64,000 nt of DNA from assembly GCF_029626235.1 (NCBI RefSeq), contig NZ_JARUBO010000005.1, forward strand, positions 4,994,001 through 5,058,000, read 5' to 3'. Position 1 is the stretch's first letter. The number at the start of each line of letters is the position of its first letter. The DNA is from Micromonospora sp. WMMD1120 (GTDB lineage Bacteria > Actinomycetota > Actinomycetes > Mycobacteriales > Micromonosporaceae). The translations under genes were made by a program, and so were the position numbers. The notes beneath the pieces were generated by a model. It made no database searches. It was given only the letters and a program-made list of their open reading frames with translations, and was not told the DNA's origin. Below, piece after piece: positions 1-64,000 of the stretch.

Positions 1-2
1 TC

Positions 3-236
3 GACGACAACATCATCAACGGCCAGTTGGCGGTGACGTCCAACGACCCGGCCGCCCAGGTGGCCGCGAACAACCGGATCCGCGGCGGCGTGACCGGTGA
101 CCAGGCGGCCCCGGCCGCCAACCGGGCGGCCCGGGTGGCCGCCCCGGACCGCGAGGAGGCCGGCGACGAGCGGGCCGAGGTCCGTCGTACCTCGGCGGTG
201 CAGGAGGCCACCGAGGCGGGCGCCGCGAAGCTCTAG
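3..236 (+). CDS. C-terminal fragment of an unidentified protein, cut by window edge
   Basis: An open frame enters from the left edge and ends with TAG at 234-236. The 77 visible residues are rich in Ala, Arg, Glu and Asn (for example DDNIINGQLAV near the start and a tail ending EAGAAKL) and show no membrane segment or cysteine motif. The composition suggests a polar, possibly disordered C-terminus. The internal ATG at 27 is not taken as a start because the frame is open upstream to the window edge. I do not recognise the family. A strong hairpin follows the stop. Confidence 0.6.
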   Translation, partial: DDNIINGQLAVTSNDPAAQVAANNRIRGGVTGDQAAPAANRAARVAAPDREEAGDERAEVRRTSAVQEATEAGAAKL

Positions 237-250
237 CTGATCGACGCGAC

Positions 251-281
251 GGCGGCCGGTCACCATAGGTGATCGGCCGCC
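251..281 (+). terminator. Hairpin terminator after the first gene
   Basis: GGCGGCCG at 251-258 pairs with CGGCCGCC at 274-281, continued inward by one G-T pair and TCACC/GGTGA around an ATA loop. This makes a 14-step stem starting 15 bases after the stop at 236. There is no T-run, which is normal for actinomycete terminators. Confidence 0.7.
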
Positions 282-367
282 GCCGTCGTACCGGGTCGGG
301 CCCGTCGCGGCGGCGTCTGCGTGGTTGGTGCCGGCGTCGGAAGCATCCCGGATCGTGTTACAGGTCG

Positions 368-991
368 CTAGTCGGAGCCTGGTGACGATGAGCCCGTGTG
401 GGCCGGCTGGTCCGCCAACCGTGGCGGGGGTGTGAGCCAGGCGAGTGGTTGTCCGGTAAGGGCGGCGTCGGCGAGGCGGTGGGCGCTGGCGGTCTTGAGT
501 GCTGCTCGTGAACTGTCGATCCAGCGCTGCACGTTGTCGATGCCCTGGTGGCGGTATTCGACGGCTTGAACGAGGCATTCCAGTTTGTCAGCGTCGCGGG
601 CGACGACAGCTTCTGGTGTCTCGCCGGCTTCGTATTCGGCGACTGCGGCGGTGATGGCTTCGGCGACGGCTGGGGGACAGGCGGCAACCTGGTCGGCGGT
701 GACGGCGGTGTTTGGTACGGCGGTGAGATAGCGCTTGGCGATGTGGGGGATGTCGGTGATTCGGGTTTCCTGGGTGTCGTGCAGGGTGCAGAGCATCGAC
801 ACTCGGGCTGGATCGGCGCCTTCCATGGCGGCGAGCATCATTCCGATGAGCGCGGTCCGGAAGGAGTGTTCGGCGATGGATTCGGGGTGCTTGACGCCGG
901 CGAACCACCAGCCGGTGCGGGCGGCGCGTTTGAGGACGCCAGCTTCGAAGATGAAGCTCATCGCTCCGGCGGCGTCGTGGTCGTCGGTCAT
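368..991 (-). CDS. HD-domain hydrolase, YfbR/HDDC2-like
   Basis: A 207-residue protein with the metal-binding pattern of HD-domain phosphohydrolases: ESIAEHSFR places the first His at 42, LHDTQE gives the HD pair at 71-72, and ARDADKLE gives the distal Asp at 133 or 135. The ESxAEHSxR and HDxxE context resembles the YfbR/HDDC2 group, whose studied members are 5'-deoxynucleotidases; the substrate here is unknown. The C-terminal 30 residues are Pro/Ser-rich and probably disordered. Its ATG overlaps the stop of the upstream regulator as ATGA (988-991), so the two are translationally coupled. Met11 is a possible later start. Confidence 0.8.
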   Translation of the reverse strand: MTDDHDAAGAMSFIFEAGVLKRAARTGWWFAGVKHPESIAEHSFRTALIGMMLAAMEGADPARVSMLCTLHDTQETRITDIPHIAKRYLTAVPNTAVTADQVAACPPAVAEAITAAVAEYEAGETPEAVVARDADKLECLVQAVEYRHQGIDNVQRWIDSSRAALKTASAHRLADAALTGQPLAWLTPPPRLADQPAHTGSSSPGSD

Positions 992-2115
992 CTGCCCGTC
1001 CCTGTGCCGGTGAGTCCGTCCGCCCGCAGGCGGTAGACGATAGAGGTTAGTTCCTGCCGCGACTGCGCGGAGATCCGGTCACCGTCCAGGAGCGGGACGC
1101 TGCGGTCGAGGAGCGCCCGAGCCGCGGCGGGGTTGTCGAGGGCGAGATTGCGTCGTGCGGCCAGCAGAGCCCAGACGTTGTGGACATTGAGGTCGACGAA
1201 GGGATGCCCTGGTTCGAGGCGATGGACCAGGTGCCGAAGAAGGGTTGAGCCGTGCCAGTCAGCGAGCGCGTCGGGCATGAAGGAGTCGTCGCGGTGGCGG
1301 TACGGGATCTCGCCCACCCAGTAGGCCGAGTAGTTGAGAGCCGCCCGCTCGCAGGCGTCGTCGGGATGTGCGCGGGCGATGAAGTTGCGTAACGGTTCCG
1401 GGTCCCCTTGGTTGGCGAGGGAGGTGACGACGGAGCGGGCGTCGGGCCACAGCGGTGACCAGGTGCGAAAGGTGGTCGTGCGGTGTGCTCGGGCGGTGGT
1501 CTGGGTGAGCCAACCTGCTGCTGCCTTGGTGGGGTCCATGCCGGCGAGGAAGCAGGCTTGCCGGTGCAGCAGCACGTTCCGATACCGTCCGGTTGCGGCA
1601 CGATTGGCGAGCACGTGCAGGTGAGCGAAGAACGCATATTGCTCGTCGACGGGCAGGGTTGGCCCGGACGCGACTGGGCCTCGGCGGGCATGAGCGATGG
1701 GTAGCCCTCTGGTGAATGTCGGCGTCTGCCCGAGCACGGCCCAGAGGATCAGGTCGGTCAGACGGTGGGTGAGTACGGACCACCCCAGCGGCTGTTCGGC
1801 GATGTCGCAGCGGTCCACATGTTCTTGCAGGACGGCAGCGAGGATGAGATCCGCCTCGGCGGCGTCGTCGAGTGCTGTGAGTAGGAGGGTGTTCGCGCCG
1901 AGCCGCCCGAGCCGGCGTCGGACGGCGATCGCCTGCCCGAGCGGTACCGCGGTGAATGGCCGGCGCCCGGATTCCCAGCTCTGCACGGTTACGCGATCGA
2001 CCTCCAGGTCGACGGCAAGCTGCTCCTGCGTGAGCGGGATGGATTCCCGGATCAGCTTCAACAGGTAGCCAATTATCTCGCCGCGATGTGGCGTTGACCG
2101 TCCGCGACCCCTCAT
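988..2115 (-). CDS. XRE-type helix-turn-helix regulator with large C-terminal domain
   Basis: 375 residues. The N-terminal 65 form an XRE/Cro-like helix-turn-helix (LTQEQLAVDLEVDRVTVQSWESGRR is the recognisable stretch, residues about 28-50). The remaining 300 residues are mostly helical and unassigned, which fits an actinobacterial regulator with a TPR-like or ligand-sensing tail. It is the first gene of a two-gene operon with the HD hydrolase and is divergent from four small coupled genes starting at 2201. The 85 bp between the two sets is the probable shared control region, so this protein may regulate both sides; that is inferred from position only. Confidence 0.75.
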   Translation of the reverse strand: MRGRGRSTPHRGEIIGYLLKLIRESIPLTQEQLAVDLEVDRVTVQSWESGRRPFTAVPLGQAIAVRRRLGRLGANTLLLTALDDAAEADLILAAVLQEHVDRCDIAEQPLGWSVLTHRLTDLILWAVLGQTPTFTRGLPIAHARRGPVASGPTLPVDEQYAFFAHLHVLANRAATGRYRNVLLHRQACFLAGMDPTKAAAGWLTQTTARAHRTTTFRTWSPLWPDARSVVTSLANQGDPEPLRNFIARAHPDDACERAALNYSAYWVGEIPYRHRDDSFMPDALADWHGSTLLRHLVHRLEPGHPFVDLNVHNVWALLAARRNLALDNPAAARALLDRSVPLLDGDRISAQSRQELTSIVYRLRADGLTGTGTGR

Positions 2116-2200
2116 ACGCCATCCCTACATTGACCCGTGGTCGACGTTCCGCCCGTGAGAACGGGTGCTGTGGCAGCGCTGCGCGGTGGAGGAGCCAGCG

Positions 2201-2407
2201 ATGCGGAACGGAACACCGCCATGGCGACGTGTCACCTACGACCAGTATCTGATCGCCGTCGCGATGACCCTGGCGCGGCGACACCGCCCGACCTGGTCGT
2301 GGCCGAAGTGGAGGTGGATCTGTCGCTGCGGGGCCGACCTGCCCTGCCGTAGCCGGCACCGCATCCCGATCAATCGGGGGCACTGGCCCGCCGAGGAGGA
2401 GCAGTGA
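2201..2407 (+). CDS. Small cysteine-motif protein, first gene of a four-gene micro-cassette
   Basis: 68 residues starting at the ATG preceded by GGTGGAGGAG with good spacing. A longer frame from 2165 exists but lacks such a ribosome site. The C-terminal half carries WICRCGADLPCR, a compact CxCxxxxxC cluster followed by a His- and Arg-rich stretch, which suggests a zinc knuckle. There is no signal peptide or membrane segment. Its TGA overlaps the GTG of the next gene (GTGA, 2404-2407). No family is recognised with confidence. Confidence 0.6.
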   Translation: MRNGTPPWRRVTYDQYLIAVAMTLARRHRPTWSWPKWRWICRCGADLPCRSRHRIPINRGHWPAEEEQ

Positions 2408-2583
2408 GCAACCAAGCGAGGCGGCGGATCCGTGTCGTGCATCTGCCGGCCAAGGACGGTCTGCGCGACGGCTACCGGGCATGGTGGGCGCACTTCACGC
2501 CGTACCTGTGCTGGCAGGTGGGCTGGGCGACGAGCCGGCAGGCGCGCTACCTGACGGCGGCGCTCCTCGGAGGCCGCGCATGA
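2404..2583 (+). CDS. 59-residue hypothetical protein, second in micro-cassette
   Basis: Starts at GTG inside the stop of the preceding gene and ends at TGA 2581-2583, overlapping the next ATG. The protein is basic and Trp-rich (begins VSNQARRRIRVVHLP; includes YRAWWAHFTPYLCWQVGW) with one Cys. It is too short and polar for a confident membrane call, although the Trp-rich middle could be amphipathic. The case for it being real rests on the chained start-stop overlaps at both ends rather than on homology. Confidence 0.5.
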   Translation: MSNQARRRIRVVHLPAKDGLRDGYRAWWAHFTPYLCWQVGWATSRQARYLTAALLGGRA

Positions 2584-2798
2584 CCACGCATGGCCCGGTG
2601 CTGCCGATCTGGAGTTGCGGCGGTTGCGATGCGCCCTGGCCCTGCCGCACGCGGCAGCGCGAGCTACGTGCGGAGTTCGACGACGCTCCGCTCTCCCTGG
2701 CTCTCTACCTGGGTGCCCAGTTGGTGCGGGCCTCCGAAGACCTGACCTGGGTGCCGGCGGGGACGTTGCACAGACGCTTCCTTGGCTGGCTACGGTGA
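2580..2798 (+). CDS. Small protein with WSCxxCxxPWPC motif, third in micro-cassette
   Basis: 72 residues from the ATG that overlaps the previous stop. The N-terminus carries IWSCGGCDAPWPCRTR, a tight CxxC...C cluster probably binding metal. The C-terminal part (residues 38-72) is a predicted helical stretch ending RRFLGWLR. I recall similar WxCxxC-PWPC small proteins beside XRE regulators in other actinomycetes, sometimes mislabelled flavin reductase; that recollection is not checked here. The stop overlaps the next GTG. Confidence 0.65.
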   Translation: MTTHGPVLPIWSCGGCDAPWPCRTRQRELRAEFDDAPLSLALYLGAQLVRASEDLTWVPAGTLHRRFLGWLR

Positions 2799-2968
2799 GC
2801 ATCCTGCGGTCCGGCGACGAGAAGTTCCACTACAGCGACGGCTCCCACAGGTGGATCCCGCCAGATCCTGACTACGACCAAGAGGTCTGGGACGAGCAGG
2901 TCCGCCAACACAAGCAGGGACATCTGAGAAACGTGCCCCCGAAGGTGCGGATCCAGCGTCTCGTCTGA
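2795..2968 (+). CDS. 57-residue acidic/aromatic hypothetical protein, fourth in micro-cassette
   Basis: Begins at GTG overlapping the TGA of the third gene (2795-2798) and stops at 2966-2968. It contains a polar aromatic stretch (HYSDGSHRWIPPDPDYDQEVWDE) and a basic tail ending VRIQRLV. There are no Cys residues and no membrane segment. A 14-bp hairpin starts 18 bases after the stop, so this is the last gene of the cassette. Function unknown. Confidence 0.55.
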   Translation: MSILRSGDEKFHYSDGSHRWIPPDPDYDQEVWDEQVRQHKQGHLRNVPPKVRIQRLV

Positions 2969-2986
2969 GGCCAGACCTCCGACTAC

Positions 2987-3042
2987 GCGAGGTCTCCGGT
3001 CTCCGATTCCTGCGGTGCTGAGCCGTCCACCGGAGACCTCGC
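2987..3042. terminator. Hairpin between convergent micro-cassette and DUF1996 gene
   Basis: GCGAGGTCTCCGGT at 2987-3000 is perfectly complementary to ACCGGAGACCTCGC at 3029-3042, with a 28-base loop. It lies between two convergent transcription units and could terminate both. Confidence 0.6.
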
Positions 3043-3101
3043 CACGTGTCGATCACCGGCCCGCGGCGAACCGTGGGCCAGCTCAGACCGGCCGCCGTTG
3101 C

Positions 3102-4238
3102 CTAGAAGTTACCGGCGGAGTCGCACTTCACGCCCTGGTCGAGGCAGTTGCGTACCCGTGCGGCGAGCGCCTCGTCCTTCCAGGCGTTGAAGAAGTCCGC
3201 GTGCATGGAGAACGAGGTGCCGGACGCGAGGGTGATGCCGTCGGTGTTCGCGCTCAACGGGTAGGAGATCACGAAGGACACCGACGGGACGGGCACCGGG
3301 TGGCTCTTCGGGCAGGCGCCGGTGTGGTCGCCGTTCGCCATGTGCGCCTTGTGGTCGGGGCTGTCCAGGTGCTTGCCGTCCCAGCAGTCCGGGAAGGTGA
3401 TCTGCCGGACGATGTGGGCGGTCTTCGCGCAGACCGGGAAGGTCCTGTCGGCGCTGCGGCCGACCTCGCCGCCGATGCCGGCGCACCAGAAGTGGTTGCC
3501 CTGCTTGTCCGGGGTGTCCACCTGGTTCTTCGCGTTGCCGGTGATCATCCGTAGGCCGAACGGGAAGGGTTGGGTCTTGCTCGGGTCCTTCAACCGGGAT
3601 CCGTAGTAGACGGTCACCTCCTTCGGGTCCACGACCTTGCCGTTCTGGTACATCGTCGGCACCCAGTAGGCGGACTGGTCGTCCGGCGAGTTGCAGGTGG
3701 TCGCCTTCGACGCCCGCAGCGATCCGGCTGTCGAGTTCGCGTCGGTCGACCTGTTGCCCCAGAAGGTGTGGTTGTGCGAGCCGCCGACCAGCTTGGGCAG
3801 GACGATCGGGTCCTCGCTGTTGTGGTGGCTGACGGTGCAGCCGACGTTGAACTCCGGAACCTTGACCGGGTTCCCGGTTACCGGCTTGGGCTTGCGGGCG
3901 AAGAACGCCCTCGTCGCGGCGGCCTGCGCGGCGGCGTCGATGGTGATCCAGCCACCCGACGCGGTCGGCGGGGCGGCGCTCGTCGACGGGGTGCCCGGCT
4001 TGGCCGGAGCGGACGGGCTGGTCGAGGTGCCCGGGGTGCTCGGCGTGGCCGCCGCGTCGCCCGGTGCGACGGTCGTCGGCGCCTGAGGGCCGGACGAGCC
4101 GATGCCGGTGTCGCTGGAAGGGCTGGACGCGCCGGGGGTTCCCGGCGCCTCCTTGCAACCGCCGGCGAACGCCAAACCCACCACCAGCAGGGCGGTCAGG
4201 GCGTGCCGGTGTCGAGGGGTGGTACGCAGATTAATCAA
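3102..4238 (-). CDS. DUF1996 secreted lipoprotein
   Basis: 378 residues from a TTG start; AGAAAGG lies about 10 bases upstream and no better start precedes the signal sequence. The N-terminus has Arg/His followed by a hydrophobic core and FAGGC, a slightly atypical lipobox with Cys about residue 28. A Ser/Thr/Pro-rich linker runs to about residue 95. The rest is a DUF1996 domain: FNVGCTVSHHNSEDP, GGSHNHTFWGN and DFFNAW are typical of this family, which occurs in fungi and actinobacteria and is of unknown function. It is probably tethered outside the cell. It is divergent from the L,D-transpeptidase gene across a 401-bp gap. Confidence 0.8.
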   Translation of the reverse strand: MINLRTTPRHRHALTALLVVGLAFAGGCKEAPGTPGASSPSSDTGIGSSGPQAPTTVAPGDAAATPSTPGTSTSPSAPAKPGTPSTSAAPPTASGGWITIDAAAQAAATRAFFARKPKPVTGNPVKVPEFNVGCTVSHHNSEDPIVLPKLVGGSHNHTFWGNRSTDANSTAGSLRASKATTCNSPDDQSAYWVPTMYQNGKVVDPKEVTVYYGSRLKDPSKTQPFPFGLRMITGNAKNQVDTPDKQGNHFWCAGIGGEVGRSADRTFPVCAKTAHIVRQITFPDCWDGKHLDSPDHKAHMANGDHTGACPKSHPVPVPSVSFVISYPLSANTDGITLASGTSFSMHADFFNAWKDEALAARVRNCLDQGVKCDSAGNF

Positions 4239-4639
4239 CGAGGGTGCACCTTTCTTCCGAGAGGGAAGAGTACGAGCCGACCCCCTGCGGCTATCCGGTG
4301 GGAACGATTAAATCTGCCTTAAATATCGCTCCGCTATTGCCCGGTCGACTGTGCGCGCCACCAATTCTGTCGATTGGATATCGGTTCCGGAAAAAACTGT
4401 AATCCTGGGCTTCGGCGGCGCTCCGCCGTCGCGCGTGGCCGATCGGCTGTCCCGCGGTCTGCGCTGAGCTGGCAGCATCCCACGTCGGGGCGAGCTGCGG
4501 TGCCCCGCCCGGCCCGCCAGGCGTACGACGCCGACCCGACGGTTCCCCCCTTCGCTTCGTGATTTCCGGAAACAGCGCGAGAAGTCACCGGCGTGGAGAG
4601 AATTGCGGCCACGGAAAACGGGAGAGCCGGGGGCGGTCG
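4239..4639. other. Divergent intergenic region, DUF1996 / L,D-transpeptidase
   Basis: 401 bp holding the promoters of both flanking genes. The segment near 4305-4400 is clearly more AT-rich than its surroundings (for example TTAAATAT at 4319-4326, and an A-run at 4392-4397). I see no convincing gene in it. Confidence 0.4.
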
Positions 4640-5890
4640 ATGGGGTTGCGAAGGCGAATGGCGCTCGTGGCGGTGATGGCGCTGCTCCTGGGTGGGTGCA
4701 CCACCGGGCGGCAGCCCGCCCAGCGGGACATCGCCGCGCCGCCCACCGAGCGGGAGGCGCCGCCGCCGGAGCTGACCCTCACGCCCGCGGACCGGTCCCG
4801 GGACGTCCCGCTCAGCGCCGAGGTCGTCCCGCTCGTCACGGGCGGGACGATCACCGCCGTGCGGATCACCGACGACGAGGGGACGCCGGTCAGAACGACG
4901 CGACGGGAGGACGGCTCGGCCTGGGTGCCGACCGCTCCGCTACGGCCGCAGCGCACCTACACGGTGCGGGTGACCGCCGCCGGTGACTCCGGGAGGACCA
5001 CCACCCGCACCACGACCTTCACCACCATGGCGGCATCGACCAAGCCGCAGGTGAGCAGCACCCTGTACTTCGCCGACAAGCGCACGTACGGCACCGCCAT
5101 GCCGGTGACCATCGGATTCGACCCGCCCATCGCGAAGGCGGCCCGCGCCGACGTGCAGCGCCGGTTGTTCGTCACGACGAGCCCGCCGCAGCCGGGGGTG
5201 TGGTCCTGGCTGGACGACGGTAGCCAGGTCTCCTACCGCGCCCCCGACTTCTGGCGGCCGGGCACGACCATCAGCGTCCGGGCCGGCCTGGAGGGTCTGC
5301 CGATCGGCACGGACCGGGTCGGTGACGCCGACCGCGTCGCGACCTCCAGGATCGGGCGGCAGGTGGCGATCGAGGTCGACAACGCCACCAAGCGGATGCG
5401 TGTGCTGCGCGACGGCAGGCTGATCCGCACCATCCCGGTCAGCCTGGGCAAGCCGAGCACACCGACGTCCAGCGGCAAGATGGTGATCATGGAGAAGTAC
5501 CAGCGCACCACGTTCGACACGCGCGGCGAGCCGAACGGCGGCTACGTGGTGACGGTCCAGGACGCGCAACGGCTCACCTGGGGTGGCGAGTTCATCCACG
5601 GCGCGCCCTGGTCGGTGGCGGATCAGGGACGCCGCAACGTCTCACACGGGTGCACGAACATCTCGCCCGCTGCCGCCGACTGGTTGATGGGCATCACCCA
5701 GGTTGGTGACCTGGTGACCTTCACCGGCACCGAGGTCCGGCTGGAGCAGGGCAACGGCTGGACGGCCTGGAACACCAGTTGGGACCGCTTCGTCCGGGGC
5801 AGCGCGCTGCCCGTACCCCCGGATCTCGCCGCGGCGGCGCCGCACCCCCGGCCGTCGCCCACGCCGGTGCCGCCCGCCACGGGCGGCTGA
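4640..5890 (+). CDS. L,D-transpeptidase lipoprotein (YkuD domain)
   Basis: 416 residues from the ATG at 4640, chosen because the signal sequence (MGLRRRMALVAVMALLLGGC) begins there; an in-frame start at 4559 would bury it. LLGGC is a lipobox. Residues about 50-140 form an Ig-like domain as in mycobacterial Ldt enzymes, then a second beta domain, then the catalytic YkuD domain with HGAPWSVADQG and SHGCTNIS; Cys338 is the expected nucleophile. Such enzymes form 3-3 crosslinks between peptidoglycan stem peptides at the outer face of the membrane. The C-terminal 40 residues are Pro-rich. Confidence 0.9.
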   Translation: MGLRRRMALVAVMALLLGGCTTGRQPAQRDIAAPPTEREAPPPELTLTPADRSRDVPLSAEVVPLVTGGTITAVRITDDEGTPVRTTRREDGSAWVPTAPLRPQRTYTVRVTAAGDSGRTTTRTTTFTTMAASTKPQVSSTLYFADKRTYGTAMPVTIGFDPPIAKAARADVQRRLFVTTSPPQPGVWSWLDDGSQVSYRAPDFWRPGTTISVRAGLEGLPIGTDRVGDADRVATSRIGRQVAIEVDNATKRMRVLRDGRLIRTIPVSLGKPSTPTSSGKMVIMEKYQRTTFDTRGEPNGGYVVTVQDAQRLTWGGEFIHGAPWSVADQGRRNVSHGCTNISPAAADWLMGITQVGDLVTFTGTEVRLEQGNGWTAWNTSWDRFVRGSALPVPPDLAAAAPHPRPSPTPVPPATGG

Positions 5891-5924
5891 CCGGCACGCA
5901 TGCCGCGTGGCCTGGCGGGCCGAC

Positions 5925-6629
5925 CTACCGCCCGATGCTGGTGTAGAAGGCGCTCGGATCGCTGGCGAGGGACGCCTTGACCAGCGCGCTCCACTCGTCG
6001 GCCAGGACCTCGATCCGACCGGCCTCGATGCCGTCGAGCGCGGCGCGGACGACGTCGGCGGGGTCCATCTTGTCGCCGTCGTAGTGGGCCATCATGTCGG
6101 TGTCGGCGGCGCCCAGGTGCAGGCCGGTCACCAGGGTCCCCTGGCCGGCGAGTTCCAGCCGGATGCCGTTGGTCAGGCTCCACTCGGCCGCCTTCGCCAC
6201 GCCGTAGGCGTTGGCCCCGTCGTGGGAGAACCAGGACAACGCCGACAGGACGTTGAGGATCGCCCCGCCACCGTTCGCGCCCAGCACCGGCGCGAACGCC
6301 CGGACCATGCTCAGGGTCCCCCAGAAGTGCGTGTCGAGCTCGGACCGGATCTTGCCGAGGTCCCCGGTGACCAGGTTGGTGGAGGTGGTGATCCCGGCGT
6401 TGTTGACGAGCAGGCTGACGTCGGTGGCGACGGCGGCCGCCGCCTCGACCGACCGCGCGTCGGTGATGTCCAGCCGGAGCTTCTCGACACCGGGAATGTC
6501 GATCTGCTCGGGGTTGCGCGCGGTGGCGTACACCTTTGCCGCTCCGCGCTCCACCAACTGCCTTAGGAAGTGCCGGCCGATGCCACGGTTGGCCCCGGTG
6601 ACCAATGCGATCGAACCGTTGATCTGCAT
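5925..6629 (-). CDS. SDR-family oxidoreductase
   Basis: 234 residues, a classical short-chain dehydrogenase: TGANRGIG cofactor motif at residues 11-18, NNAG at about 79, and YGVAK with the catalytic Tyr and Lys near 148-152 after a Ser-containing strand. AGGAGG lies just upstream of the ATG. The substrate is not predictable. The gene is divergent from a MerR regulator, and an 18-bp dyad sits between them, which suggests MerR control of this SDR; the pairing is common in actinomycetes. Confidence 0.88.
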   Translation of the reverse strand: MQINGSIALVTGANRGIGRHFLRQLVERGAAKVYATARNPEQIDIPGVEKLRLDITDARSVEAAAAVATDVSLLVNNAGITTSTNLVTGDLGKIRSELDTHFWGTLSMVRAFAPVLGANGGGAILNVLSALSWFSHDGANAYGVAKAAEWSLTNGIRLELAGQGTLVTGLHLGAADTDMMAHYDGDKMDPADVVRAALDGIEAGRIEVLADEWSALVKASLASDPSAFYTSIGR

Positions 6630-6682
6630 GATGTGGTGCCTCCTGAAAAGCGGGGACGAGCGGTACGCGGGCTACGCTAAAA

Positions 6683-6700
6683 CCTGACGTGAACGTGAGG
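6683..6700. promoter_or_regulatory. Dyad operator for the MerR regulator
   Basis: CCTGACGT-GA-ACGTGAGG is an almost perfect inverted repeat (one mismatch pair) in the 113-bp gap between the SDR and merR starts. It has the size and placement of a MerR-family site overlapping a promoter spacer. Confidence 0.6.
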
Positions 6701-6742
6701 GACAAGGTCGTGTGGCAGGGGTCACCGACCGGGGGAGGATCC

Positions 6743-7126
6743 ATGCGTATCGGCGAGCTCGCCACGACGACCGGGGTGTCGGTGCGCGCGCTGCGCTACT
6801 ACGAGGAGCAGGGCCTGCTGACCGCCACCCGCAGCAGTGGCGGGCAGCGCCACTACGGCGACAGCGCGGTCGAGCGGGTGCACCTGATCCAGACGTTGTA
6901 CGCGGCCGGCCTGTCCAGCCGCACCATCCTGGACCTGTTGCCCTGTGTCGACGCGAAGGTCAACACACCGGAGTCCCGGGCGCTGCTGCGCGCCGAACTG
7001 GCCCGCATCGACGAGCAGATCAACCACCTCCGCGACGCGCGGAACCGGCTCGACGCGGTCATCGCCCTCAGCGAGAGCCCCGACAACGGGTGCACCCACG
7101 TGGAGTCCGCCGCGCTCGTCGGGTAG
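6743..7126 (+). CDS. MerR-family transcriptional regulator
   Basis: 127 residues from the ATG preceded by GGGGGAGG. An in-frame start at 6689 would overlap the operator and lacks a ribosome site. Residues 1-70 are a MerR winged helix (MRIGELATTTGVSVRALRYY, then GQRHYGD). Residues 80-115 form the dimerising coiled coil. The tail has a single Cys (NGCTH), so a metal-sensing pair is not obvious. It probably regulates the divergent SDR. Confidence 0.88.
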   Translation: MRIGELATTTGVSVRALRYYEEQGLLTATRSSGGQRHYGDSAVERVHLIQTLYAAGLSSRTILDLLPCVDAKVNTPESRALLRAELARIDEQINHLRDARNRLDAVIALSESPDNGCTHVESAALVG

Positions 7127-7209
7127 CGGCCTGTGCCGGGCGTCCCGTCCGACGGTGGCAGACGTCCCGCGCCGGCCGCGGTGCCCGACAGTGCCGCGAC
7201 GGCCGGCGC

Positions 7210-8272
7210 TCAGATCGGGGCGAGTTCCGGGATGCCGTAGTGCCGGTCGAGGACCTGCATGGCGGCGCCCGCCGCGATCACGTCCGCGCCGAGGCTGGAC
7301 AGTGCCACCTTCGTGGTGAGCCAGTCGGCGCGTCGGCTGTCCGCCCGGACGGCCTCGACGGCGGCCGCGAGGTAGGTCTGCGAATGGCGCAGCAGGTCCG
7401 CGCCCGCCAGCACCACGTGGGCCAGGTCGAGGGTCTGCAGCAGGTTGACGACCCCCACCGCCAGCACCCGGGCGGCCCGGGCCAGGTCACCGGCCTCGGC
7501 GGCGTGGTGATGGACGATCTCCAGGCATCCGTGGCGACCGCAGACACAGAGGGGTCCGTCCAGGTCGACGACGGTGTGGCCGAACTCGCCCGCGTTGGTG
7601 TGCGCGCCCCGGTGGGCGGTGCCGCCCAGCCAGAAGCCGCCCCCGATGCCGGACTCGACCATGATGAGGGCCGCGTCACCGAACGTGGCGCCGTGGCGCC
7701 AGGCTTCGGCGGTGATGCCGGCGGTCACGTCCTTGTCGAGGTGGACGGGCAGGCCCAGGTGCTTCTCTGCGATCTCGCGCAGCGGTACGTCGTGCCAGTG
7801 CCGCAGGCCGTGGGCGTCCCGCACCAGGCCGTGGGCGTGGTCCAGTGGGCCGATCATGCCGATGCCCACCCCGGTGAGCCGGTCCCGCAGGTCACCGATG
7901 CCGGTCAGCGCGGCGATGCCGGCGCTCAGGGCGTCGAGGAGCTGCTCCGGTGTGAAGTCACCGGGCAGGGGGCTGACGGCCGACTCGTGCACGGTGCCGG
8001 CCAGGTCGACCAGGACCAGCCGCAACGTGCGCCGGGCCCACGAGTTCGTAGACGACAGCGGGCTTGCCGATGCCGGGACGCCGGACACCGGTGGGACGGA
8101 TCAGGCCGTCGGCGCTCAGCCGGGCGATGACCTTGGAGACCGCCTGCGGGGTCAGCCCGGTGGCCTCCACCACTGTCGACCGCTCGAACGTGCGAACGGT
8201 CCGCCCGACGGCCATGACCAGGGCCTGGTTGTAGTCGCGGAGGAAGGTGACGTCGGCAGTGACGCGGGTCAT
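7210..8272 (-). pseudogene. Frameshifted ROK-family regulator
   Basis: The gene reads as two overlapping frames. From the ATG at 8272 the first frame gives a winged helix (STVVEATGLTPQAVSKVIA) and reaches GKPAVVYELV near 8045. A second frame then gives the ROK domain from ARRTLRLVLVDLAG to the stop at 7210, including ESGIGGGFWLGG, HTNAGEFGH and the CVCGRHGCLE zinc-binding motif. The two frames differ by one base and the junction also lacks the dozen or so residues normally joining wing and ROK strand 1, so a short out-of-frame deletion is likelier than one miscalled base. It is divergent from an MFS transporter it may once have controlled. Confidence 0.8.
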
Positions 8273-8313
8273 CTCACCACCCTATTACGCAACGCTGTTG
8301 CTAAATTTTCTCG

Positions 8314-9540
8314 GTGATCGAGTTGAGCACTGGTCGACGGGTGGCGGCATTGGTCGCCCTGGCACTGGGCGGCGTCGCTGTCGGCCTGACCGAGTTCGTG
8401 GCGATGGGCCTGTTGCCCGAGATCGCCCGCGATCTGCTCGCGCCGGAGTACGCCCGGTCGTCCTCGGACGCGGTCGCCAGCGCGGGTTGGATGATCACCG
8501 CGTACGCGCTCGGTGTGGTCGTGGGCGCACCCCTGATCGCCGCGCTGAGCGCGCGGATGCCCCGCAAGAAGCTGGTGCTGGGGCTGCTCGTGCTCTTCGC
8601 CGTCGGCACCGTCGCGTCCGCTGTCGCCTCCACCTTCGAGCTGGTGCTGGTGGCGCGGTTCGCCGCCGCGCTGCCGCACGGCGCGTACTTCGGCGCGGCC
8701 GGGCTGCTCGCCGCCACCCTGTGGGGCCCCGGCAACGAGGCGCGGGGCTTCGCCACAGTGCTCAGCGGCCTGACGGTGAGCAACGTGGTCGGCGTACCCC
8801 TCATCACCCGGCTCGGGCAGGCGGCCGGTTGGCGGGTCGCGTACCTGGTCATCGCCGGCGTCTTCCTGCTCACCCTGCTGGCGGTGCTGGCGGTCGTCCC
8901 GGAGGTCGCGGCGGCGGTCGACGGGTCGCCGGCCGCCGAGTTGCGGGCGCTGCGGACCTCCCAGGTCTGGCTGGTCGCCGCGACCGGGGCGATCGGCTTC
9001 GCCGGGTTCTTCGCTGTGGACAGCTACATCGCGCCGGTGACCACCGACGTCGCCGGCCTCTCCGCGGCCACGGTGCCGTGGGTCCTGGTCGCGGTGGGTC
9101 TCGGCATGACCGTCGGCAACGCGCTGGGCGGCTGGTTCGCGGACCGCGACCTGCACCGCAGCATGGTCATCGGTTTCCTGGCGATGATCATGAGCATCGC
9201 CGCCTTCGGCCTGGTGGCGTCGACCGGCGTCGGCCTGTTCGTGGGCGCGTTCCTGGTCGGTGCGACGAGCCTCTACCTCGGCCCGGTCCTGCAGGCGCGC
9301 CTGATCACCGTCGCGCCGGGGGCGCAACTCATGGGCGCGGCGCTCAACCAGTCGGCCATGAACATCGCGAACAGCCTGGGCGCCGCCCTGGGCAGCGTGG
9401 TCATCGCGGCCGGGCTGGGCTACCTCGCGCCGGCCTGGGTCGGCCTGGTCCTGGCGGTCGTCGGGCTGGCAGTGGGGCTGGTCAGCTTCGCCACCGCACG
9501 GCGTGCGCCCGAGCGGGTCCCGGCCACCGTCGCGACCTGA
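8314..9540 (+). CDS. MFS transporter, DHA1-like
   Basis: 408 residues from GTG, about twelve hydrophobic segments in two halves with a short central loop near residue 200. MGLLPEIARDLL and the GWMITAYALGVVVGAP stretch in the second helix are typical of the sugar-efflux/drug-resistance branch (AraJ/YdhP-like). It probably exports a small molecule by proton antiport; the substrate is unknown. The start lies 41 bp from the broken ROK gene on the other strand, so its expression may now be constitutive (inference). Confidence 0.85.
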   Translation: MIELSTGRRVAALVALALGGVAVGLTEFVAMGLLPEIARDLLAPEYARSSSDAVASAGWMITAYALGVVVGAPLIAALSARMPRKKLVLGLLVLFAVGTVASAVASTFELVLVARFAAALPHGAYFGAAGLLAATLWGPGNEARGFATVLSGLTVSNVVGVPLITRLGQAAGWRVAYLVIAGVFLLTLLAVLAVVPEVAAAVDGSPAAELRALRTSQVWLVAATGAIGFAGFFAVDSYIAPVTTDVAGLSAATVPWVLVAVGLGMTVGNALGGWFADRDLHRSMVIGFLAMIMSIAAFGLVASTGVGLFVGAFLVGATSLYLGPVLQARLITVAPGAQLMGAALNQSAMNIANSLGAALGSVVIAAGLGYLAPAWVGLVLAVVGLAVGLVSFATARRAPERVPATVAT

Positions 9541-9577
9541 CCCGGCCGGCTCGCCGGCACACTCCGCAGGCGTGCGG

Positions 9578-10951
9578 TCAGTTGACCTCCTTGGCGAGCA
9601 GGTCGCCGACGGCGGCCCGGACCGGGTCCGGGTCCGACCAACTCCAGTTCGGGTGCGCGCGGTTGGTGAGCAGGGCCAGCACGAGCCTGCGGTCGGGGGC
9701 GACAAGCAACGACGGTCCGGCGAACCCGGTGTGGCCGAACGTCCGGGGGGAGGCGAGCCGTCCCATGAACCAGGTCTGGTTGAGCACGACGCCGAGGCCG
9801 TGCGCTGCCGTACGGTTGGGCCGCTCGGGGTCGATGGCCGGCTTGCCGACGTTGTGGTCGGTGAGCATCCGGCGCACCGTCGCCGCGGCGAGGACGCGCT
9901 TGCCCTGGTGGGTGCCCTCGTTGAGCAGCATCTGACCGATGACCGCGAGGTCCATGGCGCTGGCGAAGATCCCGGCGTGACCGGCGATGCCGCCGAGGTG
10001 GTTGGCGACGTCGTCGTGGACGACGCCCCGCAACAGTCCCCGAGACGAGCGGGCGTCGGTGGCGGCCAGGCGCGTGGCCTGCGTGCTGGCCGACATCCAG
10101 CCGGTGGGGTTGAAGCCGGTGTCCCGCAGGCCGAGCGGACCGGTCAGGTTGCGCTTGAGCGCGCTGTCGAGCCGCTGACCGGTGACCTTCTCGACGATCT
10201 TGCCAGCGACCATCAGCCCCACGCTCGAATAGCGGAACGTGTTTCCCGGCACGGCGCCGGAGACCAGCGGCGTGGTGAGCACGGCGTTCCAGCGGGCCGC
10301 GTTGTCGGGCAGGCCGGTGACCTTCGCGCCGACCGGGAGACCGCTGGTGTGGGTGAGCAGCATCTCCACGGTGACCTTCTCCTTGCCCGTGCCGGTGAAG
10401 CCGGGCAGGTAGTTACGCACCGGGGCGGCGAGGTCGACACGGCCCTTGTCGACCTGCTGCAACAGCAGGATCGCCGTGTAGACCTTGGTGACCGAGGCGA
10501 GGTCGAAGACGGAGTCGGGGCGAGTGGCGACGCGCTGACCGGTCGGAAGCAGCTTCGGGCCCGCGCCGTAGCGCAGCGCCTCCCCGACGGCGGTGTGCAC
10601 GGTCCGCCGCCCGTCGACGAGGACGACAGCGACAGCGCCGGGGAAGCCCTTGTGCTGAAGGGTCTGCGGCGTGGCCGGCAGGTGCTGCCGGAGCAGCGCC
10701 GTCACGTCCTGCGCGTAGTCGGCCTGACCGGCCAACGGGTCACCGGCCGGGGGCGCTGTGGTGGTCGGCGCGCCGGGCGGCGGCCGGCGGGTCGGAGCCG
10801 CGCCGAACCCGGCCCGGTTCCCCGCCTCGGCCGCGGCCGCCGCCTCGCCGGCGCCGGCCGGGTCGGGCCCGCCCCTGACGCCGCAGCCGGTCAGAGCGGA
10901 GGTCGCTGCGGCCAGGCCGGCACCGAGCAGGGTACGACGCGCGAGGGACAT
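9578..10951 (-). CDS. Serine hydrolase, beta-lactamase/PBP-C family lipoprotein
   Basis: 457 residues from ATG 10951; an in-frame TTG at 10981 adds ten residues before the signal peptide. SLARRTLLGAGLAAATSALTGC combines a twin-Arg-like start with a lipobox (LTGC), so it is probably a Tat-exported lipoprotein. After an Ala/Pro-rich linker comes the class C domain with SVTK (SxxK, residue about 159) and RYSSVGL (Y-x-x motif). This family includes esterases, D,D-peptidases and beta-lactamases; resistance cannot be claimed from sequence. It converges on the MFS gene with a 37-bp gap. Confidence 0.85.
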   Translation of the reverse strand: MSLARRTLLGAGLAAATSALTGCGVRGGPDPAGAGEAAAAAEAGNRAGFGAAPTRRPPPGAPTTTAPPAGDPLAGQADYAQDVTALLRQHLPATPQTLQHKGFPGAVAVVLVDGRRTVHTAVGEALRYGAGPKLLPTGQRVATRPDSVFDLASVTKVYTAILLLQQVDKGRVDLAAPVRNYLPGFTGTGKEKVTVEMLLTHTSGLPVGAKVTGLPDNAARWNAVLTTPLVSGAVPGNTFRYSSVGLMVAGKIVEKVTGQRLDSALKRNLTGPLGLRDTGFNPTGWMSASTQATRLAATDARSSRGLLRGVVHDDVANHLGGIAGHAGIFASAMDLAVIGQMLLNEGTHQGKRVLAAATVRRMLTDHNVGKPAIDPERPNRTAAHGLGVVLNQTWFMGRLASPRTFGHTGFAGPSLLVAPDRRLVLALLTNRAHPNWSWSDPDPVRAAVGDLLAKEVN

Positions 10952-11185
10952 GCCGGAGATCGTGACAGCCGACTCCGGCAACCGCCAACCGGCCCGCCCG
11001 AAAAGCCGGGGCGTTCATCCCATCGTCCGACGGGTGGTCATCTGGCGGACACATTCGGTTGGCCTTCAGCCGGTTGTGCGACGATCGGCGGGCGTCATTC
11101 CGATCGACCGTCCACCGGTCTGCCCGCGCACCGATCGTGGGCCGACACGGGGAAGGACTCCACATCTCGTATCCCTCTGGAGAGC

Positions 11186-12568
11186 ATGATGTCCCTTTCC
11201 CCGGCCCGGGTCTTCGCGGAGCTGAACGCGGTTCGGCCCCCGGCCCAGCCTTCCCCCGTGCTGGGCACGGCCGTCGTGGTGGGGGGCAGTGTGGCGGGTC
11301 TGCTGGCCGCCCGGGTGCTGTCCGACCACGCCGACACCGTCGTCATCATCGACCGCGACGACCCGCAGGTGACCGGAACGCGGCCCGGCGTACCCCAGGG
11401 CACCCAGCTGCACGCTCTGCTGCCCGGTGGCCTCTTCCAGTTGGAGAGCCTGTTCCCGGGATTTCGCGCCGAGGCCCTCGCGCGCGGCGCGATCGAGGCG
11501 CCGCCGACGGCCCGGCGCAACTATCTCGACGGTCACCTGAAGGTCGTCGTCCCAGACGACGACCACAGCCTGGCGGGCAGCCGCCCGCTGCTGGAGGGGG
11601 TGATCCGTCAGCAGGTCCTCCGGCTGCCCAACGTCAAGACGGTCACCGCCCGCGCCACCGGCCTGGTGCTCGACGGCTCCACAGTCACCGGGGTCCGCTG
11701 CGACGTCGGCGGGGTGCCCGGCGTCGAGAACGGCGACCTCGTGGTCGACGCCATGGGGCGGTCGAGCAGGCTCTCGGACTGGCTGGAACAGGCCGGCTGG
11801 GAGCGGCCGGTCACCCGTCGGATGACAGTGCACCTGAACTACGCGACAGCGCTGTTCCGGCGACCGGCAGTCGCCCCGGAGCCGACTGTCGTGCTGGCCC
11901 TGCACACCCCGCGCTCCGGCGTCGACGTGGCCGGCGCCGCGTTCTTCGCCATCGAGGACGGCCAGTGGATGGCCATGATGGCCGGCTACGGGGACAACCG
12001 GCCGGGGCGGACCGCCGACGACTTCGTCCGCCGCCTGCGCGAGCAGTTCCCGCCGGAGTTCGGCGAGCTCGCCGACCAGGAGATGCTCGGCGAGGTCCAG
12101 ACCTACCACCACGCCGACAGCCGGCGGCGCGACTATCACGCGCTGCGCCGCTTCCCCGCGGGCCTGCTCAGCGTCGGGGACGCGGTCGCGTCCTTCAACC
12201 CGGTGTACGGGCAGGGGATGACCGCGGCGGCCCTGCACGCCGCCTGCCTGTCGACGTACCTGCGCTCCGGTCCGGACCTGCGGGCGCCCGCGCGTGACTT
12301 CCTCGCGGCGCAGAAGGTCGTCGTCGACGCCGCCTGGTCGATCTCGACCTCGGCGGACCTGGCGTTGCCGCACGTCGACGGGCCCTACCCGCGCGGTTAT
12401 CGGCTCTCCAGCTGGGCCAGCCGGCAGATCATCACCGCGACGGTCACCGACGTGGCGACCGCCCGCCGGTTCAACGACGTCGTCTCGATGCTGGAGCATC
12501 CGAGCACACTCGCCCGGCCCGGGGTGGTGCTGGCCGCGCTGCGCGCCAACCGACGCGCCGGCCGCTAG
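11186..12568 (+). CDS. FAD-dependent oxidoreductase
   Basis: 460 residues starting at the first of two adjacent ATGs, with GGAGAG five bases upstream. An FAD-binding Rossmann motif lies near residues 27-60 (VVVGGSVAGLLAARVL ending in an acidic IIDRD), and the second flavin motif is LLSVGDAVASFNPVYGQGM near 325-345. The architecture is that of group A monooxygenase/halogenase-like and geranylgeranyl-reductase-like proteins. No neighbouring biosynthetic genes indicate a substrate. Its TAG shares the palindromic CTAG at 12565-12568 with the stop of the convergent UPF0303 gene. Confidence 0.85.
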   Translation: MMSLSPARVFAELNAVRPPAQPSPVLGTAVVVGGSVAGLLAARVLSDHADTVVIIDRDDPQVTGTRPGVPQGTQLHALLPGGLFQLESLFPGFRAEALARGAIEAPPTARRNYLDGHLKVVVPDDDHSLAGSRPLLEGVIRQQVLRLPNVKTVTARATGLVLDGSTVTGVRCDVGGVPGVENGDLVVDAMGRSSRLSDWLEQAGWERPVTRRMTVHLNYATALFRRPAVAPEPTVVLALHTPRSGVDVAGAAFFAIEDGQWMAMMAGYGDNRPGRTADDFVRRLREQFPPEFGELADQEMLGEVQTYHHADSRRRDYHALRRFPAGLLSVGDAVASFNPVYGQGMTAAALHAACLSTYLRSGPDLRAPARDFLAAQKVVVDAAWSISTSADLALPHVDGPYPRGYRLSSWASRQIITATVTDVATARRFNDVVSMLEHPSTLARPGVVLAALRANRRAGR

Positions 12569-13041
12569 CGGGGAAGCTTGCGCAGGATGTCGACGACGAA
12601 GCGGTGGTCGTCCAGTTGCGGCAGCCCGGAGACACCGACCCAGCCCACCACGCCGGTGCCGCGCACGCGCAGGGGCAGCGCGCCACCGGCCGCCGCGTAC
12701 CGTTCGGCCGGCAGACCGTACCGCTCGGCCAACGTGACCTGCTTGTCCTGGCAGAGCCGGGCCATGTAGAGCGACGAGCGCTCGAACCGCATCACCACCC
12801 GCCCCTTGCGGCGCAGCCAGGCGTCGTTGTCGGCGGTCGACCCGGGCAGGCCGCAGTGGAACAGCTGGCGTCCGGCCCGCCACACCCCGACCGACACCGG
12901 CAACCGCTGCTCGCGCGCGGCGGCGACGGCGAGCATCCCCAGCTCGTATGCGTCCGTCTCGGACAGGCCGGCGAGCTCCAGCTCGTCCTCCTCGCGGGAC
13001 AGCTCGTCAAGCGTCGGCCAGGCGGCACTGTCAGCTGACAT
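12565..13041 (-). CDS. UPF0303 / heme-degrading-domain protein
   Basis: 158 residues from the ATG preceded by GAGGAG. The fold (DAYELGMLAVAAAREQRLPVSV, then GVWRAGRQLFHCGLPGS and NDAWLRRKGRVVMRFERSS) is that of the UPF0303 group, related to GlcG/HbpS-like domains and often annotated heme-degrading. A much longer in-frame reading exists upstream but runs antiparallel through the SDR frame and is not coding. It is probably the second gene of an operon with the SDR ending at 13110 (68-bp gap). Confidence 0.8.
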   Translation of the reverse strand: MSADSAAWPTLDELSREEDELELAGLSETDAYELGMLAVAAAREQRLPVSVGVWRAGRQLFHCGLPGSTADNDAWLRRKGRVVMRFERSSLYMARLCQDKQVTLAERYGLPAERYAAAGGALPLRVRGTGVVGWVGVSGLPQLDDHRFVVDILRKLPR

Positions 13042-13109
13042 GTTCTTCTCCTCGTCGTTGCGGTCAATGGACAGTCGCCGGCACGGGCGGCCGGCAGTCG
13101 TCCTGGCGG

Positions 13110-14567
13110 TCACCAGGCGCAGGGCGCGTAGTCCTTCAGGAAGCAGCCGTACACGTCCTCGCCCCGCTCGCCGCGGACGATCGGGTCGTACACCCGCGCC
13201 GCGCCGTCGACCAGGTCCAGCGGGGCGTGGAAACCCTCGTCGGCCAGGCGCATCTTCGTCGGGTGCGGACGCTCGTCGGTGATCCAACCGGTGTCCACGC
13301 TCGTCATCAGGATGCCGTCGGTGAGCATCTCCTCGGCGCTGGTCCGGGTCAGCATGTTCAACGCCGCCTTGGCCATGTTGGTGTGCGGGTGTCCCGGTCC
13401 CTTGTAGCCGCGCCCGAACTGCCCCTCCATCGCCGAGACGTTCACCACGTACTTGCGCCGGGCCGGCGCGGCGGCCATCGCCGGGCGCAGCCGGCTGACC
13501 AGGACGAACGGCGCGGTGACGTTGCACAACTGCACTTCGAGCAGCTCGACCGGGTCGACCTCGTGCACCCGCTGGACCCAACTGTTGACCGAGTCGAGAT
13601 CCGGCACCAGCCCGCCGGCGTCGATGGCGGTGGACGCGGCGATGCGTTCCGGGGAGGCGGAGCCACTGGTGAGCGCCAGCGCGGTCAGCGCGTGCGGACT
13701 CAGCGTGGACGACGCCCCGGCGGTGAGGCTGCCCACCGCGCCGCCCTGCCCGTCCGGCTTGGTGAACGTGATCAGCTCCGGCAGCGGGCCGTCCGGCAGG
13801 GCCGCGGCCTCGGCGGCGACGAGGTGGGCGTACGCCCCGGGGGAGCGGCGGACCGTCTGCGCCGCGTTGTTGATCAGGATGTCGAGCGGGCCCTGGCTGC
13901 TGACCGAGTCGGCGAGGGCGATCACCTGGGCGGGGTCGCGCAGGTCGATCCCGACGACGCGCAGGCGGTGCAGCCAGTCGGCGCTGTCCGGCATGGCGGC
14001 GAACCGGCGGACCGCGTCGTGCGGGAAGCGCGTCGTCACCGTCGTGTGCGCGCCGTCGCGCAGCAGCCGCAGCGCGATGTACATGCCGATCTTGGCCCGG
14101 CCGCCGGTGAGCAGCGCCCGCCGACCGGTCAGGTCGGTACGGGCGTCGCGGCGTTCCCGGTTCAGCGCGGCGCAGGTCGGGCAGAGCTGGTGGTAGAAGG
14201 CGTCCACCTGGCGGTAGCGCTGCTTGCAGACGTAGCAGCCGCGCGGGTTGTGCAGGAAGCCCGCCGTCTCGCCCGCGACGGAGGACGCGAGGGGAATGCC
14301 CTGGGTCTCGTCGTCGATCCGCCCGGGAGCGCCGGTGGCGGTGGCCTCGGTCACCGCCCGGTCGGCGGCGAGGATGGCGTCCCGTCGCTCCTCGCGCCGC
14401 CGCTGCTTGACCACCTTGTAGAGCCGCGCGGTGGCCCGCTGCACCCGCACCACGTCGGGGTGGTCCGACGGCAGCGACTCCAGCTCGGCGAAGACGCTGA
14501 GGCAGGCCTCCAGCCGGTCCCGGTCGATGCCGTCCTGACCGTTTTCGGTAATGCTGTCCACCGTCAT
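13110..14567 (-). CDS. SDR oxidoreductase with N-terminal CxxC...CxxC segment
   Basis: 485 residues. Unlike an ordinary SDR (about 250 residues), it has a 145-residue extension with a basic helix (KQRRREERRD) and a CYVCK...CPTCAALNRER segment around residues 120-145, a likely zinc ribbon. The Rossmann domain follows with LLTGGRAKIGMYIALRLL, NNAAQ and a late catalytic region (NVSAMEGQF, then HTNMAKAAL), where Asn replaces the usual Tyr of YxxxK, so normal SDR catalysis is doubtful. An insertion of about 70 residues separates these motifs. The start at 14567 is chosen because the upstream extension to 14645 has no ribosome site. Confidence 0.75.
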   Translation of the reverse strand: MTVDSITENGQDGIDRDRLEACLSVFAELESLPSDHPDVVRVQRATARLYKVVKQRRREERRDAILAADRAVTEATATGAPGRIDDETQGIPLASSVAGETAGFLHNPRGCYVCKQRYRQVDAFYHQLCPTCAALNRERRDARTDLTGRRALLTGGRAKIGMYIALRLLRDGAHTTVTTRFPHDAVRRFAAMPDSADWLHRLRVVGIDLRDPAQVIALADSVSSQGPLDILINNAAQTVRRSPGAYAHLVAAEAAALPDGPLPELITFTKPDGQGGAVGSLTAGASSTLSPHALTALALTSGSASPERIAASTAIDAGGLVPDLDSVNSWVQRVHEVDPVELLEVQLCNVTAPFVLVSRLRPAMAAAPARRKYVVNVSAMEGQFGRGYKGPGHPHTNMAKAALNMLTRTSAEEMLTDGILMTSVDTGWITDERPHPTKMRLADEGFHAPLDLVDGAARVYDPIVRGERGEDVYGCFLKDYAPCAW

Positions 14568-14695
14568 GCGTCGTCGTCTCGTCCCGTATTCCGTGCCGGC
14601 CCGCGCCGGCCCGCCCCAAGTCCGACCCGAAACTGTACGCACCACGCGGCGCCCGCCGCACCTCGCCGCCGTTCGGCCCCCGGACGCCGCTCGCG

Positions 14696-14808
14696 GCGCC
14701 GGGGGCCGGGGTCGGCCGGCGCCGGGGGCCGGGGTCGGCCGGCGCCGGGGGCCGGGGTCGGCCGGCGCCGGGACCGGGGTCGGCCGGCGCCGGGACCGGG
14801 GTCAGCCG
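14696..14808. repeat. GC-rich 22-23 bp tandem repeat, five copies
   Basis: Three identical 23-bp units (start GCGCCGGGGGCC, end GGTCGGCCG) at 14696-14718, 14719-14741 and 14742-14764 are followed by two 22-bp units in which GGGGCC becomes GGACC (14765-14786, 14787-14808), and a partial sixth. It lies between the end of the siderophore-interacting gene and the start of the SDR. Confidence 0.9.
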
Positions 14809-14841
14809 GCGCCGGCGGGGCGGCGGCGCGACTCGCGGTGC

Positions 14842-15747
14842 TCAGGCGGCGTCGGCGTGACCGAGACGCCAGTAACCCATGAAGGCCACCGCCCGCCGGT
14901 CCAGGCCCCGCTCGGCGACCAGGTGCCGACGCAGGGTGCGGATGACGCCGGCCTCGCCGGCCAGCCACGCGTACAGCGGCACCGGAGCCACCACGTCCGG
15001 GACCTCCCACAGGATCTCGCTGTCCACGTCCACGTCCGGAACTGACGTGACGACCGGGGACGCGTCGGGGGCCAGCAGCCGCTCCGCCGCGGCGGCGACG
15101 GCGGGTACCAGCCGGCTGCCGTGCCCGTCGTTCCCTCGGGGCAGCCACCGGACCTCGATGCCGGGCGGCGTGACCAGCGGCAACACGTCGTCGGCGGTGG
15201 GCACCTCCAGCAGGACCGCGCCCCGGGCGTCGAGCGGGAGTCGTGCGCAGATGCCGGCGATCGCCGGTACGGCCGTCTCGTCCCCGGCCAGCAGCAGAGC
15301 GCCCGCCGCCGACGGCCGGAACTCGATGCCGCCGTGGTTGCCGTCGTAGCCGCTGTCCGGGCCGACGAGGGCGATCTCGTCGCCGACGCTCGCGCGCCGG
15401 GCCCAGCGCGTCGCCGGACCGCTGTCGCCGTGCAGCACCAGGTCGACGTCGACCTCGGCCAGGTGCGGCCGGACCGCGCGCACGGTGTAGGTGCGCACCG
15501 GGTTGCGCAGCTGCTCCGGCAGGGCCCGCCAGGCCGCATACCAGTCCGCGCCGCCGGCGAGGTGCACCCCGCGCTGACCGGGCAGCGGCAGCACCAGCTT
15601 GATTCGCTGGTCGTATCCGTTGTCGGCGAAGCGGTCCAGGTCGACACCGGTGAAGGTGACCCGGGTGAACGAGGGGCTGAGTCGGCGTACCGCCGCGACG
15701 GTGACGGTGAACACGCGCCACGGGGCGATGGGCAGGGTCTCGGTCAT
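14842..15747 (-). CDS. Siderophore-interacting protein (ViuB/SIP family)
   Basis: 301 residues. An N-terminal FAD-binding domain ([16 protein letters not shown], then [11 protein letters not shown] near residue 50 and RTYTVRA near 85) and a C-terminal NADPH-binding domain ([15 protein letters not shown] near 155) match the SIP ferric-siderophore reductases, which reduce imported Fe(III)-siderophore in the cytoplasm and release iron. It is the last gene of a four-gene siderophore uptake operon, 27 bp after the permease stop. The C-terminus FMGYWRLG is typical of the family. Confidence 0.92.
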
Positions 15748-15774
15748 GGTGCCTCTCTCGGCTCGGGTCGACGG

Positions 15775-17883
15775 TTAGCGGGAGTTGGTGGTCACGGCGC
15801 GGGAGCGCCACAGCAGCCACACGAAGTACGGGGCGCCGATCATGGCGGTGACCAGACCGGCGGGGATCTGGGCCGGTGCGATGACCGTCCGCCCGAGGGT
15901 GTCGGCGAGGCTGACCAGCGCCGCGCCGAGCAGGGCGGCCACCGGCAGCACCCGAGAGTGTCGCCCGCCGACGAGCGCCCGCGCGGCGTGCGGGGCGACC
16001 AGGCCGACGAAGCCGACGACCCCGACGGCCGAGACCGCGGTGGAGGTGAGCAGCGCCGCCGCGCCGAGCGCGACCAGCCGGGTGCGCTCCAAGCGGACGC
16101 CCAGCACCCGGGGGGTGTCGTCGTCCAGCGCCAGCAGGTCGAGTTCGCGTCGGGCGGTGACCACTGCCGGGGTGAGCACCAGCAGCGCGATCAGCACCGG
16201 AAGCACCTGCGTGGGCAGGCGGCCGTAGGTGGAGCCGGACAGCCAGGTCAACGCCTTGCCGGTGTTCCACGGGTCGAAGGCGACCACCAGGTACGTGATC
16301 ACCGCCATGCCGCCCTGCCAGGCGCCGAAGCCGATCAGCACCAGCCGGTCCGAGCTGAGCCCGCCGCGCCAGGCCAGGCCGTAGACCACTGCGAACGCCA
16401 GCATCGCGCCGAGGCCGGCGACGCCGGAGAGCGCCCACACCCCGGCCAGCGGCACGAAGGTGAGCAGGGCGACCGCGCCGAGCCCGGCGCCGGCGGTGAT
16501 GCCGAGGATGCCCGGCTCCGCCAGCGGGTTTCGGCAGACCGCCTGCACCGTGGTGCCGGCGACCGCGAGCGCCGCGCCGGCCAGGACCGCCGCGGCGACG
16601 CGCGGCCACCGTTGGTCCAGCACGAAGGTGTACGCGGGCCCGGTGCTGCCGTCGACCCAGTTGACGATGTCGCCGAGCAGGACCCAGGTGTCACCGGCGA
16701 GCATGCCGACCGTCACGGCGACGACGGTGAGGACGACGGTGGTGGCGACGACAGCGCGGTGGAAGGTGGCGGAGCGCACCGCCGCGTGCCCGCCGGGCGG
16801 GCGGCGGGTGGGGCCGGCGTCGCGGTGGCGGCGGGCCAGCCAGATGAGGATCGCCGCGCCGAACGACGTGGTGACCACACCGGTGGGGATGTCGACACCG
16901 GCCTGACCGCCCAGCACGGCGCGCAGCAGCACGTCCGAGCCGAGGACGATGACGACCCCGGCGATGCCGGACAGCGGCAGCAGGACGCGCTGCCGGTGCA
17001 CTCCCGGCACCACGGGCGCGAGCAGACGGACGATCACCGGGGCGCACAGGCCGACGAAGCCGACCGGTCCGGTGAGGGTGACGGCCGCGGCGGACAGCAG
17101 CACGGACAGCAGCAGCACGGTGAGCCGGGTCCGCCGTACGTCCAGGCCGAGCACCGTGGCGGTGTCGTCGCCCAGCGCGAGGATGTCGAGGCGGTGCCCG
17201 AGCAGCACCAGCAGGACGGCGGCACCCACGATCACCGGGGCGAGCTGGGTGAGCGCGGTCAGGTCGCTCTGCACCAGCGAGCCGTTGCCCCACGCGAAGA
17301 GGCCGATGGTCGCCTGCTCGAACAGGAGCAGCAGCAGGGTGGTCACCGAGCCGAGGGCCAGCGCGGTGGCCGAGCCGGCGAGGACCAGCCGGGTGGTCCC
17401 GGCCTGCCCGCCGGAGGACATCGCCAGCACCAGACCGGCCGCGGCCAGCCCGCCGCCGAAGGCGAGGCCGCCGGCGGGCAGCGCGGGCAGCGAGACGCCG
17501 AACGCGGCCACGGCGACGATCGCCAGGTGGGCGCCCGCGTTGACGGCGAGGGTGTCGGGGGAGGCGAGCGGGTTGCGGGCGATCGACTGCAACGCCGCTC
17601 CGGCGAACCCGAGGGCGACACCGACGGCCAACCCGGCGAGGAGCCGGGGCAGCCGGGAGGCGATCAGGACACGGGCCGCCTCGTCGTCGGTGCCGGTCGC
17701 GAGCCGCAGCAGGTCGAGGGCGCCGACGTTCGAGGTGCCCTGGGTGAGGTGCACCGCGCCGACGACGATCAGCAGCACCGTCGCGACGACGAACACTCCG
17801 ACGACCCGGGGTACGGCGGGGCGACCGCCCGGAGCCGGCCGGGTGGCCGGCTCCGGGCGAGGGGGTGCGTTCAGCACGCTCAC
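15775..17883 (-). CDS. Fused FecCD-type siderophore ABC permease (two permease domains)
   Basis: 702 residues, about twice a single FecCD permease. Two homologous halves each show the family signature: first half LLAGLAVGVALGFAGAALQ, RNPLASPDTLAVNAGAHL and GPVGFVGLCAPVIVRLL; second half AAVLAGAALAVAGTTVQ, RNPLAEPGILGITAGAGLG and GVVGFVGLVAPHAARAL. Each half should supply about ten membrane helices, as in FhuB. The GTG start overlaps the lipoprotein stop as GTGA (17880-17883). It forms the whole membrane channel of the importer on its own. Confidence 0.92.
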   Translation of the reverse strand: MSVLNAPPRPEPATRPAPGGRPAVPRVVGVFVVATVLLIVVGAVHLTQGTSNVGALDLLRLATGTDDEAARVLIASRLPRLLAGLAVGVALGFAGAALQSIARNPLASPDTLAVNAGAHLAIVAVAAFGVSLPALPAGGLAFGGGLAAAGLVLAMSSGGQAGTTRLVLAGSATALALGSVTTLLLLLFEQATIGLFAWGNGSLVQSDLTALTQLAPVIVGAAVLLVLLGHRLDILALGDDTATVLGLDVRRTRLTVLLLSVLLSAAAVTLTGPVGFVGLCAPVIVRLLAPVVPGVHRQRVLLPLSGIAGVVIVLGSDVLLRAVLGGQAGVDIPTGVVTTSFGAAILIWLARRHRDAGPTRRPPGGHAAVRSATFHRAVVATTVVLTVVAVTVGMLAGDTWVLLGDIVNWVDGSTGPAYTFVLDQRWPRVAAAVLAGAALAVAGTTVQAVCRNPLAEPGILGITAGAGLGAVALLTFVPLAGVWALSGVAGLGAMLAFAVVYGLAWRGGLSSDRLVLIGFGAWQGGMAVITYLVVAFDPWNTGKALTWLSGSTYGRLPTQVLPVLIALLVLTPAVVTARRELDLLALDDDTPRVLGVRLERTRLVALGAAALLTSTAVSAVGVVGFVGLVAPHAARALVGGRHSRVLPVAALLGAALVSLADTLGRTVIAPAQIPAGLVTAMIGAPYFVWLLWRSRAVTTNSR

Positions 17884-18863
17884 ACCGCGTAGGTCTTGAC
17901 GAGCTCGTCGATGTACTGCTTGCCGGAGAGCGGCCCGCCGAAGGTCCAGATGCCGTTGGGCATCCGGTGCAGGTTGCCCTTCCGCACGAACGGCAACGAC
18001 GTCCAGACGGCGTTGCCGGCCAGCCCGTCGGCGAACACGTCGTCGCCGTCGGAGGCGTTGTAGAAGAGGTGGGTGTTCGGGTCCTTGAGGACGGTCATGC
18101 CCTCCACGTCGGTCTGGCCGAGGCCCCACACCTCGTCGGTCTTGCCGGTCCACGCGTTGGTGAGGCCGAGCTGGATGCCGATCTGGGAGACGAGGGCGCC
18201 CTTCCCGAACATCCGGATGCTGACGGTGCTGCCCTCCTTCCAGCCGTCGGCGATGGCGAACGGACGGCCGGCGGCCCCGGCGTCGGCGATCTTCTTCTTG
18301 CCGTCCGCGATGGCCGCGTCGAAGTCGCCGAGCAGCTTCTCCGCCTCGCTGGTCCTGCCGACCGCCTTCGCGATCATGGTGAGGTCCGCGCGCATCCGGC
18401 CGAGGTTGTCGGTGGCGTCGCTGCCCTTGGCCACCACGACGGGCGCGTACTTCTCCAGCTGGCTGATCATGTTCGCGCCCCGGTCGTCCTCCATCACGAT
18501 GAGGTCGGGCTGGAGGGCGACGATCGAGTCGACGCTGGGCTCGCCCCGGGTGCCGACGTCCTTGACCCCGGGGTCGAGCTTCGCCGAGGTGACCCAGGTG
18601 CCGTACCCCTTGGGGTCGGCCACGCCGACGGGCATGACGCCCAGGCTGACCAGCATCTCGACCTCACCCCACTCGAGCCCGACGACCTTGGTCGCCGGGG
18701 CCTTGAGGGTGATCTCCTTGCCCCGGCTGTCGGTGAGGGTGACCGGCCCGCCGGCCGCCGGGGCGGAGGTGTCGGGGGTGGCGGTCTTCTCTGTGGTGCC
18801 GCAGGCGCCGAGCGTCAGCGCGGCCACGACGGCGAGGAGGGCGGTGAAACGGGTACGGGTCAT
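17880..18863 (-). CDS. Iron-siderophore ABC substrate-binding lipoprotein
   Basis: 327 residues with signal peptide and lipobox LGAC (Cys21), a short Thr/Ala linker and a FecB/BtuF-type periplasmic-binding fold (VVGLEWGEVEMLVSLGVMPVGVAD; PSVDSIVALQPDLIVMED). It captures ferric siderophore outside the membrane and delivers it to the fused permease, with which it overlaps by four bases. It is the second gene after the ATPase, 33 bp downstream. The siderophore type cannot be told from sequence. Confidence 0.92.
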   Translation of the reverse strand: MTRTRFTALLAVVAALTLGACGTTEKTATPDTSAPAAGGPVTLTDSRGKEITLKAPATKVVGLEWGEVEMLVSLGVMPVGVADPKGYGTWVTSAKLDPGVKDVGTRGEPSVDSIVALQPDLIVMEDDRGANMISQLEKYAPVVVAKGSDATDNLGRMRADLTMIAKAVGRTSEAEKLLGDFDAAIADGKKKIADAGAAGRPFAIADGWKEGSTVSIRMFGKGALVSQIGIQLGLTNAWTGKTDEVWGLGQTDVEGMTVLKDPNTHLFYNASDGDDVFADGLAGNAVWTSLPFVRKGNLHRMPNGIWTFGGPLSGKQYIDELVKTYAV

Positions 18864-18896
18864 GACGGTCTTTCTCTGCTGTGGATGAGGGGTGTT

Positions 18897-19730
18897 TCAG
18901 ACCAGGGCGCGCGCGGCGTGCCGCCCGACCGGGCGGGTGGTGACCAGTCCGCTGACCGGATCGGTGGTCACCTCGATACGGATGCCGTAGGTCTCGGTGA
19001 GGGCGTCCTCGGTGAACACGGCGGCCGGGGCGCCGGTGGCGCGGACCCGGCCCTGGTGCAACAGGACCACCTCGTCCGCCACGGCGGCGGCCTGGTTGAG
19101 GTCGTGCAGGACCACGCCCACGGCGACGCCGTGGTCGTCGGCGAGGTCACGGACCAGGTCGAGGATCTCCACCTGGTAGCGCAGGTCCAGGAAGGTGGTG
19201 GGCTCGTCGAGCAGCAGCACCGGAGTGTCCTGGGCCAGGCAGGTGGCCAGCCACACCCGCTGCAACTCGCCGCCGGACAACTCGTCCACCGGGCGTTCGG
19301 CCATCGCGGCGACGCCGGTGACCTCCATGGCGCGGGCGATGGCGGCCGGGCCGGTCGGGTCCTCCGCGCGCCACCGCCCCCGGTACGGGTGCCGGCCGTA
19401 TCCCACGACGTCGCGGACGGTGACTCCGGTGGGCACCGGCCGACTCTGCGCGAGCAGGGTGACCCGACGGGCGAACTCCCTGGACGGGAGGCTGGCGGCG
19501 GTGACGCCGTCGGTGAGGTGCACGGTGCCGGCCTGGATCGGGTGCAGCCGGGCCAGGGCGCGCAGCAGCGTGGACTTGCCGCTGCCGTTCGGCCCGACGA
19601 GCGCCGTCACGGCGCCCGCCCGAAGGCTGATCATCGCGCCGTGCACCACCGGCACACCGTGATAGCCCAGTCGGAGGTCGACGCCGGACAGGCTGTTCTC
19701 CCCGTTGGCCGACGCCAACTCGCTCTGCAT
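18897..19730 (-). CDS. Iron-siderophore ABC transporter ATPase (FecE-like)
   Basis: 277 residues with Walker A GPNGSGKST (about 43-51), signature LSGGELQRVWLA (about 147-158), Walker B VLLLDEP and switch His in HDLNQ. It energises the siderophore importer and is the first gene of the operon. No Shine-Dalgarno sequence is possible upstream of the ATG because an iron box touches it; the -10-like TAGCCT ends seven bases before the A of ATG, so the message is probably leaderless. The TTG at residue 5 is a possible alternative start. Confidence 0.9.
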   Translation of the reverse strand: MQSELASANGENSLSGVDLRLGYHGVPVVHGAMISLRAGAVTALVGPNGSGKSTLLRALARLHPIQAGTVHLTDGVTAASLPSREFARRVTLLAQSRPVPTGVTVRDVVGYGRHPYRGRWRAEDPTGPAAIARAMEVTGVAAMAERPVDELSGGELQRVWLATCLAQDTPVLLLDEPTTFLDLRYQVEILDLVRDLADDHGVAVGVVLHDLNQAAAVADEVVLLHQGRVRATGAPAAVFTEDALTETYGIRIEVTTDPVSGLVTTRPVGRHAARALV

Positions 19731-19748
19731 GAGGTTAGGCTAACCTAA
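19730..19748 (-). promoter_or_regulatory. IdeR/DmdR iron box with embedded -10 element
   Basis: TGAGGTTAGGCTAACCTAA is a near-perfect match to the 19-bp DtxR/IdeR consensus. On the transcribed strand it contains TAGCCT (19742-19737), correctly placed for initiation at the A of the fecE-like ATG (19730). Iron-loaded repressor would block the promoter directly. Confidence 0.9.
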
Positions 19749-19832
19749 CCAAACGTCGGTGTGTCAAGCCGCCCGATCCGGCGGGGGCCGGTGGGGCGCA
19801 GGGGCGGTGCGCAGGTGAGGGATGCTGGTCCC

Positions 19833-22800
19833 GTGCAGATCACCACCCTCGGCCCACTCGCCGTCGACGGCCGGCCCGTGCGGGGTGAACGGCTCGCGGC
19901 GGTGGTGCGCGCGCTCGTCGATGCCCGGGGGCGGGCGGTCTCCACGGCCCTGCTGGTGGACGCGGTGTGGGACGGCGCGCCACCGGACGACGCGAACGGC
20001 GCGGTCCAGGCGCTCGTCTCCCGGGTACGCCGTCTCGGGTTGCCAGTGCTCGCCGCGCCCGGCGGCTACCGCCTCCCCGCCGAGGAGGTGACCGTCGACG
20101 CGGTCGAGGCGCGGACGCTCGTCGACAGTGCGCGGACCGTGCTGCACACCGGCGACGCGTCCGGCGCCCGCGATCTGGCCGACCGGGCGCGTGCCCTGTT
20201 CCCCGAGGTGCCGGAGTTGGCCACCGCCGAGGACACCCGGCTGTTCGCGGACGTGACCGCGCTGCGCGCCCAGGCGGCACTCGCCGGTGCCGGCCCGTAC
20301 GACGAGGTCGACCTGGGCCGGCTCGTGGCGCGTACCCCGCCGGACGAGCCGTCGGCCGCGCTGCTCGTCCGGGTGCTCGCCGCGCAGGGGCGGGAGGCCG
20401 AGGCGCTGGAGGTGGTCGAGCGGCTGCGCACCGACCTGGCCGACCGGTACGGCACCGACCCGTCGCCGGTGATCGCAGAGGTGCACCTGGCGTTGCTGCG
20501 CGGCGAGCTCACCACCCCGACCGGCGGTACGCCGCCCCGACGACCGGCCCGCGGCGCGCTGCCCGCCGCGTGGCGTCGCCCGCTGACCACCCTCGTCGGG
20601 CGGGAGCGGGACGTCGAGAGCGTCACCGACTCGCTCGCCGAGACACCGCTGGTGACCATCGTGGCGACCGGCGGGGCCGGGAAGACCCGACTCGCGGCCG
20701 AGGTGACCAGGCACGCGGTGGCGGCGGGGCAGACCGTGCGCGTGGTCGAACTCGCCGGCCTGCGCTCGCCCGACGAGGTGCTGCCCACCGTCCTCGCCGC
20801 GCTCGGCGGTGCGGACACCACGCCGACCGGTGGCAACCTCGGCCTGGAGCGGCGGGTCCTCAACCCCGAGGAGCGCCTGCGCGCGGTGGCGCCGGACCTC
20901 GACGGGCTGGTGGTGCTGGACAACTGCGAACACGTCCTCGACGCGGTGGCCGTCGTCGTCGCGGACCTGCTCGCCGCGACGTCCGCCGACGTCGCGGTGC
21001 TCGCGACGAGCCGAGCCCCGCTGGGTCTGGCGGGCGAACGGGTGCACCGACTGACCACCCTGCCGGACGCGGACGCGCTCGCGCTGATCGAGTCCCGCGC
21101 CCGAGCGGGCGGCGCGGTGTCCACCGGGGACACCGAACGGACCCTCGCGCTGTGCCACCGGCTGGACAACCTGCCGCTGGCGCTCGAACTGGCCGCCGCC
21201 CGGCTGCGCCACATGCCGATCGACGACGTGCTCAGCGGACTCACCGACCGGTTCGCGTTGCTCGACGACGCGCTGCGCGGGCTTCCCGAGCGGCACGCGA
21301 GCCTCTGGGCGATGGTCGACTGGAGCCGGGAACTGCTCGCGCCCGACGACCGTCAGCTACTCCAGCGGGTCGCCGTCATCCCCGCCGCGTTCACCGCGGA
21401 CCTCGCGGCCGCCGTCGCCGGGCGTCCGGACGTCCGGCGCGGTCTGGCGACGCTCGTCGAACAGTCCCTGCTCACCCTCGTCGAGGGGGAGGGGCCGCCG
21501 CGCTACCGGATGCTGGAGACGGTCCGCGAGTACGGGGAGGCCCGCCTCGACGAGACCGGCGACCGGGAACCGGCGACGGCCGGCCTGGTCGACTGGGCGC
21601 GGGGCGAGTCGGTGGCGCTCGCCGGCCGGTTCGTCGGCCCGGACCAGGTCGAGGCGCTCAACCGCTGCGCCGCCGAGCAGGACAACCTGGTCGCGGCGCT
21701 GCGGTGGTCGCTCGCCGGCGACGACGAGCCGGCCTCGATCGACGTCGCCAGCGCGCTGTTCTTCCTCTGGACGGTACGGGGCCTGCACGTGGAGGTCCTG
21801 GGGTGGGCGCGCGGCCTGCTGCACGTCGACGAGCCGCGGCGACGGCGACACTCGGCGATCCTCGGCGGTAGGTCGGCCGGACGACCACTGCCGGACGCGG
21901 ACCGGCTCGTGCGCACCGGTCTGGTGATCGGGGTCAACGCCGGGATCAGCGGCGACCTGCGGCTCGCCGTGATCGCCCGTCGGGCGCTGCGCACGACCCT
22001 CGCCGAACGCCGTACCGAGGTGTCGGCGCGGCAGGCCGCGCTCGCCTCGGCGTTGCCCGGCTTCGACACCGCCGACCCGGAGCAGTCCATGAAGGGCGCG
22101 AGCGAGATGATCGCCCACCCCGACCCGTACGTCCAGGCGCTCGGCTACTTCGCCCGCGCCGCCGTACGGGAGAACAGCGGTTCTCCGCAGGCGTCGGTCG
22201 GCGACGCGGAGCAGGCGTACCGCCGCTTCGAGGCGACCGGCGACCACTGGGGCATGGCGATGGCGGCGGGGGTCGTCGGGCAGTTCCTGACCCTGCGCGA
22301 CGGCGCCCGGGCGACCGACTGGCTGACCCTGAGCCTTCAGCACATGGAGGTGATCGGGGCGGCGCAGGACGCCCGCTCGATCCGGGTGCGGCTGGACGCG
22401 CGGCTCGCGCTGGACGGTGACCGGGATGCCGAACGGCGGCTCACCGACACGGCGGCGGGCGACGCCGAGGCGATGGACATCGCGCAGGCCCGACTCGGGT
22501 TGGCCCACCTCGCCTGGCAGCGGGAGCGCTACGACGAGGCTCTCCGGCACGCCGAGGCGGTGACCCGGGTCCTGATCGGTTGGGCCGGCGCGCCGCCGCA
22601 GCCGCGCGTCATCTTCCGGGTCGCGGTGGCCGTGCTGCGCCTACGGTTGGCGCGGGTGCGACCGGGCGCGGAGCCGTTCGACCAGGCCGCCGCGTTGCTG
22701 GCGCTGGCCCGGGACGAGGCGCTCGGCTCCAACGACCTGCCGGTGATCGGGGCGTGGGCGCTGGGTGGCGCCGAACTGGCGGCGCACCGGGGCGACGCGG

Positions 22801-23003
22801 CGACCGCCCGCGACCTGTTCGTGCTCGGGTCGCGGATCGGCGGCCACGTCGGGATCTTCCTCCCGCCCGGCGACCAGGAACGGCTCAGCGCCGCCCTCGG
22901 CACCGAGGAGCAGCGTGAGCCGTTGCAGGCCGCGTGGCGCGAGCGGCCGGTCGCCGCGGTCGTCGCCCGCATCCGCGAGCTGATGGACGACCTGCTGGGT
23001 TAG
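19833..23003 (+). CDS. Large AfsR-like BTAD regulator with NB-ARC ATPase domain
   Basis: 1056 residues from GTG 19833 with GAGGG about 11 bases upstream. Domains: a short, somewhat eroded OmpR-type winged helix (VQITTLGPLAVDG to about residue 75), the bacterial transcriptional activation domain (about 80-225), a P-loop NTPase with TGGAGKTRLAAE (about 275) and VVLDNCEHVLDA, then 500 residues of TPR-like helices. These STAND-type regulators often control secondary metabolism or transport, but no biosynthetic cluster is present here, so the target is unknown. It is divergent from the iron operon (102-bp gap). Its stop overlaps the stop of the convergent permease gene. Confidence 0.85.
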   Translation: MQITTLGPLAVDGRPVRGERLAAVVRALVDARGRAVSTALLVDAVWDGAPPDDANGAVQALVSRVRRLGLPVLAAPGGYRLPAEEVTVDAVEARTLVDSARTVLHTGDASGARDLADRARALFPEVPELATAEDTRLFADVTALRAQAALAGAGPYDEVDLGRLVARTPPDEPSAALLVRVLAAQGREAEALEVVERLRTDLADRYGTDPSPVIAEVHLALLRGELTTPTGGTPPRRPARGALPAAWRRPLTTLVGRERDVESVTDSLAETPLVTIVATGGAGKTRLAAEVTRHAVAAGQTVRVVELAGLRSPDEVLPTVLAALGGADTTPTGGNLGLERRVLNPEERLRAVAPDLDGLVVLDNCEHVLDAVAVVVADLLAATSADVAVLATSRAPLGLAGERVHRLTTLPDADALALIESRARAGGAVSTGDTERTLALCHRLDNLPLALELAAARLRHMPIDDVLSGLTDRFALLDDALRGLPERHASLWAMVDWSRELLAPDDRQLLQRVAVIPAAFTADLAAAVAGRPDVRRGLATLVEQSLLTLVEGEGPPRYRMLETVREYGEARLDETGDREPATAGLVDWARGESVALAGRFVGPDQVEALNRCAAEQDNLVAALRWSLAGDDEPASIDVASALFFLWTVRGLHVEVLGWARGLLHVDEPRRRRHSAILGGRSAGRPLPDADRLVRTGLVIGVNAGISGDLRLAVIARRALRTTLAERRTEVSARQAALASALPGFDTADPEQSMKGASEMIAHPDPYVQALGYFARAAVRENSGSPQASVGDAEQAYRRFEATGDHWGMAMAAGVVGQFLTLRDGARATDWLTLSLQHMEVIGAAQDARSIRVRLDARLALDGDRDAERRLTDTAAGDAEAMDIAQARLGLAHLAWQRERYDEALRHAEAVTRVLIGWAGAPPQPRVIFRVAVAVLRLRLARVRPGAEPFDQAAALLALARDEALGSNDLPVIGAWALGGAELAAHRGDAATARDLFVLGSRIGGHVGIFLPPGDQERLSAALGTEEQREPLQAAWRERPVAAVVARIRELMDDLLG

Positions 23004-23827
23004 ATCTTCTTCCGGTACGCGCGCAGCGCCAGCGGCATGAAGAGCACCACGAAGCCGACGCACCAGGCGAGCGTCCACCACACGTGCGAGCCGAGCGGGG
23101 TGCCGAGGAACAGCCCCCGTACCGAGGCCACCAGGTGGGTCATCGGGTTGACGTCCACGAACGCCCGCATCCACCCGGGCAGGGTGTCGGCGGCGACGAA
23201 CACGTTCGACGCGAAGCTCAGCGGCATGATCAGCGCGAACATCAGGCCCTGCACCGCGCCCGGGGTGCGCACCTTCATCGACACGAGCACCGGCAGCCAG
23301 CTCAGGCAGAGCGCGAACAGCACCGCGAGCAGGCACCCGCCGACCGCCCGGAACAGGTCGGTCTCGATCCGGAAGCCCATCGCGTAGCCGATCGCGAGGG
23401 TCGACACCGTGACGATCACGTAGCGGACCACGTCGCCGAGGACCGCGCCCAGCAGGGGTGCGGAGCGGGGGATCGGCAACGAGCGGAACCTGTCGAAGAT
23501 GCCCTTGGCGATGTCGGTGTTGAGGTTGACGCCGATCGCGATGGCACCGGTGGCGATGGTCTGCACCAGGATGCCGGGCAGCAGGAACTGGAGGTAGTCG
23601 TGGGTCGAGCCGGCGACCGCGCCGCCGAAGACGTACACGAAGATGATCAGGAACAGCACCGGCTGCAACGTGACGTCGATGAGCGCCTCGGGCGTGCGCC
23701 AGGTCTTGATGAGGCTGCGCTTGGCGAGCGCCAACGAGTGCCGGACCAGCCGGAACGGCCGTGGGTTCGGCACCGGGCTGGTCAGCCCCCGGGTTCTGGT
23801 GGGTCCTGCGTCGATCAGTGTGCTCAT
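23000..23827 (-). CDS. ABC-2 type export permease, DrrB-like
   Basis: 275 residues with six hydrophobic segments (for example ALIDVTLQPVLFLIIFVYVF and FVVLFMPLALRAY) and an intracellular helix KGIFDRFRSLPIPRSA, characteristic of DrrB-type ABC-2 permeases that export drugs or lipids with a separate ATPase. Its ATG overlaps the ATPase stop as ATGA (23824-23827). Its TAA shares TTAG at 23000-23003 with the stop of the convergent AfsR-like gene. Confidence 0.9.
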   Translation of the reverse strand: MSTLIDAGPTRTRGLTSPVPNPRPFRLVRHSLALAKRSLIKTWRTPEALIDVTLQPVLFLIIFVYVFGGAVAGSTHDYLQFLLPGILVQTIATGAIAIGVNLNTDIAKGIFDRFRSLPIPRSAPLLGAVLGDVVRYVIVTVSTLAIGYAMGFRIETDLFRAVGGCLLAVLFALCLSWLPVLVSMKVRTPGAVQGLMFALIMPLSFASNVFVAADTLPGWMRAFVDVNPMTHLVASVRGLFLGTPLGSHVWWTLAWCVGFVVLFMPLALRAYRKKI

Positions 23828-24801
23828 GCCGCGACCTCCGTGCGGGTGGTGTCGTCGTCGGACGCCGTACGTCCGGTGAGGGTGAAGAAGACCTCGTCCA
23901 GGCTCGGCAGGTGCAGGGAGAGTTCGGTGACGGCGATGCCGGCCGAGGCGAACCGCGCGACGCTCTCGGTGAGCGCCGCGTCGTCGGTGACCGGCACCGC
24001 GAGCACGCCCCTGCGGATCTCGTCGGCCTGCGCGCCGGAGCCGACCCGGGTCAGGATCTCCGCGGTCCGGGGCAGGTGCGCCGGGTCGGACGGTCGAACC
24101 TCCAGGGTCTGCCCGCCGACCACCCGCTTGAGTCCGTCCGGGGTGTCGTGCGCGATGACGCGGCCGTGGTCGATGACCGTGATCGCGTCGGCGAGCGCGT
24201 CGGCCTCCTCCAGGTACTGCGTGGTGAGCAGCACCGTCGAGCCGTTGCCGACCAGGGAGCGGACCACGTCCCACATGTCCTCGCGCTTGGCCGGGTCGAG
24301 GCCCGTCGTCGGCTCGTCCAGGAAGATCACGTCGGGGGAGCCGACGAGGCTGGCGGCCAGGTCCAACCGCCGCCGCATGCCGCCGGAGTAGGTCTTCGCC
24401 GGCCGGTTCGCGGCGTCGGTCAGGTCGAACCAGTCGAGCAGCTCGGCGGCGCGTCGCCGCGCCCCGGCGCGCCCCAGCTCCAGCAGGGTGCCGAACAGCT
24501 CCAGGTTCTGCCGCCCGGTCAGGTCCTCGTCCACCGAGGCGTACTGGCCGGTGAGGCCGATGCTCTGCCGGACGCGCTCGGCGTCGCGCACCACGTCGTA
24601 CCCGCCGATCCGGGCGCTGCCCCCGTCGGGGGTGAGCAGGGTGGAGAGGATCCGCACGGCGGTGGTCTTGCCGGCGCCGTTCGGACCGAGCACGCCGAGC
24701 ACCGTCCCCCGGGGTACGGCGAGATCGACGCCCTGCAACGCTCTCGTCCTGCCGAACGTCTTGACGAGGCCCTCGGCCTCGATCACCAGGTCAGCTGTCA
24801 T
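23824..24801 (-). CDS. Export ABC ATPase, DrrA-like
   Basis: 325 residues from the ATG at 24801; the extra 57 residues possible upstream look non-coding. Walker A GPNGAGKTT (about 39-47), signature YSGGMRRRLDLA, Walker B VIFLDEPTTGLD and the long DrrA-type C-terminal domain (LEVRPSDPAHL, ending LDEVFFTLTG). It pairs with the overlapping permease to export an unknown compound, commonly a self-made or foreign antibiotic in this family. No clear Shine-Dalgarno sequence is visible. It may be transcribed from the upstream methyltransferase unit or from its own promoter in the 106-bp gap. Confidence 0.9.
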   Translation of the reverse strand: MTADLVIEAEGLVKTFGRTRALQGVDLAVPRGTVLGVLGPNGAGKTTAVRILSTLLTPDGGSARIGGYDVVRDAERVRQSIGLTGQYASVDEDLTGRQNLELFGTLLELGRAGARRRAAELLDWFDLTDAANRPAKTYSGGMRRRLDLAASLVGSPDVIFLDEPTTGLDPAKREDMWDVVRSLVGNGSTVLLTTQYLEEADALADAITVIDHGRVIAHDTPDGLKRVVGGQTLEVRPSDPAHLPRTAEILTRVGSGAQADEIRRGVLAVPVTDDAALTESVARFASAGIAVTELSLHLPSLDEVFFTLTGRTASDDDTTRTEVAA

Positions 24802-24840
24802 GCCGGAAGTCTGCGCGGCTCGGCTGACACCGTCCCGACA

Positions 24841-24864
24841 CGGCGCCGACACCGGCGCCGACAC
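24841..24864. repeat. Two tandem 12-bp direct repeats upstream of the DrrA-like gene
   Basis: CGGCGCCGACAC occurs twice in immediate succession (24841-24852, 24853-24864), with a partial copy just before it. It sits 40 bp upstream of the drrA-like start, where a regulator could bind. Confidence 0.7.
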
Positions 24865-24907
24865 GCGCTGACAACCGGGCGACCCCGCCCTGCGCCCCAC
24901 CTGCCGG

Positions 24908-25711
24908 TCAGCCCGGCAGGCGACCCCGCGTGGAGACGAAGTGGTACGACATGGCGGCGAAGCCGGGATCACGGACCAGCCGCCGGAAGGCGTTCAGTTG
25001 GTGCGGGGACAGCCCGGCGGCCAATAGGTCGGGCTCCAACTGCCGCGAATTGGTCTCGTAAAGCGAGGTGCCGGTCGAGCCGCCGGCCCAGCTCTGCGAG
25101 TGGGTGATGGTGTCCAGGTCGGTCAGGCCGGCCAGGGCCATCTCGGTGTGCACGTCCTGCGCCCACCCGAGGTCGGCGCCGTGGTCCTCCAGGACCCCCA
25201 TCATGGCGTCCATCACCTGCGCGAAGAGCTTCGCCGCGTCGTCGCTCGGCGCGGTCAGCACGCGCGGTGTCGCGGTGCAGTCGAACTCCTCGACCACCAG
25301 CCAGCCGCCGGGGGCCAGGGCGCCGGTGAGCATCCGCAGGACCCGCCGGCGCTCCGGGAGGTGCAGCAGCACCAGCCGGGCGTGGATCAGGTCGAACGCG
25401 TCCCCGGGTGGCGGCTCGGTGCGCACGTCGTGCCGGCGCACGCGCAGGTTGTCCGCGGCGACGAGGTGGGTGGGGTCGATGTCGGTGGCCAGCACGTGGC
25501 CCTCGTCGCCGACCGCGCGGGCGATCCGCCGGGCCATCGAGCCGCCGCCCGCGCCGACCTCCCAGCAGGTCGCGCCGGCCTCCAGCACCGGACGGGCCAG
25601 GCGGCGCGTCGTGATCGGGTCCAGGAACGACTCCAGCGCGTGCATCTGCGCGACGGCGTCCGGCGCCGCGTTGTCGAACGTGTAGCTGCCATCGTTCTCA
25701 ACGGTTGTCAT
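24908..25711 (-). CDS. Class I SAM-dependent methyltransferase
   Basis: 267 residues. Motif I is CWEVGAGGGSMARRIA (about 49-64), the acidic residue binding the ribose is ATDIDPTHL, and motif post-I/IV is FDLIHARLVLLHLPERR, so this is a Rossmann-fold small-molecule methyltransferase of the UbiE/Methyltransf_25 type. It starts six bases after the LivF stop and uses GAGAGG inside the end of livF as ribosome site, so it is translated as part of the transporter operon. The acceptor is unknown. Confidence 0.85.
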   Translation of the reverse strand: MTTVENDGSYTFDNAAPDAVAQMHALESFLDPITTRRLARPVLEAGATCWEVGAGGGSMARRIARAVGDEGHVLATDIDPTHLVAADNLRVRRHDVRTEPPPGDAFDLIHARLVLLHLPERRRVLRMLTGALAPGGWLVVEEFDCTATPRVLTAPSDDAAKLFAQVMDAMMGVLEDHGADLGWAQDVHTEMALAGLTDLDTITHSQSWAGGSTGTSLYETNSRQLEPDLLAAGLSPHQLNAFRRLVRDPGFAAMSYHFVSTRGRLPG

Positions 25712-25717
25712 CGGTGT

Positions 25718-26449
25718 CTACCTCTCCAGAGGGTCGGCGGCGATGCCCACCATGGCCGCCAGCGGGGTCGGGTCGAGGCGGGCCTCGGCCGTCGGTCGGT
25801 CGTAGACCACCCGGCCGTACTCCAGCACCGCCACCCGGTCCGCGATCTCGATCGCGTGCTGGAGTTGCTGCTCCACCAGCAGCACGGTCAGGCCGTCGGC
25901 GGCGAGACCGTTGACGAGCGCACGGACCCGCGCCGCCAGGTCGGGTGAGAGCCCTTCGCACGGTTCGTCGAGCAGCAGCACCCGCGGTTGCCCGAGCAGC
26001 GCCCGGGCGATGGCCAGCATCTGCTGCTCACCGCCGGACAGCTCGCAGCCACGGTGCCGCAGCCGCGCCGCCAGTCTCGGCAGCAGTTCGAGGGTCCGGT
26101 CGACGGTCCAGCCCGCACCGCCGTACGTGCGGGCCCGCCACGGCGCGGCCGCCAGGTGCAGGTGCTCGGCCACCGTCAACCGGGAGAAGACCCGCCGGCC
26201 CTGCGGAACGAGACCGACGCCGGACTGCGCGATGCGGTGCGGCTGCCGGCCGGTCACCGGCACGCCGCCGACCTCGATGCGACCACTGGAGGCCCGCACC
26301 AGCCCGGCGATGGTGTGCACGAGGGTGCTCTTGCCCGCGCCGTTGCGACCCACGACGGCCTGGATGCTGCCCGGTCGCACCCGCAGGCTGACCTCGTGCA
26401 GCACGGTCCCACCGGCGTAGCCGGCGGACACACTGTCGACCGTCAACAT
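25718..26449 (-). CDS. livF: Branched-chain amino acid-type ABC ATPase LivF
   Basis: 243 residues, with Walker A GRNGAGKST, Walker B VLLLDEPCEGLSP and signature LSGGEQQMLAIARALL. The LxxGxxxVPQGRRVF stretch is typical of LivF/UrtE ATPases. It is one of two ATPases of a Liv-type importer and overlaps LivG by a single base (TGATG). The substrate could be amino acids, amides or urea; the family name is used without implying specificity. Confidence 0.9.
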   Translation of the reverse strand: MLTVDSVSAGYAGGTVLHEVSLRVRPGSIQAVVGRNGAGKSTLVHTIAGLVRASSGRIEVGGVPVTGRQPHRIAQSGVGLVPQGRRVFSRLTVAEHLHLAAAPWRARTYGGAGWTVDRTLELLPRLAARLRHRGCELSGGEQQMLAIARALLGQPRVLLLDEPCEGLSPDLAARVRALVNGLAADGLTVLLVEQQLQHAIEIADRVAVLEYGRVVYDRPTAEARLDPTPLAAMVGIAADPLER

Positions 26450-27192
26450 CAGGCCACCCCCTCGGCGTATGCCTGGCGCACCAGCGGCGAGGCGCGGATC
26501 TCCTCCGGGGTGCCGGTGGCCAACGTCCGACCGTCGCGCAGGACGCTCACCGCGTCGGAGAGGGCGTACACCAGGTCCAGTCGGTGCTCGACGAGCAGCA
26601 CCGCGACGGCCCTGGGCAGCGCCTGGAGCACCGCGACCAGATGGGCGACCTCGATGGCGGACAGCCCGGCGGCCGGTTCGTCGAGCAGCAGCAGCCGGGG
26701 ACGGCCGGCGAGGGCCATCGCGATCTCCAACTGGCGGCGCTGCCCGTGGGCGAGGTGCCCGGCGGGCACCGCCGCGACGTCGGCCAGGCCCATCTGTTCC
26801 AGCAGCGCGTCCGCGCGGTCCCGCGCGGCGCGCCGACGTCGGCCCGGCCACCACCCCCGGTGTACGGTCACCCGCGGCAGCGCGGCCACCACCACGTTCT
26901 CCGCTGCGGTGAGCGTCGCGAAGACCGCCGGGCGTTGGTGGATGCGGTTGATGCCCCTCCGGGCCCGAGTGGTCGGTCCGAGCCGGCTGACCTCCCGTCC
27001 GGCGAAGCGCACGGTGCCGCGCTGCGGCTTCGTGGACCCGCCGATCACATTGAGCAGTGTCGTCTTGCCCGCGCCGTTCGGGCCGATCAGCGCGTGCCGC
27101 TGACCGTCGTGCACGCACAGGTCCACGCCGTCGAGCGCGGCGAGCGAGCCGTACCGCACGGTGACCTCCTTGACGTCGAGCAGACAGGTCAT
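26449..27192 (-). CDS. livG: Branched-chain amino acid-type ABC ATPase LivG
   Basis: 247 residues, with Walker A GPNGAGKTT, Walker B LLLLDEPAAGLS and an HxxGQ-type signature LAHGQRRQLEIAMALA, as usual in LivG/UrtD proteins, where Ser-Gly-Gly is replaced. It contains the INRIHQRPAVFATLTAAENV stretch of the family. It is coupled at both ends: its ATG overlaps the LivM stop (ATGA, 27189-27192) and its stop touches the LivF start. Confidence 0.9.
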   Translation of the reverse strand: MTCLLDVKEVTVRYGSLAALDGVDLCVHDGQRHALIGPNGAGKTTLLNVIGGSTKPQRGTVRFAGREVSRLGPTTRARRGINRIHQRPAVFATLTAAENVVVAALPRVTVHRGWWPGRRRRAARDRADALLEQMGLADVAAVPAGHLAHGQRRQLEIAMALAGRPRLLLLDEPAAGLSAIEVAHLVAVLQALPRAVAVLLVEHRLDLVYALSDAVSVLRDGRTLATGTPEEIRASPLVRQAYAEGVA

Positions 27193-28205
27193 CGGCGCAG
27201 CTCCGCGACTGTGGCCCGGTCCGGTACGGCCGGCGTGTCCCGGCGTCGCGCCGGGAGGCTCGGGCGCCACCGGCCGCGGCTCCGGTCGATCCCGGTGGGC
27301 AGCAGGTAGACAGTCGCCACGAACAGCGCGCCCAGCACCAGCGGCGCGTGACCGGGCAGGACGCCGAACAGCCAGTCCCGGACGGCGATGACCAGCGCCG
27401 CGCCCACCAGAGCGCCGCCCACCGAGGCGGTGCCACCGATCACGACACCGAGCAGCAGCAGCGCGGACGTGTCGAAACCGAAGTCGGCGGGGGAGATGTA
27501 CTGCTGGGCGACGACGAGCAACGAGCCGGCGGCGCCGGCTGTCGCACCGGCGGCGATGTGCGCGCCGGACAGGTACAGCGGCACCCGGTGCCCGCTGGCC
27601 CGCAGCCGCGTCTCGTCGTCCCGGGCGGCGCGCAGCAGCAGCCCGGCCCGGGTCCGCAGCAGCACCAGCACCACGCCCACCAGCGCGGCCACCACGACCA
27701 GGGCGTACAGGTAGCGGGCCCGGTCGCTGGCCAGGGGCGGCAGCCCCCAGAACGGGCGGACCGCCGGGATGCCGGCCAGCCCGTCCGTGCCACCGGTCAC
27801 CGACCGCCACCGGCCGAGGACTGTCACGACCAGTTCACCGATGGCCAGGGTGATCATCAGGACGATGACGCCCCGGGCGTGCACGACGAGCGGCACGGTG
27901 AGCGCGGCCAGCACCGCGCCGGCGCCCGCCGCGACCGCGACCTGCACCACACCGACGTCGGAGATCCGGCTCCCGAGCACGGCGCAGGCGTACGCGCCCG
28001 CCGCGTAGGGCGCGGTCTGGCCGAGGGTGGGCACGCCGGCGACACCGGTCAGCAGTGCCACGCTCACCCCGACCAGGGCCAGCGCCAGCGTCCGGGCGAG
28101 GATCGCCGTGGTGTAGTCGTCCACCACCCAGGGCGCCACGACCAGGCCGGCCAGGACGAGCGCCGCGACGCCGCCCCATGCCCGCCGGAGCACGTCGCCG
28201 GTCAT
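27189..28205 (-). CDS. livM: Branched-chain amino acid-type ABC permease LivM
   Basis: 338 residues, about nine membrane helices, with GVPTLGQTAPYAAGAYA near residue 57 and TGGTDGLAGIP near 140, both characteristic of LivM/UrtC permeases. The last 35 residues form a basic, Arg-rich cytoplasmic tail. The ATG overlaps the LivH stop (28202-28205) and the stop overlaps LivG, so LivH, M, G and F should be made in fixed ratio. Confidence 0.9.
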   Translation of the reverse strand: MTGDVLRRAWGGVAALVLAGLVVAPWVVDDYTTAILARTLALALVGVSVALLTGVAGVPTLGQTAPYAAGAYACAVLGSRISDVGVVQVAVAAGAGAVLAALTVPLVVHARGVIVLMITLAIGELVVTVLGRWRSVTGGTDGLAGIPAVRPFWGLPPLASDRARYLYALVVVAALVGVVLVLLRTRAGLLLRAARDDETRLRASGHRVPLYLSGAHIAAGATAGAAGSLLVVAQQYISPADFGFDTSALLLLGVVIGGTASVGGALVGAALVIAVRDWLFGVLPGHAPLVLGALFVATVYLLPTGIDRSRGRWRPSLPARRRDTPAVPDRATVAELRR

Positions 28206-29095
28206 GCCGCCCGCCACCTGACGGCCAGGCCCCGGGCGCGCACCGCCAGCACGGCCGCCATGGCGGCGAACAGCAGGAACGGCGCGGCGGACGGCAGCAG
28301 CGCCACCCCCAGCGTCTGGATCTCGCCGATCGCGAGCGCGGCCACCAGCGTGCCCGCCATCGAGCCGAGTCCACCGAGGACGACGACCACCAGGGACAGC
28401 AGCAGCACGGTGTCGGCGGTGTCGGTACCCGGGCCGATGATGGGCGCGCCCAGGACCCCGGCCGCGCCGGCCAGCGCCCCGGCGGCGGCGAGCACGCCGG
28501 CCCGGATCCGCGCGGGGCTGACGCCCAGGCAGGCGACCATCTCCGCGTCGTCGACGGCCGCCCGGACCAGCATCCCGGCCCGGGTGCGCCGCAGCACCAG
28601 GTAGAGCGCGCCCGCCAGCACCGCCGCCACGACGATGAAGACCAGCCGGTACGCGGCGTAGCGGTGACCGGCGACCACCACCGAACCCTCCAGCGCGGCG
28701 GGAACCCGCACCTGCGGATCGTCGGGTCCGAACCCGGCGACGAGCAGGCTGCCGCCGGCCAGCGCCACACCGAACGTCAGCAGCGCCTGGCTCAGGTGGT
28801 TGCCGGTGGGGACCGGGGTGAGCAGCCCGGCCAGCAGCACACCCGCGGCGGCGGCGGCCAGCACACCGACCGCCAGCGCCAGCGCCAGGCTCACCCAACC
28901 GCCGTCGAGCAGCGCGGCGGCCGTGTACCCGCCGATCGCGTAGAGCATGCCGTGCGCCAGGTTGAGGATGTTGGCGACGCCGAAGCAGAAGACCAGGCCC
29001 GACGCGGCGACGAACACGAGCAGCCCGTAGGCGACTCCGTCCAACGCCGGAATCAGGTACGGGTCGATCCGGTTCGTCAGGGCCGCCGCCGTCAT
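28202..29095 (-). CDS. livH: Branched-chain amino acid-type ABC permease LivH
   Basis: 297 residues and about eight membrane helices. NILNLAHGMLYAIGGY (residues about 42-57) is the signature of LivH/UrtB permeases, and the loop RTRAGMLVRAAVDDAEMV faces the ATPases. The ATG overlaps the stop of the substrate-binding gene (29092-29095). Confidence 0.9.
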   Translation of the reverse strand: MTAAALTNRIDPYLIPALDGVAYGLLVFVAASGLVFCFGVANILNLAHGMLYAIGGYTAAALLDGGWVSLALALAVGVLAAAAAGVLLAGLLTPVPTGNHLSQALLTFGVALAGGSLLVAGFGPDDPQVRVPAALEGSVVVAGHRYAAYRLVFIVVAAVLAGALYLVLRRTRAGMLVRAAVDDAEMVACLGVSPARIRAGVLAAAGALAGAAGVLGAPIIGPGTDTADTVLLLSLVVVVLGGLGSMAGTLVAALAIGEIQTLGVALLPSAAPFLLFAAMAAVLAVRARGLAVRWRAA

Positions 29096-30285
29096 CGGCC
29101 GACGGTCGCGAGGTCACCCACGACGGTGTTGGACAGCGCCCGCCCGTCCTGGCGGACCTGCCGCAGGTACCACTTCTGCACCGGCGAGTGGGTGGTGGTG
29201 GAGAACTGCCAGGTGCCGCGCGGGCTGGCGATCTGGCCGAGTTTCCCGATGGCGGTGTTGATCGCCTCCGGGGTCGGGTCGCTGCCGGCGGCGCCGATCG
29301 CCCGGTCCAGCACTGCCGCCGCGTCGTACGAGGCGAGCGCGTAGGTCGTCGGCGAGCCGTCGTGCTTGGCCTTCCAGGCCGCCACGAACGCGCGGTTCTC
29401 GGCGTTGTCGAGGTCCGGCGAGTAGTTGAGCACCGAGTAGATGCCCCGGGCCGCGTCGCCCTGGGCGTTGAGCACGCCGCCCTCGGTGAGGAACCCCGCC
29501 GCGTACAGCGGGACGTCCTTGATCTCGGACTGCGCGTACTGCTTGACGAAGTCGACGGCGGCGCTGCCGGCGTAGAACGTGAAGACGGCCGCCGCGCCGG
29601 AGGCCTTGATCCGGGCGAAGTACGGGGTGAAGTTGGTGGTCGCCGGGAACGGGGTGAAGGTGGTCTTGCCGTCCGGGTTCGCGAGCTTCCCGCCGATCTT
29701 GCCGAAGGCGTCGGTGAACCCCCGCAGCTCGTCCCAGCCGCCCTGGTAGTCCGGGCCGATCGCATACACCGAGCCCTTCACGTTGTCCCGGACGTGCTGC
29801 GCGATCGCCGCTCCGGGCTCGTCGGAGAGGTACGAGGTGTGCCAGACCCGGGAGACGTCCTTGAGTTCGGGTCGTCCGTTGGAGCCGACGAGGGGCACCT
29901 TCGTCTCGGCGAGCAGCGGGACGACACCGGCGACCGAACCGCCACCGACGATGCCGGTGAGCGCGGACACCCGGTCCTGCTTGAGCAGCTTGGTCGCCGC
30001 CGGCACCGCGGTCTGGGCGCCGTTGCCCTCGTCGGCGACGACGAGGTCGACCTGTCGGCCGCCGAGCTTGCCGTCGTGGGTGTCCAGGTAGAGCTGGAAG
30101 CCGTCGCGGATCTCCGTGCCGACCGCCTGGTACGTGCCGGACAGCGAGGCGAGCAGGCCGATCTTTATCGAGCCGCTGGCGCTGGTGCCCGGCCCGTCGT
30201 CGCCGCAGGCCGTGCTGGTGGTCAGCGCGGCCGCGAGCGCCGCGGCGATGAGGGCACGGCTGCGCCAAGGCGTGGTGTGAGGCAT
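29092..30285 (-). CDS. livK: Liv-type ABC substrate-binding lipoprotein
   Basis: 397 residues from ATG 30285 with TGGAG upstream. It has a signal peptide followed by TSTAC, a weak lipobox with Cys near 27. The type I periplasmic-binding fold is clear: IKIGLLASLSGTYQAVGTEIRDGFQLYL, VDLVVADEGNG, and GSNGRPEL. It delivers ligand to LivHMGF. It lies 57 bp downstream of the roadblock gene, which suggests that the NIT-domain sensor upstream regulates or monitors uptake of the ligand (inference). Confidence 0.9.
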   Translation of the reverse strand: MPHTTPWRSRALIAAALAAALTTSTACGDDGPGTSASGSIKIGLLASLSGTYQAVGTEIRDGFQLYLDTHDGKLGGRQVDLVVADEGNGAQTAVPAATKLLKQDRVSALTGIVGGGSVAGVVPLLAETKVPLVGSNGRPELKDVSRVWHTSYLSDEPGAAIAQHVRDNVKGSVYAIGPDYQGGWDELRGFTDAFGKIGGKLANPDGKTTFTPFPATTNFTPYFARIKASGAAAVFTFYAGSAAVDFVKQYAQSEIKDVPLYAAGFLTEGGVLNAQGDAARGIYSVLNYSPDLDNAENRAFVAAWKAKHDGSPTTYALASYDAAAVLDRAIGAAGSDPTPEAINTAIGKLGQIASPRGTWQFSTTTHSPVQKWYLRQVRQDGRALSNTVVGDLATVGR

Positions 30286-30341
30286 GACTTCGACTCCAGA
30301 AGATGGGGGAAGGGATGCCCGGCGTGGGGTCGCCGGAGTGG

Positions 30342-30746
30342 TCAACGACTGCGGGCGAGTGCCGCGCGGGCGGCGGGGGTCAGGGCGTCCCCGATGCGGT
30401 TGGCCAGCTCGGTCATCTCGTAGGAGACCTTGCCGACGTCGCACTCCGGGGCGGCGAGCACCAGCAACGAGGCGCCGTCGTTGAAGGCCATCGAGAACAT
30501 GAACCCGCCCTCGAGCTGGGTGACGTTGGAGATCACCGCGCCGGCGTCGAAGAAGGCCGCCGCTCCGCGCAGCAGGCTGACCAGCCCGCTGCCCGTCGCG
30601 GCCAACTGGTCGGCCCGGTCCGGCGGAAGGTCGCGGGTGGCGGCCACCATCAGCCCGTCGCTGGAGATGGCGATGGCATGGCTGACCTCGGTCGCGCGCG
30701 CGGCGAAGGTGTCCAGCAGCCAGCCGAGATCCTGTTGGTCGCTCAC
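30342..30746 (-). CDS. Roadblock/LC7-domain protein (CvnB-like)
   Basis: 134 residues forming one roadblock/LC7 domain: DLGWLLDTFAARATEVSHAIAISSDGLMVAAT, a central helix RADQLAATGSGLVSLLRGAA and GGFMFSMAFNDGASLLVLAA. In actinobacterial conservons this is CvnB, partner of a CvnA sensor, a CvnC DUF742 protein and a CvnD Ras-like GTPase. Here it follows the sensor by 16 bp, but the DUF742 and GTPase genes are absent and a Liv transporter takes their place. Confidence 0.9.
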   Translation of the reverse strand: MSDQQDLGWLLDTFAARATEVSHAIAISSDGLMVAATRDLPPDRADQLAATGSGLVSLLRGAAAFFDAGAVISNVTQLEGGFMFSMAFNDGASLLVLAAPECDVGKVSYEMTELANRIGDALTPAARAALARSR

Positions 30747-30762
30747 GTGCTCTCCTGTCGCG

Positions 30763-33237
30763 TCAGGTGTTGCCGAGGTTGATCGGGGTGCGTCGCCGGT
30801 TCGCCACGCCCCGCGCGTACGCGGCCATCGCCGTGGCCACCTGCGCCGGGTCGCGGTACTCCGACCGTTGTTGCTGCTGCGGCACCGTCACGCCGCCGGG
30901 CACGAGGTGCCGTTGGGGCTGCCGTTTGGGCAGGCCGGAATTGGTGGTCGTGGCGACCTCGGGCGTGTGCGCCCGGGCGGCCGTGCGCCAGGCGTCGTCG
31001 GCGGGGCTGGACCACGCGTGGCCGTTCTGACCGTTCTGACCGTCGACGACGTCGGTCTGGAACCAGTGGTTGACCTGTTCGAAGATGAGCAACTCCTCGG
31101 TCGGCGCGTCACCCCGGTCCGGCGGGGGTGACGGGTGTCGGAAGACCGGCGCCGCCGGCAGGGTCCGCTCGGCCGGAGGACGGCCCGCGGTGGGCTCGGG
31201 GCGCGGTTGGTACGGCGGCGGAGGGCCGGCTCTGCGGGCCGCCCGCCGGGACAGCCGGCCCGGTGCGAGCAGGTACTCCTCCGGTGGCAGCGATCGGATG
31301 ATCGTCGCCGGCAGGGTCGCCTCGGCGAGGGTGCCGCGGCGGGGGCCGCGGCGCAGTTGGACTGTCACGCCCAACCGCTGCGCGAGCTGACCCACGACGA
31401 CCAGCCCCATCGCCCGGACGGCGGCCACGTCGATGGCCGGTGGGTGGGCCAGCAACTCGTTGAGCTGCTGCATCCGCTGCGGTGACAGGCCGACGCCCTC
31501 GTCGCTGATCTGGACGATGACGCGGTCACCCAGGCTCCGGCCGCTCACCCAGGTCTCGCTGCCCGGGGGAGAATACGTGGTGGCGTTGTCCATCAGCTCG
31601 GCGAGCAGGTGCACGACCTCGTCGACGGTCTTGGCCGCCACGGCGACGTCCCCGTCGACCATCCCGAGCCGCACCCGCGCGTAGTGCTCGATCTGCGACA
31701 GCGCGGCCTGGAGCACCTGTTGCAACGGGACGTCGCGTTGCCGTACGCGGCCGACGCCGACGCCGCCGAGCACCAGCAGGCTGGCGTTGATCCGGCCCAT
31801 CCGGGTGGCCAGGTTGTCCAGCGTGTAGAGCTGGTCGAGGCGGTCGGGGTCGGTCTCGTCCCGCTCGACCAGGTCGACCTGGGCCAGGACGGCGTCGACG
31901 AGCCGCTGTTCGCGGCGGCTGAGGTGGATGAAGATGTCGGCGGTGTTGGCGCGCATGACGGCCTGTTCGGCGGCGGTGCGCACGGCGGCCTGGTGCACGG
32001 CGCTGAACGCCTGGCCCAGCTCGCCGATCTCGTCGTCGCTGGACGGTTCCAGGGCGGCGCTGGAGTGGTGCCGGGCGAGCCGGTCCGGGTCGACCGAGGC
32101 GCTGCCGGGCTGTTGGAGCTGGGCCACCACGGCGGGCAGCTGTTCGAACGCCACGGCGTTGGCGGCGTCCCGCAGGCGACGCAGCCGTCGGGTGATCTGC
32201 CGGGCGACGGCCCAGGTCACCAGCGCCGTCAGCAGCAGCGCGAGGAGTACGCCAACGGCCTCCGCGACGGCCCGACGGCGCTGGTCGGCGTGCGCGGCCC
32301 GGACGTCCTCGCGGACCGCGTCGTCGACCTGGCCACGCAGCTCGGCGAGGCGGGCGGCGCGCGTCTGGGTGGTCGCCACCCAGGCGGTGGTGTCCAGTTG
32401 CAACCGCGTGCCCGGCCGGGCCCGGGACACCTCGTCCTGCATGCGTTGCAGGGCGAGCGCGTCCCTGCCGGTGCCGGCCTGCTCCCACCAGACGCCCCAC
32501 TCGTGCGGCGCCAGTGCCAGGAAGGACAGGCTCGACTCGGTGTAGCTGGTCCGGGCGGCGGTGATGTCCTGTTGCATGGCCGGGGTCAGCTCCCCGCCCG
32601 CTACCGCGCGGAGCACGGCAACCTGCTGTTGACCGATGGCCTCCGCGGTCTTCGAGAGGGCGGCCGAGGCCCGGATGCCGTCGGCGAGCACGGCGTCCAC
32701 GACGCCGTGTGAGACGTTCTCCCGGAAGGTGATCAGGTCGGCGATGGCGATCCGGTAGCTGAAGGTCATCGCCGAGACCGACGCGTGTGTCGCCGTGCGG
32801 ACCTGGGTCCGCAGCGGGGCGAGGCTGTTCAGCGAGTCGTCGATGCGGCGCAGCAGGACCCGGTTGGCGTCGGCGTCGGTGGACAGCCGCTCGCGCTGGG
32901 TGCGGTAGCGGGCGACGGAGTCGTCGGTGGCGGCGATCTCCGCGCCGAACGCGTCCTGCTGCTCCGGTCGGCCGTAGGTGAGCAGGTCGGCGGCGGCGAC
33001 GCGCTCGCGTTGCAGCCGGTAGGCCAGGTCGCCGGCCTCCGCGCCGAGCTGGGCCAGGACCTGCAGGTCGTCGGCGCGGGCCGTCCGGCGTGCGCTTTCG
33101 GTCAGCGCGAGGCCGGCGAAGCCGATCACGGCGACGAGTGGGGCCGCGACGATGAGGCGCATCCGGCCGGCAATCTTCCAACCGCGTCGGCGGGTCGGGT
33201 AGGGTCTGGCCGCGTGGGACCGGGTGCTCGACGCCAC
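30763..33237 (-). CDS. NIT-domain sensor with HAMP and GHKL ATPase domain (CvnA-like), phospho-His replaced
   Basis: 824 residues from GTG with GGGAG upstream. After a first membrane helix (about 27-46) comes an extracellular nitrate/sulfonate-sensing NIT domain (about 60-310), a second helix ([18 protein letters not shown]), HAMP, a dimerisation helix pair and a histidine-kinase ATPase domain with [13 protein letters not shown] (N box) and DEGVGLS (G1). In relatives the dimerisation segment reads LDHLATR; here codon 475 is Asn ([10 protein letters not shown]), so the expected phosphoacceptor is missing. The C-terminal 170 residues are Pro/Arg-rich and disordered. It heads the roadblock-Liv operon. 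Confidence 0.88.
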
Positions 33238-33417
33238 TGTTTGACTCCCACGACTCGTCGATGACGGTCAATCCCGCACCTTGCCGAATGCAAGTCCCAT
33301 TCGGCCGGAAGCCGCGCTCGGAGACCAGACCTGACCGTGGTACAAACTGCCCGTACCAGCATCTGTACCCAACGTCAGCGGACGGTGACGCCCCGAGGTG
33401 AGGTCGGGTCCGCGCGG

Positions 33418-33900
33418 TCAGCGCTGGTTGTCGAGGGGTTCGGCCGGCGGGCGCGGACGGTGCGTGTCGTCCGGGTCGGGCGGGCTGTTGAGCACCTGGC
33501 CGATCAGCTCCCGCAGCTCGTCGATCGCCTCCACCACGGCGCCGGGGTCGCGCGCGTCGCGCCGGCCACGTTGCCGCGGCACCTGTCGCTGCGCCGGGAC
33601 CTGTTCCGGGGCGCGTGGGCCCCGGCGGCCGTCGGCGGCCATCTGCTCCGCCGCGACCTGGGGCCACAGCGCCGCCAGCCGGCCGCCGGTGCCCAGGACG
33701 TCGTCGCAGCGCAGCGCGAACTCGTGGCTGCCGAAGCGGCGACCCGACTCGACCGCCGCGACCGTCTCCCGACTGAACCGCACCAGCTCCGCCAGGGCCC
33801 GCTGGGTGAGGCCCCGTCGGACGCGACAGTTGCGCAACTCCCATCGGAACCGCTGGCTGGCCGCAGACTGCGCTGAGCTCGCCGGGGACGTGTGCTCCAT
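33418..33900 (-). CDS. XRE-family DNA-binding protein
   Basis: 160 residues from the ATG at 33900, which has AAGGTGAG upstream; a longer reading to 34020 lacks one. Residues about 15-70 are an XRE helix-turn-helix (RRGLTQRALAELVRFSRETVAAVESGRRF). The segment from residue 80 to the end is charged and low-complexity. It is on the same strand as, and 180 bp upstream of, the NIT sensor, so it may regulate that operon; a separate promoter within the gap is equally possible. Confidence 0.8.
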   Translation of the reverse strand: MEHTSPASSAQSAASQRFRWELRNCRVRRGLTQRALAELVRFSRETVAAVESGRRFGSHEFALRCDDVLGTGGRLAALWPQVAAEQMAADGRRGPRAPEQVPAQRQVPRQRGRRDARDPGAVVEAIDELRELIGQVLNSPPDPDDTHRPRPPAEPLDNQR

Positions 33901-34151
33901 GCGCTCACCTTCGTGGAACGGGCAGTCAGCAGCGGACGCCAGATCGAGATTGAACGATGTTCGAGGCATTCGCAGAGGGCAATTCTTAACCCAGAACGCG
34001 ATGGGTGTGAAGACGTTCACGGCTGTGGATCGTTTCGCATTGCGGGAAAGTCGTGGTTCGGGCGGCCGGAGGCGCGTGCGGGTCGAGTGGCCGCGACCCG
34101 TTCCGCACGTGATCCGACCGCAGGTCAGTGCCGGTGACGGACGGCTCCCGA

Positions 34152-35444
34152 TCAGGCGGCGCGTACGTCGGCCGATGCCGTGCGTCGTGCGGCGGGCAGG
34201 TCGTCGGCCGTCCTGCCGCCGATTGTCGCGAGCAACGTGTGATGCGCGCGAAACGCGACATTGGGTTTGTAGGAACGTCGCTGCGCCGCCGTCAGGCGGA
34301 GGTCGGGAATGGATTCGGCGAGTCGGGTGAGGGCGGTGCCGGCCTCAAGCCGAGCCAATCCCGCTCCGATGCAGAAATGGGGGCCGTGGCCGAACGAGAG
34401 GTGATTTCCCACATCCGCGCGGTGCGGATCGAACCGGTCCGGGTCGGCGAACGCCGAGCGGTCGCGATTGGCCGCGCCGATCATCAGCAGGCAGCGGGCT
34501 CCCGCCGGGATGGTCACCCCACCCAGTGTGACCTCCCGGCTGGTCGTCCGCAGCCAGCCGTCGATGGCCGGGGCGAACCGGAGCGTCTCGCCCACGAACG
34601 CGGGGACGACGCCCGGGTCCGCGACGATCGCCGACCACCAGCGCGGTGTGGACAGCGCCTGGTCGAGGGCGTGCGCGAGCAGCCCGGCGGTGGTCTCGTG
34701 GCCAGCGACGAGAAGGTTGAACGCCAGGCTCGCCACCTCGGGCACCGTCAGCACCGTGTCGTCGTCGTCCCGGTAGGCCAGGGCGCGGCTGATGAAGTCG
34801 CCATTCTCGTGCCCGGCACCCATCCGTTGGCGCACCAACTCCTCGCAGTAGTGCCAGAACTCCAGCAGGCCCTGAGCGAGGCGGACCTGCTCCGCCGGGT
34901 CCGGCTGACCCCAGACGAGGGCGATCTGACCGTCGGCCCAGCTGCGGACCCGTCCGATGTCGGCGGCGGGCACACCGAGGATGTCCAGGACCACGAGCAG
35001 GGGAAGCTCGGTGGCGAACTCCGGGATCAGGTCCACCTGCTCACCCCGACGGGCGGCGAGACGGGCCACCAGTTCGTCGACACGGCGTCGCACGATCGCG
35101 CCGTACTCGGCCTCGACCCGCTCGGCGGTGTTGGCGAAGGTCGCCCGCAGGGCCCGGCGGGTGCGGGGATGCGCCGGTGGGTCCGCGGCGGCCGTGGTGG
35201 GCGGCGCGTCGATCTGCATGATCACCTCCAGCGCCGCCGGGCACACCTCGTAGACCGGGGCCAGGGTGAGGGCGTTGACGAACGTCGTGGCGTCGGCGAG
35301 GGCGTACCGGACGTGGGTGTGTCTGCTGATCAACCACAGGCCCAGATCGTCGGCGTAGTGCACCCCGGCGGGATCGTCGAGAATGCGTCGCCACATCCGC
35401 GACGGATCGGTGAGATAGGTCCCGGTAAAGGGATTCAACCGCAT
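34152..35444 (-). CDS. Cytochrome P450
   Basis: 430 residues from the ATG preceded by GGGAGG. Bacterial class I P450 landmarks are all present: AGHETT in the oxygen-activating I helix (about 239), ETLR of the ExxR salt bridge (about 283) and the heme ligand region FGHGPHFCIGAGLAR (about 347) with the axial Cys. No ferredoxin or reductase gene adjoins it and no biosynthetic cluster surrounds it, so the substrate is unknown and electrons must come from elsewhere in the genome. Confidence 0.93.
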   Translation of the reverse strand: MRLNPFTGTYLTDPSRMWRRILDDPAGVHYADDLGLWLISRHTHVRYALADATTFVNALTLAPVYEVCPAALEVIMQIDAPPTTAAADPPAHPRTRRALRATFANTAERVEAEYGAIVRRRVDELVARLAARRGEQVDLIPEFATELPLLVVLDILGVPAADIGRVRSWADGQIALVWGQPDPAEQVRLAQGLLEFWHYCEELVRQRMGAGHENGDFISRALAYRDDDDTVLTVPEVASLAFNLLVAGHETTAGLLAHALDQALSTPRWWSAIVADPGVVPAFVGETLRFAPAIDGWLRTTSREVTLGGVTIPAGARCLLMIGAANRDRSAFADPDRFDPHRADVGNHLSFGHGPHFCIGAGLARLEAGTALTRLAESIPDLRLTAAQRRSYKPNVAFRAHHTLLATIGGRTADDLPAARRTASADVRAA

Positions 35445-35976
35445 GGAACGCCTCCCGGTGCACGCGGCGCCAAACCGGCAGCGCATCCATTTGGCGATCC
35501 ACTCCAGCCGGGCCGATAATGGCGCGAAGCTGCCGCTGGCTTTTCACGGTGCGCTGGCTGGCCACGCAAGTCAAGAATGATGGTTATCTATTTTTTAAGC
35601 GGCCTGACCGCGGGTTGCAACGAGCAACCGGTCGCGGCCGAGTGCAACTTGCGGAGCGGACCTTTCCGGCGGGGGTGGCCCGAACGGCCAGCCGACCTCG
35701 GCGCGGTGCGGCCGACTCCGCTGTCGCTCATGACCGGAAGAACGACCTCCGCGACGGCTGGTGACGCAGCCGTCCGACCGCTTCGCTGGCGTGCCGCTCC
35801 TGATTCCTCGCGGGCACCCGCCACCTGCTGCCTCGGCGCGCGGCCGTGTGCCGTCGAGCGGTATACCTCAGAGGCATGTTTGTGACCCAGAGGTATACCG
35901 CTCCTCAGCGCACCCACCCCCGCCGAGGTGACCGACGGTCACCGGAGTGAGGTCTCCCGGCGGAAGGCCGGAAGGC
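35445..35976. other. Intergenic region between the P450 and GH2 genes
   Basis: 532 bp upstream of the P450 and downstream of the GH2 gene. It contains an AT-rich patch (TATTTTTTAA-like, 35589-35599) that may hold the P450 promoter, and a strong inverted repeat at 35856-35903. Short open frames here have no ribosome sites or recognisable products. Confidence 0.4.
35856..35903. terminator. 14-bp perfect inverted repeat downstream of the GH2 gene
   Basis: GAGCGGTATACCTC at 35856-35869 is exactly complementary to GAGGTATACCGCTC at 35890-35903, with a 20-base loop. It lies 73 bp beyond the GH2 stop and may terminate that transcript. Its modest GC content is unlike the other hairpins in the window, so an operator or a dispersed repeat is also possible. 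Confidence 0.5.
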
Positions 35977-38331
35977 TCACGGCGACCACGGGGCGGCGAC
36001 GGCCCAGGTGCTGTCGGCGTTCCACAACGTCGGTGAGTTGTACGCCTCGCCGCCGGTGCCGTCGCTGAGCCAGACCTCCGCGTTGTAGTGCCGCAGGTAC
36101 CTGCCCCGGAAGTTGTACGACTCCAACGACACGCCCGTGCCGGTCAGCCCCGTACGGGCGCACCAGGTGGCGTCGGCTCGCATGAGCGCGGAGCCGTCGT
36201 CGGGCGAGTTGCGGACCCGGGAGTTCTGGTGGCGGAGGTACTCCCCGGGGAAGTTGACCGACTCGAACGAGTAGCAGCCGCTGCCGGCCAGGCCGGCCCG
36301 GACGGTGTACGTGGCGTCGGCCTTGAGCAGGCTGGAGCTGGCGGCGTCGACCACCTCGGTGTGGGCCAGGCCGTCCCGGTGGCGTAGGTAGCGGTTGGTG
36401 TGGCCGGGCGTCGTCACCTGCAACGACCGTCTGGTGTTGACGGGCAGGGCGACGGGCGCCGAGCTGCCGATGGTCTTCGAGGCGTTGATCAGGGCGGTGT
36501 TGGCGGCGCGGACCCGCGCCTGGTCCATCTTGACCACGCGCCGGTCGTAGGTGAGGAACCCGTTCAACTCGCCTTCCAGGTCGGTGATCTCGGTGTAGAC
36601 CGAGGCGCTGAGCCCTTTTCCGACCATCAGGTTCTGGGTGCCCTGCACCAGCCCGAGGTACCTGTCGGTGAGCGCGCTCGAACTGCCCTGCCACTCGTAG
36701 GCGAAGAAGCTGCCGTTCGGGCTGTACTCGTGGCCCGGCGTGTGCAGGCCCAGGCCGCCGAACTCGCCGAGCACCGCGATCCGGCTGCTCGACGGTACGG
36801 GGGAGTCCGGACCGAGGTAGACGTGCCAGTCGTCGATGTCGCCGTTGCCCGGGTCGCCGAGCGACTGGCAGCAGTTGTGGCCGCTGTGCGGGTTGACCAG
36901 GCGCGTCGGGTCCAGGTCCTTGATGGTCTGCGCGACCCGGCGGGTGTCGGCGAGGGACCGTTCACCCCAGCCCTCGTTGTACGGTGTGTACGCGACGACG
37001 GCGGGCGAGCTGCGGTGCTCGTCGACGATCTCGCGGGCCTCGGCCTCGAACTGCGCCTGCTGGGCGTCGGTGGGGTCGACGTTCTGCGCGGTCAGCGACG
37101 GGATGTCCTGCCAGACCAGCAGGCCGAGGCGGTCCGCGTGGTAGAACCAGCGCTGCGGCTCCACCTTGATGTGCTTGCGTACCATGTTGAAGCCCAGGTC
37201 CTTGTGCTTCTGCAGGTCGAACGCGAGGGCGGCGTCGGTCGGGGCGGTGTAGAGCCCGTCCGGCCAGTAACCCTGGTCCAGGGTGCCGACCTGGAACACG
37301 AACTGGCCGTTGAGCTTCGGTCGCAGCACGCCGTTGACCAGGCCGGTGCTGATCTCCCGCATGCCGAAGTAGTGGGTGGTCCGGTCCACGGCGGCGGACC
37401 CGGCGTTGCGCAGCGTGACCCGGAGGTTGTAGAGGAACGGGTCGTCCGGCGACCACCGGCGGGCGTTGGGCACCGGCACCGTGAAGTAGGTGAAGCCGCC
37501 GGTCGCCGAGCCGACCACAGTGCTCCCGTTGAGCGCCTCGGCGAGCACGCTGTGACCACTGACGTCGCCCCTGGTGAAGACGCGGACCCGCAGCGTGTTG
37601 GTCGCCAGGTTCGGGTAGACGTCCACGCTGCTGATCGAGGCGGTGGGCACCGGTTCCAGCCACACCGTCTGCCAGATGCCGGAGTTGGGCGTGTAGAAGA
37701 TCCCGCCCGGTGTCTTGGTCTGCTTGCCGATGGCGGGCAGGCTGCCGTTCTGCCGGGTGTCGGTGGGATCCCAGACCTTGACGACGATCTCGTTCGCCCC
37801 GGCGGTGAGCTGGGAGGTCACGTCGAAGGTGAAGGCGTCGTAGCCGCCGGTGTGCGCACCGACCCGGACGCCGTTGACCCAGACCGTGCTCTGCCAGTCG
37901 ACGGCCCCGAAGTGCAGCAGGGTACGCCGGCCGGACCAGTTCGCCGGGATGGTGACGGTGCGCCGGTAGAACAGGTAGTTGCGGTTGTCGTTGGCGGCCC
38001 GTTGGATGCCGGACAGCGCGCTCTCCACCGGGAAGGGCACGTTGACCCGCTCGGGCAGGTTGACGCCGAACTGCGGGGCGTCGTCGGTGCTCGACTGGCG
38101 TAGCTGCCACTCGCCGTTGAGGTTGAGCCAGTCCGGTCGGGTCATCTGTGGTCGCGGGTACTCGGGCAGCGGGGTGCCGGCCAGCGCCTGGCTGGTCCAC
38201 GGCGTGGTCAGCGGGGGCGTCTTGGCCGGCGCGGCCTGCGCCCGCGTGGCCGGCGTGGTGAGGGCGCCGGCGACCAGGGCGAGGATGAGCAGCAGCGGCA
38301 GGGCGGGGCGGATGGGGACCTGACGTGTCAT
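35977..38331 (-). CDS. Secreted GH2 glycoside hydrolase with C-terminal AbfB domain
   Basis: 784 residues with a cleavable signal peptide (LPLLLILALVAGALTTPATRAQAA). A GH2 sugar-binding jelly roll (about 70-220: YLFYRRTVTIPANW, DWQSTVWVNG), an immunoglobulin-like sandwich, and a TIM barrel with acid/base Glu453 in YNEGWGE and probable nucleophile Glu581 in TEITDLEG. Residues about 645-784 are a beta-trefoil AbfB module (RYLRHRDG, EYLRHQNS, RYLRHYNA), which binds arabinofuranosyl side chains in related enzymes. It is probably an exo-beta-glycosidase on plant polymers; specificity is open. Divergent from a LacI regulator with a palindromic operator between. Confidence 0.88.
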   Translation of the reverse strand: MTRQVPIRPALPLLLILALVAGALTTPATRAQAAPAKTPPLTTPWTSQALAGTPLPEYPRPQMTRPDWLNLNGEWQLRQSSTDDAPQFGVNLPERVNVPFPVESALSGIQRAANDNRNYLFYRRTVTIPANWSGRRTLLHFGAVDWQSTVWVNGVRVGAHTGGYDAFTFDVTSQLTAGANEIVVKVWDPTDTRQNGSLPAIGKQTKTPGGIFYTPNSGIWQTVWLEPVPTASISSVDVYPNLATNTLRVRVFTRGDVSGHSVLAEALNGSTVVGSATGGFTYFTVPVPNARRWSPDDPFLYNLRVTLRNAGSAAVDRTTHYFGMREISTGLVNGVLRPKLNGQFVFQVGTLDQGYWPDGLYTAPTDAALAFDLQKHKDLGFNMVRKHIKVEPQRWFYHADRLGLLVWQDIPSLTAQNVDPTDAQQAQFEAEAREIVDEHRSSPAVVAYTPYNEGWGERSLADTRRVAQTIKDLDPTRLVNPHSGHNCCQSLGDPGNGDIDDWHVYLGPDSPVPSSSRIAVLGEFGGLGLHTPGHEYSPNGSFFAYEWQGSSSALTDRYLGLVQGTQNLMVGKGLSASVYTEITDLEGELNGFLTYDRRVVKMDQARVRAANTALINASKTIGSSAPVALPVNTRRSLQVTTPGHTNRYLRHRDGLAHTEVVDAASSSLLKADATYTVRAGLAGSGCYSFESVNFPGEYLRHQNSRVRNSPDDGSALMRADATWCARTGLTGTGVSLESYNFRGRYLRHYNAEVWLSDGTGGEAYNSPTLWNADSTWAVAAPWSP

Positions 38332-38467
38332 GCCGTCTCCGGGGGCGAGTCGCCACGGGCGGTGCGGCCGTGCCCGAGGCGCGTGGGTGGTGGGCATCGG
38401 GTGGTCGTCGGCGGGGGACGGGCGTCAGCAAACGAATGTCGGTGGGATTTCCACGGGCCAACGACGC

Positions 38468-38479
38468 TCAATATATTGA
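38468..38479. promoter_or_regulatory. 12-bp AT-rich palindrome in the GH2/LacI promoter region
   Basis: TCAATATATTGA is a perfect palindrome overlapping TTGACA (38476-38481), a candidate -35 for the LacI gene. It may be part of the divergent promoter pair rather than a separate operator. Confidence 0.4.
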
Positions 38480-38492
38480 CATTCATCATCGC

Positions 38493-38510
38493 CTCTATAA
38501 CGTTATAGAG
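38493..38510. promoter_or_regulatory. LacI-type operator between GH2 and its regulator
   Basis: CTCTATAACGTTATAGAG is a perfect 18-bp palindrome with the central CG typical of LacI-family sites. It lies 65 bp before the regulator start and 160 bp before the GH2 start, so binding could repress both. Confidence 0.75.
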
Positions 38511-38574
38511 CCTCGCCGGGTAGCTCGTCAATGCTGCGCCGAACCGCCCGTCGGAATACGCGGAGGATTGCTGG

Positions 38575-39591
38575 ATGGGCGTCACCCTCAAGGACATCGC
38601 CAGGCATGCCGGCGTCTCGCTGGCCACCGTCTCGAACGTGGTCAACGGCTACCGGCCGGTGGGTGAGCGCACCCGGCAGCGGGTGCGGCAGGCGCTCGAC
38701 GAACTCGGGTACAGCCCCAACCTCGGTGCCCGGCACCTGCGGCGGGGACGCACCGGCCTGATCGCCCTGGCCATCCCCGAGTTGAGCAACCCCTACTTCG
38801 CCGAGCTGGCCGAGATCGCCATCGCCGAGGCCGCCGGGCTCGGCTACACGCTGGTCATGGAGAACACCGCCGCCGACCGGGAGACCGAGCTGTCGCTCCT
38901 CGGCGGCTCCCACCGGCACATCATCGACGGCCTGATCCTCAGCCCGGTCCGGGTCGGCCGCGCGGAGGTGCTGGCGCGGACCCCGGACACCCCGCTCGTG
39001 CTGATCGGCGAGGGCGTCCACGACGTGCCGTACGACCACATCGCCATCGACAACGTCGCTGCCAGCCAGGCCGCGATCCAGCATCTCGTGGCGATCGGTC
39101 GTCGCCGGATCGCGTTCGTCGGCGCCACCGGCGGCGGTGACCGGCAGTCTGCCCACCTGCGCGTACGCGGCTACCGGGAGGCCCTCGCCGCCGCCGGCCT
39201 GCCCTACCGTCCGGGGCTGGTCGCCCACACCGACGCGTTCGGTCGACACGACGGTCACCGGGCCACCCGGGCCCTGCTCGCGCTCGCCGAACCGCCGGAC
39301 GCGGTGTTCTGCTACAACGACCTGGTGGCGATCGGCGCGCTGCGCGCGCTGGCCGAGGCCGGCCGCCGGGTGCCCGAGGAGGTCGCCGTCGTCGGCATCG
39401 ACGACATCCAGGAGGGGCGCTTCAGCACCCCGACCCTCACCACGATCGCCCCGGACAAGCGAGAGATCGCCCGCCTGGCCGTACGCCGTCTCGCCGCGCG
39501 CATCGAGGGCGCTGAGGTGACCGCGCCACTGAGCGTCCAGACCCCGTTCCGGCTCGTCAGGCGGGAGAGCACCGGCGTGCCGCCCGAATGA
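38575..39591 (+). CDS. LacI-family transcriptional regulator
   Basis: 338 residues. The N-terminal LacI headpiece is clear (VTLKDIARHAGVSLATVSNVVNG, then the hinge helix near 50-60), followed by a periplasmic-binding-like sugar domain (TGLIALAIPELSNPYFAELA; HIAIDNVAASQAAI; VAVVGIDDIQEGRF). By position it represses the divergent secreted GH2 enzyme and itself through the 38493-38510 palindrome and would be released by a breakdown sugar. No dedicated transporter is adjacent. Confidence 0.9.
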   Translation: MGVTLKDIARHAGVSLATVSNVVNGYRPVGERTRQRVRQALDELGYSPNLGARHLRRGRTGLIALAIPELSNPYFAELAEIAIAEAAGLGYTLVMENTAADRETELSLLGGSHRHIIDGLILSPVRVGRAEVLARTPDTPLVLIGEGVHDVPYDHIAIDNVAASQAAIQHLVAIGRRRIAFVGATGGGDRQSAHLRVRGYREALAAAGLPYRPGLVAHTDAFGRHDGHRATRALLALAEPPDAVFCYNDLVAIGALRALAEAGRRVPEEVAVVGIDDIQEGRFSTPTLTTIAPDKREIARLAVRRLAARIEGAEVTAPLSVQTPFRLVRRESTGVPPE

Positions 39592-39648
39592 CGGCGGTCG
39601 GCGACGCGGCGCGACGCGCGATCCATCGTCTCGGTGGTAGGACCCAGA

Positions 39649-40543
<895 letters not shown>

Positions 40544-40556
40544 CCGTACGCGCGCT

Positions 40557-40590
40557 CGGGCGGCCCGGACGGCACGGTCCGGGCCGCCCG
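40557..40590 (+). terminator. Hairpin terminator after the protease gene
   Basis: CGGGCGGCCCGGAC at 40557-40570 pairs perfectly with GTCCGGGCCGCCCG at 40577-40590 around a six-base loop, 13 bases after the stop. Confidence 0.8.
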
Positions 40591-40685
40591 TTCGTGTCGT
40601 CGCCGACGGGTGAACGCGAGTGGGCGATCCGACAGAAACGGCGGGCCGCGCGTGCGGCGCCGGCCGCAACGGTGATGATGGGCCG

Positions 40686-41537
40686 GTGAAGATCCTGTCC
40701 ATCCAGTCGTCGGTCGCCTACGGTCACGTCGGCAACTCCGCGGCTGCCTTCCCGCTACAGCGACTCGGGCACGAGGTCTGGCCGGTGCTGACCGTGCACT
40801 TCTCCAACCACACCGGGTACGGCGCGTGGCGCGGGCCGATGCTGCCGGCCGCCGACGTGGCCGAGGTGATCGCGGGCATCGCCGACCGAGGGGTCCTCGG
40901 TAGCGCCGACGCGGTGCTCTCCGGCTACCAGGGCGACCCGGCCATGGGGGCGGTGATCCTGGACGCGGTGCGGGCGGTCAAGGCGGCCAACCCGGCGGCG
41001 GTCTACTGCTGCGACCCGGTGATGGGCGACGCCGGTCGCGGGATGTTCGTCCGCCCCGGCATCCCTGAATACCTGCGCGACACGGTCGTGCCCCGGGCCG
41101 ACATCATCACGCCGAACCACTTCGAGCTGGACTTCCTGGCCGGCCGTACGACGACCTCGCTGGCCGAGGTGCTCGACGCGGTCGACGTCGTCCGCGCGAC
41201 CGGGCCACGGCACGTCCTGGTGACCAGCGTGCTGCACGGCGACCTGCCGCCGGACTCGCTGGAGGTGGTGGCCGTCTCCGACGAGGGCGCCTGGGCGGTG
41301 ACCACCCCGCTGCTGCCGATCAACCCGAACGGCGGAGGCGACGTCACCGCCGCGCTCTACCTCGCGCACCTCTGGACGACCGGCTCGCCCGCGACGGCGC
41401 TGGAGCGGACCATCGCCTCGGTCTTCGCCGTCCTGGAGGCGACGCTCGCGGCGGGCACCCGGGAGATCCAGCTGATCGCGGCCCAGAACGTGATCGCCGA
41501 CCCGCCGGCCCGGTTCACCGCCCGCCGGCTGCGCTGA
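40686..41537 (+). CDS. pdxY: Pyridoxal kinase PdxY
   Basis: 283 residues from GTG. SIQSSVAYGHVGNSAAAFPLQRLG at the N-terminus, the lid-region sequence SGYQGDP and the ribokinase-fold C-terminal motif NPNGGGDVTAALY (containing the catalytic Asp) are the hallmarks of PdxY/PdxK. The enzyme phosphorylates pyridoxal (and related vitamers) with ATP to salvage vitamin B6 in the cytoplasm. No strong ribosome site is visible. It is convergent with the ABM gene. Confidence 0.92.
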   Translation: MKILSIQSSVAYGHVGNSAAAFPLQRLGHEVWPVLTVHFSNHTGYGAWRGPMLPAADVAEVIAGIADRGVLGSADAVLSGYQGDPAMGAVILDAVRAVKAANPAAVYCCDPVMGDAGRGMFVRPGIPEYLRDTVVPRADIITPNHFELDFLAGRTTTSLAEVLDAVDVVRATGPRHVLVTSVLHGDLPPDSLEVVAVSDEGAWAVTTPLLPINPNGGGDVTAALYLAHLWTTGSPATALERTIASVFAVLEATLAAGTREIQLIAAQNVIADPPARFTARRLR

Positions 41538-41584
41538 CAACCGGCGGGCAGCCCCAGCGGCTGGGTCGCCGGGCGGACACCCGA

Positions 41585-41663
41585 CCACGGCCCGCAGGCC
41601 GCTGCCGCGCCGGCGACGGAGAACCGGCCACGGCCCGAGAGCCGCTGCCGCGCGGGCGGCGGT
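41585..41663. repeat. Imperfect 36-bp direct repeat, 43-bp period
   Basis: CCACGGCCCG...GCCGCTGCCGCGC occurs at 41585-41620 and again at 41628-41663, with about 30 of 36 bases identical by eye. It occupies the gap between the convergent pdxY and ABM genes; the second copy forms part of a hairpin. Confidence 0.65.
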
Positions 41664-41674
41664 CAGCGGCTCTC
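41637..41674. terminator. Bidirectional hairpin between pdxY and the ABM gene
   Basis: GAGAGCCGCTG at 41637-41647 pairs perfectly with CAGCGGCTCTC at 41664-41674. The right arm includes the last codons and stop of the ABM gene, so the hairpin sits at the very end of that message. Confidence 0.6.
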
Positions 41675-41995
41675 GGGGACGGCCATCTCGCCGAGCAGCG
41701 ACCAGTCGGTCTGCGGCACCGTGGCGTTCACGATGCGCGGGGTCTCGGCCAGGTGCGGCGGCAGGGTCTCCTGGGCGGCGCGGAAGTGCGCGGACCCCAC
41801 GTGGGCCCCGCCGGCCTCGTCGTCGCGGAAGGCCTCGACCAGCACGTACTCGGTCGGGTCGTCGAGGCTGCGGGACCAGTCGAACCACAGGCATCCCGGT
41901 TCGGCCCGGGTCGCCTCGGTGAACTCGGCCGTGATCCGCGGCCAGTCGTCGGCGTGCTCGGGCCGGACCCGGAACTTGGCGGTAATGAAGATCAT
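41663..41995 (-). CDS. ABM-fold monooxygenase (putative quinol monooxygenase, YgiN-like)
   Basis: 110 residues, one antibiotic-biosynthesis-monooxygenase domain: FITAKFRVRPEHADDWPRI, EPGCLWFDWSRS, and EYVLVEAFRDDEAGGAHVGSAHF. The family forms small dimeric cofactor-free oxygenases or, in some cases, stress proteins of unknown reaction. It is separated from the WGR gene by 16 bp on the same strand, so the two are probably co-transcribed. Confidence 0.85.
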   Translation of the reverse strand: MIFITAKFRVRPEHADDWPRITAEFTEATRAEPGCLWFDWSRSLDDPTEYVLVEAFRDDEAGGAHVGSAHFRAAQETLPPHLAETPRIVNATVPQTDWSLLGEMAVPESR

Positions 41996-42011
41996 GGCCC
42001 CAGGCTACCGT

Positions 42012-43430
42012 TCACCGCAGCCGGCGGATGTCGCCGAAGGCGCGGTAGAACCCGCCCCGACTGGACTCGCGAACCTCGGTGACCAGGTAGCGCGCCCCCG
42101 GCTCGCGGATGCCCTTGGGGAACTGCACCGACCAGTCCCGCCGGTAGCCGTCGGAGAGCACCTGGACCCGCAACCGCCCCCGGTCGTCCAGGCACTGCAC
42201 CACCACACCGCCGCCCAGGTCGCTCGTCACCTCGACGAGCGTCGGCTCCACCGGCCGTGGGGCCTCGCGCGGCGCCTTGATGTCGCGCACCTGCGGCACG
42301 TCGCCGGCCTGGGCCGCGCGGATCGCCGGCTCGCTCGCGTCGACGCAGGCCAGGTGACCCGCTGTGGTGACGACGTAGAGCCGGTCGTCGTGGTATTGCA
42401 TGGAGTAGGCGGAGCCGCAGCCGGTGCCGAGCTTCCACAGCCGGGTGCCGTCCGCGTCGAAGCAGTAGATCGAGGACTGGCTGTCACCGGCGAAGACGAA
42501 CCGGCCGCCCTCGGCGGTGGCGCAGGAGAAGACCGGGGCGTCGCACAGATAGGTGCGCTCGTGCCGGCCCGTCTTGGACAGCCGCACCACCTCGCGGCTG
42601 CTGGTGCCGGCGAACACGCTGCCGTGCTCCTGCCAGCCGAAGAGCACCGAGCCCGTCCCGGTGTGCCACAACTCGCGCCCGGTGCGCCACTCGTAGCCGG
42701 TCACGCCCTGCGAGTGGCCGTGGTAGATGGCGTCGGCGTCGCACCGGACCATCCAGGCCGAACGCCCCCGCCCCGGCCGGCGCCACAGGAACTCGTCCTC
42801 GTGGTCGACGGCGGTGATCCCGCCGTCGGCGTCCGAGACGCCCAGCACGCCGTCGTGGATGTCCAGCCAGTAGATGTCGATCTCCGGGGCGATCGCGTAC
42901 GCCACCCGGGGGATCTTGCCGGACAGGTCGTAGACGTTGCCGTCGTCGCATCCGGCGTAGACCCAGGCGTCGTCGGCGACGATGCACTTGACCCCGTCGG
43001 GCAGCCGCACCCGGCTGCGCACCTGGGCGTCGTGGTCGAGCGTGGTGATCACCCCGTGCTCGTTGCCGACCATGCAGTGCTGCCCGTCGACGAAGATGCC
43101 GAAGGCGGGTGCGCCGGAGTCGTAGCGCCAGAGCACCGGGGCGGTGCGGGCGGTGGAGCGGGTGCTGACGATCTGTCGACGGGACACGGCGCGTTTCTGC
43201 CGGACGCCGGGGACCGCCGGCGAGTAACCCTTGCGGACCTTCTCCCCGATCTTCTTCGCCGCCGCGGCCCGTGCTCGGGCGTTGTCCGGGTAGGCGCTCG
43301 CCTTGACCTGCCCCTGGTCACCGATCCGGCCGTAGCGCACGGTCAGCATGGCGCCGTCGACCACGACCTCGTAGAACTTGTGCGCACCATCCACTTCGGA
43401 CAGTTCGAGGTAGGTCGTCTCCTGGGACAT
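42012..43430 (-). CDS. WGR-domain protein with PQQ-like beta-propeller
   Basis: 472 residues from the ATG preceded by GGAGG. The N-terminal 75 residues are a WGR domain (YLELSEVDGAHKFYEVVVDG, VRYGRIGDQGQV, KKIGEKVRKGY), a module found in PARPs and bacterial MolR-like proteins where it contacts nucleic acid. From about 105 to 420 follow repeating beta-propeller blades (FGIFVDGQHCMVGNEHGVITTL; WVYAGCDDGNVYDLSG; RFVFAGDSQSSIYCFDADG) of the PQQ/quinoprotein type. There is no signal peptide, so it is cytoplasmic. The role is unknown. It is upstream of the ABM gene. Confidence 0.82.
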   Translation of the reverse strand: MSQETTYLELSEVDGAHKFYEVVVDGAMLTVRYGRIGDQGQVKASAYPDNARARAAAAKKIGEKVRKGYSPAVPGVRQKRAVSRRQIVSTRSTARTAPVLWRYDSGAPAFGIFVDGQHCMVGNEHGVITTLDHDAQVRSRVRLPDGVKCIVADDAWVYAGCDDGNVYDLSGKIPRVAYAIAPEIDIYWLDIHDGVLGVSDADGGITAVDHEDEFLWRRPGRGRSAWMVRCDADAIYHGHSQGVTGYEWRTGRELWHTGTGSVLFGWQEHGSVFAGTSSREVVRLSKTGRHERTYLCDAPVFSCATAEGGRFVFAGDSQSSIYCFDADGTRLWKLGTGCGSAYSMQYHDDRLYVVTTAGHLACVDASEPAIRAAQAGDVPQVRDIKAPREAPRPVEPTLVEVTSDLGGGVVVQCLDDRGRLRVQVLSDGYRRDWSVQFPKGIREPGARYLVTEVRESSRGGFYRAFGDIRRLR

Positions 43431-43534
43431 GAGGGCCTCCGAGGGGGTCAGCGATCCGCGCGGTCCGACCGGCGCGTCGACAGTGCCCACACGCTATCGA
43501 GCGCCCCCGACAGAATCCGCGGGCCCGCGAGCGG

Positions 43535-43926
43535 TCACCGCTGCGGCCAACGCACCGCGTCGTCGCGCAACACCGCGTGCGCCCCGACGGTCTGGTTGAC
43601 GATCTGCGTCACCCGTACGTCGACCGCCACGCTGGCCAGCGCCACCGCGTCCGGGCGGCTCAGCCCGTGCAACCGCCGCATGTCTGCCCAGCGCGCGCGC
43701 CGCGGACCGCGACCGGCCCGACCAGCGCGTGCCCGTGCTCGGGCCGGTGCTGCGCGACCCGGGGCCGGTCCCGGTTCGGGCCGCCGGGGTACGGGCCGGC
43801 CGACCACCAGCAGTCGAGGGTGCGGTAGGTGACGGTGTCCCCGGGATCGATGGTGAGCACCGGCGCGAGATCGGGGGAGAAGTGCCCGTGCAGCGTCTCC
43901 CCGCCCGGTGTGAGGGTGTGTCGCAT
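43535..43926 (-). pseudogene. Acetamidase/formamidase remnant with large internal deletion
   Basis: The first frame (ATG 43926) gives the start of an acetamidase/formamidase (HGHFSPDLAPVLTIDPGDTV, then LDCWWSAG and VAVRGARAGQT). Near 43680 the reading jumps to another frame that encodes only the family C-terminus (MRRLHGLSRPDAVALASVAVD, VTQIVNQTVGAHAVL) to the stop at 43535. About 130 codons in total remain, well under half of a normal gene of this family, so the catalytic middle is missing and the ends are out of frame. It cannot encode an active amidase. Confidence 0.75.
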
Positions 43927-44011
43927 CAACGCAGGCTAGTAGTGCTTTGTTAGGTTCCGTGGCGTTTGTTGCGGTGTAAGGGTTTCACGGGTTGGTGGCA
44001 GGTGATGCAGG

Positions 44012-44046
44012 GTGCGCGGCGGGTGCCGGGCGCACCCGCCGCGCAC
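44012..44046 (-). terminator. Hairpin terminator of the deacetylase gene
   Basis: GTGCGCGGCGGGTGC at 44012-44026 pairs perfectly with GCACCCGCCGCGCAC at 44032-44046 around five bases, 17 bases beyond the stop of the minus-strand deacetylase gene. Confidence 0.8.
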
Positions 44047-44063
44047 GACTCGGTCCGGCGGTG

Positions 44064-45089
44064 TCAGCCGGAGGTGCAGGAGCGGATCTGCGGACGAGCG
44101 CCGCTGTTGCCGTTGGTCATCGTGGTGAAGCCGAAGGTGTTGCCGCTGCCGTTGGAGCGCATGGTCATGACCGTGCCGCTGCTGTCCCAGGTGGCGGTGC
44201 CGTTCCAGACGGTGGAGACCCGCTGTGGCGAGGTGAGGGCGACGACGACGGTCCAGGTGTTGGCGCCGCTGACCGTCACCGAGGTGTTGTAGCGGTCCCC
44301 CCACACGTTGGTGGTCGTGGCGGTCGCGGTGCAGGTGCCGCCGGACGGGGGCGGGGTGGTGGGGTTCGGCGGGGGAGTGCTGCCGTCGGGCGCGACCGCC
44401 CGACCGGTGGCCGGCGAGATCATGCCCGGACACAGGTTGCGGCTGGTCAGGTTGGCCATGATCTGCGGGATCGCGTCACGGGTGTTCTGGATGCCGTCGT
44501 GCATCAGGATGACCTGACCGGCCTGGAGGCGGCTGGCGTTGGCCACGATCTGGCTGACGCTGGCGCCGTTCCAGTCCTGTGAGTCCACGTCCCAGATCAC
44601 CTGGCGCAGCCCGAGCGACGACGCGACGGACTGCAGGGTCGAGTTGGTCTCGCCGTACGGTGGCCGGAACAGCGCCGGCCGGATGCCGGTCGCCGACTGG
44701 ATCGCCGAGTTGGTCTGCGACAGGTCGGACTGCATCTGCGACTGGCTCAGCGAGGTCATGTGGGCGTGGTTCCAGCTGTGGTTGGCGACCCACATGCCGG
44801 CGGAGACCTGTGCCTGCGCGGCCGACCGGTTGTTCTGGACGTTCTGCCCGACGTTGAACATCGTCGCCCGTGCGCCGTTGGCGCGTAGCACGTTGAGCAG
44901 CGCGCTGGTGCTGCCGGTCGGGCCGTCGTCGAAGGTGAGGCCGACGTATCCGTTGCAGGTGGCGGCGCTCGACGGCACCGAGGTGGCCGCGAGCACGACG
45001 CCGCACATCGCGACGGCGGTGGCCACGACGGCGAGCGCCGCGCGCAGTCGCTGTGACCACAGGGCCGTGCGGGGGAAGAGCCGGATCAT
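44064..45089 (-). CDS. Secreted CE4 polysaccharide deacetylase with CBM2
   Basis: 341 residues with a signal peptide (helix about 18-36, cleavage near SSAAT). The NodB domain shows LTFDDGPTG (Asp54/Asp55), HSWNHAHM (His104, His108), RPPYGETN, and VIWDVDSQDW; this is the metal triad and catalytic Asp of CE4 enzymes such as acetylxylan esterases and chitin-oligosaccharide deacetylases. A Pro/Thr linker (STPPPNPTTPPPSGG) leads to a C-terminal family 2 carbohydrate-binding module (about 240-341). It probably removes acetyl groups from xylan or chitin outside the cell. Divergent from the GH19 chitinase. Confidence 0.9.
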   Translation of the reverse strand: MIRLFPRTALWSQRLRAALAVVATAVAMCGVVLAATSVPSSAATCNGYVGLTFDDGPTGSTSALLNVLRANGARATMFNVGQNVQNNRSAAQAQVSAGMWVANHSWNHAHMTSLSQSQMQSDLSQTNSAIQSATGIRPALFRPPYGETNSTLQSVASSLGLRQVIWDVDSQDWNGASVSQIVANASRLQAGQVILMHDGIQNTRDAIPQIMANLTSRNLCPGMISPATGRAVAPDGSTPPPNPTTPPPSGGTCTATATTTNVWGDRYNTSVTVSGANTWTVVVALTSPQRVSTVWNGTATWDSSGTVMTMRSNGSGNTFGFTTMTNGNSGARPQIRSCTSG

Positions 45090-45490
45090 CTGGTGCTCCT
45101 TCGCGCAGACCCGGACGCGCCCCGCTGCGTGGACAGCACGGTCCGGACAGGTGTGGTGGGTGTGGAGACCGAGCCGGTAGGCGTATCGACCTCAATGGAT
45201 CGGAGTATTGCAGTGGGATTTCTGGGGCGTCAACAACTTCCGGAACACATCCGGAACAGATCAGCGTCGATGCGGGGGTTCTCGTCAGGCGTGCCTGCGC
45301 CGCCAGGGGGACGACCGACCATGTGAACGTGAACATTCGCCGCGCGGATATTCAGAAAAAGACCGGAAGTGCCGGCGGCCGGCAGTGGTGGTGACGAAGG
45401 CTAATAGTAAAGGTTGTGAACAGATAATGTTACAGTCACTCCTGTCGATGCCCTGCCCCGCCGGACGGGGCACTTGGAAGGAGTGAGCAC
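45090..45490. other. Divergent intergenic region of deacetylase and chitinase
   Basis: 401 bp. Features seen: two direct copies of TCCGGAACA 11 bp apart (45239-45247, 45250-45258), an AT-rich stretch near 45400-45435 with GATAAT (45422-45427) as possible -10 for the chitinase, and GGAAGGAG just before the chitinase start. I do not see the 12-bp direct repeat described for Streptomyces chitinase promoters or a convincing DasR site. Confidence 0.4.
45239..45258. repeat. Direct repeat TCCGGAACA, 11-bp period
   Basis: Two exact nine-base copies separated by CA lie about 150 bp upstream of the deacetylase and 230 bp upstream of the chitinase, spaced by one helical turn, as expected of a tandem regulator site. 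Confidence 0.45.
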
Positions 45491-46381
45491 ATGACGAGAC
45501 TGCGCGCGCTTGTCGCGCTGGCAGCGCTGGTCGTCGCCGCGGGGTTGGTGGCGGTCGTTCCGCCCACCGCCGCGTCGGCGGCGGACTGCTCGACGCCGTG
45601 GCAGGCCTCGGCCGTCTACTGGGGAGACGCCCGGGTCTCCCACAACGGCCGCAACTACCGGGCGAAGTGGTGGACCCAGAACGAGACGCCGCCCGGCACG
45701 ACCGGCGTCTGGGAGGATCTGGGGGCGTGCGGGGGAGGGACCACGCCGCCCACCAACCCCGGGAGCTTCGTGGTCAGCGAGGCCCAGTTCAACCAGATGT
45801 TCCCAGGTCGCAACTCCTTCTACACGTACGCCGGGCTCGTCGCCGCGCTCAGCGCCTACCCGGCCTTCGCGCGAACCGGTAGTGCCACCGTCCAACGCCA
45901 GGAGGCCGCGGCGTTCCTGGCCAACGTGCACCACGAGACCGGCGGGCTGGTGTACATCGTCGAGCAGAACACCGCGAACTACCCGCACTACTGCGACCCC
46001 GGTCAGCCCTACGGCTGCCCCGCCGGTCAGTCCGCCTACTACGGGCGCGGGCCGATCCAGCTCAGCTGGAACTTCAACTACAACGCCGCCGGCAACGCCC
46101 TCGGGCTGCCGCTGCTGACCAACCCGTGGCTGGTGCAGACCGACGCCGCGGTGGCCTGGAAGACCGGAATCTGGTACTGGATGACCCAGAACGGTCCGGG
46201 CACCATGACCGCCCACAACGCCATGGTCACCGGCGCCGGCTTCGGTCAGACGATCCGCAGCATCAACGGCTCCATCGAGTGCAACGGCGGCAACCCCGCC
46301 CAGGTGCAGAGCCGCGTCACGAAATACCAGCAGTTCGTCGGCATCCTCGGCGTGTCCGCCGGCGCCAACCTCTACTGCTGA
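45491..46381 (+). CDS. Secreted GH19 chitinase with N-terminal CBM5/12
   Basis: 296 residues: signal peptide to about 31, a CBM5/12 chitin-binding module (CSTPWQASAVYWGDARVSHNGRNYRAKWWTQ, about 33-80), a Gly/Thr/Pro linker and a GH19 domain from about 92. Catalytic acid Glu149 lies in HHETGG and the second Glu158 in IVEQN; YYGRGPIQLSWNFNY is the family signature. It inverts and cleaves beta-1,4-linked N-acetylglucosamine polymers and is the common Streptomyces-type antifungal chitinase. The ATG has GGAAGGAG upstream. Confidence 0.95.
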   Translation: MTRLRALVALAALVVAAGLVAVVPPTAASAADCSTPWQASAVYWGDARVSHNGRNYRAKWWTQNETPPGTTGVWEDLGACGGGTTPPTNPGSFVVSEAQFNQMFPGRNSFYTYAGLVAALSAYPAFARTGSATVQRQEAAAFLANVHHETGGLVYIVEQNTANYPHYCDPGQPYGCPAGQSAYYGRGPIQLSWNFNYNAAGNALGLPLLTNPWLVQTDAAVAWKTGIWYWMTQNGPGTMTAHNAMVTGAGFGQTIRSINGSIECNGGNPAQVQSRVTKYQQFVGILGVSAGANLYC

Positions 46382-46386
46382 TCCGT

Positions 46387-46421
46387 GGCCGGGCCCCGAC
46401 GCGCCTCGTCGGGGCCCGGCC
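46387..46421 (+). terminator. Hairpin terminator after the chitinase gene
   Basis: GGCCGGGCCCCGACG at 46387-46401 pairs perfectly with CGTCGGGGCCCGGCC at 46407-46421 around five bases, starting six bases after the stop. Confidence 0.85.
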
Positions 46422-46631
46422 CGCGCGTGGCACGGGTGTGCGCGCCACCGACCGTTGACAGGGCGGCGGTACGACCGGAACTATCAGCGGACAGTTCACC
46501 GCCCGGACGCTCGTTGACCTTCAACCGGTATGACAACGATGTCAGGGCTGGACGACGCACCACCACCCGCTCCATCCCGCCCAGACCTTCGACGCGCTCG
46601 ACCTGGTTCGAGTCGAAAGGCTCCGTCCCTC

Positions 46632-49600
46632 ATGTCACACATCCCCCGTACAGCCCGCCTGCTCGCCGCGACCACAGCCGGCCTGCTGCCGCTGGGCCTG
46701 CTCGTCGCGGCGCCCCTGGCGCAGGCGGCCCCCACCCCGCCGGTGCCCGGGACCTTCACGTCCTCGTTCGAGTCCGCCGACCCCCAGCCCGCGACGAGCA
46801 CTGTGGAGACCGGGGCGAACGGCGCACCGCTCCAGGGCAACCTCAGCGGTACGGTCACCACGCTGCCCGGCAGCCTGCTCGGGCAGGTCGACGCGGTGAC
46901 CGCCAGCGCCGAGAACCCGCCCCGGGAGACCGCCGCGAACCTCGCCGACGACGACTCCTCGAGCAAGTGGCTCGTGTTCCAGAGCACCGGCTGGGTGACC
47001 TACCGGTTCGCGAAGCCGGTGACCGTCGCGCGCTACTCGCTGACCTCGGCCAACGACGCGCCGAGCCGCGACCCCAGGAACTTCGTCGTGCAGGGGTCCA
47101 CCGACGGTGACTCGTGGACCGACCTGGACGAGCGCTCCGGCGAGACGTTCAGCGGCCGGTACGCCACCAACAGGTACAGCTTCACCAACACGACCGCCTA
47201 CACCTACTACCGGCTCACCGTCACCGCGAACTCCGGCGACTCCCTGCTGCAACTCGCCGACTGGAACATCAGCGACGGCTCCGACGTCCGTCCACCGGCG
47301 ACGCCGATGGTCAGCGAGGTCGCCGGCGGCCCCAACGGTGGCTACACCACGAAGCCGGACGTCGGCTTCACCGGGCTGGCCGCGCTGCGCTACTCCGGCG
47401 GCGCCGAGCGCGCCGGCCGGGCGTACGCGACGAACAGGCTGTTCGACGTCGACGTGCCGGTCGGGCCGAAGACCCGGCTGTCGTACAAGATCTTCCCCGA
47501 GTACACCGGCGGGGACGGGCAGTACCCGTCCACCTACGCCGCCGTCGACCTGCGCTTCACCGACGGCAGCTACCTGAGCGCACGCTCGGCGGTGGACCAG
47601 CACGGCTACCCGCTCACCCCCGCCGGCCAGGGCGCGTCGAAGGTGCTCTTCGCCGACCAGTGGAACCTGGTGCGGGTCGACCTCGGCACCGTCGCGCGCG
47701 GCAAGACGATCGACCGTGTCCTGCTCGCGTACGACAACCCGCGGGCCACCGAGGACACCCGGTTCCAGGGTTGGCTCGACGACATCGAACTGCTGGGCAC
47801 GCCACAGTCGATCGACGGCGGCACGCTCACCAACTACGTCGACACCCGGCGCGGCACGAACTCGACCGGCGGCTTCTCCCGCGGCAACAACCTGCCGATC
47901 ACCGCGGTGCCCAACGGCTTCAACTTCTTCACCCCGGTGACCGACGCGGCCTCCGACTCCTGGGAGTACGAGTACCACCGGATCAACAACGCGGCCAACC
48001 TGCCGATGTTGCAGGGGCTCGCGATCTCCCACGAGCCGAGCCCGTGGATGGGTGACCGCAACCAGATGTCGGTCATGCCGGTCGTCGGCGGGGGACCGCT
48101 CACCGGTACGCCGGCCAGCCGCGCTGTCGCCTTCCGCCACGACGACGAGACGGCCCGCCCGGACCTCTACCGGGTCACGCTCCAGAACGGTCTGGTCGCC
48201 GAGGTGACGCCCACCGACCATGCCGGGATCATGCGGTTCACCTTCCCGTCCGGGTCGGCGACCGGAAGCCTCGTCTTCCACAACGGCACGTTCACCATCG
48301 GCACGGACGGCACGCTGACCGGCTGGGTCGACAACGGCAGCGGCCTGTCCGCCGGCCGGAGCCGGATGTTCGTGTCCGGCGCCTTCGACCGGGCGCCGAC
48401 CGCGTCCGCCGCGACGTCGGCCACCTTCGACACCACCACGAGCCGTACGGTGACGCTGCGTCTCGCGACGTCGTTCCTCTCCGTCGAGCAGGCCGGCCGC
48501 AACCTCGACCTGGAGGTCACCGGCAGGAGCTTCGACGAGATCCACGCCGCCGCCACGGCCGCCTGGACCGATCGGCTCGGACGGGTCGAGGTGCGCGGAG
48601 CCACCGAGTCGCAGCTGGTCAGCATGTACTCCAACCTGTACCGGCTGAACCTCTACCCGAACTCGCAGTCGGAGAACACCGGCACCGCCGCCGCGCCGCG
48701 CTGGCAGTACGCGAGCCCGGTCTCCGCGCCGACCGGCGCGTCCACGCCGACCCGGACCGGCGCGAAGGTCGTCGACGGCCAGATCTACGTCAACAACGGC
48801 TTCTGGGACACCTACCGCACGGTGTGGCCCGCCTACGCGCTGCTGTACCCGGACGTCGCCGCGAAGATCTCCGACGGGTTCGTCCAGCACTACCGGGACG
48901 GCGGCTGGATCGCCCGCTGGTCGTCCCCCGGCTACGCCGACCTGATGACCGGCACCAGCGCGAACGTGGCCCTGGCCCAGGCGTACCTCACCGGGGTCAA
49001 GCTGCCCGACCCGCTCGCGGCGTACGAGGCGGCGGTCAAGGACGCGACGGTCGCGTCCGGGCGCAGCGCGGTCGGGCGCAAGGGCATCGAGACCTCGCTG
49101 TTCCTCGGCTACACGCCGACGTCCACGGGGGAGTCGGTGTCCTGGGCGTTGGAGGGCTTCATCAACGACTACGGCATCGGCAACATGGGTGCGGCCCTCG
49201 CCAAGGACCCGGCAACGCCCAAGTCGCGGCGTGCGCAGCTCCAGGAGGAGTCCCGCTACTTCCTGGAGCGGGCCCGCAACTACGTCCACCTCTTCGACCC
49301 GAAGACGAAGCTCTTCCAGGGCCGCGACGCGGCCGGCACCTTCCTCGCCGGTGACCCGCTGGACTGGGGTGGCGTCTACACCGAGACCAACGGGTGGAAC
49401 TTCGCGTTCACCGCACAGCAGGACGGCCGGGGCCTCGCCAACCTCTACGGCGGGCAGCAGGCGCTGCGCGACAAGCTCGACGCGTTCTTCAGCACCCCGG
49501 AGAACGCCGACCGCCCCGGTGGGTACGGCGGCGTCATCCACGAGATGCTCGAAGCACGCGCGGTGCGGATGGGTCAGCTCGGCATGAGCAACCAGCCGTC

Positions 49601-52235
49601 GCACCACATCCCGTACATGTACAACTTCGCCGGCGCCCCGGCGAAGACCCAGGCGACGGTACGGGAGATCCTGCGGCGCCTCTACGTCGGCAGCGAGATC
49701 GGCCAGGGCTACCTGGGCGACGAGGACAACGGCGAGATGTCGTCCTGGTACGTCCTCAGCTCGCTGGGCATCTACCCGTTGCAGGCCGGCTCGGCCGAGT
49801 GGACCATCGGTTCGCCGCAGTTCACCCGGATGACGGTGCGGCGCAGCAGCGGCGACATCGTGGTCAACGCCCCCGACAACAGCACGACGAACATCTACGT
49901 GCAGGACGTCACTGTCAACGGCAAGAAGCAGCGTGGCCTCTCACTCGACGTCGCCGCGCTCGCCAGGGGCGGCACCATCGACTTCCGGATGGGCGCGAAG
50001 CCGTCCTCGTGGGGCACCGGCCGCAACGACGCCCCACCGTCGCTGACCAGGGGTGACGAGACGCCGAAGCCGTTGCAGGACGTGACCGGCCCCGGTCTCG
50101 GCACCGCGACCGCCACCGGCGGCCAGGACGCCTCGACGCTGTTCGACGACTCGTCGACCACGCAGCTCACCTTCGCCTCGGCGACCCCGCAGATCACCTG
50201 GGCCACCCGGGGCGGCAAGCAGAAGCCGAAGCACTACACGGTGACGTCCGGGGCGGGGGTCGGCGATCCGGCGGACTGGCGGCTCCAGGGCTCCAACGAC
50301 GGGATCACCTGGACCACACTCGACTCCCGCACCGACCAGGTGTTCGCGTGGCGCAACCAGACCCGCCCGTACCAGATCGACAGGCCGGGCCGGTTCGCGC
50401 AGTTCCGCCTCGCCGTCACCAGGACGGTCGGCGCGGAGCGGACCACCCTCGCCGAGGTCGAACTGCTCGCCGGGGGTGACCTCGACCTGGGCGGCGGCGA
50501 CATCGCGGTGACCGCCGCGACCGACGTGCAGGCGACAAACGGCGTACCCGTCTCGGTGCCGCTGGCCACCGTCACCGGCGGCAACGCCGACGGCTACCGG
50601 GCCACCATCGACTGGGGTGACGGCACCCCGGTCACCGAGGGCGCCGTGACGCCCAGTTCGCGGGCCGTCTACCGGATCGGCGGCTCGCACACCTACGCCA
50701 CGCCGGGCTACCACCAGGCGACCGTCACCGTCACCGACGGCGAGACCCAGAGCGCCGCGACGGTCGGCGTCCAGGTGGGGTACGCCCCGACGTCCGGCCT
50801 CCGCGCCGCGTTCGACAGCGTCTGCACCGGCGACGAGGGCGCCCTCGCGGCGGACTGCGACGCCAAGACCTGGGCGTACTCGCGGGCCGCCCTGGCGGCG
50901 GGCGGGGTGACCCCGGGCCAGCGTCAGCAGGTGCCGGGCACGACGCTCGGGTTCACGATGCCGGCGGTCCCTGCCGGGCAGCCGGACAACGCCACCGGCA
51001 ACGGGGCGACCATCGCTCTCGACCTGCCGGACGACGCCACCAGCATCTCGTTCGTCGGCGCCGGGACGCAGGGCAACCAGAGCACCACCGGCACGGCGAC
51101 GTTCAGCGACGGCAGCACGGCCGGCATCCCGATCCAGATGAGCGACTGGACGCTCGGCGGCAACGCCAACGGCACCCCGTCCTACGGCAACGTCATCGTC
51201 GCCAGGACGGCGTACCGGCTGCACGGCACGAGCCGCGACGCCGCCCAGCCGTTCCTGTTCGCCACCACGCCGTACCAGATCCCGGCGGGCAAGACGCTGG
51301 TGTCGGTGACCCTGCCGACGCAGACCGGGGACCCACGCTCGGCGGGTCGGATCCACGTGTTCGCGGTGGCGGACGACGGCACGCCGGCACCCGCGCTGGC
51401 GACCGTCGCGCCGAAGGACCAGACGGCGAAGGCCGGGCAGGTCCTCACGGCGGACCTCGGTTCGGTGGGTGGCGGCGTCCCCGGCGCGGCCGGCTACCGG
51501 GCCCGCGTCCAGTGGGGTGACGGCACGGCCCCGCAGGACGTGACGATCGGCGCGTCCGGCGCGATGAGCGGGCAGCACAGCTACGCCCGGGAGGGCACCT
51601 ACACGGTGCGGGTGACCGCGTGGGACACCCTGTCGAGCAGCACCGGCTCGTTCACCGTGACGGTGGTGGGCGCCGGGGCGCAGCCGACGATCGCGCTCGC
51701 CGCGAGCGGCACCGTCCGCGCCGGCGCCGCGATCATCGTCGAGGGCCGTGGATTCGCCGCCCGCGAGCAGGTGACCGTCAGCGTCGGCGCCGACCCGGCC
51801 CGCACCACGACGGTCGCGGCCTCCGCGACCGGCGCGGTTCGCGTCTCGGTGCCGGCCGCGGGGAACGCGCGACCGGGACGGTACGCCGTCACCGCGACCG
51901 GCGCGTCGTCGCGTACACCGGCCACGGCCACCGTGCGGGTGACCGAGCAGGTCCAGGCGTCGGCCTACCGACCCCGGATGGTGCTGACCAGCACAGCGGG
52001 GCCGCGCGGCACGGCGATCACGCTGGACGGTTCCGGGTTCGCGCCGAACGAGGCGGTCACTGTCGTCTTCGGCGACGGGCTGAGCGCCCGGACCGTACGC
52101 GCGAACGGGGACGGTGTCCTCGCCGGGGCGACGGTGAGCGTTCCGGGATCGGCGAAGGTCGGCGCGACGCGCGTCACGGTGACCGGCGCGACGTCGGCGA
52201 CGGAGGTGTCCCGACCGTTCACCGTCACCCGCTGA
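46632..52235 (+). CDS. Secreted multimodular GH92 alpha-mannosidase
   Basis: 1867 residues from ATG 46632 (GAAAGG upstream); earlier in-frame Met codons precede the signal peptide. Order: signal peptide to about 32; F5/8-type C galactose-binding-like domain (about 87-214); a linker sandwich; GH92 catalytic region (about 396-1127) with NNGFWDTYRTVWPAYALLYPD, HHIPYMYNFAGAP and GDEDNGEMSSWYVLSSLG; a second F5/8C domain (about 1150-1280); PKD-like (WGDGTPVTEG, about 1322-1383); a second carbohydrate-binding-like block; another PKD (WGDGTAPQD); and two IPT/TIG-like repeats to the end. GH92 enzymes are calcium-dependent exo-alpha-mannosidases acting on mannan or N-glycans. The tail probably binds glycan or cell wall. 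Confidence 0.92.
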   Translation: MSHIPRTARLLAATTAGLLPLGLLVAAPLAQAAPTPPVPGTFTSSFESADPQPATSTVETGANGAPLQGNLSGTVTTLPGSLLGQVDAVTASAENPPRETAANLADDDSSSKWLVFQSTGWVTYRFAKPVTVARYSLTSANDAPSRDPRNFVVQGSTDGDSWTDLDERSGETFSGRYATNRYSFTNTTAYTYYRLTVTANSGDSLLQLADWNISDGSDVRPPATPMVSEVAGGPNGGYTTKPDVGFTGLAALRYSGGAERAGRAYATNRLFDVDVPVGPKTRLSYKIFPEYTGGDGQYPSTYAAVDLRFTDGSYLSARSAVDQHGYPLTPAGQGASKVLFADQWNLVRVDLGTVARGKTIDRVLLAYDNPRATEDTRFQGWLDDIELLGTPQSIDGGTLTNYVDTRRGTNSTGGFSRGNNLPITAVPNGFNFFTPVTDAASDSWEYEYHRINNAANLPMLQGLAISHEPSPWMGDRNQMSVMPVVGGGPLTGTPASRAVAFRHDDETARPDLYRVTLQNGLVAEVTPTDHAGIMRFTFPSGSATGSLVFHNGTFTIGTDGTLTGWVDNGSGLSAGRSRMFVSGAFDRAPTASAATSATFDTTTSRTVTLRLATSFLSVEQAGRNLDLEVTGRSFDEIHAAATAAWTDRLGRVEVRGATESQLVSMYSNLYRLNLYPNSQSENTGTAAAPRWQYASPVSAPTGASTPTRTGAKVVDGQIYVNNGFWDTYRTVWPAYALLYPDVAAKISDGFVQHYRDGGWIARWSSPGYADLMTGTSANVALAQAYLTGVKLPDPLAAYEAAVKDATVASGRSAVGRKGIETSLFLGYTPTSTGESVSWALEGFINDYGIGNMGAALAKDPATPKSRRAQLQEESRYFLERARNYVHLFDPKTKLFQGRDAAGTFLAGDPLDWGGVYTETNGWNFAFTAQQDGRGLANLYGGQQALRDKLDAFFSTPENADRPGGYGGVIHEMLEARAVRMGQLGMSNQPSHHIPYMYNFAGAPAKTQATVREILRRLYVGSEIGQGYLGDEDNGEMSSWYVLSSLGIYPLQAGSAEWTIGSPQFTRMTVRRSSGDIVVNAPDNSTTNIYVQDVTVNGKKQRGLSLDVAALARGGTIDFRMGAKPSSWGTGRNDAPPSLTRGDETPKPLQDVTGPGLGTATATGGQDASTLFDDSSTTQLTFASATPQITWATRGGKQKPKHYTVTSGAGVGDPADWRLQGSNDGITWTTLDSRTDQVFAWRNQTRPYQIDRPGRFAQFRLAVTRTVGAERTTLAEVELLAGGDLDLGGGDIAVTAATDVQATNGVPVSVPLATVTGGNADGYRATIDWGDGTPVTEGAVTPSSRAVYRIGGSHTYATPGYHQATVTVTDGETQSAATVGVQVGYAPTSGLRAAFDSVCTGDEGALAADCDAKTWAYSRAALAAGGVTPGQRQQVPGTTLGFTMPAVPAGQPDNATGNGATIALDLPDDATSISFVGAGTQGNQSTTGTATFSDGSTAGIPIQMSDWTLGGNANGTPSYGNVIVARTAYRLHGTSRDAAQPFLFATTPYQIPAGKTLVSVTLPTQTGDPRSAGRIHVFAVADDGTPAPALATVAPKDQTAKAGQVLTADLGSVGGGVPGAAGYRARVQWGDGTAPQDVTIGASGAMSGQHSYAREGTYTVRVTAWDTLSSSTGSFTVTVVGAGAQPTIALAASGTVRAGAAIIVEGRGFAAREQVTVSVGADPARTTTVAASATGAVRVSVPAAGNARPGRYAVTATGASSRTPATATVRVTEQVQASAYRPRMVLTSTAGPRGTAITLDGSGFAPNEAVTVVFGDGLSARTVRANGDGVLAGATVSVPGSAKVGATRVTVTGATSATEVSRPFTVTR

Positions 52236-52247
52236 CAGTGGTGGACT

Positions 52248-52279
52248 CGTGGGCGGGCCGTGCGAACGGCCCGCCCACG
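52248..52279. terminator. Bidirectional hairpin between GH92 and phosphatase genes
   Basis: CGTGGGCGGGCCGT at 52248-52261 pairs perfectly with ACGGCCCGCCCACG at 52266-52279 around GCGA. It is 12 bases after the GH92 stop and 4 bases after the convergent phosphatase stop. Confidence 0.85.
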
Positions 52280-52283
52280 GCGG

Positions 52284-52871
52284 TCATCCGATGGGCGGGC
52301 CCAGCCTCAGCTGCCACCGGGTGCCCTGACTGGTGAGCCGGACGACGGCCAGCGGCTCGACGTCCACCTGCCGGTACGTCGCCAACGGCAGGTCGAGAGC
52401 GTGGACCACCGCGAGCCGGATCACCAGGGGATGGGTGACCGCGACGGTCCGCCGGCCGCCGGTGATCCGCTCGTCCAGCCAGCGGCCGATCCGATGCCGC
52501 ACCATCGTGACGGACTCACCGCCGTGCGGTGCGGCGTCCACGCTCGACATCCACTCCCGCAACACCAGCGGTTGTTCGTCGGCGATCTCCTCGAACGACC
52601 GTCCGGCCCAGTCACCGTAGTCACAGTCGGCCAGCGCCACGTCCTGCGTGGGTGGCAGGCCGAGGGCGACAGCCGTCTGGGTGGCGGCCACCGCCGGACT
52701 GCAACCGACGGTGTCGTAGACGCCGAGCGGCGCCGCCCGGCCCGACTCGGCGAGGGCGCGAGCGGCCCGCCGGCCGCCCTCGTCCAGGGCGTCGTCCATC
52801 GCGCCGAAGCGGGCCCGACGAAGGGCGGCGGTGTGACCGTGGGCGACCAGCCGGAGGCTGGTCGCGGTCAC
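52284..52871 (-). CDS. Degenerate histidine-phosphatase-family protein of the cbt locus
   Basis: 195 residues starting at GTG 52871, which overlaps the CbtA stop as GTGA; an upstream start at 52910 would overlap cbtA by 43 bases. The fold is that of histidine phosphatases, but the motifs are eroded: LVAHGHT instead of RHG, SPAVAATQTA lacking the usual Arg, and VAVTHPLVIRL in place of the second SHG. APHGGESV and the YGDWAGRSFEEI stretch are kept. I recall similar degenerate members beside cbtA in other actinobacteria, so erosion may be normal for this subfamily. A link to cobalt or cobalamin metabolism is inferred from position. Confidence 0.75.
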   Translation of the reverse strand: MTATSLRLVAHGHTAALRRARFGAMDDALDEGGRRAARALAESGRAAPLGVYDTVGCSPAVAATQTAVALGLPPTQDVALADCDYGDWAGRSFEEIADEQPLVLREWMSSVDAAPHGGESVTMVRHRIGRWLDERITGGRRTVAVTHPLVIRLAVVHALDLPLATYRQVDVEPLAVVRLTSQGTRWQLRLGPPIG

Positions 52872-53638
52872 GTGCTCGGCAGGGCGTCGGTGGAGGACCG
52901 GCGTCGCCACTCACTGTGCATCAGGGCCGCGAAGAACAGGCCGATCCCGGTCCAGAGCACGACCTGTGTGCCGAGGGAGGCCAGCCGGAAATCCCACAAC
53001 AGGGTGGCGGGGAAGTCGTCCGGAACCTCCTGGAAGGAGGGCATCACCACGTACGACACCGCGGCGACCAGGAGGAACCCGCCCACCCCGGCGGCCGCGC
53101 GCTGCCACGTCGGCGCCTGGGCGCCGACCGACCGGTAGCCCAGCGAGCCCGCCCACACCGCGACCAGACCGAGCACCACCATCAGCAGATAGGTGATGGT
53201 CCGTTGGTTGATGGTGGCCGGGTCGCCGACCGCCGGCGGGTTCGCCGGGTACTTGAGGAACGGCACGAGCACCGCGCCGACCAGCGCCGCGCCGGCCAGC
53301 AACAGGCCCGACCGGCCGTCGTCGTAGCTGCGCCGGCGACGGGACAGCAGGACGTACGCGGTGGCCAGCAGACCACCCATCGCGGCACCGAACAGGCCGG
53401 TCGCCAGGAACAGGCCACCACGTTGACCGGTGCGGCTGACCAGGGCGTCCTCGTGGTCGTGCGCGCCCGCGGCGGGCTCGGCGTGGCTCGCCGCCTCCTC
53501 GATGGCGATGGCCGCTTCAACCTGCGGCTCGCCCACGACGTACGCGAACGTGCCGGCCAGCAGGCCGGCGATCAGACCGGCGAGCAGACCACGGACGAGG
53601 ACGGCGAGGAACGGGGGAGCGGTGGTGGTCAGTGGCAC
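52868..53638 (-). CDS. cbtA: CbtA-family cobalt transporter subunit
   Basis: 256 residues from GTG 53638, with about five to six membrane helices (VRGLLAGLIAGLLAGTFAYVVG; GLFLATGLFGAAMGGLLATAY; FAALMH near the end) and a His-containing loop (AHDHEDAL) typical of CbtA. CbtA with CbtB forms a predicted cobalt uptake system controlled by B12 riboswitches. It overlaps cbtB by ten bases and the phosphatase by four, so all three are translationally linked. Confidence 0.9.
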   Translation of the reverse strand: MPLTTTAPPFLAVLVRGLLAGLIAGLLAGTFAYVVGEPQVEAAIAIEEAASHAEPAAGAHDHEDALVSRTGQRGGLFLATGLFGAAMGGLLATAYVLLSRRRRSYDDGRSGLLLAGAALVGAVLVPFLKYPANPPAVGDPATINQRTITYLLMVVLGLVAVWAGSLGYRSVGAQAPTWQRAAAGVGGFLLVAAVSYVVMPSFQEVPDDFPATLLWDFRLASLGTQVVLWTGIGLFFAALMHSEWRRRSSTDALPST

Positions 53639-53832
53639 GGAACACCCAGCAGGTGCCGGCCGTCGTGCATCACCTCGTGCAGGTACATCCCGCTGCGGGA
53701 GACCGCCCCCTGGTCGAAGGCGACGAGGTAGGCCAGCAGGGTGAGCACGGCGACGGTCGCGAGGACCGTCCACAGCAGACGGGCGGAGCCAGCGGGGCGC
53801 GCTACCGGGTGGGTGGAAGCGGAGCTAGACAT
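53629..53832 (-). CDS. cbtB: CbtB-family cobalt transporter subunit
   Basis: 67 residues with one membrane helix (LLWTVLATVAVLTLLAYLVAF) and the characteristic His-rich end YLHEVMHDGRHLLGVPCH, which probably binds cobalt. GGAGAGG lies upstream of the ATG, next to a GGGGA/TCCCC hairpin (53850-53866) in the riboswitch leader that could mask it. It is the first gene of the cbtB-cbtA-phosphatase operon. Confidence 0.9.
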   Translation of the reverse strand: MSSSASTHPVARPAGSARLLWTVLATVAVLTLLAYLVAFDQGAVSRSGMYLHEVMHDGRHLLGVPCH

Positions 53833-53881
53833 GGTCGACGAACCTCTCCGGGGATGACGCGTCCCCATCGCAAGGCTGCGG

Positions 53882-54006
53882 ACGACCGAGCGTCCTGGCT
53901 CGCGGCCCCATGGTGCTCGGTGCCGCTCACAGTGGCGCGACCGCGCCGGATTCGAACCGGCTTCCCTCGCGTCGCCGCAGATAGTGGCCTGACGGTATCG
54001 GTGCCG
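53882..54006 (-). ncRNA. Cobalamin riboswitch of the cbt operon
   Basis: Reading the minus strand, GGGAAGCCGGTTCGAATCC, then GCGCCACTGTGAGC (with the conserved GCCACTG, 53930-53936) and AGCCAGGACGCTCGG (the B12 box, 53886-53900) occur in the order and spacing of a cobalamin riboswitch. It ends about 50 bases before cbtB. Adenosylcobalamin binding should shut off cobalt uptake. Boundaries are approximate. Confidence 0.92.
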
Positions 54007-54304
54007 AACCGGGCGGTCAACCCGGCTCCGCACCCGAGCGCATCATTGTTCGTCGATGCGTGGTGATTCGCCCCGGGTTTCCGGGGGCGCGTCGTCGGCG
54101 GGCGAGCGGCTCCGGTTCCGCCGTCCTCGGCCGAATCGTCATACCAAAAGGCCCGTTCCGCCGCCCCGCCTGCGGCCTCCGCGCAGCCTGTGACCGCTAA
54201 CATGGTCGATCTGCCAGCGCACGTCGACGGTCCGGACTGACCGGCCTCTCGACCGATGGTGCAGCGGGGTGTGGGGTGGACGGGAACGTGACGGGGCGGG
54301 TCCG
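54007..54304. other. Intergenic region upstream of the cbt riboswitch and the lactonase gene
   Basis: 298 bp that should hold the promoters for the cbt leader (minus) and the amidohydrolase (plus). I see no gene or clear dyad. The only AT-richer stretch is 54138-54152. Confidence 0.35.
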
Positions 54305-55183
54305 GTGACGACCGGTGTGGGCGCGCGGCCGTCCGGCATCGTCGACGCGCACCACCACCTCTGGGTCCGGGCCCGGCAATCCCGGCCGTGGATCGATCCC
54401 CACACCATGGCCGCGCTCGACGACGACTTCACGATGGTCGAGTTGGCACCGGCCGCCCGGGCGGTGGGCGTCACCCGGACCGTCGTCGTGCAGTCCGTCG
54501 CCGTACGCTCGGAGACACCCGAGCTGCTGGGTGTCGCTGCCGACGATCCCCTCGTCGCCGGCGTCGTCGGGTGGGTCGACCTCACCGCACGCGACGTCGC
54601 CGAGCGGCTGGGCCGGCTCCGCGAGGCCCGGGGCGGGGAACGGCTCGTCGGAATCCGGCACCTCGTCCAGTCCGAACCCGACCCGGCGTATCTCGACCGT
54701 CCCGACGTGCGGCGGGGCATCGCCGCTGTCGGCGCCGCCGGCCTCGCCTTCGACCTGCTGGTGCGCCACCACCAACTGCCGGCCGCCATTCGGCTGGTCC
54801 GTGACCTGCCGCACGTGCGCTTCGTCCTGGATCATCTCGGCAAGCCACCGCTCGGGCCGGCCGGTCCCGGGGGCTGGACCCGGGACCTGCTGGCGTTCGC
54901 CGCCGAGCCCAACACGACGGCCAAGCTCTCCGGCCTGGTGACCGAGGTCAGCGGCGCGCCCTGGACGCCGGCTGCCCTACGACCCGCCGTCGAGCACGCG
55001 CTGGACGCGTTCGGTCCGCGGCGACTGATGTTCGGCTCGGACTGGCCGGTCTGTCTGCTCGCCACCTCGTACTCCCGCTGGGTGACGGTCCTCGGTGAGC
55101 TGCTGGCCCCGCTGAGTGAGCCGGAGCGTACGGCGGTCTGGCGGCACACGGCGGAGCGGGTGTACCAGCTGTCGCCGTGGTGA
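54305..55183 (+). CDS. Amidohydrolase-family sugar lactonase (probable L-fuconolactonase)
   Basis: 292 residues from GTG 54305; a start at 54269 would add 12 residues before the beta-1 strand. A COG3618-type TIM barrel: metal ligands in DAHHHLWV, IRHLVQSEPD, FVLDHLGKPP and the late GSDWPVC Asp motif. This family hydrolyses sugar lactones such as L-fucono-1,5-lactone or L-rhamnono-lactone. With L-fuconate dehydratase and an aldo/keto reductase nearby, the L-fucose lactone is the best guess. It is separated from the transporter genes by 511 bp and may have its own promoter. Confidence 0.82.
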   Translation: MTTGVGARPSGIVDAHHHLWVRARQSRPWIDPHTMAALDDDFTMVELAPAARAVGVTRTVVVQSVAVRSETPELLGVAADDPLVAGVVGWVDLTARDVAERLGRLREARGGERLVGIRHLVQSEPDPAYLDRPDVRRGIAAVGAAGLAFDLLVRHHQLPAAIRLVRDLPHVRFVLDHLGKPPLGPAGPGGWTRDLLAFAAEPNTTAKLSGLVTEVSGAPWTPAALRPAVEHALDAFGPRRLMFGSDWPVCLLATSYSRWVTVLGELLAPLSEPERTAVWRHTAERVYQLSPW

Positions 55184-55694
55184 CGGGGTGTGCACGCGCG
55201 GGCGCGCCGCGTGCCGGGTGAATCAGGCCGGCCGGTCGCCGATCCGACTGCTGAACGGCGCGGACGCCCGGTCACCGGACCGCCCCGGCGGCTGCCGACG
55301 GTCGTGACCGTGCCCACGGAGCCCGTCGAGGGAATAGCATGTTATCGATAACATGCGCGATCCGGTGTGGATGGTGGCCGGTCCGGCGTCCACTGTGCGG
55401 CCGGGCGTCGGCCGGCTCGACGGTGCCCGGCCGCAGTTGTGCTGATTTGGTCAGACGTATGCGTTCGATGGCTCGGGTAACGATGACAAAACATGGTCGC
55501 AAAGCCTTGGCAACAGGCGTTGGTGCGTGGCATCGTAACGCCTGATCAAGGGAAACATCCGATCTATCTCCGTGGTGGTGTGGGCTCGCGTCCGCGTTTG
55601 CGTCACTGGGAGGCTCGGTCGCTCACAGGTGCTCGGCTTGCCGGCGGGGTCCCGTCGGACGCCGGTCCCACGCTTGGGGAGGTCAGGTCCGACG
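55184..55694. other. Long leader region of the sugar ABC transporter
   Basis: 511 bp with a perfect 20-bp palindrome at 55337-55356 and a relatively AT-rich stretch near 55480-55560. No open frame in it has a ribosome site and recognisable product. The distance from the palindrome to the first gene (about 340 bp) implies a long 5' leader or a second promoter nearer 55650. Confidence 0.4.
55337..55356. promoter_or_regulatory. 20-bp palindromic operator upstream of the sugar operon
   Basis: GCATGTTATCGATAACATGC is perfectly self-complementary with central CG. It resembles LacI-family sugar operators; the FadR-type regulator at 60220 is the only local candidate, but its family usually prefers shorter sites, so the cognate regulator may lie elsewhere. 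Confidence 0.7.
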
Positions 55695-56702
55695 ATGAGT
55701 ACCGTCGAGGCATCCGCCGGCACGCAGCGCGGCGACGTCAGTGACTGGTTGCGGGAACGGATCTCCCACGCGGTCTCCGAATTCACCGCCGCCACCGCGC
55801 TCGTCGTCCTGTTCATCGCGTTGAGCTTCGCGAGTCCCTACTTCCTCACCACCGACAACCTGTTCAACATCGGGGCACAGACGGCGGTCATCGCCATCAT
55901 CGCCACCGCGCAGACCATGGTGATCATCACCAAGGGCATCGACCTGTCGGTCGGCTCGGTGGCCGCGCTGGCCGGGGTGCTGGGCGCGATGACCGTGCGT
56001 GACCTGGGCTTCTCGCTCTGGGCGGCGACGGCGGTCGCGATCGGCGTCGGCGCCCTGGCCGGACTGTTGAACGGCGTACTGGTGACCGCGGCGAAGATCC
56101 CACCCTTCATCGCGACGCTGGGAACGATGTCGGTGGGCCGTGGTCTGGTCTTCATCATCACCGGCGCGGTCGGTGTCTACGGCCTGCCCCGTTCGTTCCA
56201 ACTGCTCGGCAACGGAGAGATCGCCGGCATCCCGTTCGCCGTCGTGATCACGGTGCTGGTCGCGGTCGGAGTCGCCTTCCTGCTGTCCCAGACCCGCTTC
56301 GGTCAGTACACCTACGCGATGGGCTCCAACCTGGAGGCCGCCCGCCGCTCCGGCATCCGGGTGGGTCGCCACCTGACCGGGGTGTACGTGCTGGCCGGTG
56401 TGCTGGTCGGTCTCGGCGGCATGATCGCCGCCTCCCGGGTCAACTCCGGGCAACCGAACTACGGCATCTCGCTGGAGCTCGACGTCATCGCCGCCGCCGT
56501 GATCGGCGGCGCCAGCCTCTTCGGGGGTCAGGGCCGGATCGTCGGGACGATCATCGGGGCCTTCCTCATCGCCCTGGTGCGCAACGGCGCTGTCCTGCTC
56601 GACATCAGCATCCACTACCAGCAGGTGATCGTCGGCGTGATCATCTGGGCCGCCGTCTACTTCGACCAGTACCGCCGCCGGCGGCTGGAATCACGGGGCT
56701 GA
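55695..56702 (+). CDS. Sugar ABC transporter permease, RbsC-like
   Basis: 335 residues with about nine helices. FLTTDNLFNIGAQTAVIAIIATAQTMVIITKGIDLSVGS is the classical RbsC N-terminal region, and GQGRIVGTIIGAFLIALVRNG the C-terminal one; the EAA-like loop is AMGSNLEAARRSGI. It pairs with itself as a dimer in type II carbohydrate importers. It is the first gene of an operon continuing with the binding protein 40 bp downstream. The context suggests L-fucose or a related deoxysugar. Confidence 0.9.
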   Translation: MSTVEASAGTQRGDVSDWLRERISHAVSEFTAATALVVLFIALSFASPYFLTTDNLFNIGAQTAVIAIIATAQTMVIITKGIDLSVGSVAALAGVLGAMTVRDLGFSLWAATAVAIGVGALAGLLNGVLVTAAKIPPFIATLGTMSVGRGLVFIITGAVGVYGLPRSFQLLGNGEIAGIPFAVVITVLVAVGVAFLLSQTRFGQYTYAMGSNLEAARRSGIRVGRHLTGVYVLAGVLVGLGGMIAASRVNSGQPNYGISLELDVIAAAVIGGASLFGGQGRIVGTIIGAFLIALVRNGAVLLDISIHYQQVIVGVIIWAAVYFDQYRRRRLESRG

Positions 56703-56742
56703 CCTGCCATCTCACCAGTCCGAACGAGGAAGGACACCCACC

Positions 56743-57795
56743 ATGGCACACACCACCACCGGCCGGCGGGCCCGCACGCCGCTCCTGCGCGCGCAGGCCA
56801 TCCTGGCCGCGGCCGCGGCCACCGCGCTGCTCAGCGCCTGCGGCGGAGTCGAGGTCCGCGACGGCGGCGACGGCGCGACGAAGGAGGCGAGCGGCCCGTT
56901 GAAGCTCGCCGTCGTGCCGAAGGCGGTCGGGGCCGACTACTGGAACACGGTGAAGGCGGGCGCCGAGTGCGCCGCGCAGCGCGCCGGCGACGTGACCGTC
57001 CAGTGGGACGGGGTGACCACCGAGACCGACGTCGAGGGTCAGGTCAACCTGATCCAGAACTTCGTCACCAAGAAGGTCGACGGCATCGTCTACGCGGCGA
57101 CCGACTCCAGCGCCCTGGCGCCGGCCACCGACCAGGCGCTCGCCGCCAACATCCCGGTCGCGATGATCGACTCCGGCACCAGCCCGCAGCCGTCGGCGGT
57201 GCCGCTCTTCGCCACCGACAACCGCGCCTCGGCCACCGAGGCGGCGAAGCTGCTCGCCAAGGAGCTGGGCCCGGGCAACCACGACGTGGCCCTTGTCGAG
57301 TTCCAGCCCGGCTCGCAGACCAACACCGAGCGGGTCGAGGGCTTCAAGGCCGGTCTCGCGCAGTTGCCCAACCTGAAGCTGGTCGGCCAGCAGCCCAGCC
57401 GCAGCGACGTCAACGAGGCGCGGCGCGTCACCGAGAACATCCTCACCGCCAACCCCAACCTCAAGGGCATCTTCGCGGCCAACGAGCCGAGCGTGCTCGG
57501 CGCCGCGCAGGCCATCCAGGCGGCGGGCAAGTCGGGCAAGGTCGTCATCATCGGCTGGGACGCCGCCCCGGACGAGGTCGCCGGGCTGCGCAACGGCCAG
57601 ATCTCGGCACTGGTCGTGCAGAACCCCTTCAAGATGGGCTACTTCGGCGTCGACAAGATGGTCAAGCACCTGCGGGACAAGGCCCCGCTGGCCTCGGCCG
57701 ACACCGGCGTCACGTTCGTCACCAAGGAGAACATCGACTCGGCGGAGATCAAGGCGGTGCTCGAGCCCAGCTGCGCCAACCCTCCGGTGCAGTGA
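56743..57795 (+). CDS. Sugar ABC substrate-binding lipoprotein, RbsB-like
   Basis: 350 residues with signal peptide and lipobox LLSAC (Cys28). A type I periplasmic-binding fold follows: LKLAVVPKAVGADYWNTVKAGAECAA, VDGIVYAATDSSALAPA, and IIGWDAAPDEVAGLRNGQISALVVQNP, the ribose-type C-terminal hinge. It collects the sugar for the adjacent permease. Its TGA overlaps the ATG of the ATPase (57793-57797). Confidence 0.92.
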   Translation: MAHTTTGRRARTPLLRAQAILAAAAATALLSACGGVEVRDGGDGATKEASGPLKLAVVPKAVGADYWNTVKAGAECAAQRAGDVTVQWDGVTTETDVEGQVNLIQNFVTKKVDGIVYAATDSSALAPATDQALAANIPVAMIDSGTSPQPSAVPLFATDNRASATEAAKLLAKELGPGNHDVALVEFQPGSQTNTERVEGFKAGLAQLPNLKLVGQQPSRSDVNEARRVTENILTANPNLKGIFAANEPSVLGAAQAIQAAGKSGKVVIIGWDAAPDEVAGLRNGQISALVVQNPFKMGYFGVDKMVKHLRDKAPLASADTGVTFVTKENIDSAEIKAVLEPSCANPPVQ

Positions 57796-58613
57796 TGGCA
57801 ACGACTCCCACGGCCAGCCCCGACGTCGACGCGTCGCCGTCCGCCGAGGAGCCACCGGTCCTGGAGGCCCGCGGCATCGTCAAGCGGTTCGGGCACGTCG
57901 AGGCGTTGCGCGGCGCCGACTTCACCGTCCGCCGGGGTGAGGTCGTCGCGCTGATCGGTGACAACGGCGCCGGCAAGAGCACCCTGATCAAGACGCTCTC
58001 CGGGGTGCACCCGCCGGACGAGGGCGAGATCCGGGTGGGTGGCCGTCCGGTGCAGTTCTCGACGCCGGTCGACGCGCGGCGGGCGGGGGTGGAGACCGTC
58101 TACCAGGATCTCGCCGTCGCCGACGACCTCAGCGTGGCCGCCAACCTCTACCTCGGGCGGGAGATCCTGCGCTCCGGGCCGCTCGGTCGACTGGGGCTGC
58201 TGGACAAGCGGGCCATGCGGCAGGGCGCCGCCGCCGCCCTCGACGAGCTGGGCGTACGGATCCCCCGGGTCACCACCCCGATCGCGATGCTCTCCGGTGG
58301 GCAACGCCAGTGCGTCGCGGTGGCCCGCGCCATCATCTGGGCGACGAACGTGGTCATCCTCGACGAGCCCACCGCCGCGCTCGGCGTCGTGCAGACCGGC
58401 CGGGTGCTCGACGTCGTCAGGCGTGCCCGCGACGCCGGCATGTCGGTGGTGTTGGTGAGCCACAACATGCCACAGGTGCTCGACATCGCCGACCGGGTCG
58501 AGGTGCTGCGCCTCGGCCGGCGGGCGGCCCAACTCCGCGCGGCGGACGTCACCACCGACGACCTGGTCGCGGCGATGACCGGGAGCGCCGGCACGGATCG
58601 GGAGGAGCGGTGA
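57795..58613 (+). CDS. Sugar ABC transporter ATPase, single-domain
   Basis: 272 residues, with Walker A GDNGAGKST, signature LSGGQRQCVAVARAI, Walker B VVILDEPTAALG and His switch SHNM. RbsA proteins have two fused ATPase domains; this is a single-domain FrcA-type ATPase that must work as a homodimer. The start overlaps the binding-protein stop, and its own TGA overlaps the GTG of the truncated dehydrogenase (58610-58613). Confidence 0.9.
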   Translation: MATTPTASPDVDASPSAEEPPVLEARGIVKRFGHVEALRGADFTVRRGEVVALIGDNGAGKSTLIKTLSGVHPPDEGEIRVGGRPVQFSTPVDARRAGVETVYQDLAVADDLSVAANLYLGREILRSGPLGRLGLLDKRAMRQGAAAALDELGVRIPRVTTPIAMLSGGQRQCVAVARAIIWATNVVILDEPTAALGVVQTGRVLDVVRRARDAGMSVVLVSHNMPQVLDIADRVEVLRLGRRAAQLRAADVTTDDLVAAMTGSAGTDREER

Positions 58614-59167
58614 CGGCGGTCGTCTACCGGGGCGCGCGTGATCTCGCCGTCGTGCCCCGCGACCCCGAGCCGCCCGGCCCCGGAGAGGTCCGCGTCGCGG
58701 TGGCGTACACCGGGATCTGCGGCACCGACCTGCACATCTTCCACGGCGACATGGACGCCCGGGTGGGCGGGTCGGCGGTCCTCGGCCACGAGATGTCGGG
58801 CCGGATCGCGGCCGCCGGCGCGGGGGTGAGCGGCTGGACGATCGGCCAACCGGTCACCGTCATGCCGACCCGCCGGTGCGGGCGGTGTGCGGCGTGCCGG
58901 GGTGGCAACTCGCACATCTGCCACGCCATGGACTTCCTCGGCATCGACTCACCCGGCGCGATGCAGTCGTCCTGGACCGTACCGGCGGATCTGGTCCTCG
59001 CGCTCCCGGACGACCTGCCGCTGGACCGGGCCGCGCTCGTCGAGCCGGTCGCGGTCGCCGTGCACGACGTACGGCGTGGGCGGGTGACGGCCGGCGAGCA
59101 GGTCGTGGTGGTGGGCGGCGGCGGTGTGATGAAGGTGCTGCTGGACTGGCGGGAAGGCGCCGAATGA
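58610..59167 (+). pseudogene. Zinc-dependent MDR dehydrogenase with Rossmann domain deleted in frame
   Basis: 185 codons remain of a medium-chain dehydrogenase normally near 340. The GroES-like catalytic domain is intact: TGICGTDLHIFHGDMDARVGG, LGHEMSG (zinc ligands), and structural zinc Cys in RRCGRCAACRGGNSHIC, through LVEPVAVAVHDVR. Immediately after GEQVVVVGGG, the first strand of the cofactor domain, the frame passes directly to VMKVLLDWREGAE, which looks like the normal C-terminus of such enzymes. About 150 codons are missing without loss of frame. It has no NAD(P) site and should be inactive. Coupling to both neighbours (GTGA, ATGA) is preserved. Confidence 0.8.
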
Positions 59168-59211
59168 GGCAGTTCGACCTGGCCGTCGACGGCGGCTGGT
59201 TCGGCCGGTGA
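59164..59211 (+). pseudogene. 15-codon scar of a deleted SDR dehydrogenase
   Basis: The ATG overlaps the preceding stop and the reading is MRQFDLAVDGGWFGR, then TGA. The first six residues resemble the start of KduD/FabG-type SDRs (xxFDLxGK) and the last nine their usual C-terminus (VDGGWxxR). It therefore looks like an SDR gene from which about 235 codons have been lost in frame. The stop overlaps the GTG of the aldo/keto reductase. In L-fucose operons an SDR of this type oxidises 2-keto-3-deoxy-L-fuconate. Confidence 0.6.
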
Positions 59212-60209
59212 CCGGCCGTCCCGGTCGTCGTCAGGCCACGCTGGACGCCGCCGGGCCGGGCCTGCGGCTCGGTCCGCTGGGCTTCGGCGCCTCCCAGGGC
59301 GGCAACCTCTTCCGGGCGACCTCGGACGAGGAGTTCGCCGCCGCCGTGGACACCGCGTGGGCCGGCGGCGTCCGCTACTTCGACACCGCGCCGCACTACG
59401 GTCTGGGCCTGTCCGAACGGCGTCTCGGCGCCGCCCTGCGATCCCGCCCCCGGGACGAGTACGTGGTGTCGACGAAGGTGGGCAGGCTGCTCGTACCGTC
59501 TCCGGAGACGGCGCACCTGCGTGATCCGGAGGGCTTCGACGTCGCCGCCGACCACCGGCGGGTCTGGGATTTCAGCCGGGACGGCGTTCGCCGGTCGTTG
59601 GAGGCGAGCCTGCGACGCACCGGCCTGGACCGGATCGACGTGGTGTACCTGCACGACCCGGACGCGCACTGGGAGCAGGCGGTGCGTGAGGCGGTGCCGG
59701 CGTTGGCGCAGTTGCGTGAGCAGGGCGTGGTCGGCGCGATCGGGGCGGGCATGAACCAGTCGGCGATGCTGGCCCGCTTCGTGGCGGAGACCGACGTGGA
59801 CGTGGTGATGTGCGCCGGTCGCTACACGCTGCTGGAGCAGGGGGCGTTGACCGACCTGCTGCCGATCGCGCAGGCCCGACGCGTCGGTGTGGTGATCGCC
59901 GGGGTCTACAACTCCGGGCTGCTGGCCCGGGACGTTCCGCCGACCGACGCCACCTACGACTACCGGCGGGCGCCGGCGGAGGTGCTCGACCAGGCTCGGC
60001 GGATCGCCCGGGTCTGCCAGACCTACGGCGTCACGCTGCCCCAGGCGGCGTTGGCCTTCGTCAGGCGTCACCCGGCGGTGGCCTCGACCGTGGTCGGCAT
60101 GCGGAACGAGGCCCAGGTGACCGAGACCCTGCGCCGGGCCGCCGTCGACGTCCCGGATCAGCTCTGGGCGGCGCTGTACGACGCGGGGTTGCTCGACGTG
60201 CACTGCTGA
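59208..60209 (+). CDS. Aldo/keto reductase, probable L-fucose dehydrogenase
   Basis: 333 residues from GTG overlapping the SDR scar. AKR motifs: RYFDTAPHYGLGLSERRLG (catalytic Asp and Tyr), VVSTKVGRLL (Lys), LEASLRRTGLDRIDVVYLHDPD (His) and VVGMRN near the cofactor site. This subgroup includes bacterial D-threo-aldose 1-dehydrogenases, which oxidise L-fucose to its lactone with NAD(P). The cluster context (lactonase, L-fuconate dehydratase) supports that role. It is the last gene of the plus-strand operon, convergent with the GntR gene 10 bp away. Confidence 0.87.
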   Translation: MTGRPGRRQATLDAAGPGLRLGPLGFGASQGGNLFRATSDEEFAAAVDTAWAGGVRYFDTAPHYGLGLSERRLGAALRSRPRDEYVVSTKVGRLLVPSPETAHLRDPEGFDVAADHRRVWDFSRDGVRRSLEASLRRTGLDRIDVVYLHDPDAHWEQAVREAVPALAQLREQGVVGAIGAGMNQSAMLARFVAETDVDVVMCAGRYTLLEQGALTDLLPIAQARRVGVVIAGVYNSGLLARDVPPTDATYDYRRAPAEVLDQARRIARVCQTYGVTLPQAALAFVRRHPAVASTVVGMRNEAQVTETLRRAAVDVPDQLWAALYDAGLLDVHC

Positions 60210-60219
60210 GCGTCGACTG

Positions 60220-60942
60220 TCACAACCGGGTCGCGTCGATGCCCGCGTCAGCGTCGTCGGGCAGCCCGTGCAACGACTCCTCCACGCCGATCAGGTGGTT
60301 GGCCATCCGGGTGCGGGCCCGCTCCGGGTCACGCGCCACGAGGGCCTTGAGGATCGCCACGTGCTCGTCATGGGTGCGCCGGTCGGCGCCCTCCTCGTGC
60401 AGGCTCCGCCAGAGCCGCCCGCGGATGGTGCGCCCGGCGAAGGCCTCGATCAGGCCGACGAGCACCGGGTTGTCGGCGTGGCTGGCGATGATCCGGTGGA
60501 ACGCGATGTCGATCTCCATGATCCGCTCGTGGTCCGGCGGTGACTGGCCGACCAGCCGGGCCGCCTCGTCGAGCAGGTCCGCCGCCTGGGCGAGCGCCTC
60601 GTCGGTGATCCTGGTCGCCGCCAGCCGGGCGGCCTCGCACTCCAGCAGCCGTCGTACGGTGTGGATGTGCCGCGGGTCGCCCTGCCCCTGGAAGTCGACA
60701 ACGAAGCCCATCGGGGCCAGCAGTTGCGGCGCGTCGAGGTTGGTGACGTACGTGCCGTCGCCCTGGCGGATGTTGACGATGCCGAGGATCGACAGGGCCG
60801 ACATGCCCTCGCGCAGCGAGCCCCGCGAGACGCCGAGCGACTCGGCGAGGTCCTTCTCGATCGGCAGCCGGTCACCGGGCCGGAACTTGCCCTCGAGGAT
60901 CATCCGCTTGATGCCGTTGACCACTTCGTCGGTGCGAGACAT
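60220..60942 (-). CDS. FadR-subfamily GntR regulator
   Basis: 240 residues from the ATG preceded by GGGGAG. The GntR winged helix spans residues 1-70 (GIKRMILEGKFRPGDRLPIEKDLAESL, SRGSLREGMSAL) and an FCD domain with metal/ligand-binding Asp and His (IDIAFHRIIASHADN; then HDEHVAIL) occupies the rest. It lies 7 bp downstream of the L-fuconate dehydratase gene in one operon and probably responds to a sugar acid of the pathway. Its operator is not identified with certainty. Confidence 0.9.
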   Translation of the reverse strand: MSRTDEVVNGIKRMILEGKFRPGDRLPIEKDLAESLGVSRGSLREGMSALSILGIVNIRQGDGTYVTNLDAPQLLAPMGFVVDFQGQGDPRHIHTVRRLLECEAARLAATRITDEALAQAADLLDEAARLVGQSPPDHERIMEIDIAFHRIIASHADNPVLVGLIEAFAGRTIRGRLWRSLHEEGADRRTHDEHVAILKALVARDPERARTRMANHLIGVEESLHGLPDDADAGIDATRL

Positions 60943-60949
60943 GACTCCC

Positions 60950-62344
60950 CTAGCGGCCTGCGGATGTGGCCGTCCCACCCGCGATCACGAACGGCTCCGG
61001 AGATGACACGGTAGCCGGCTCTGTCGCCGCCCAGTAGTGGCCGTCGGGGAAGCGGTAGAGCGCGATCGACTCCGGGCGCATCCGGGTGGAGTAGCCCGGC
61101 TCGCGGGGGAGTACGTAACCGCTGCCCGAGCCGGCGTCCTTGATGACGCACGGGTCGGTGAAGTGCTCGTGCAGGTGGTCGACGAACTCGGTGACCCGGT
61201 TGGTCAGATCGCCCGATATCGCGACGTAGTCGAGCACCGACACGTGTTGCACCATCTCGCAGAGCCCGACGCCCCCGGCGTGCGGGCAGACGGGCACGTC
61301 GAACTTCGCGGCGAGGAGCAGCACGGCGACGATCTCGTTGATGCTGGCCAGGCGGCCGGTGTCGAGCTGGCAGAAGTCGATGGCCCCGGCCTGGAAGAGC
61401 TGCTTGAACATCACCCGGTTGTGGCAGTGCTCGCCGGTGGCGACGCCGATCGGAGCGACCGCGCGCCGGACGGCCGCGTGTCCCAGGATGTCGTCGGGGC
61501 TGGTCGGCTCCTCGATCCACAGCGGCGTGAACGGGGCCAGGGCGGTGACCCACTCGATGGCCTGGCCGACATCCCACACCTGGTTGGCGTCGATCATCAG
61601 GTTGCGCTCCGGGCCCAGGATCTCCCGCGCGATGGCGCACCGGCGGATGTCGTCCTCCAGGTTGGCGCCCACCTTGAGCTTGACGTAGCCGTAGCCGGAG
61701 TCGACCGCCTCCTGGCAGAGTCGGCGAAGCTTGTCGTCGCCGTAGCCGAGCCAGCCGGCCGAGGTGGTGTAGGCGGGGTAGCCGGTCCGCTCCAGCTCGG
61801 CGACCCGGTCGGCCTTCGTGCTCTCCTTGGCCCGAAGGATGGCCAGCGCCTCGTCGCGGGTCAGGGCGTCGGACAGGTAGCGCAGGTCCGCGATGTCGAC
61901 CAGGTGCTCGGGGGACATGTCGACGAGCAGTCGCCACAGTGGTTTGTCGGCGAGCCGGGCGACCAGGTCCCACGAGGCGTTCAGCACGGCGGCGAGGGAC
62001 AGGTGGACGACACCCTTCTCGGGTCCGAGCCAGCGGAGCTGCGAGTCGGACGTGAGGAGACGGTAGACCGCGCCCATGTCGGCCGCCATGGTCGCCACGT
62101 CCATGCCCACCAGGGTCTGCGCCTGGTGCGCCGCCGCCGCGGCGACGATGTCGTTGCCGCGGCCGATGGTGAAGGTCAGGCCGTGGCCGGCGAGCGGCAC
62201 GCCGGCGCTGTCCACGCCGTCGGTGTGCAGGACGACGTAGGCCGCCGAGTAGTCGCCGTCCTTGTTCATGGCATCGGACCCGTCGGCCGTCAGGGAGGTG
62301 GGGAAGCGGACGTCCTCGATGGTGACGGCAGTGATCTGCGGCAT
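60950..62344 (-). CDS. fucD: L-fuconate dehydratase (enolase superfamily)
   Basis: 464 residues. The mandelate-racemase-like barrel carries Lys222/Lys224 in YVKLKVG, metal ligands Asp252 (DANQVWD), Glu278 (WIEEP) and Glu305 (GEHCHN), Asp328 (QLDTG) and His355 (CPHAGG). From memory these sit at a constant offset of four from the described residues of Xanthomonas FucD (K218, K220, D248, E274, E301, D324, H351), which is strong support. The enzyme converts L-fuconate to 2-keto-3-deoxy-L-fuconate in the cytoplasm. GAGGAG precedes the ATG. First gene of the fucD-gntR operon. Confidence 0.93.
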
Positions 62345-62386
62345 GCGCTCCTCGCCCTGCTCAGCTAAAGATCAGATGAAAATCGG

Positions 62387-62416
62387 AGTATACGGAGGGC
62401 TGATCCAGCCCGTCAA
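62387..62416 (-). promoter_or_regulatory. Probable promoter of fucD
   Basis: On the minus strand TTGACG (62416-62411) and TATACT (62392-62387) are separated by 18 bases, a good match to the vegetative sigma consensus, giving a leader of about 36 bases before the ATG at 62344. Confidence 0.6.
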
Positions 62417-62802
62417 CGACATCGATCATGCCGGAAAGGCAGACATCCGATGTTTGGTCGTCGATGTCACCCCGGGCGCGATGTCGGCCCGCGTCCCCTG
62501 TCCCTGGTCGGCGCCCGACTGTGATGGCGCTTCCCGAGATGCCGTTAGCCGTGCAGCACAGCACGGGTAAGGGGCAGTGTCGGGGTGGGTCCACGCGGAG
62601 AGAGCGGAAGATTGGATGTTCGCCTCTCGGGAGCGCATCGACGTCGGATTATGAAGAGTGTTTGTTGTTGCCGGTAGCCGCATACATCAAATCTTTTTTC
62701 TCGGTCGGGCGGCGTCAGCGAATCCACGGTGGCAGAGCCCCGCTCCGGCCCACCCCCGGGCTGGTGACGATCGTCACCGCTGAACGCCCGACACGCCCGG
62801 AA
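62417..62802. other. Intergenic region between fucD and the nrdA leader
   Basis: 386 bp with no supported gene. It has a small hairpin (CCGTGC at 62549-62554 with GCACGG at 62561-62566) and an AT-rich patch with a T-run at 62645-62702, which is unusual for this DNA. Nothing else is recognisable. Confidence 0.35.
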
Positions 62803-62847
62803 CCGACATGTGGGGTGTGACAACGCCACCGTCCCTATATATGGTGT
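62803..62847 (+). promoter_or_regulatory. Candidate pair of NrdR boxes upstream of nrdA
   Basis: TCCCTATATATGGTGT (62832-62847) resembles the NrdR box (ACACTATATATAGTGT-like), with the left arm degraded. A second, weaker match with the same GGTGT end is at 62803-62818. The 29-bp offset is close to the spacing of paired NrdR sites in other bacteria. Confidence 0.5.
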
Positions 62848-62861
62848 CGAGCGCAGCTGGT

Positions 62862-63042
62862 TCGGCCGCTCATCCGGCGCGGTCGAGGCAAGAGGGAACC
62901 CGGTGTGAATCCGGGACTGTCCCGCAGCGGTGAGTGGGAACGACAGCCGTCATCAGCACTGGGCCACCGATCGGCCTGGGAAGCGACGGCCAGTAGGAGA
63001 CCGGCGAGCCCGGTCGTGCCCGCGAGTCCGAAGACCTGCCAG
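62862..63042 (+). ncRNA. Cobalamin riboswitch of nrdA
   Basis: GGGAACCCGGTGTGAATCC at 62892-62910, ACTGTCCCGCAGCGGTGAG at 62915-62933, and the closing element GCGAGTCCGAAGACCTGCC at 63022-63040 have the order and spacing of a B12 riboswitch. In Streptomyces coelicolor the class I nrdABS operon is known to be repressed by such an element, leaving the B12-dependent class II enzyme to work when cobalamin is plentiful. Boundaries are approximate. Confidence 0.93.
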
Positions 63043-63111
63043 CGCGCCGCGTACCCGAACCCGGGCGCGCGGCGGTCCGAGGCCGCGTGGGACGGCTGAC
63101 GCCACCCGACC

Positions 63112-63130
63112 CCACGCCGCGCGGGCGTGG
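63112..63130 (+). terminator. Hairpin in the nrdA leader, candidate expression platform
   Basis: CCACGCC (63112-63118) pairs with GGCGTGG (63124-63130) around five bases, between the riboswitch aptamer and the nrdA start. It may be the conditional terminator; no T-run follows. Confidence 0.45.
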
Positions 63131-63197
63131 CGTCCGACGGTGTCCGTCTCCTCGTGTCCGAGGGCCCCCAAGGTCTCGAACTCCCGAGGAGCGAGTG

Positions 63198-64000
63198 GTG
63201 ACAGTCACCGAGGTGGTCCCGGTCAGCGGCGAGACGCCGCGGCGGACCCCGATGCAGGTCCGCAAGCGCGACGGCGCCACCGAAACCGTGGACGTGAACA
63301 GGATCGTCCGGGCGGTCGAGCGGTGGGCCGACGACCTCACCGACGTCGACCCGATGCGGGTGGCCACCAGGACCATCAGCGGCCTCTACGACGGCGCGAC
63401 GACTGCCGAGCTGGACCGGCTGTCCATCCAGACGGCGGCCGAGATGATCGGTGAGGAACCGCAGTACTCGCGCCTCGCCGCCCGGCTGCTGGCGGGATAC
63501 GTCGACAAGGAGGTGCGTCGGCAGGGGATCACCGCGTTCAGCGCGGCGGTCCGGCTCGGCCACGCCGAGGGCCTGATCGGCGACGACACCGCCGCGTTCG
63601 TCGCCGCGCACGCCGAGACGCTCGACGACGCCGTCGACCCGGACGGGGACCGCAGGTTCGAGTACTTCGGCCTGCGCACCGTGTACGACAGGTACCTGCT
63701 GCGCCACCCCACCAGCCGGCTCGTGCTGGAGACCCCGCAGTACTGGCTGCTGCGGGTGGCCTGCGGGCTGTCCCGCACCCCGCAGGAGGCGGTCGACTTC
63801 TACCGACTGATTTCCAGCCTCGCCTATCTGCCCAGCTCGCCGACGCTGTTCAACTCCGGCACCCGGCACACCCAGATGTCCTCCTGCTACCTCGTCGACT
63901 CCCCGCGCGACGAGCTGGACTCGATCTACGCGCGGTACGCCCAGGTCGCCAACCTGTCCAAGTTCGCCGGCGGCATCGGCATCGCGTACTCGCGGGTCCG
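63198..64000 (+). CDS. nrdA: Class I ribonucleoside-diphosphate reductase alpha subunit, N-terminal part
   Basis: 267 codons visible from GTG 63198 (GAGGAG upstream), running off the window. Residues about 15-110 are an ATP cone (QVRKRDGATETVDVNRIV), the allosteric activity domain. The reductase barrel begins with TPQYWLLRVACGL, and SPTLFNSGTRHTQMSSCYLVD supplies the first redox Cys. FAGGIGIAYSRVR is the usual loop of class I alpha subunits. The enzyme makes deoxynucleotides using an NrdB radical partner, presumably encoded just downstream. A cobalamin riboswitch controls it. Confidence 0.93.
   Translation, partial: MTVTEVVPVSGETPRRTPMQVRKRDGATETVDVNRIVRAVERWADDLTDVDPMRVATRTISGLYDGATTAELDRLSIQTAAEMIGEEPQYSRLAARLLAGYVDKEVRRQGITAFSAAVRLGHAEGLIGDDTAAFVAAHAETLDDAVDPDGDRRFEYFGLRTVYDRYLLRHPTSRLVLETPQYWLLRVACGLSRTPQEAVDFYRLISSLAYLPSSPTLFNSGTRHTQMSSCYLVDSPRDELDSIYARYAQVANLSKFAGGIGIAYSRV

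Follow-up and report, generated by a model that had tools for sequence, protein, structure and literature searches.

Frame-true reduction of two adjacent dehydrogenase genes belongs to a decay series of an L-fucose operon across the genus Micromonospora

Introduction

How do two neighbouring dehydrogenase genes of one operon come to be shortened internally, each in its own place, with every reading frame and every start-stop overlap preserved? The question is raised by a locus in the window analysed here, a 64,000-nucleotide stretch of DNA from the genus Micromonospora (G000:C5:4994001-5058000; L-numbers denote loci and G-numbers genomes in the comparison set). The non-phosphorylating L-fucose pathway proceeds through L-fucose dehydrogenase, fuconolactonase, L-fuconate dehydratase, L-KDF 4-dehydrogenase, and a hydrolase. 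The original prediction held that an MDR and an SDR gene of a fucose operon had been reduced by two separate in-frame deletions, and that the local pathway would stop at 2-keto-3-deoxy-L-fuconate. Comparison with the orthologous loci of the genus places the window reduction as one step in a genus-wide series of frame-true decay, which is the larger finding.

The L-fucose operon of the window

The plus strand of the operon carries genes for a lactonase-like amidohydrolase, an ABC permease, a sugar-binding protein, an ATPase, the MDR remnant, the SDR remnant, and an aldo/keto reductase (AKR); a GntR regulator and L-fuconate dehydratase lie on the minus strand. The amidohydrolase (54269..55183, PF04909) resembles L-fuconolactonases: it scores 224.5 bits against the NCBIfam model FuconLaconase, whose cutoff is 400, and its structure match is 4dlf, 'Amidohydrolase 2' (E 6.9e-44). 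The transporter consists of a sugar permease (55572..56702, PF02653), the real start of which possibly lies further downstream, the sugar-binding protein (56743..57795, PF13407) that served as the query for the operon in relatives, and a single-domain ATPase (57795..58613, PF00005). The ATPase has 272 residues and one ATPase domain; in remoter relatives of the transporter (e.g. Thermogemmatispora, L110-L112), the ATPase is matched twice in tandem, as in double-domain sugar importers. The AKR (59208..60209, plus strand, PF00248), a probable L-fucose dehydrogenase, finds its closest solved structures among L-galactose dehydrogenases. On the minus strand, a GntR/FCD regulator (60220..60978, PF00392 and PF07729) is accompanied by L-fuconate dehydratase (60950..62344), which matches the L-fuconate dehydratase structures 2hxt/1yey with an E-value of 2.5e-174, a gene expected of an L-fucose operon. 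Judged by similarity, the identity of the dehydratase is secure, and those of the lactonase and the AKR are probable.

Three junctions in the window are 4-nt start/stop overlaps. The GTG that starts the MDR overlaps the TGA stop of the ATPase (58611-58613), the ATG of the SDR remnant overlaps the MDR stop, and the AKR start codon GTG at 59208 overlaps the stop TGA of the SDR remnant (59209-59211). All start-stop overlaps are thus intact and the reading of the downstream AKR is unaffected, as had been foreseen.

Two separate in-frame deletions

The truncated zinc MDR dehydrogenase (58610..59167, plus strand) comprises 185 codons. By comparison with the intact orthologue of M. parastrephiae (L076), 471 bp are gone from its interior, corresponding to 157 codons, and the frame is kept. 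In M. tarensis (L052), which has the closest full MDR, the 10 bases GGGCGGCGGC stand at both break regions in identical codon phase; a single copy is left in the window, at the deletion junction (59113-59122, plus strand), and the two copies in L076 differ at one base. The missing stretch seems to have been lost between two short direct repeats. Because both repeats are in-phase Gly codons, the window MDR deletion would be in frame without any help from selection, and this mechanical cause makes its frame weak evidence for selection. Microhomology was considered as the cause of every deletion in the series; it is clear for the window MDR and weak elsewhere.

The window MDR protein matches PF08240 completely (1-104/104) and no other Pfam family. 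With 157 codons missing, it lacks the complete cofactor-binding domain of a functional MDR, in agreement with the original prediction. The further claim that the catalytic domain is kept whole was wrong: what is kept is the N-terminal GroES-like part, and the C-terminal part, which completes the catalytic domain in the MDR fold, is lost apart from the last dozen codons.

The remnant of the KduD-like SDR (59164..59211, plus strand) is a 15-codon ORF, MRQFDLAVDGGWFGR, that stands as a relay between MDR and AKR. Aligned with L076, from which both sides of the junction were taken, it consists of about 6-7 first and 8-9 last codons of the SDR, close to the six and nine first proposed, joined at a 4-base CCTG microhomology (59178..59181). 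The SDR remnant of L052, MSGLFDLTGRTAMVTGARLAEQVSAAGPVDILRLGR, arose by two internal in-frame deletions; it retains parts that are lost in the window and vice versa, which shows that the SDR was reduced separately in each. Comparison with L076 and L052 bears out the prediction that MDR and SDR were reduced by separate in-frame deletions. A single event behind both is ruled out, since the end of the MDR and the start of the SDR are retained and L052 combines a full MDR with an SDR shrunken in a different way.

A decay series across the genus

Operon orthologues, defined as sugar-binding protein matches at E <= 1e-60, occur in 31 of 160 genus genomes including that of the window, and all 30 others were compared. 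Across these 31 loci, the transporter-linked L-fucose operon forms a decay series. Among the 30 relatives, MDR, SDR, and AKR are all whole only in L076; L052 has a full MDR and an SDR shrunken in frame, and the other loci hold MDR and SDR fragments or nothing. The AKR is whole in 18 loci and lost or broken in 13. In all 18 AKR-whole loci, the reading frame that begins with the MDR either reaches the AKR start via 4-nt overlaps (8 loci) or continues in frame into the AKR (10 loci). A single short ORF spans the distance between the MDR and AKR starts in L051, L053, and L067 (15 codons each), L069 (47 codons), and L078 (13 codons). In L057, L058, L060-L063, L065, L071, L072, and L080, an in-frame fusion joins the AKR to the start of the MDR. 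A partial or split lactonase gene match upstream of the permease was observed in L051 and L080, both with a whole AKR.

A conserved micro-protein or new domain protein was rejected as a reading of the window's remnant. The finding that would have spoken against reduction by deletion, conservation of the same short proteins in relatives, was sought in the 30 orthologous loci: none has the window's remnant, the remnants differ, and close relatives share their own by descent.

A tree of five operon genes (5194 columns) joins the window with L052 (support 100) and this pair with L051, L053, and L067 (100). The fusion clade stands apart (100) and includes the AKR-less loci L059, L066, and L074. Another clade (100) holds L069, L076, and L078; L076 is the only intact locus there and adjoins L078. 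At least eight distinct frame-true deletions can be told apart, namely those of the window MDR, the window SDR, the L052 SDR (two), the L051 clade, L069, L078, and the fusion clade, and their separateness relies on this one operon tree, in which some nodes are weak (48-75). A 24-nt difference between L057 and L065 is a ninth frame-true change. All nine deletions before a living AKR are frame-true; at one chance in three for each, this has a probability of 3^-9 = 5e-5, a figure to be read in the light of the pattern having been noticed before the test was framed.

Controls within the operon

The AKR-dead loci offer a contrast. The AKR fragments found in them are in frame in one case of three, that of L066, and out of frame in L059 and L074; Fisher's test of nine of nine against one of three gives about 0.045 with a contrast group of just these three cases. 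In L066 (G160), the AKR shows an internal in-frame deletion of ~243 codons that leaves a 97-codon ORF with both ends. Since the AKR died in these three descendants of the frame-true fusion clade, it is dispensable. Each of the 18 AKR-bearing loci retains the MDR start codon. Among the 13 AKR-less loci, five (L054, L055, L064, L068, and L073, three of which are one clade) have something other than ATG, GTG, or TTG in its place, and the other eight still have the start codon.

With 30 loci of a second operon described below, a start codon with a 4-nt or 1-nt stop overlap can be assigned to the AKR in 48 of 48 cases (18 + 30); the check accepts whichever in-frame start in the expected neighbourhood has such an overlap and so speaks for the configuration, not the frame. 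In L053, L057, and L071 it settles on a start other than that of the relay, and in L189, L194, and L201 both overlap lengths, 1 and 4 nt, occur at the AKR start.

Selection and ribosome entry

Branch changes since the split of the window from L052, polarised with L076, number 12 synonymous and 6 nonsynonymous in the N-terminal domain of the window MDR (L052 branch: 11.5 and 2.5). For the AKR, the corresponding counts are 33 and 10 on the window branch and 24 and 11 on that of L052. The mostly synonymous changes imply that the window MDR was constrained for most of the time since the split, which points to a recent deletion or to a fragment that is still of use. Constraint is also seen on the AKR, with window pairwise dN/dS of 0.15-0.25, and the lactonase is looser (0.21-0.31).

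Ribosome entry was approached through estimated pairing with an assumed sequence of the 16S tail. The MDR start gives -10.3 in the window, L069, L076, and L078 and -7.0 in L052. The AKR start gives -5.0 in the window and L076 and -2.7 in L052; random positions have a median of -3.0, with 5% at -7.3. Strong pairing at the MDR start and weak pairing at the AKR start, together with the overlaps, suggest that ribosomes come to the AKR by re-initiation. The fusion and L051 clades have weak pairing at the MDR start too (-3.9 to -4.6), and entry there probably relies on the ATPase ahead as well.

A second operon and redundancy

The window genome carries a paralogous operon 1 Mb away (C5:4.013-4.017 Mb, L013) in which an enolase-family protein, MDR, SDR, lactonase, and AKR are all whole. 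A search for a further KduD-type SDR, which the original prediction had proposed as a check, found a KduD-like one in this intact copy, at 333.7 bits where the cutoff is 338.85, and the companion search for FAH-type hydrolases returned FAH-family loci at four places, one barely above the cut-off. The predicted halt at 2-keto-3-deoxy-L-fuconate holds for the window operon, in which the SDR for the step after the dehydratase is present as the 15-codon remnant only, but probably does not extend to the whole genome in view of the intact MDR-SDR-lactonase-AKR set. A block of the whole-cell pathway is countered by the candidate enzymes of the second operon and the FAH-family loci.

This second operon was surveyed through AKR matches at E <= 1e-140, found in 52 of 160 genus genomes, and the best 30 places, each taken to be a second-operon locus, were inspected upstream of the AKR. 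A lactonase gene precedes the AKR in 26 of these 30 and is absent there in four. In G099, a 26-codon lactonase remnant overlaps both the SDR stop and the AKR start; in G062, the SDR is joined to the AKR directly by a 4-nt overlap; in G115, a fused SDR/lactonase remnant ends at the TGATG of the AKR start, and its GTG, as read by eye, overlaps the stop of an MDR remnant. These three genomes form one clade. A 14-codon ORF ends at the AKR start in G120. The decaying second operon of relatives thus appears to hold relays similar to those of the window operon.

Relatives of the lost genes are widespread outside the window-type operon in the 31 genomes. For the MDR, they were found in 29 (E <= 1e-80) and not in G115 and G066. 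For the SDR (E <= 1e-50), they were found in 30, with the G066 copy only 60% identical, and not in G115. Of the 13 AKR-dead genomes, 12 have an AKR relative with an identity of at least 77%; that of G066 is at 52%. Back-up in trans for all operons without MDR and SDR was therefore rejected, as it fails for G115 and G066: these have no MDR elsewhere at this threshold (G115 also no SDR), and redundancy is not the whole story. Transporter and L-fuconate dehydratase are kept in G115 (L054) and G066 (L055) despite the missing MDR (in G115 also the SDR) at the thresholds used.

In G118, G096, G097, and G153 (L163-L166), an intact MDR-SDR-lactonase-AKR set lies ~22-31 kb from the reduced operon. The MDR and SDR of these sets group with the window-type operon copies, yet they adjoin the enolase type of the other operon, and the two operons have perhaps exchanged genes.

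Related loci in other genera

Jiangella rhizosphaerae (L097) has a 6-codon ORF in the place of the MDR of J. endophytica (L098), and this ORF stops one base before an ATG in the SDR frame; the tree places its SDR only weakly, on a long branch, which makes the case weaker. In another genus of the window's family (G192, L159), the same operon is seen at about 8590-9540 as a relic with frame breaks. There the MDR match falls into two pieces (12-54 and 271-307), the SDR match covers 1-82 only, the GntR regulator is present as two short pieces in different frames, and no AKR match above 60 bits was found within the 15 kb examined.

Explanations for the frame-true deletions

We consider it likely, judging from the sequence comparisons, that redundancy permits the loss of MDR and SDR and that termination-reinitiation coupling of the AKR favours frame-true deletions. 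The second operon encodes close relatives that would make the MDR and SDR of the window operon redundant, and the two are being deleted. The AKR is still under purifying selection; its start lies within the stop of the preceding ORF and its ribosome-binding site is weak, so that most likely ribosomes finishing that ORF re-initiate and translate the AKR. Frame-breaking deletions between the MDR and AKR starts would silence the AKR and be removed, and frame-true ones would survive. The dead genes would end as relay ORFs, as in the window, L051, L052, L053, L067, L069, and L078, or, in ten species, the AKR would capture the MDR start codon by in-frame fusion. The deletions with their frames and separate positions on the tree, the overlaps, and the intact second operon are observed; from them we infer that coupling through the remnants feeds the AKR and that selection for this coupling set the frame.

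The best-surviving alternative is that a redundant operon decayed neutrally and that luck, repeats, and survivorship kept the frames, without selection for coupling. The in-phase Gly repeats at the window MDR deletion would suit it, as would the redundancy given by the second operon, the loss or breakage of the AKR itself in 13 of 31 loci, and the frame-broken relic L159. Against this, all nine deletions before a living AKR are frame-true with different breakpoints, and like relays recur at the second locus and, less surely, in Jiangella. On balance, we regard neutral decay as unlikely.

That the truncated MDR works as a small protein and persists through a function of the zinc-binding GroES-like domain itself is very improbable. 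Its retained N-terminal domain is open and synonymous changes prevail on the window branch (12 versus 6), but with a full MDR in the sister species L052 the constraint can predate a recent deletion. The same truncated protein is found in none of the 30 other loci, the other reduced MDRs keep at most about 36 codons or none, and the protein is without the cofactor domain. An assembly collapse or sequencing artefact in the window genome would be favoured by the position of a junction within a GC-rich repeat, yet it is scarcely credible given a contig of 7.1 Mb, two consecutive frame-true junctions, and the comparable reductions in separately assembled relatives, whose different deletions in the same genes make a collapse unlikely.

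Discussion

The reading that we prefer, redundancy with coupling of the AKR, resembles systems of termination-reinitiation coupling at ATGA, GTGA, or TGATG overlaps (PMC6728339; PMC10666635; reviewed in PMC12548453) in that the AKR starts overlap the upstream stop by 4 or 1 nt, the arrangement for which coupling has been measured. For ATGA and TGATG overlaps, coupling is described as strict in 13 of 14 tested pairs from H. volcanii and E. coli (PMC6728339), and scanning across longer gaps is described as rare, if it occurs at all (PMC10666635). The published work, as far as these sources go, used gene pairs and reporter mutants in model species, whereas here the upstream partners are dead genes in a natural deletion series from which one can read what is retained. 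In engineered E. coli knock-outs, a gene deletion can lower the protein of the directly downstream gene, in correlation with intergenic distance; deletions of the window type, in contrast, are natural and appear to be filtered to avoid downstream loss.

With the non-phosphorylating L-fucose pathway, which includes a dehydrogenase step (PMC11199699), the operon shares L-fuconate dehydratase, a plausible lactonase and AKR, and, in the intact copy, a KduD-like SDR. It is unlike that pathway in that the putative L-KDF step of the SDR, and an MDR, are broken in the window operon.

Gene loss and translational coupling are already known, and the footprint of relay remnants is, as far as our literature search shows, the new part. 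A text search found the terms gene loss, pseudogene, and remnant absent from the main text of the review (PMC12548453). Frame-true relay remnants were likewise undescribed in titles and abstract openings among the matches listed, which is weak evidence given that some lists covered the best matches only and that few subscription journals were included.

The broader statement, that in tightly overlapped operons gene loss is frame-filtered and dead genes persist as relay mini-ORFs or start-codon donors, seems to us evenly poised. Were it true, relay mini-ORFs would have 6 to about 50 codons, often with both ends of the lost gene or genes, and would serve ribosome passage only; they would record selection for coupling and allow it to be mapped by comparing genomes. 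A deletion series in one operon of one genus is a natural experiment on whether coupling is selected. If our reading is correct, it would explain some of the tiny ORFs between operon genes, predict which deletions are tolerable, and offer a way to test for coupling that needs genomes only.
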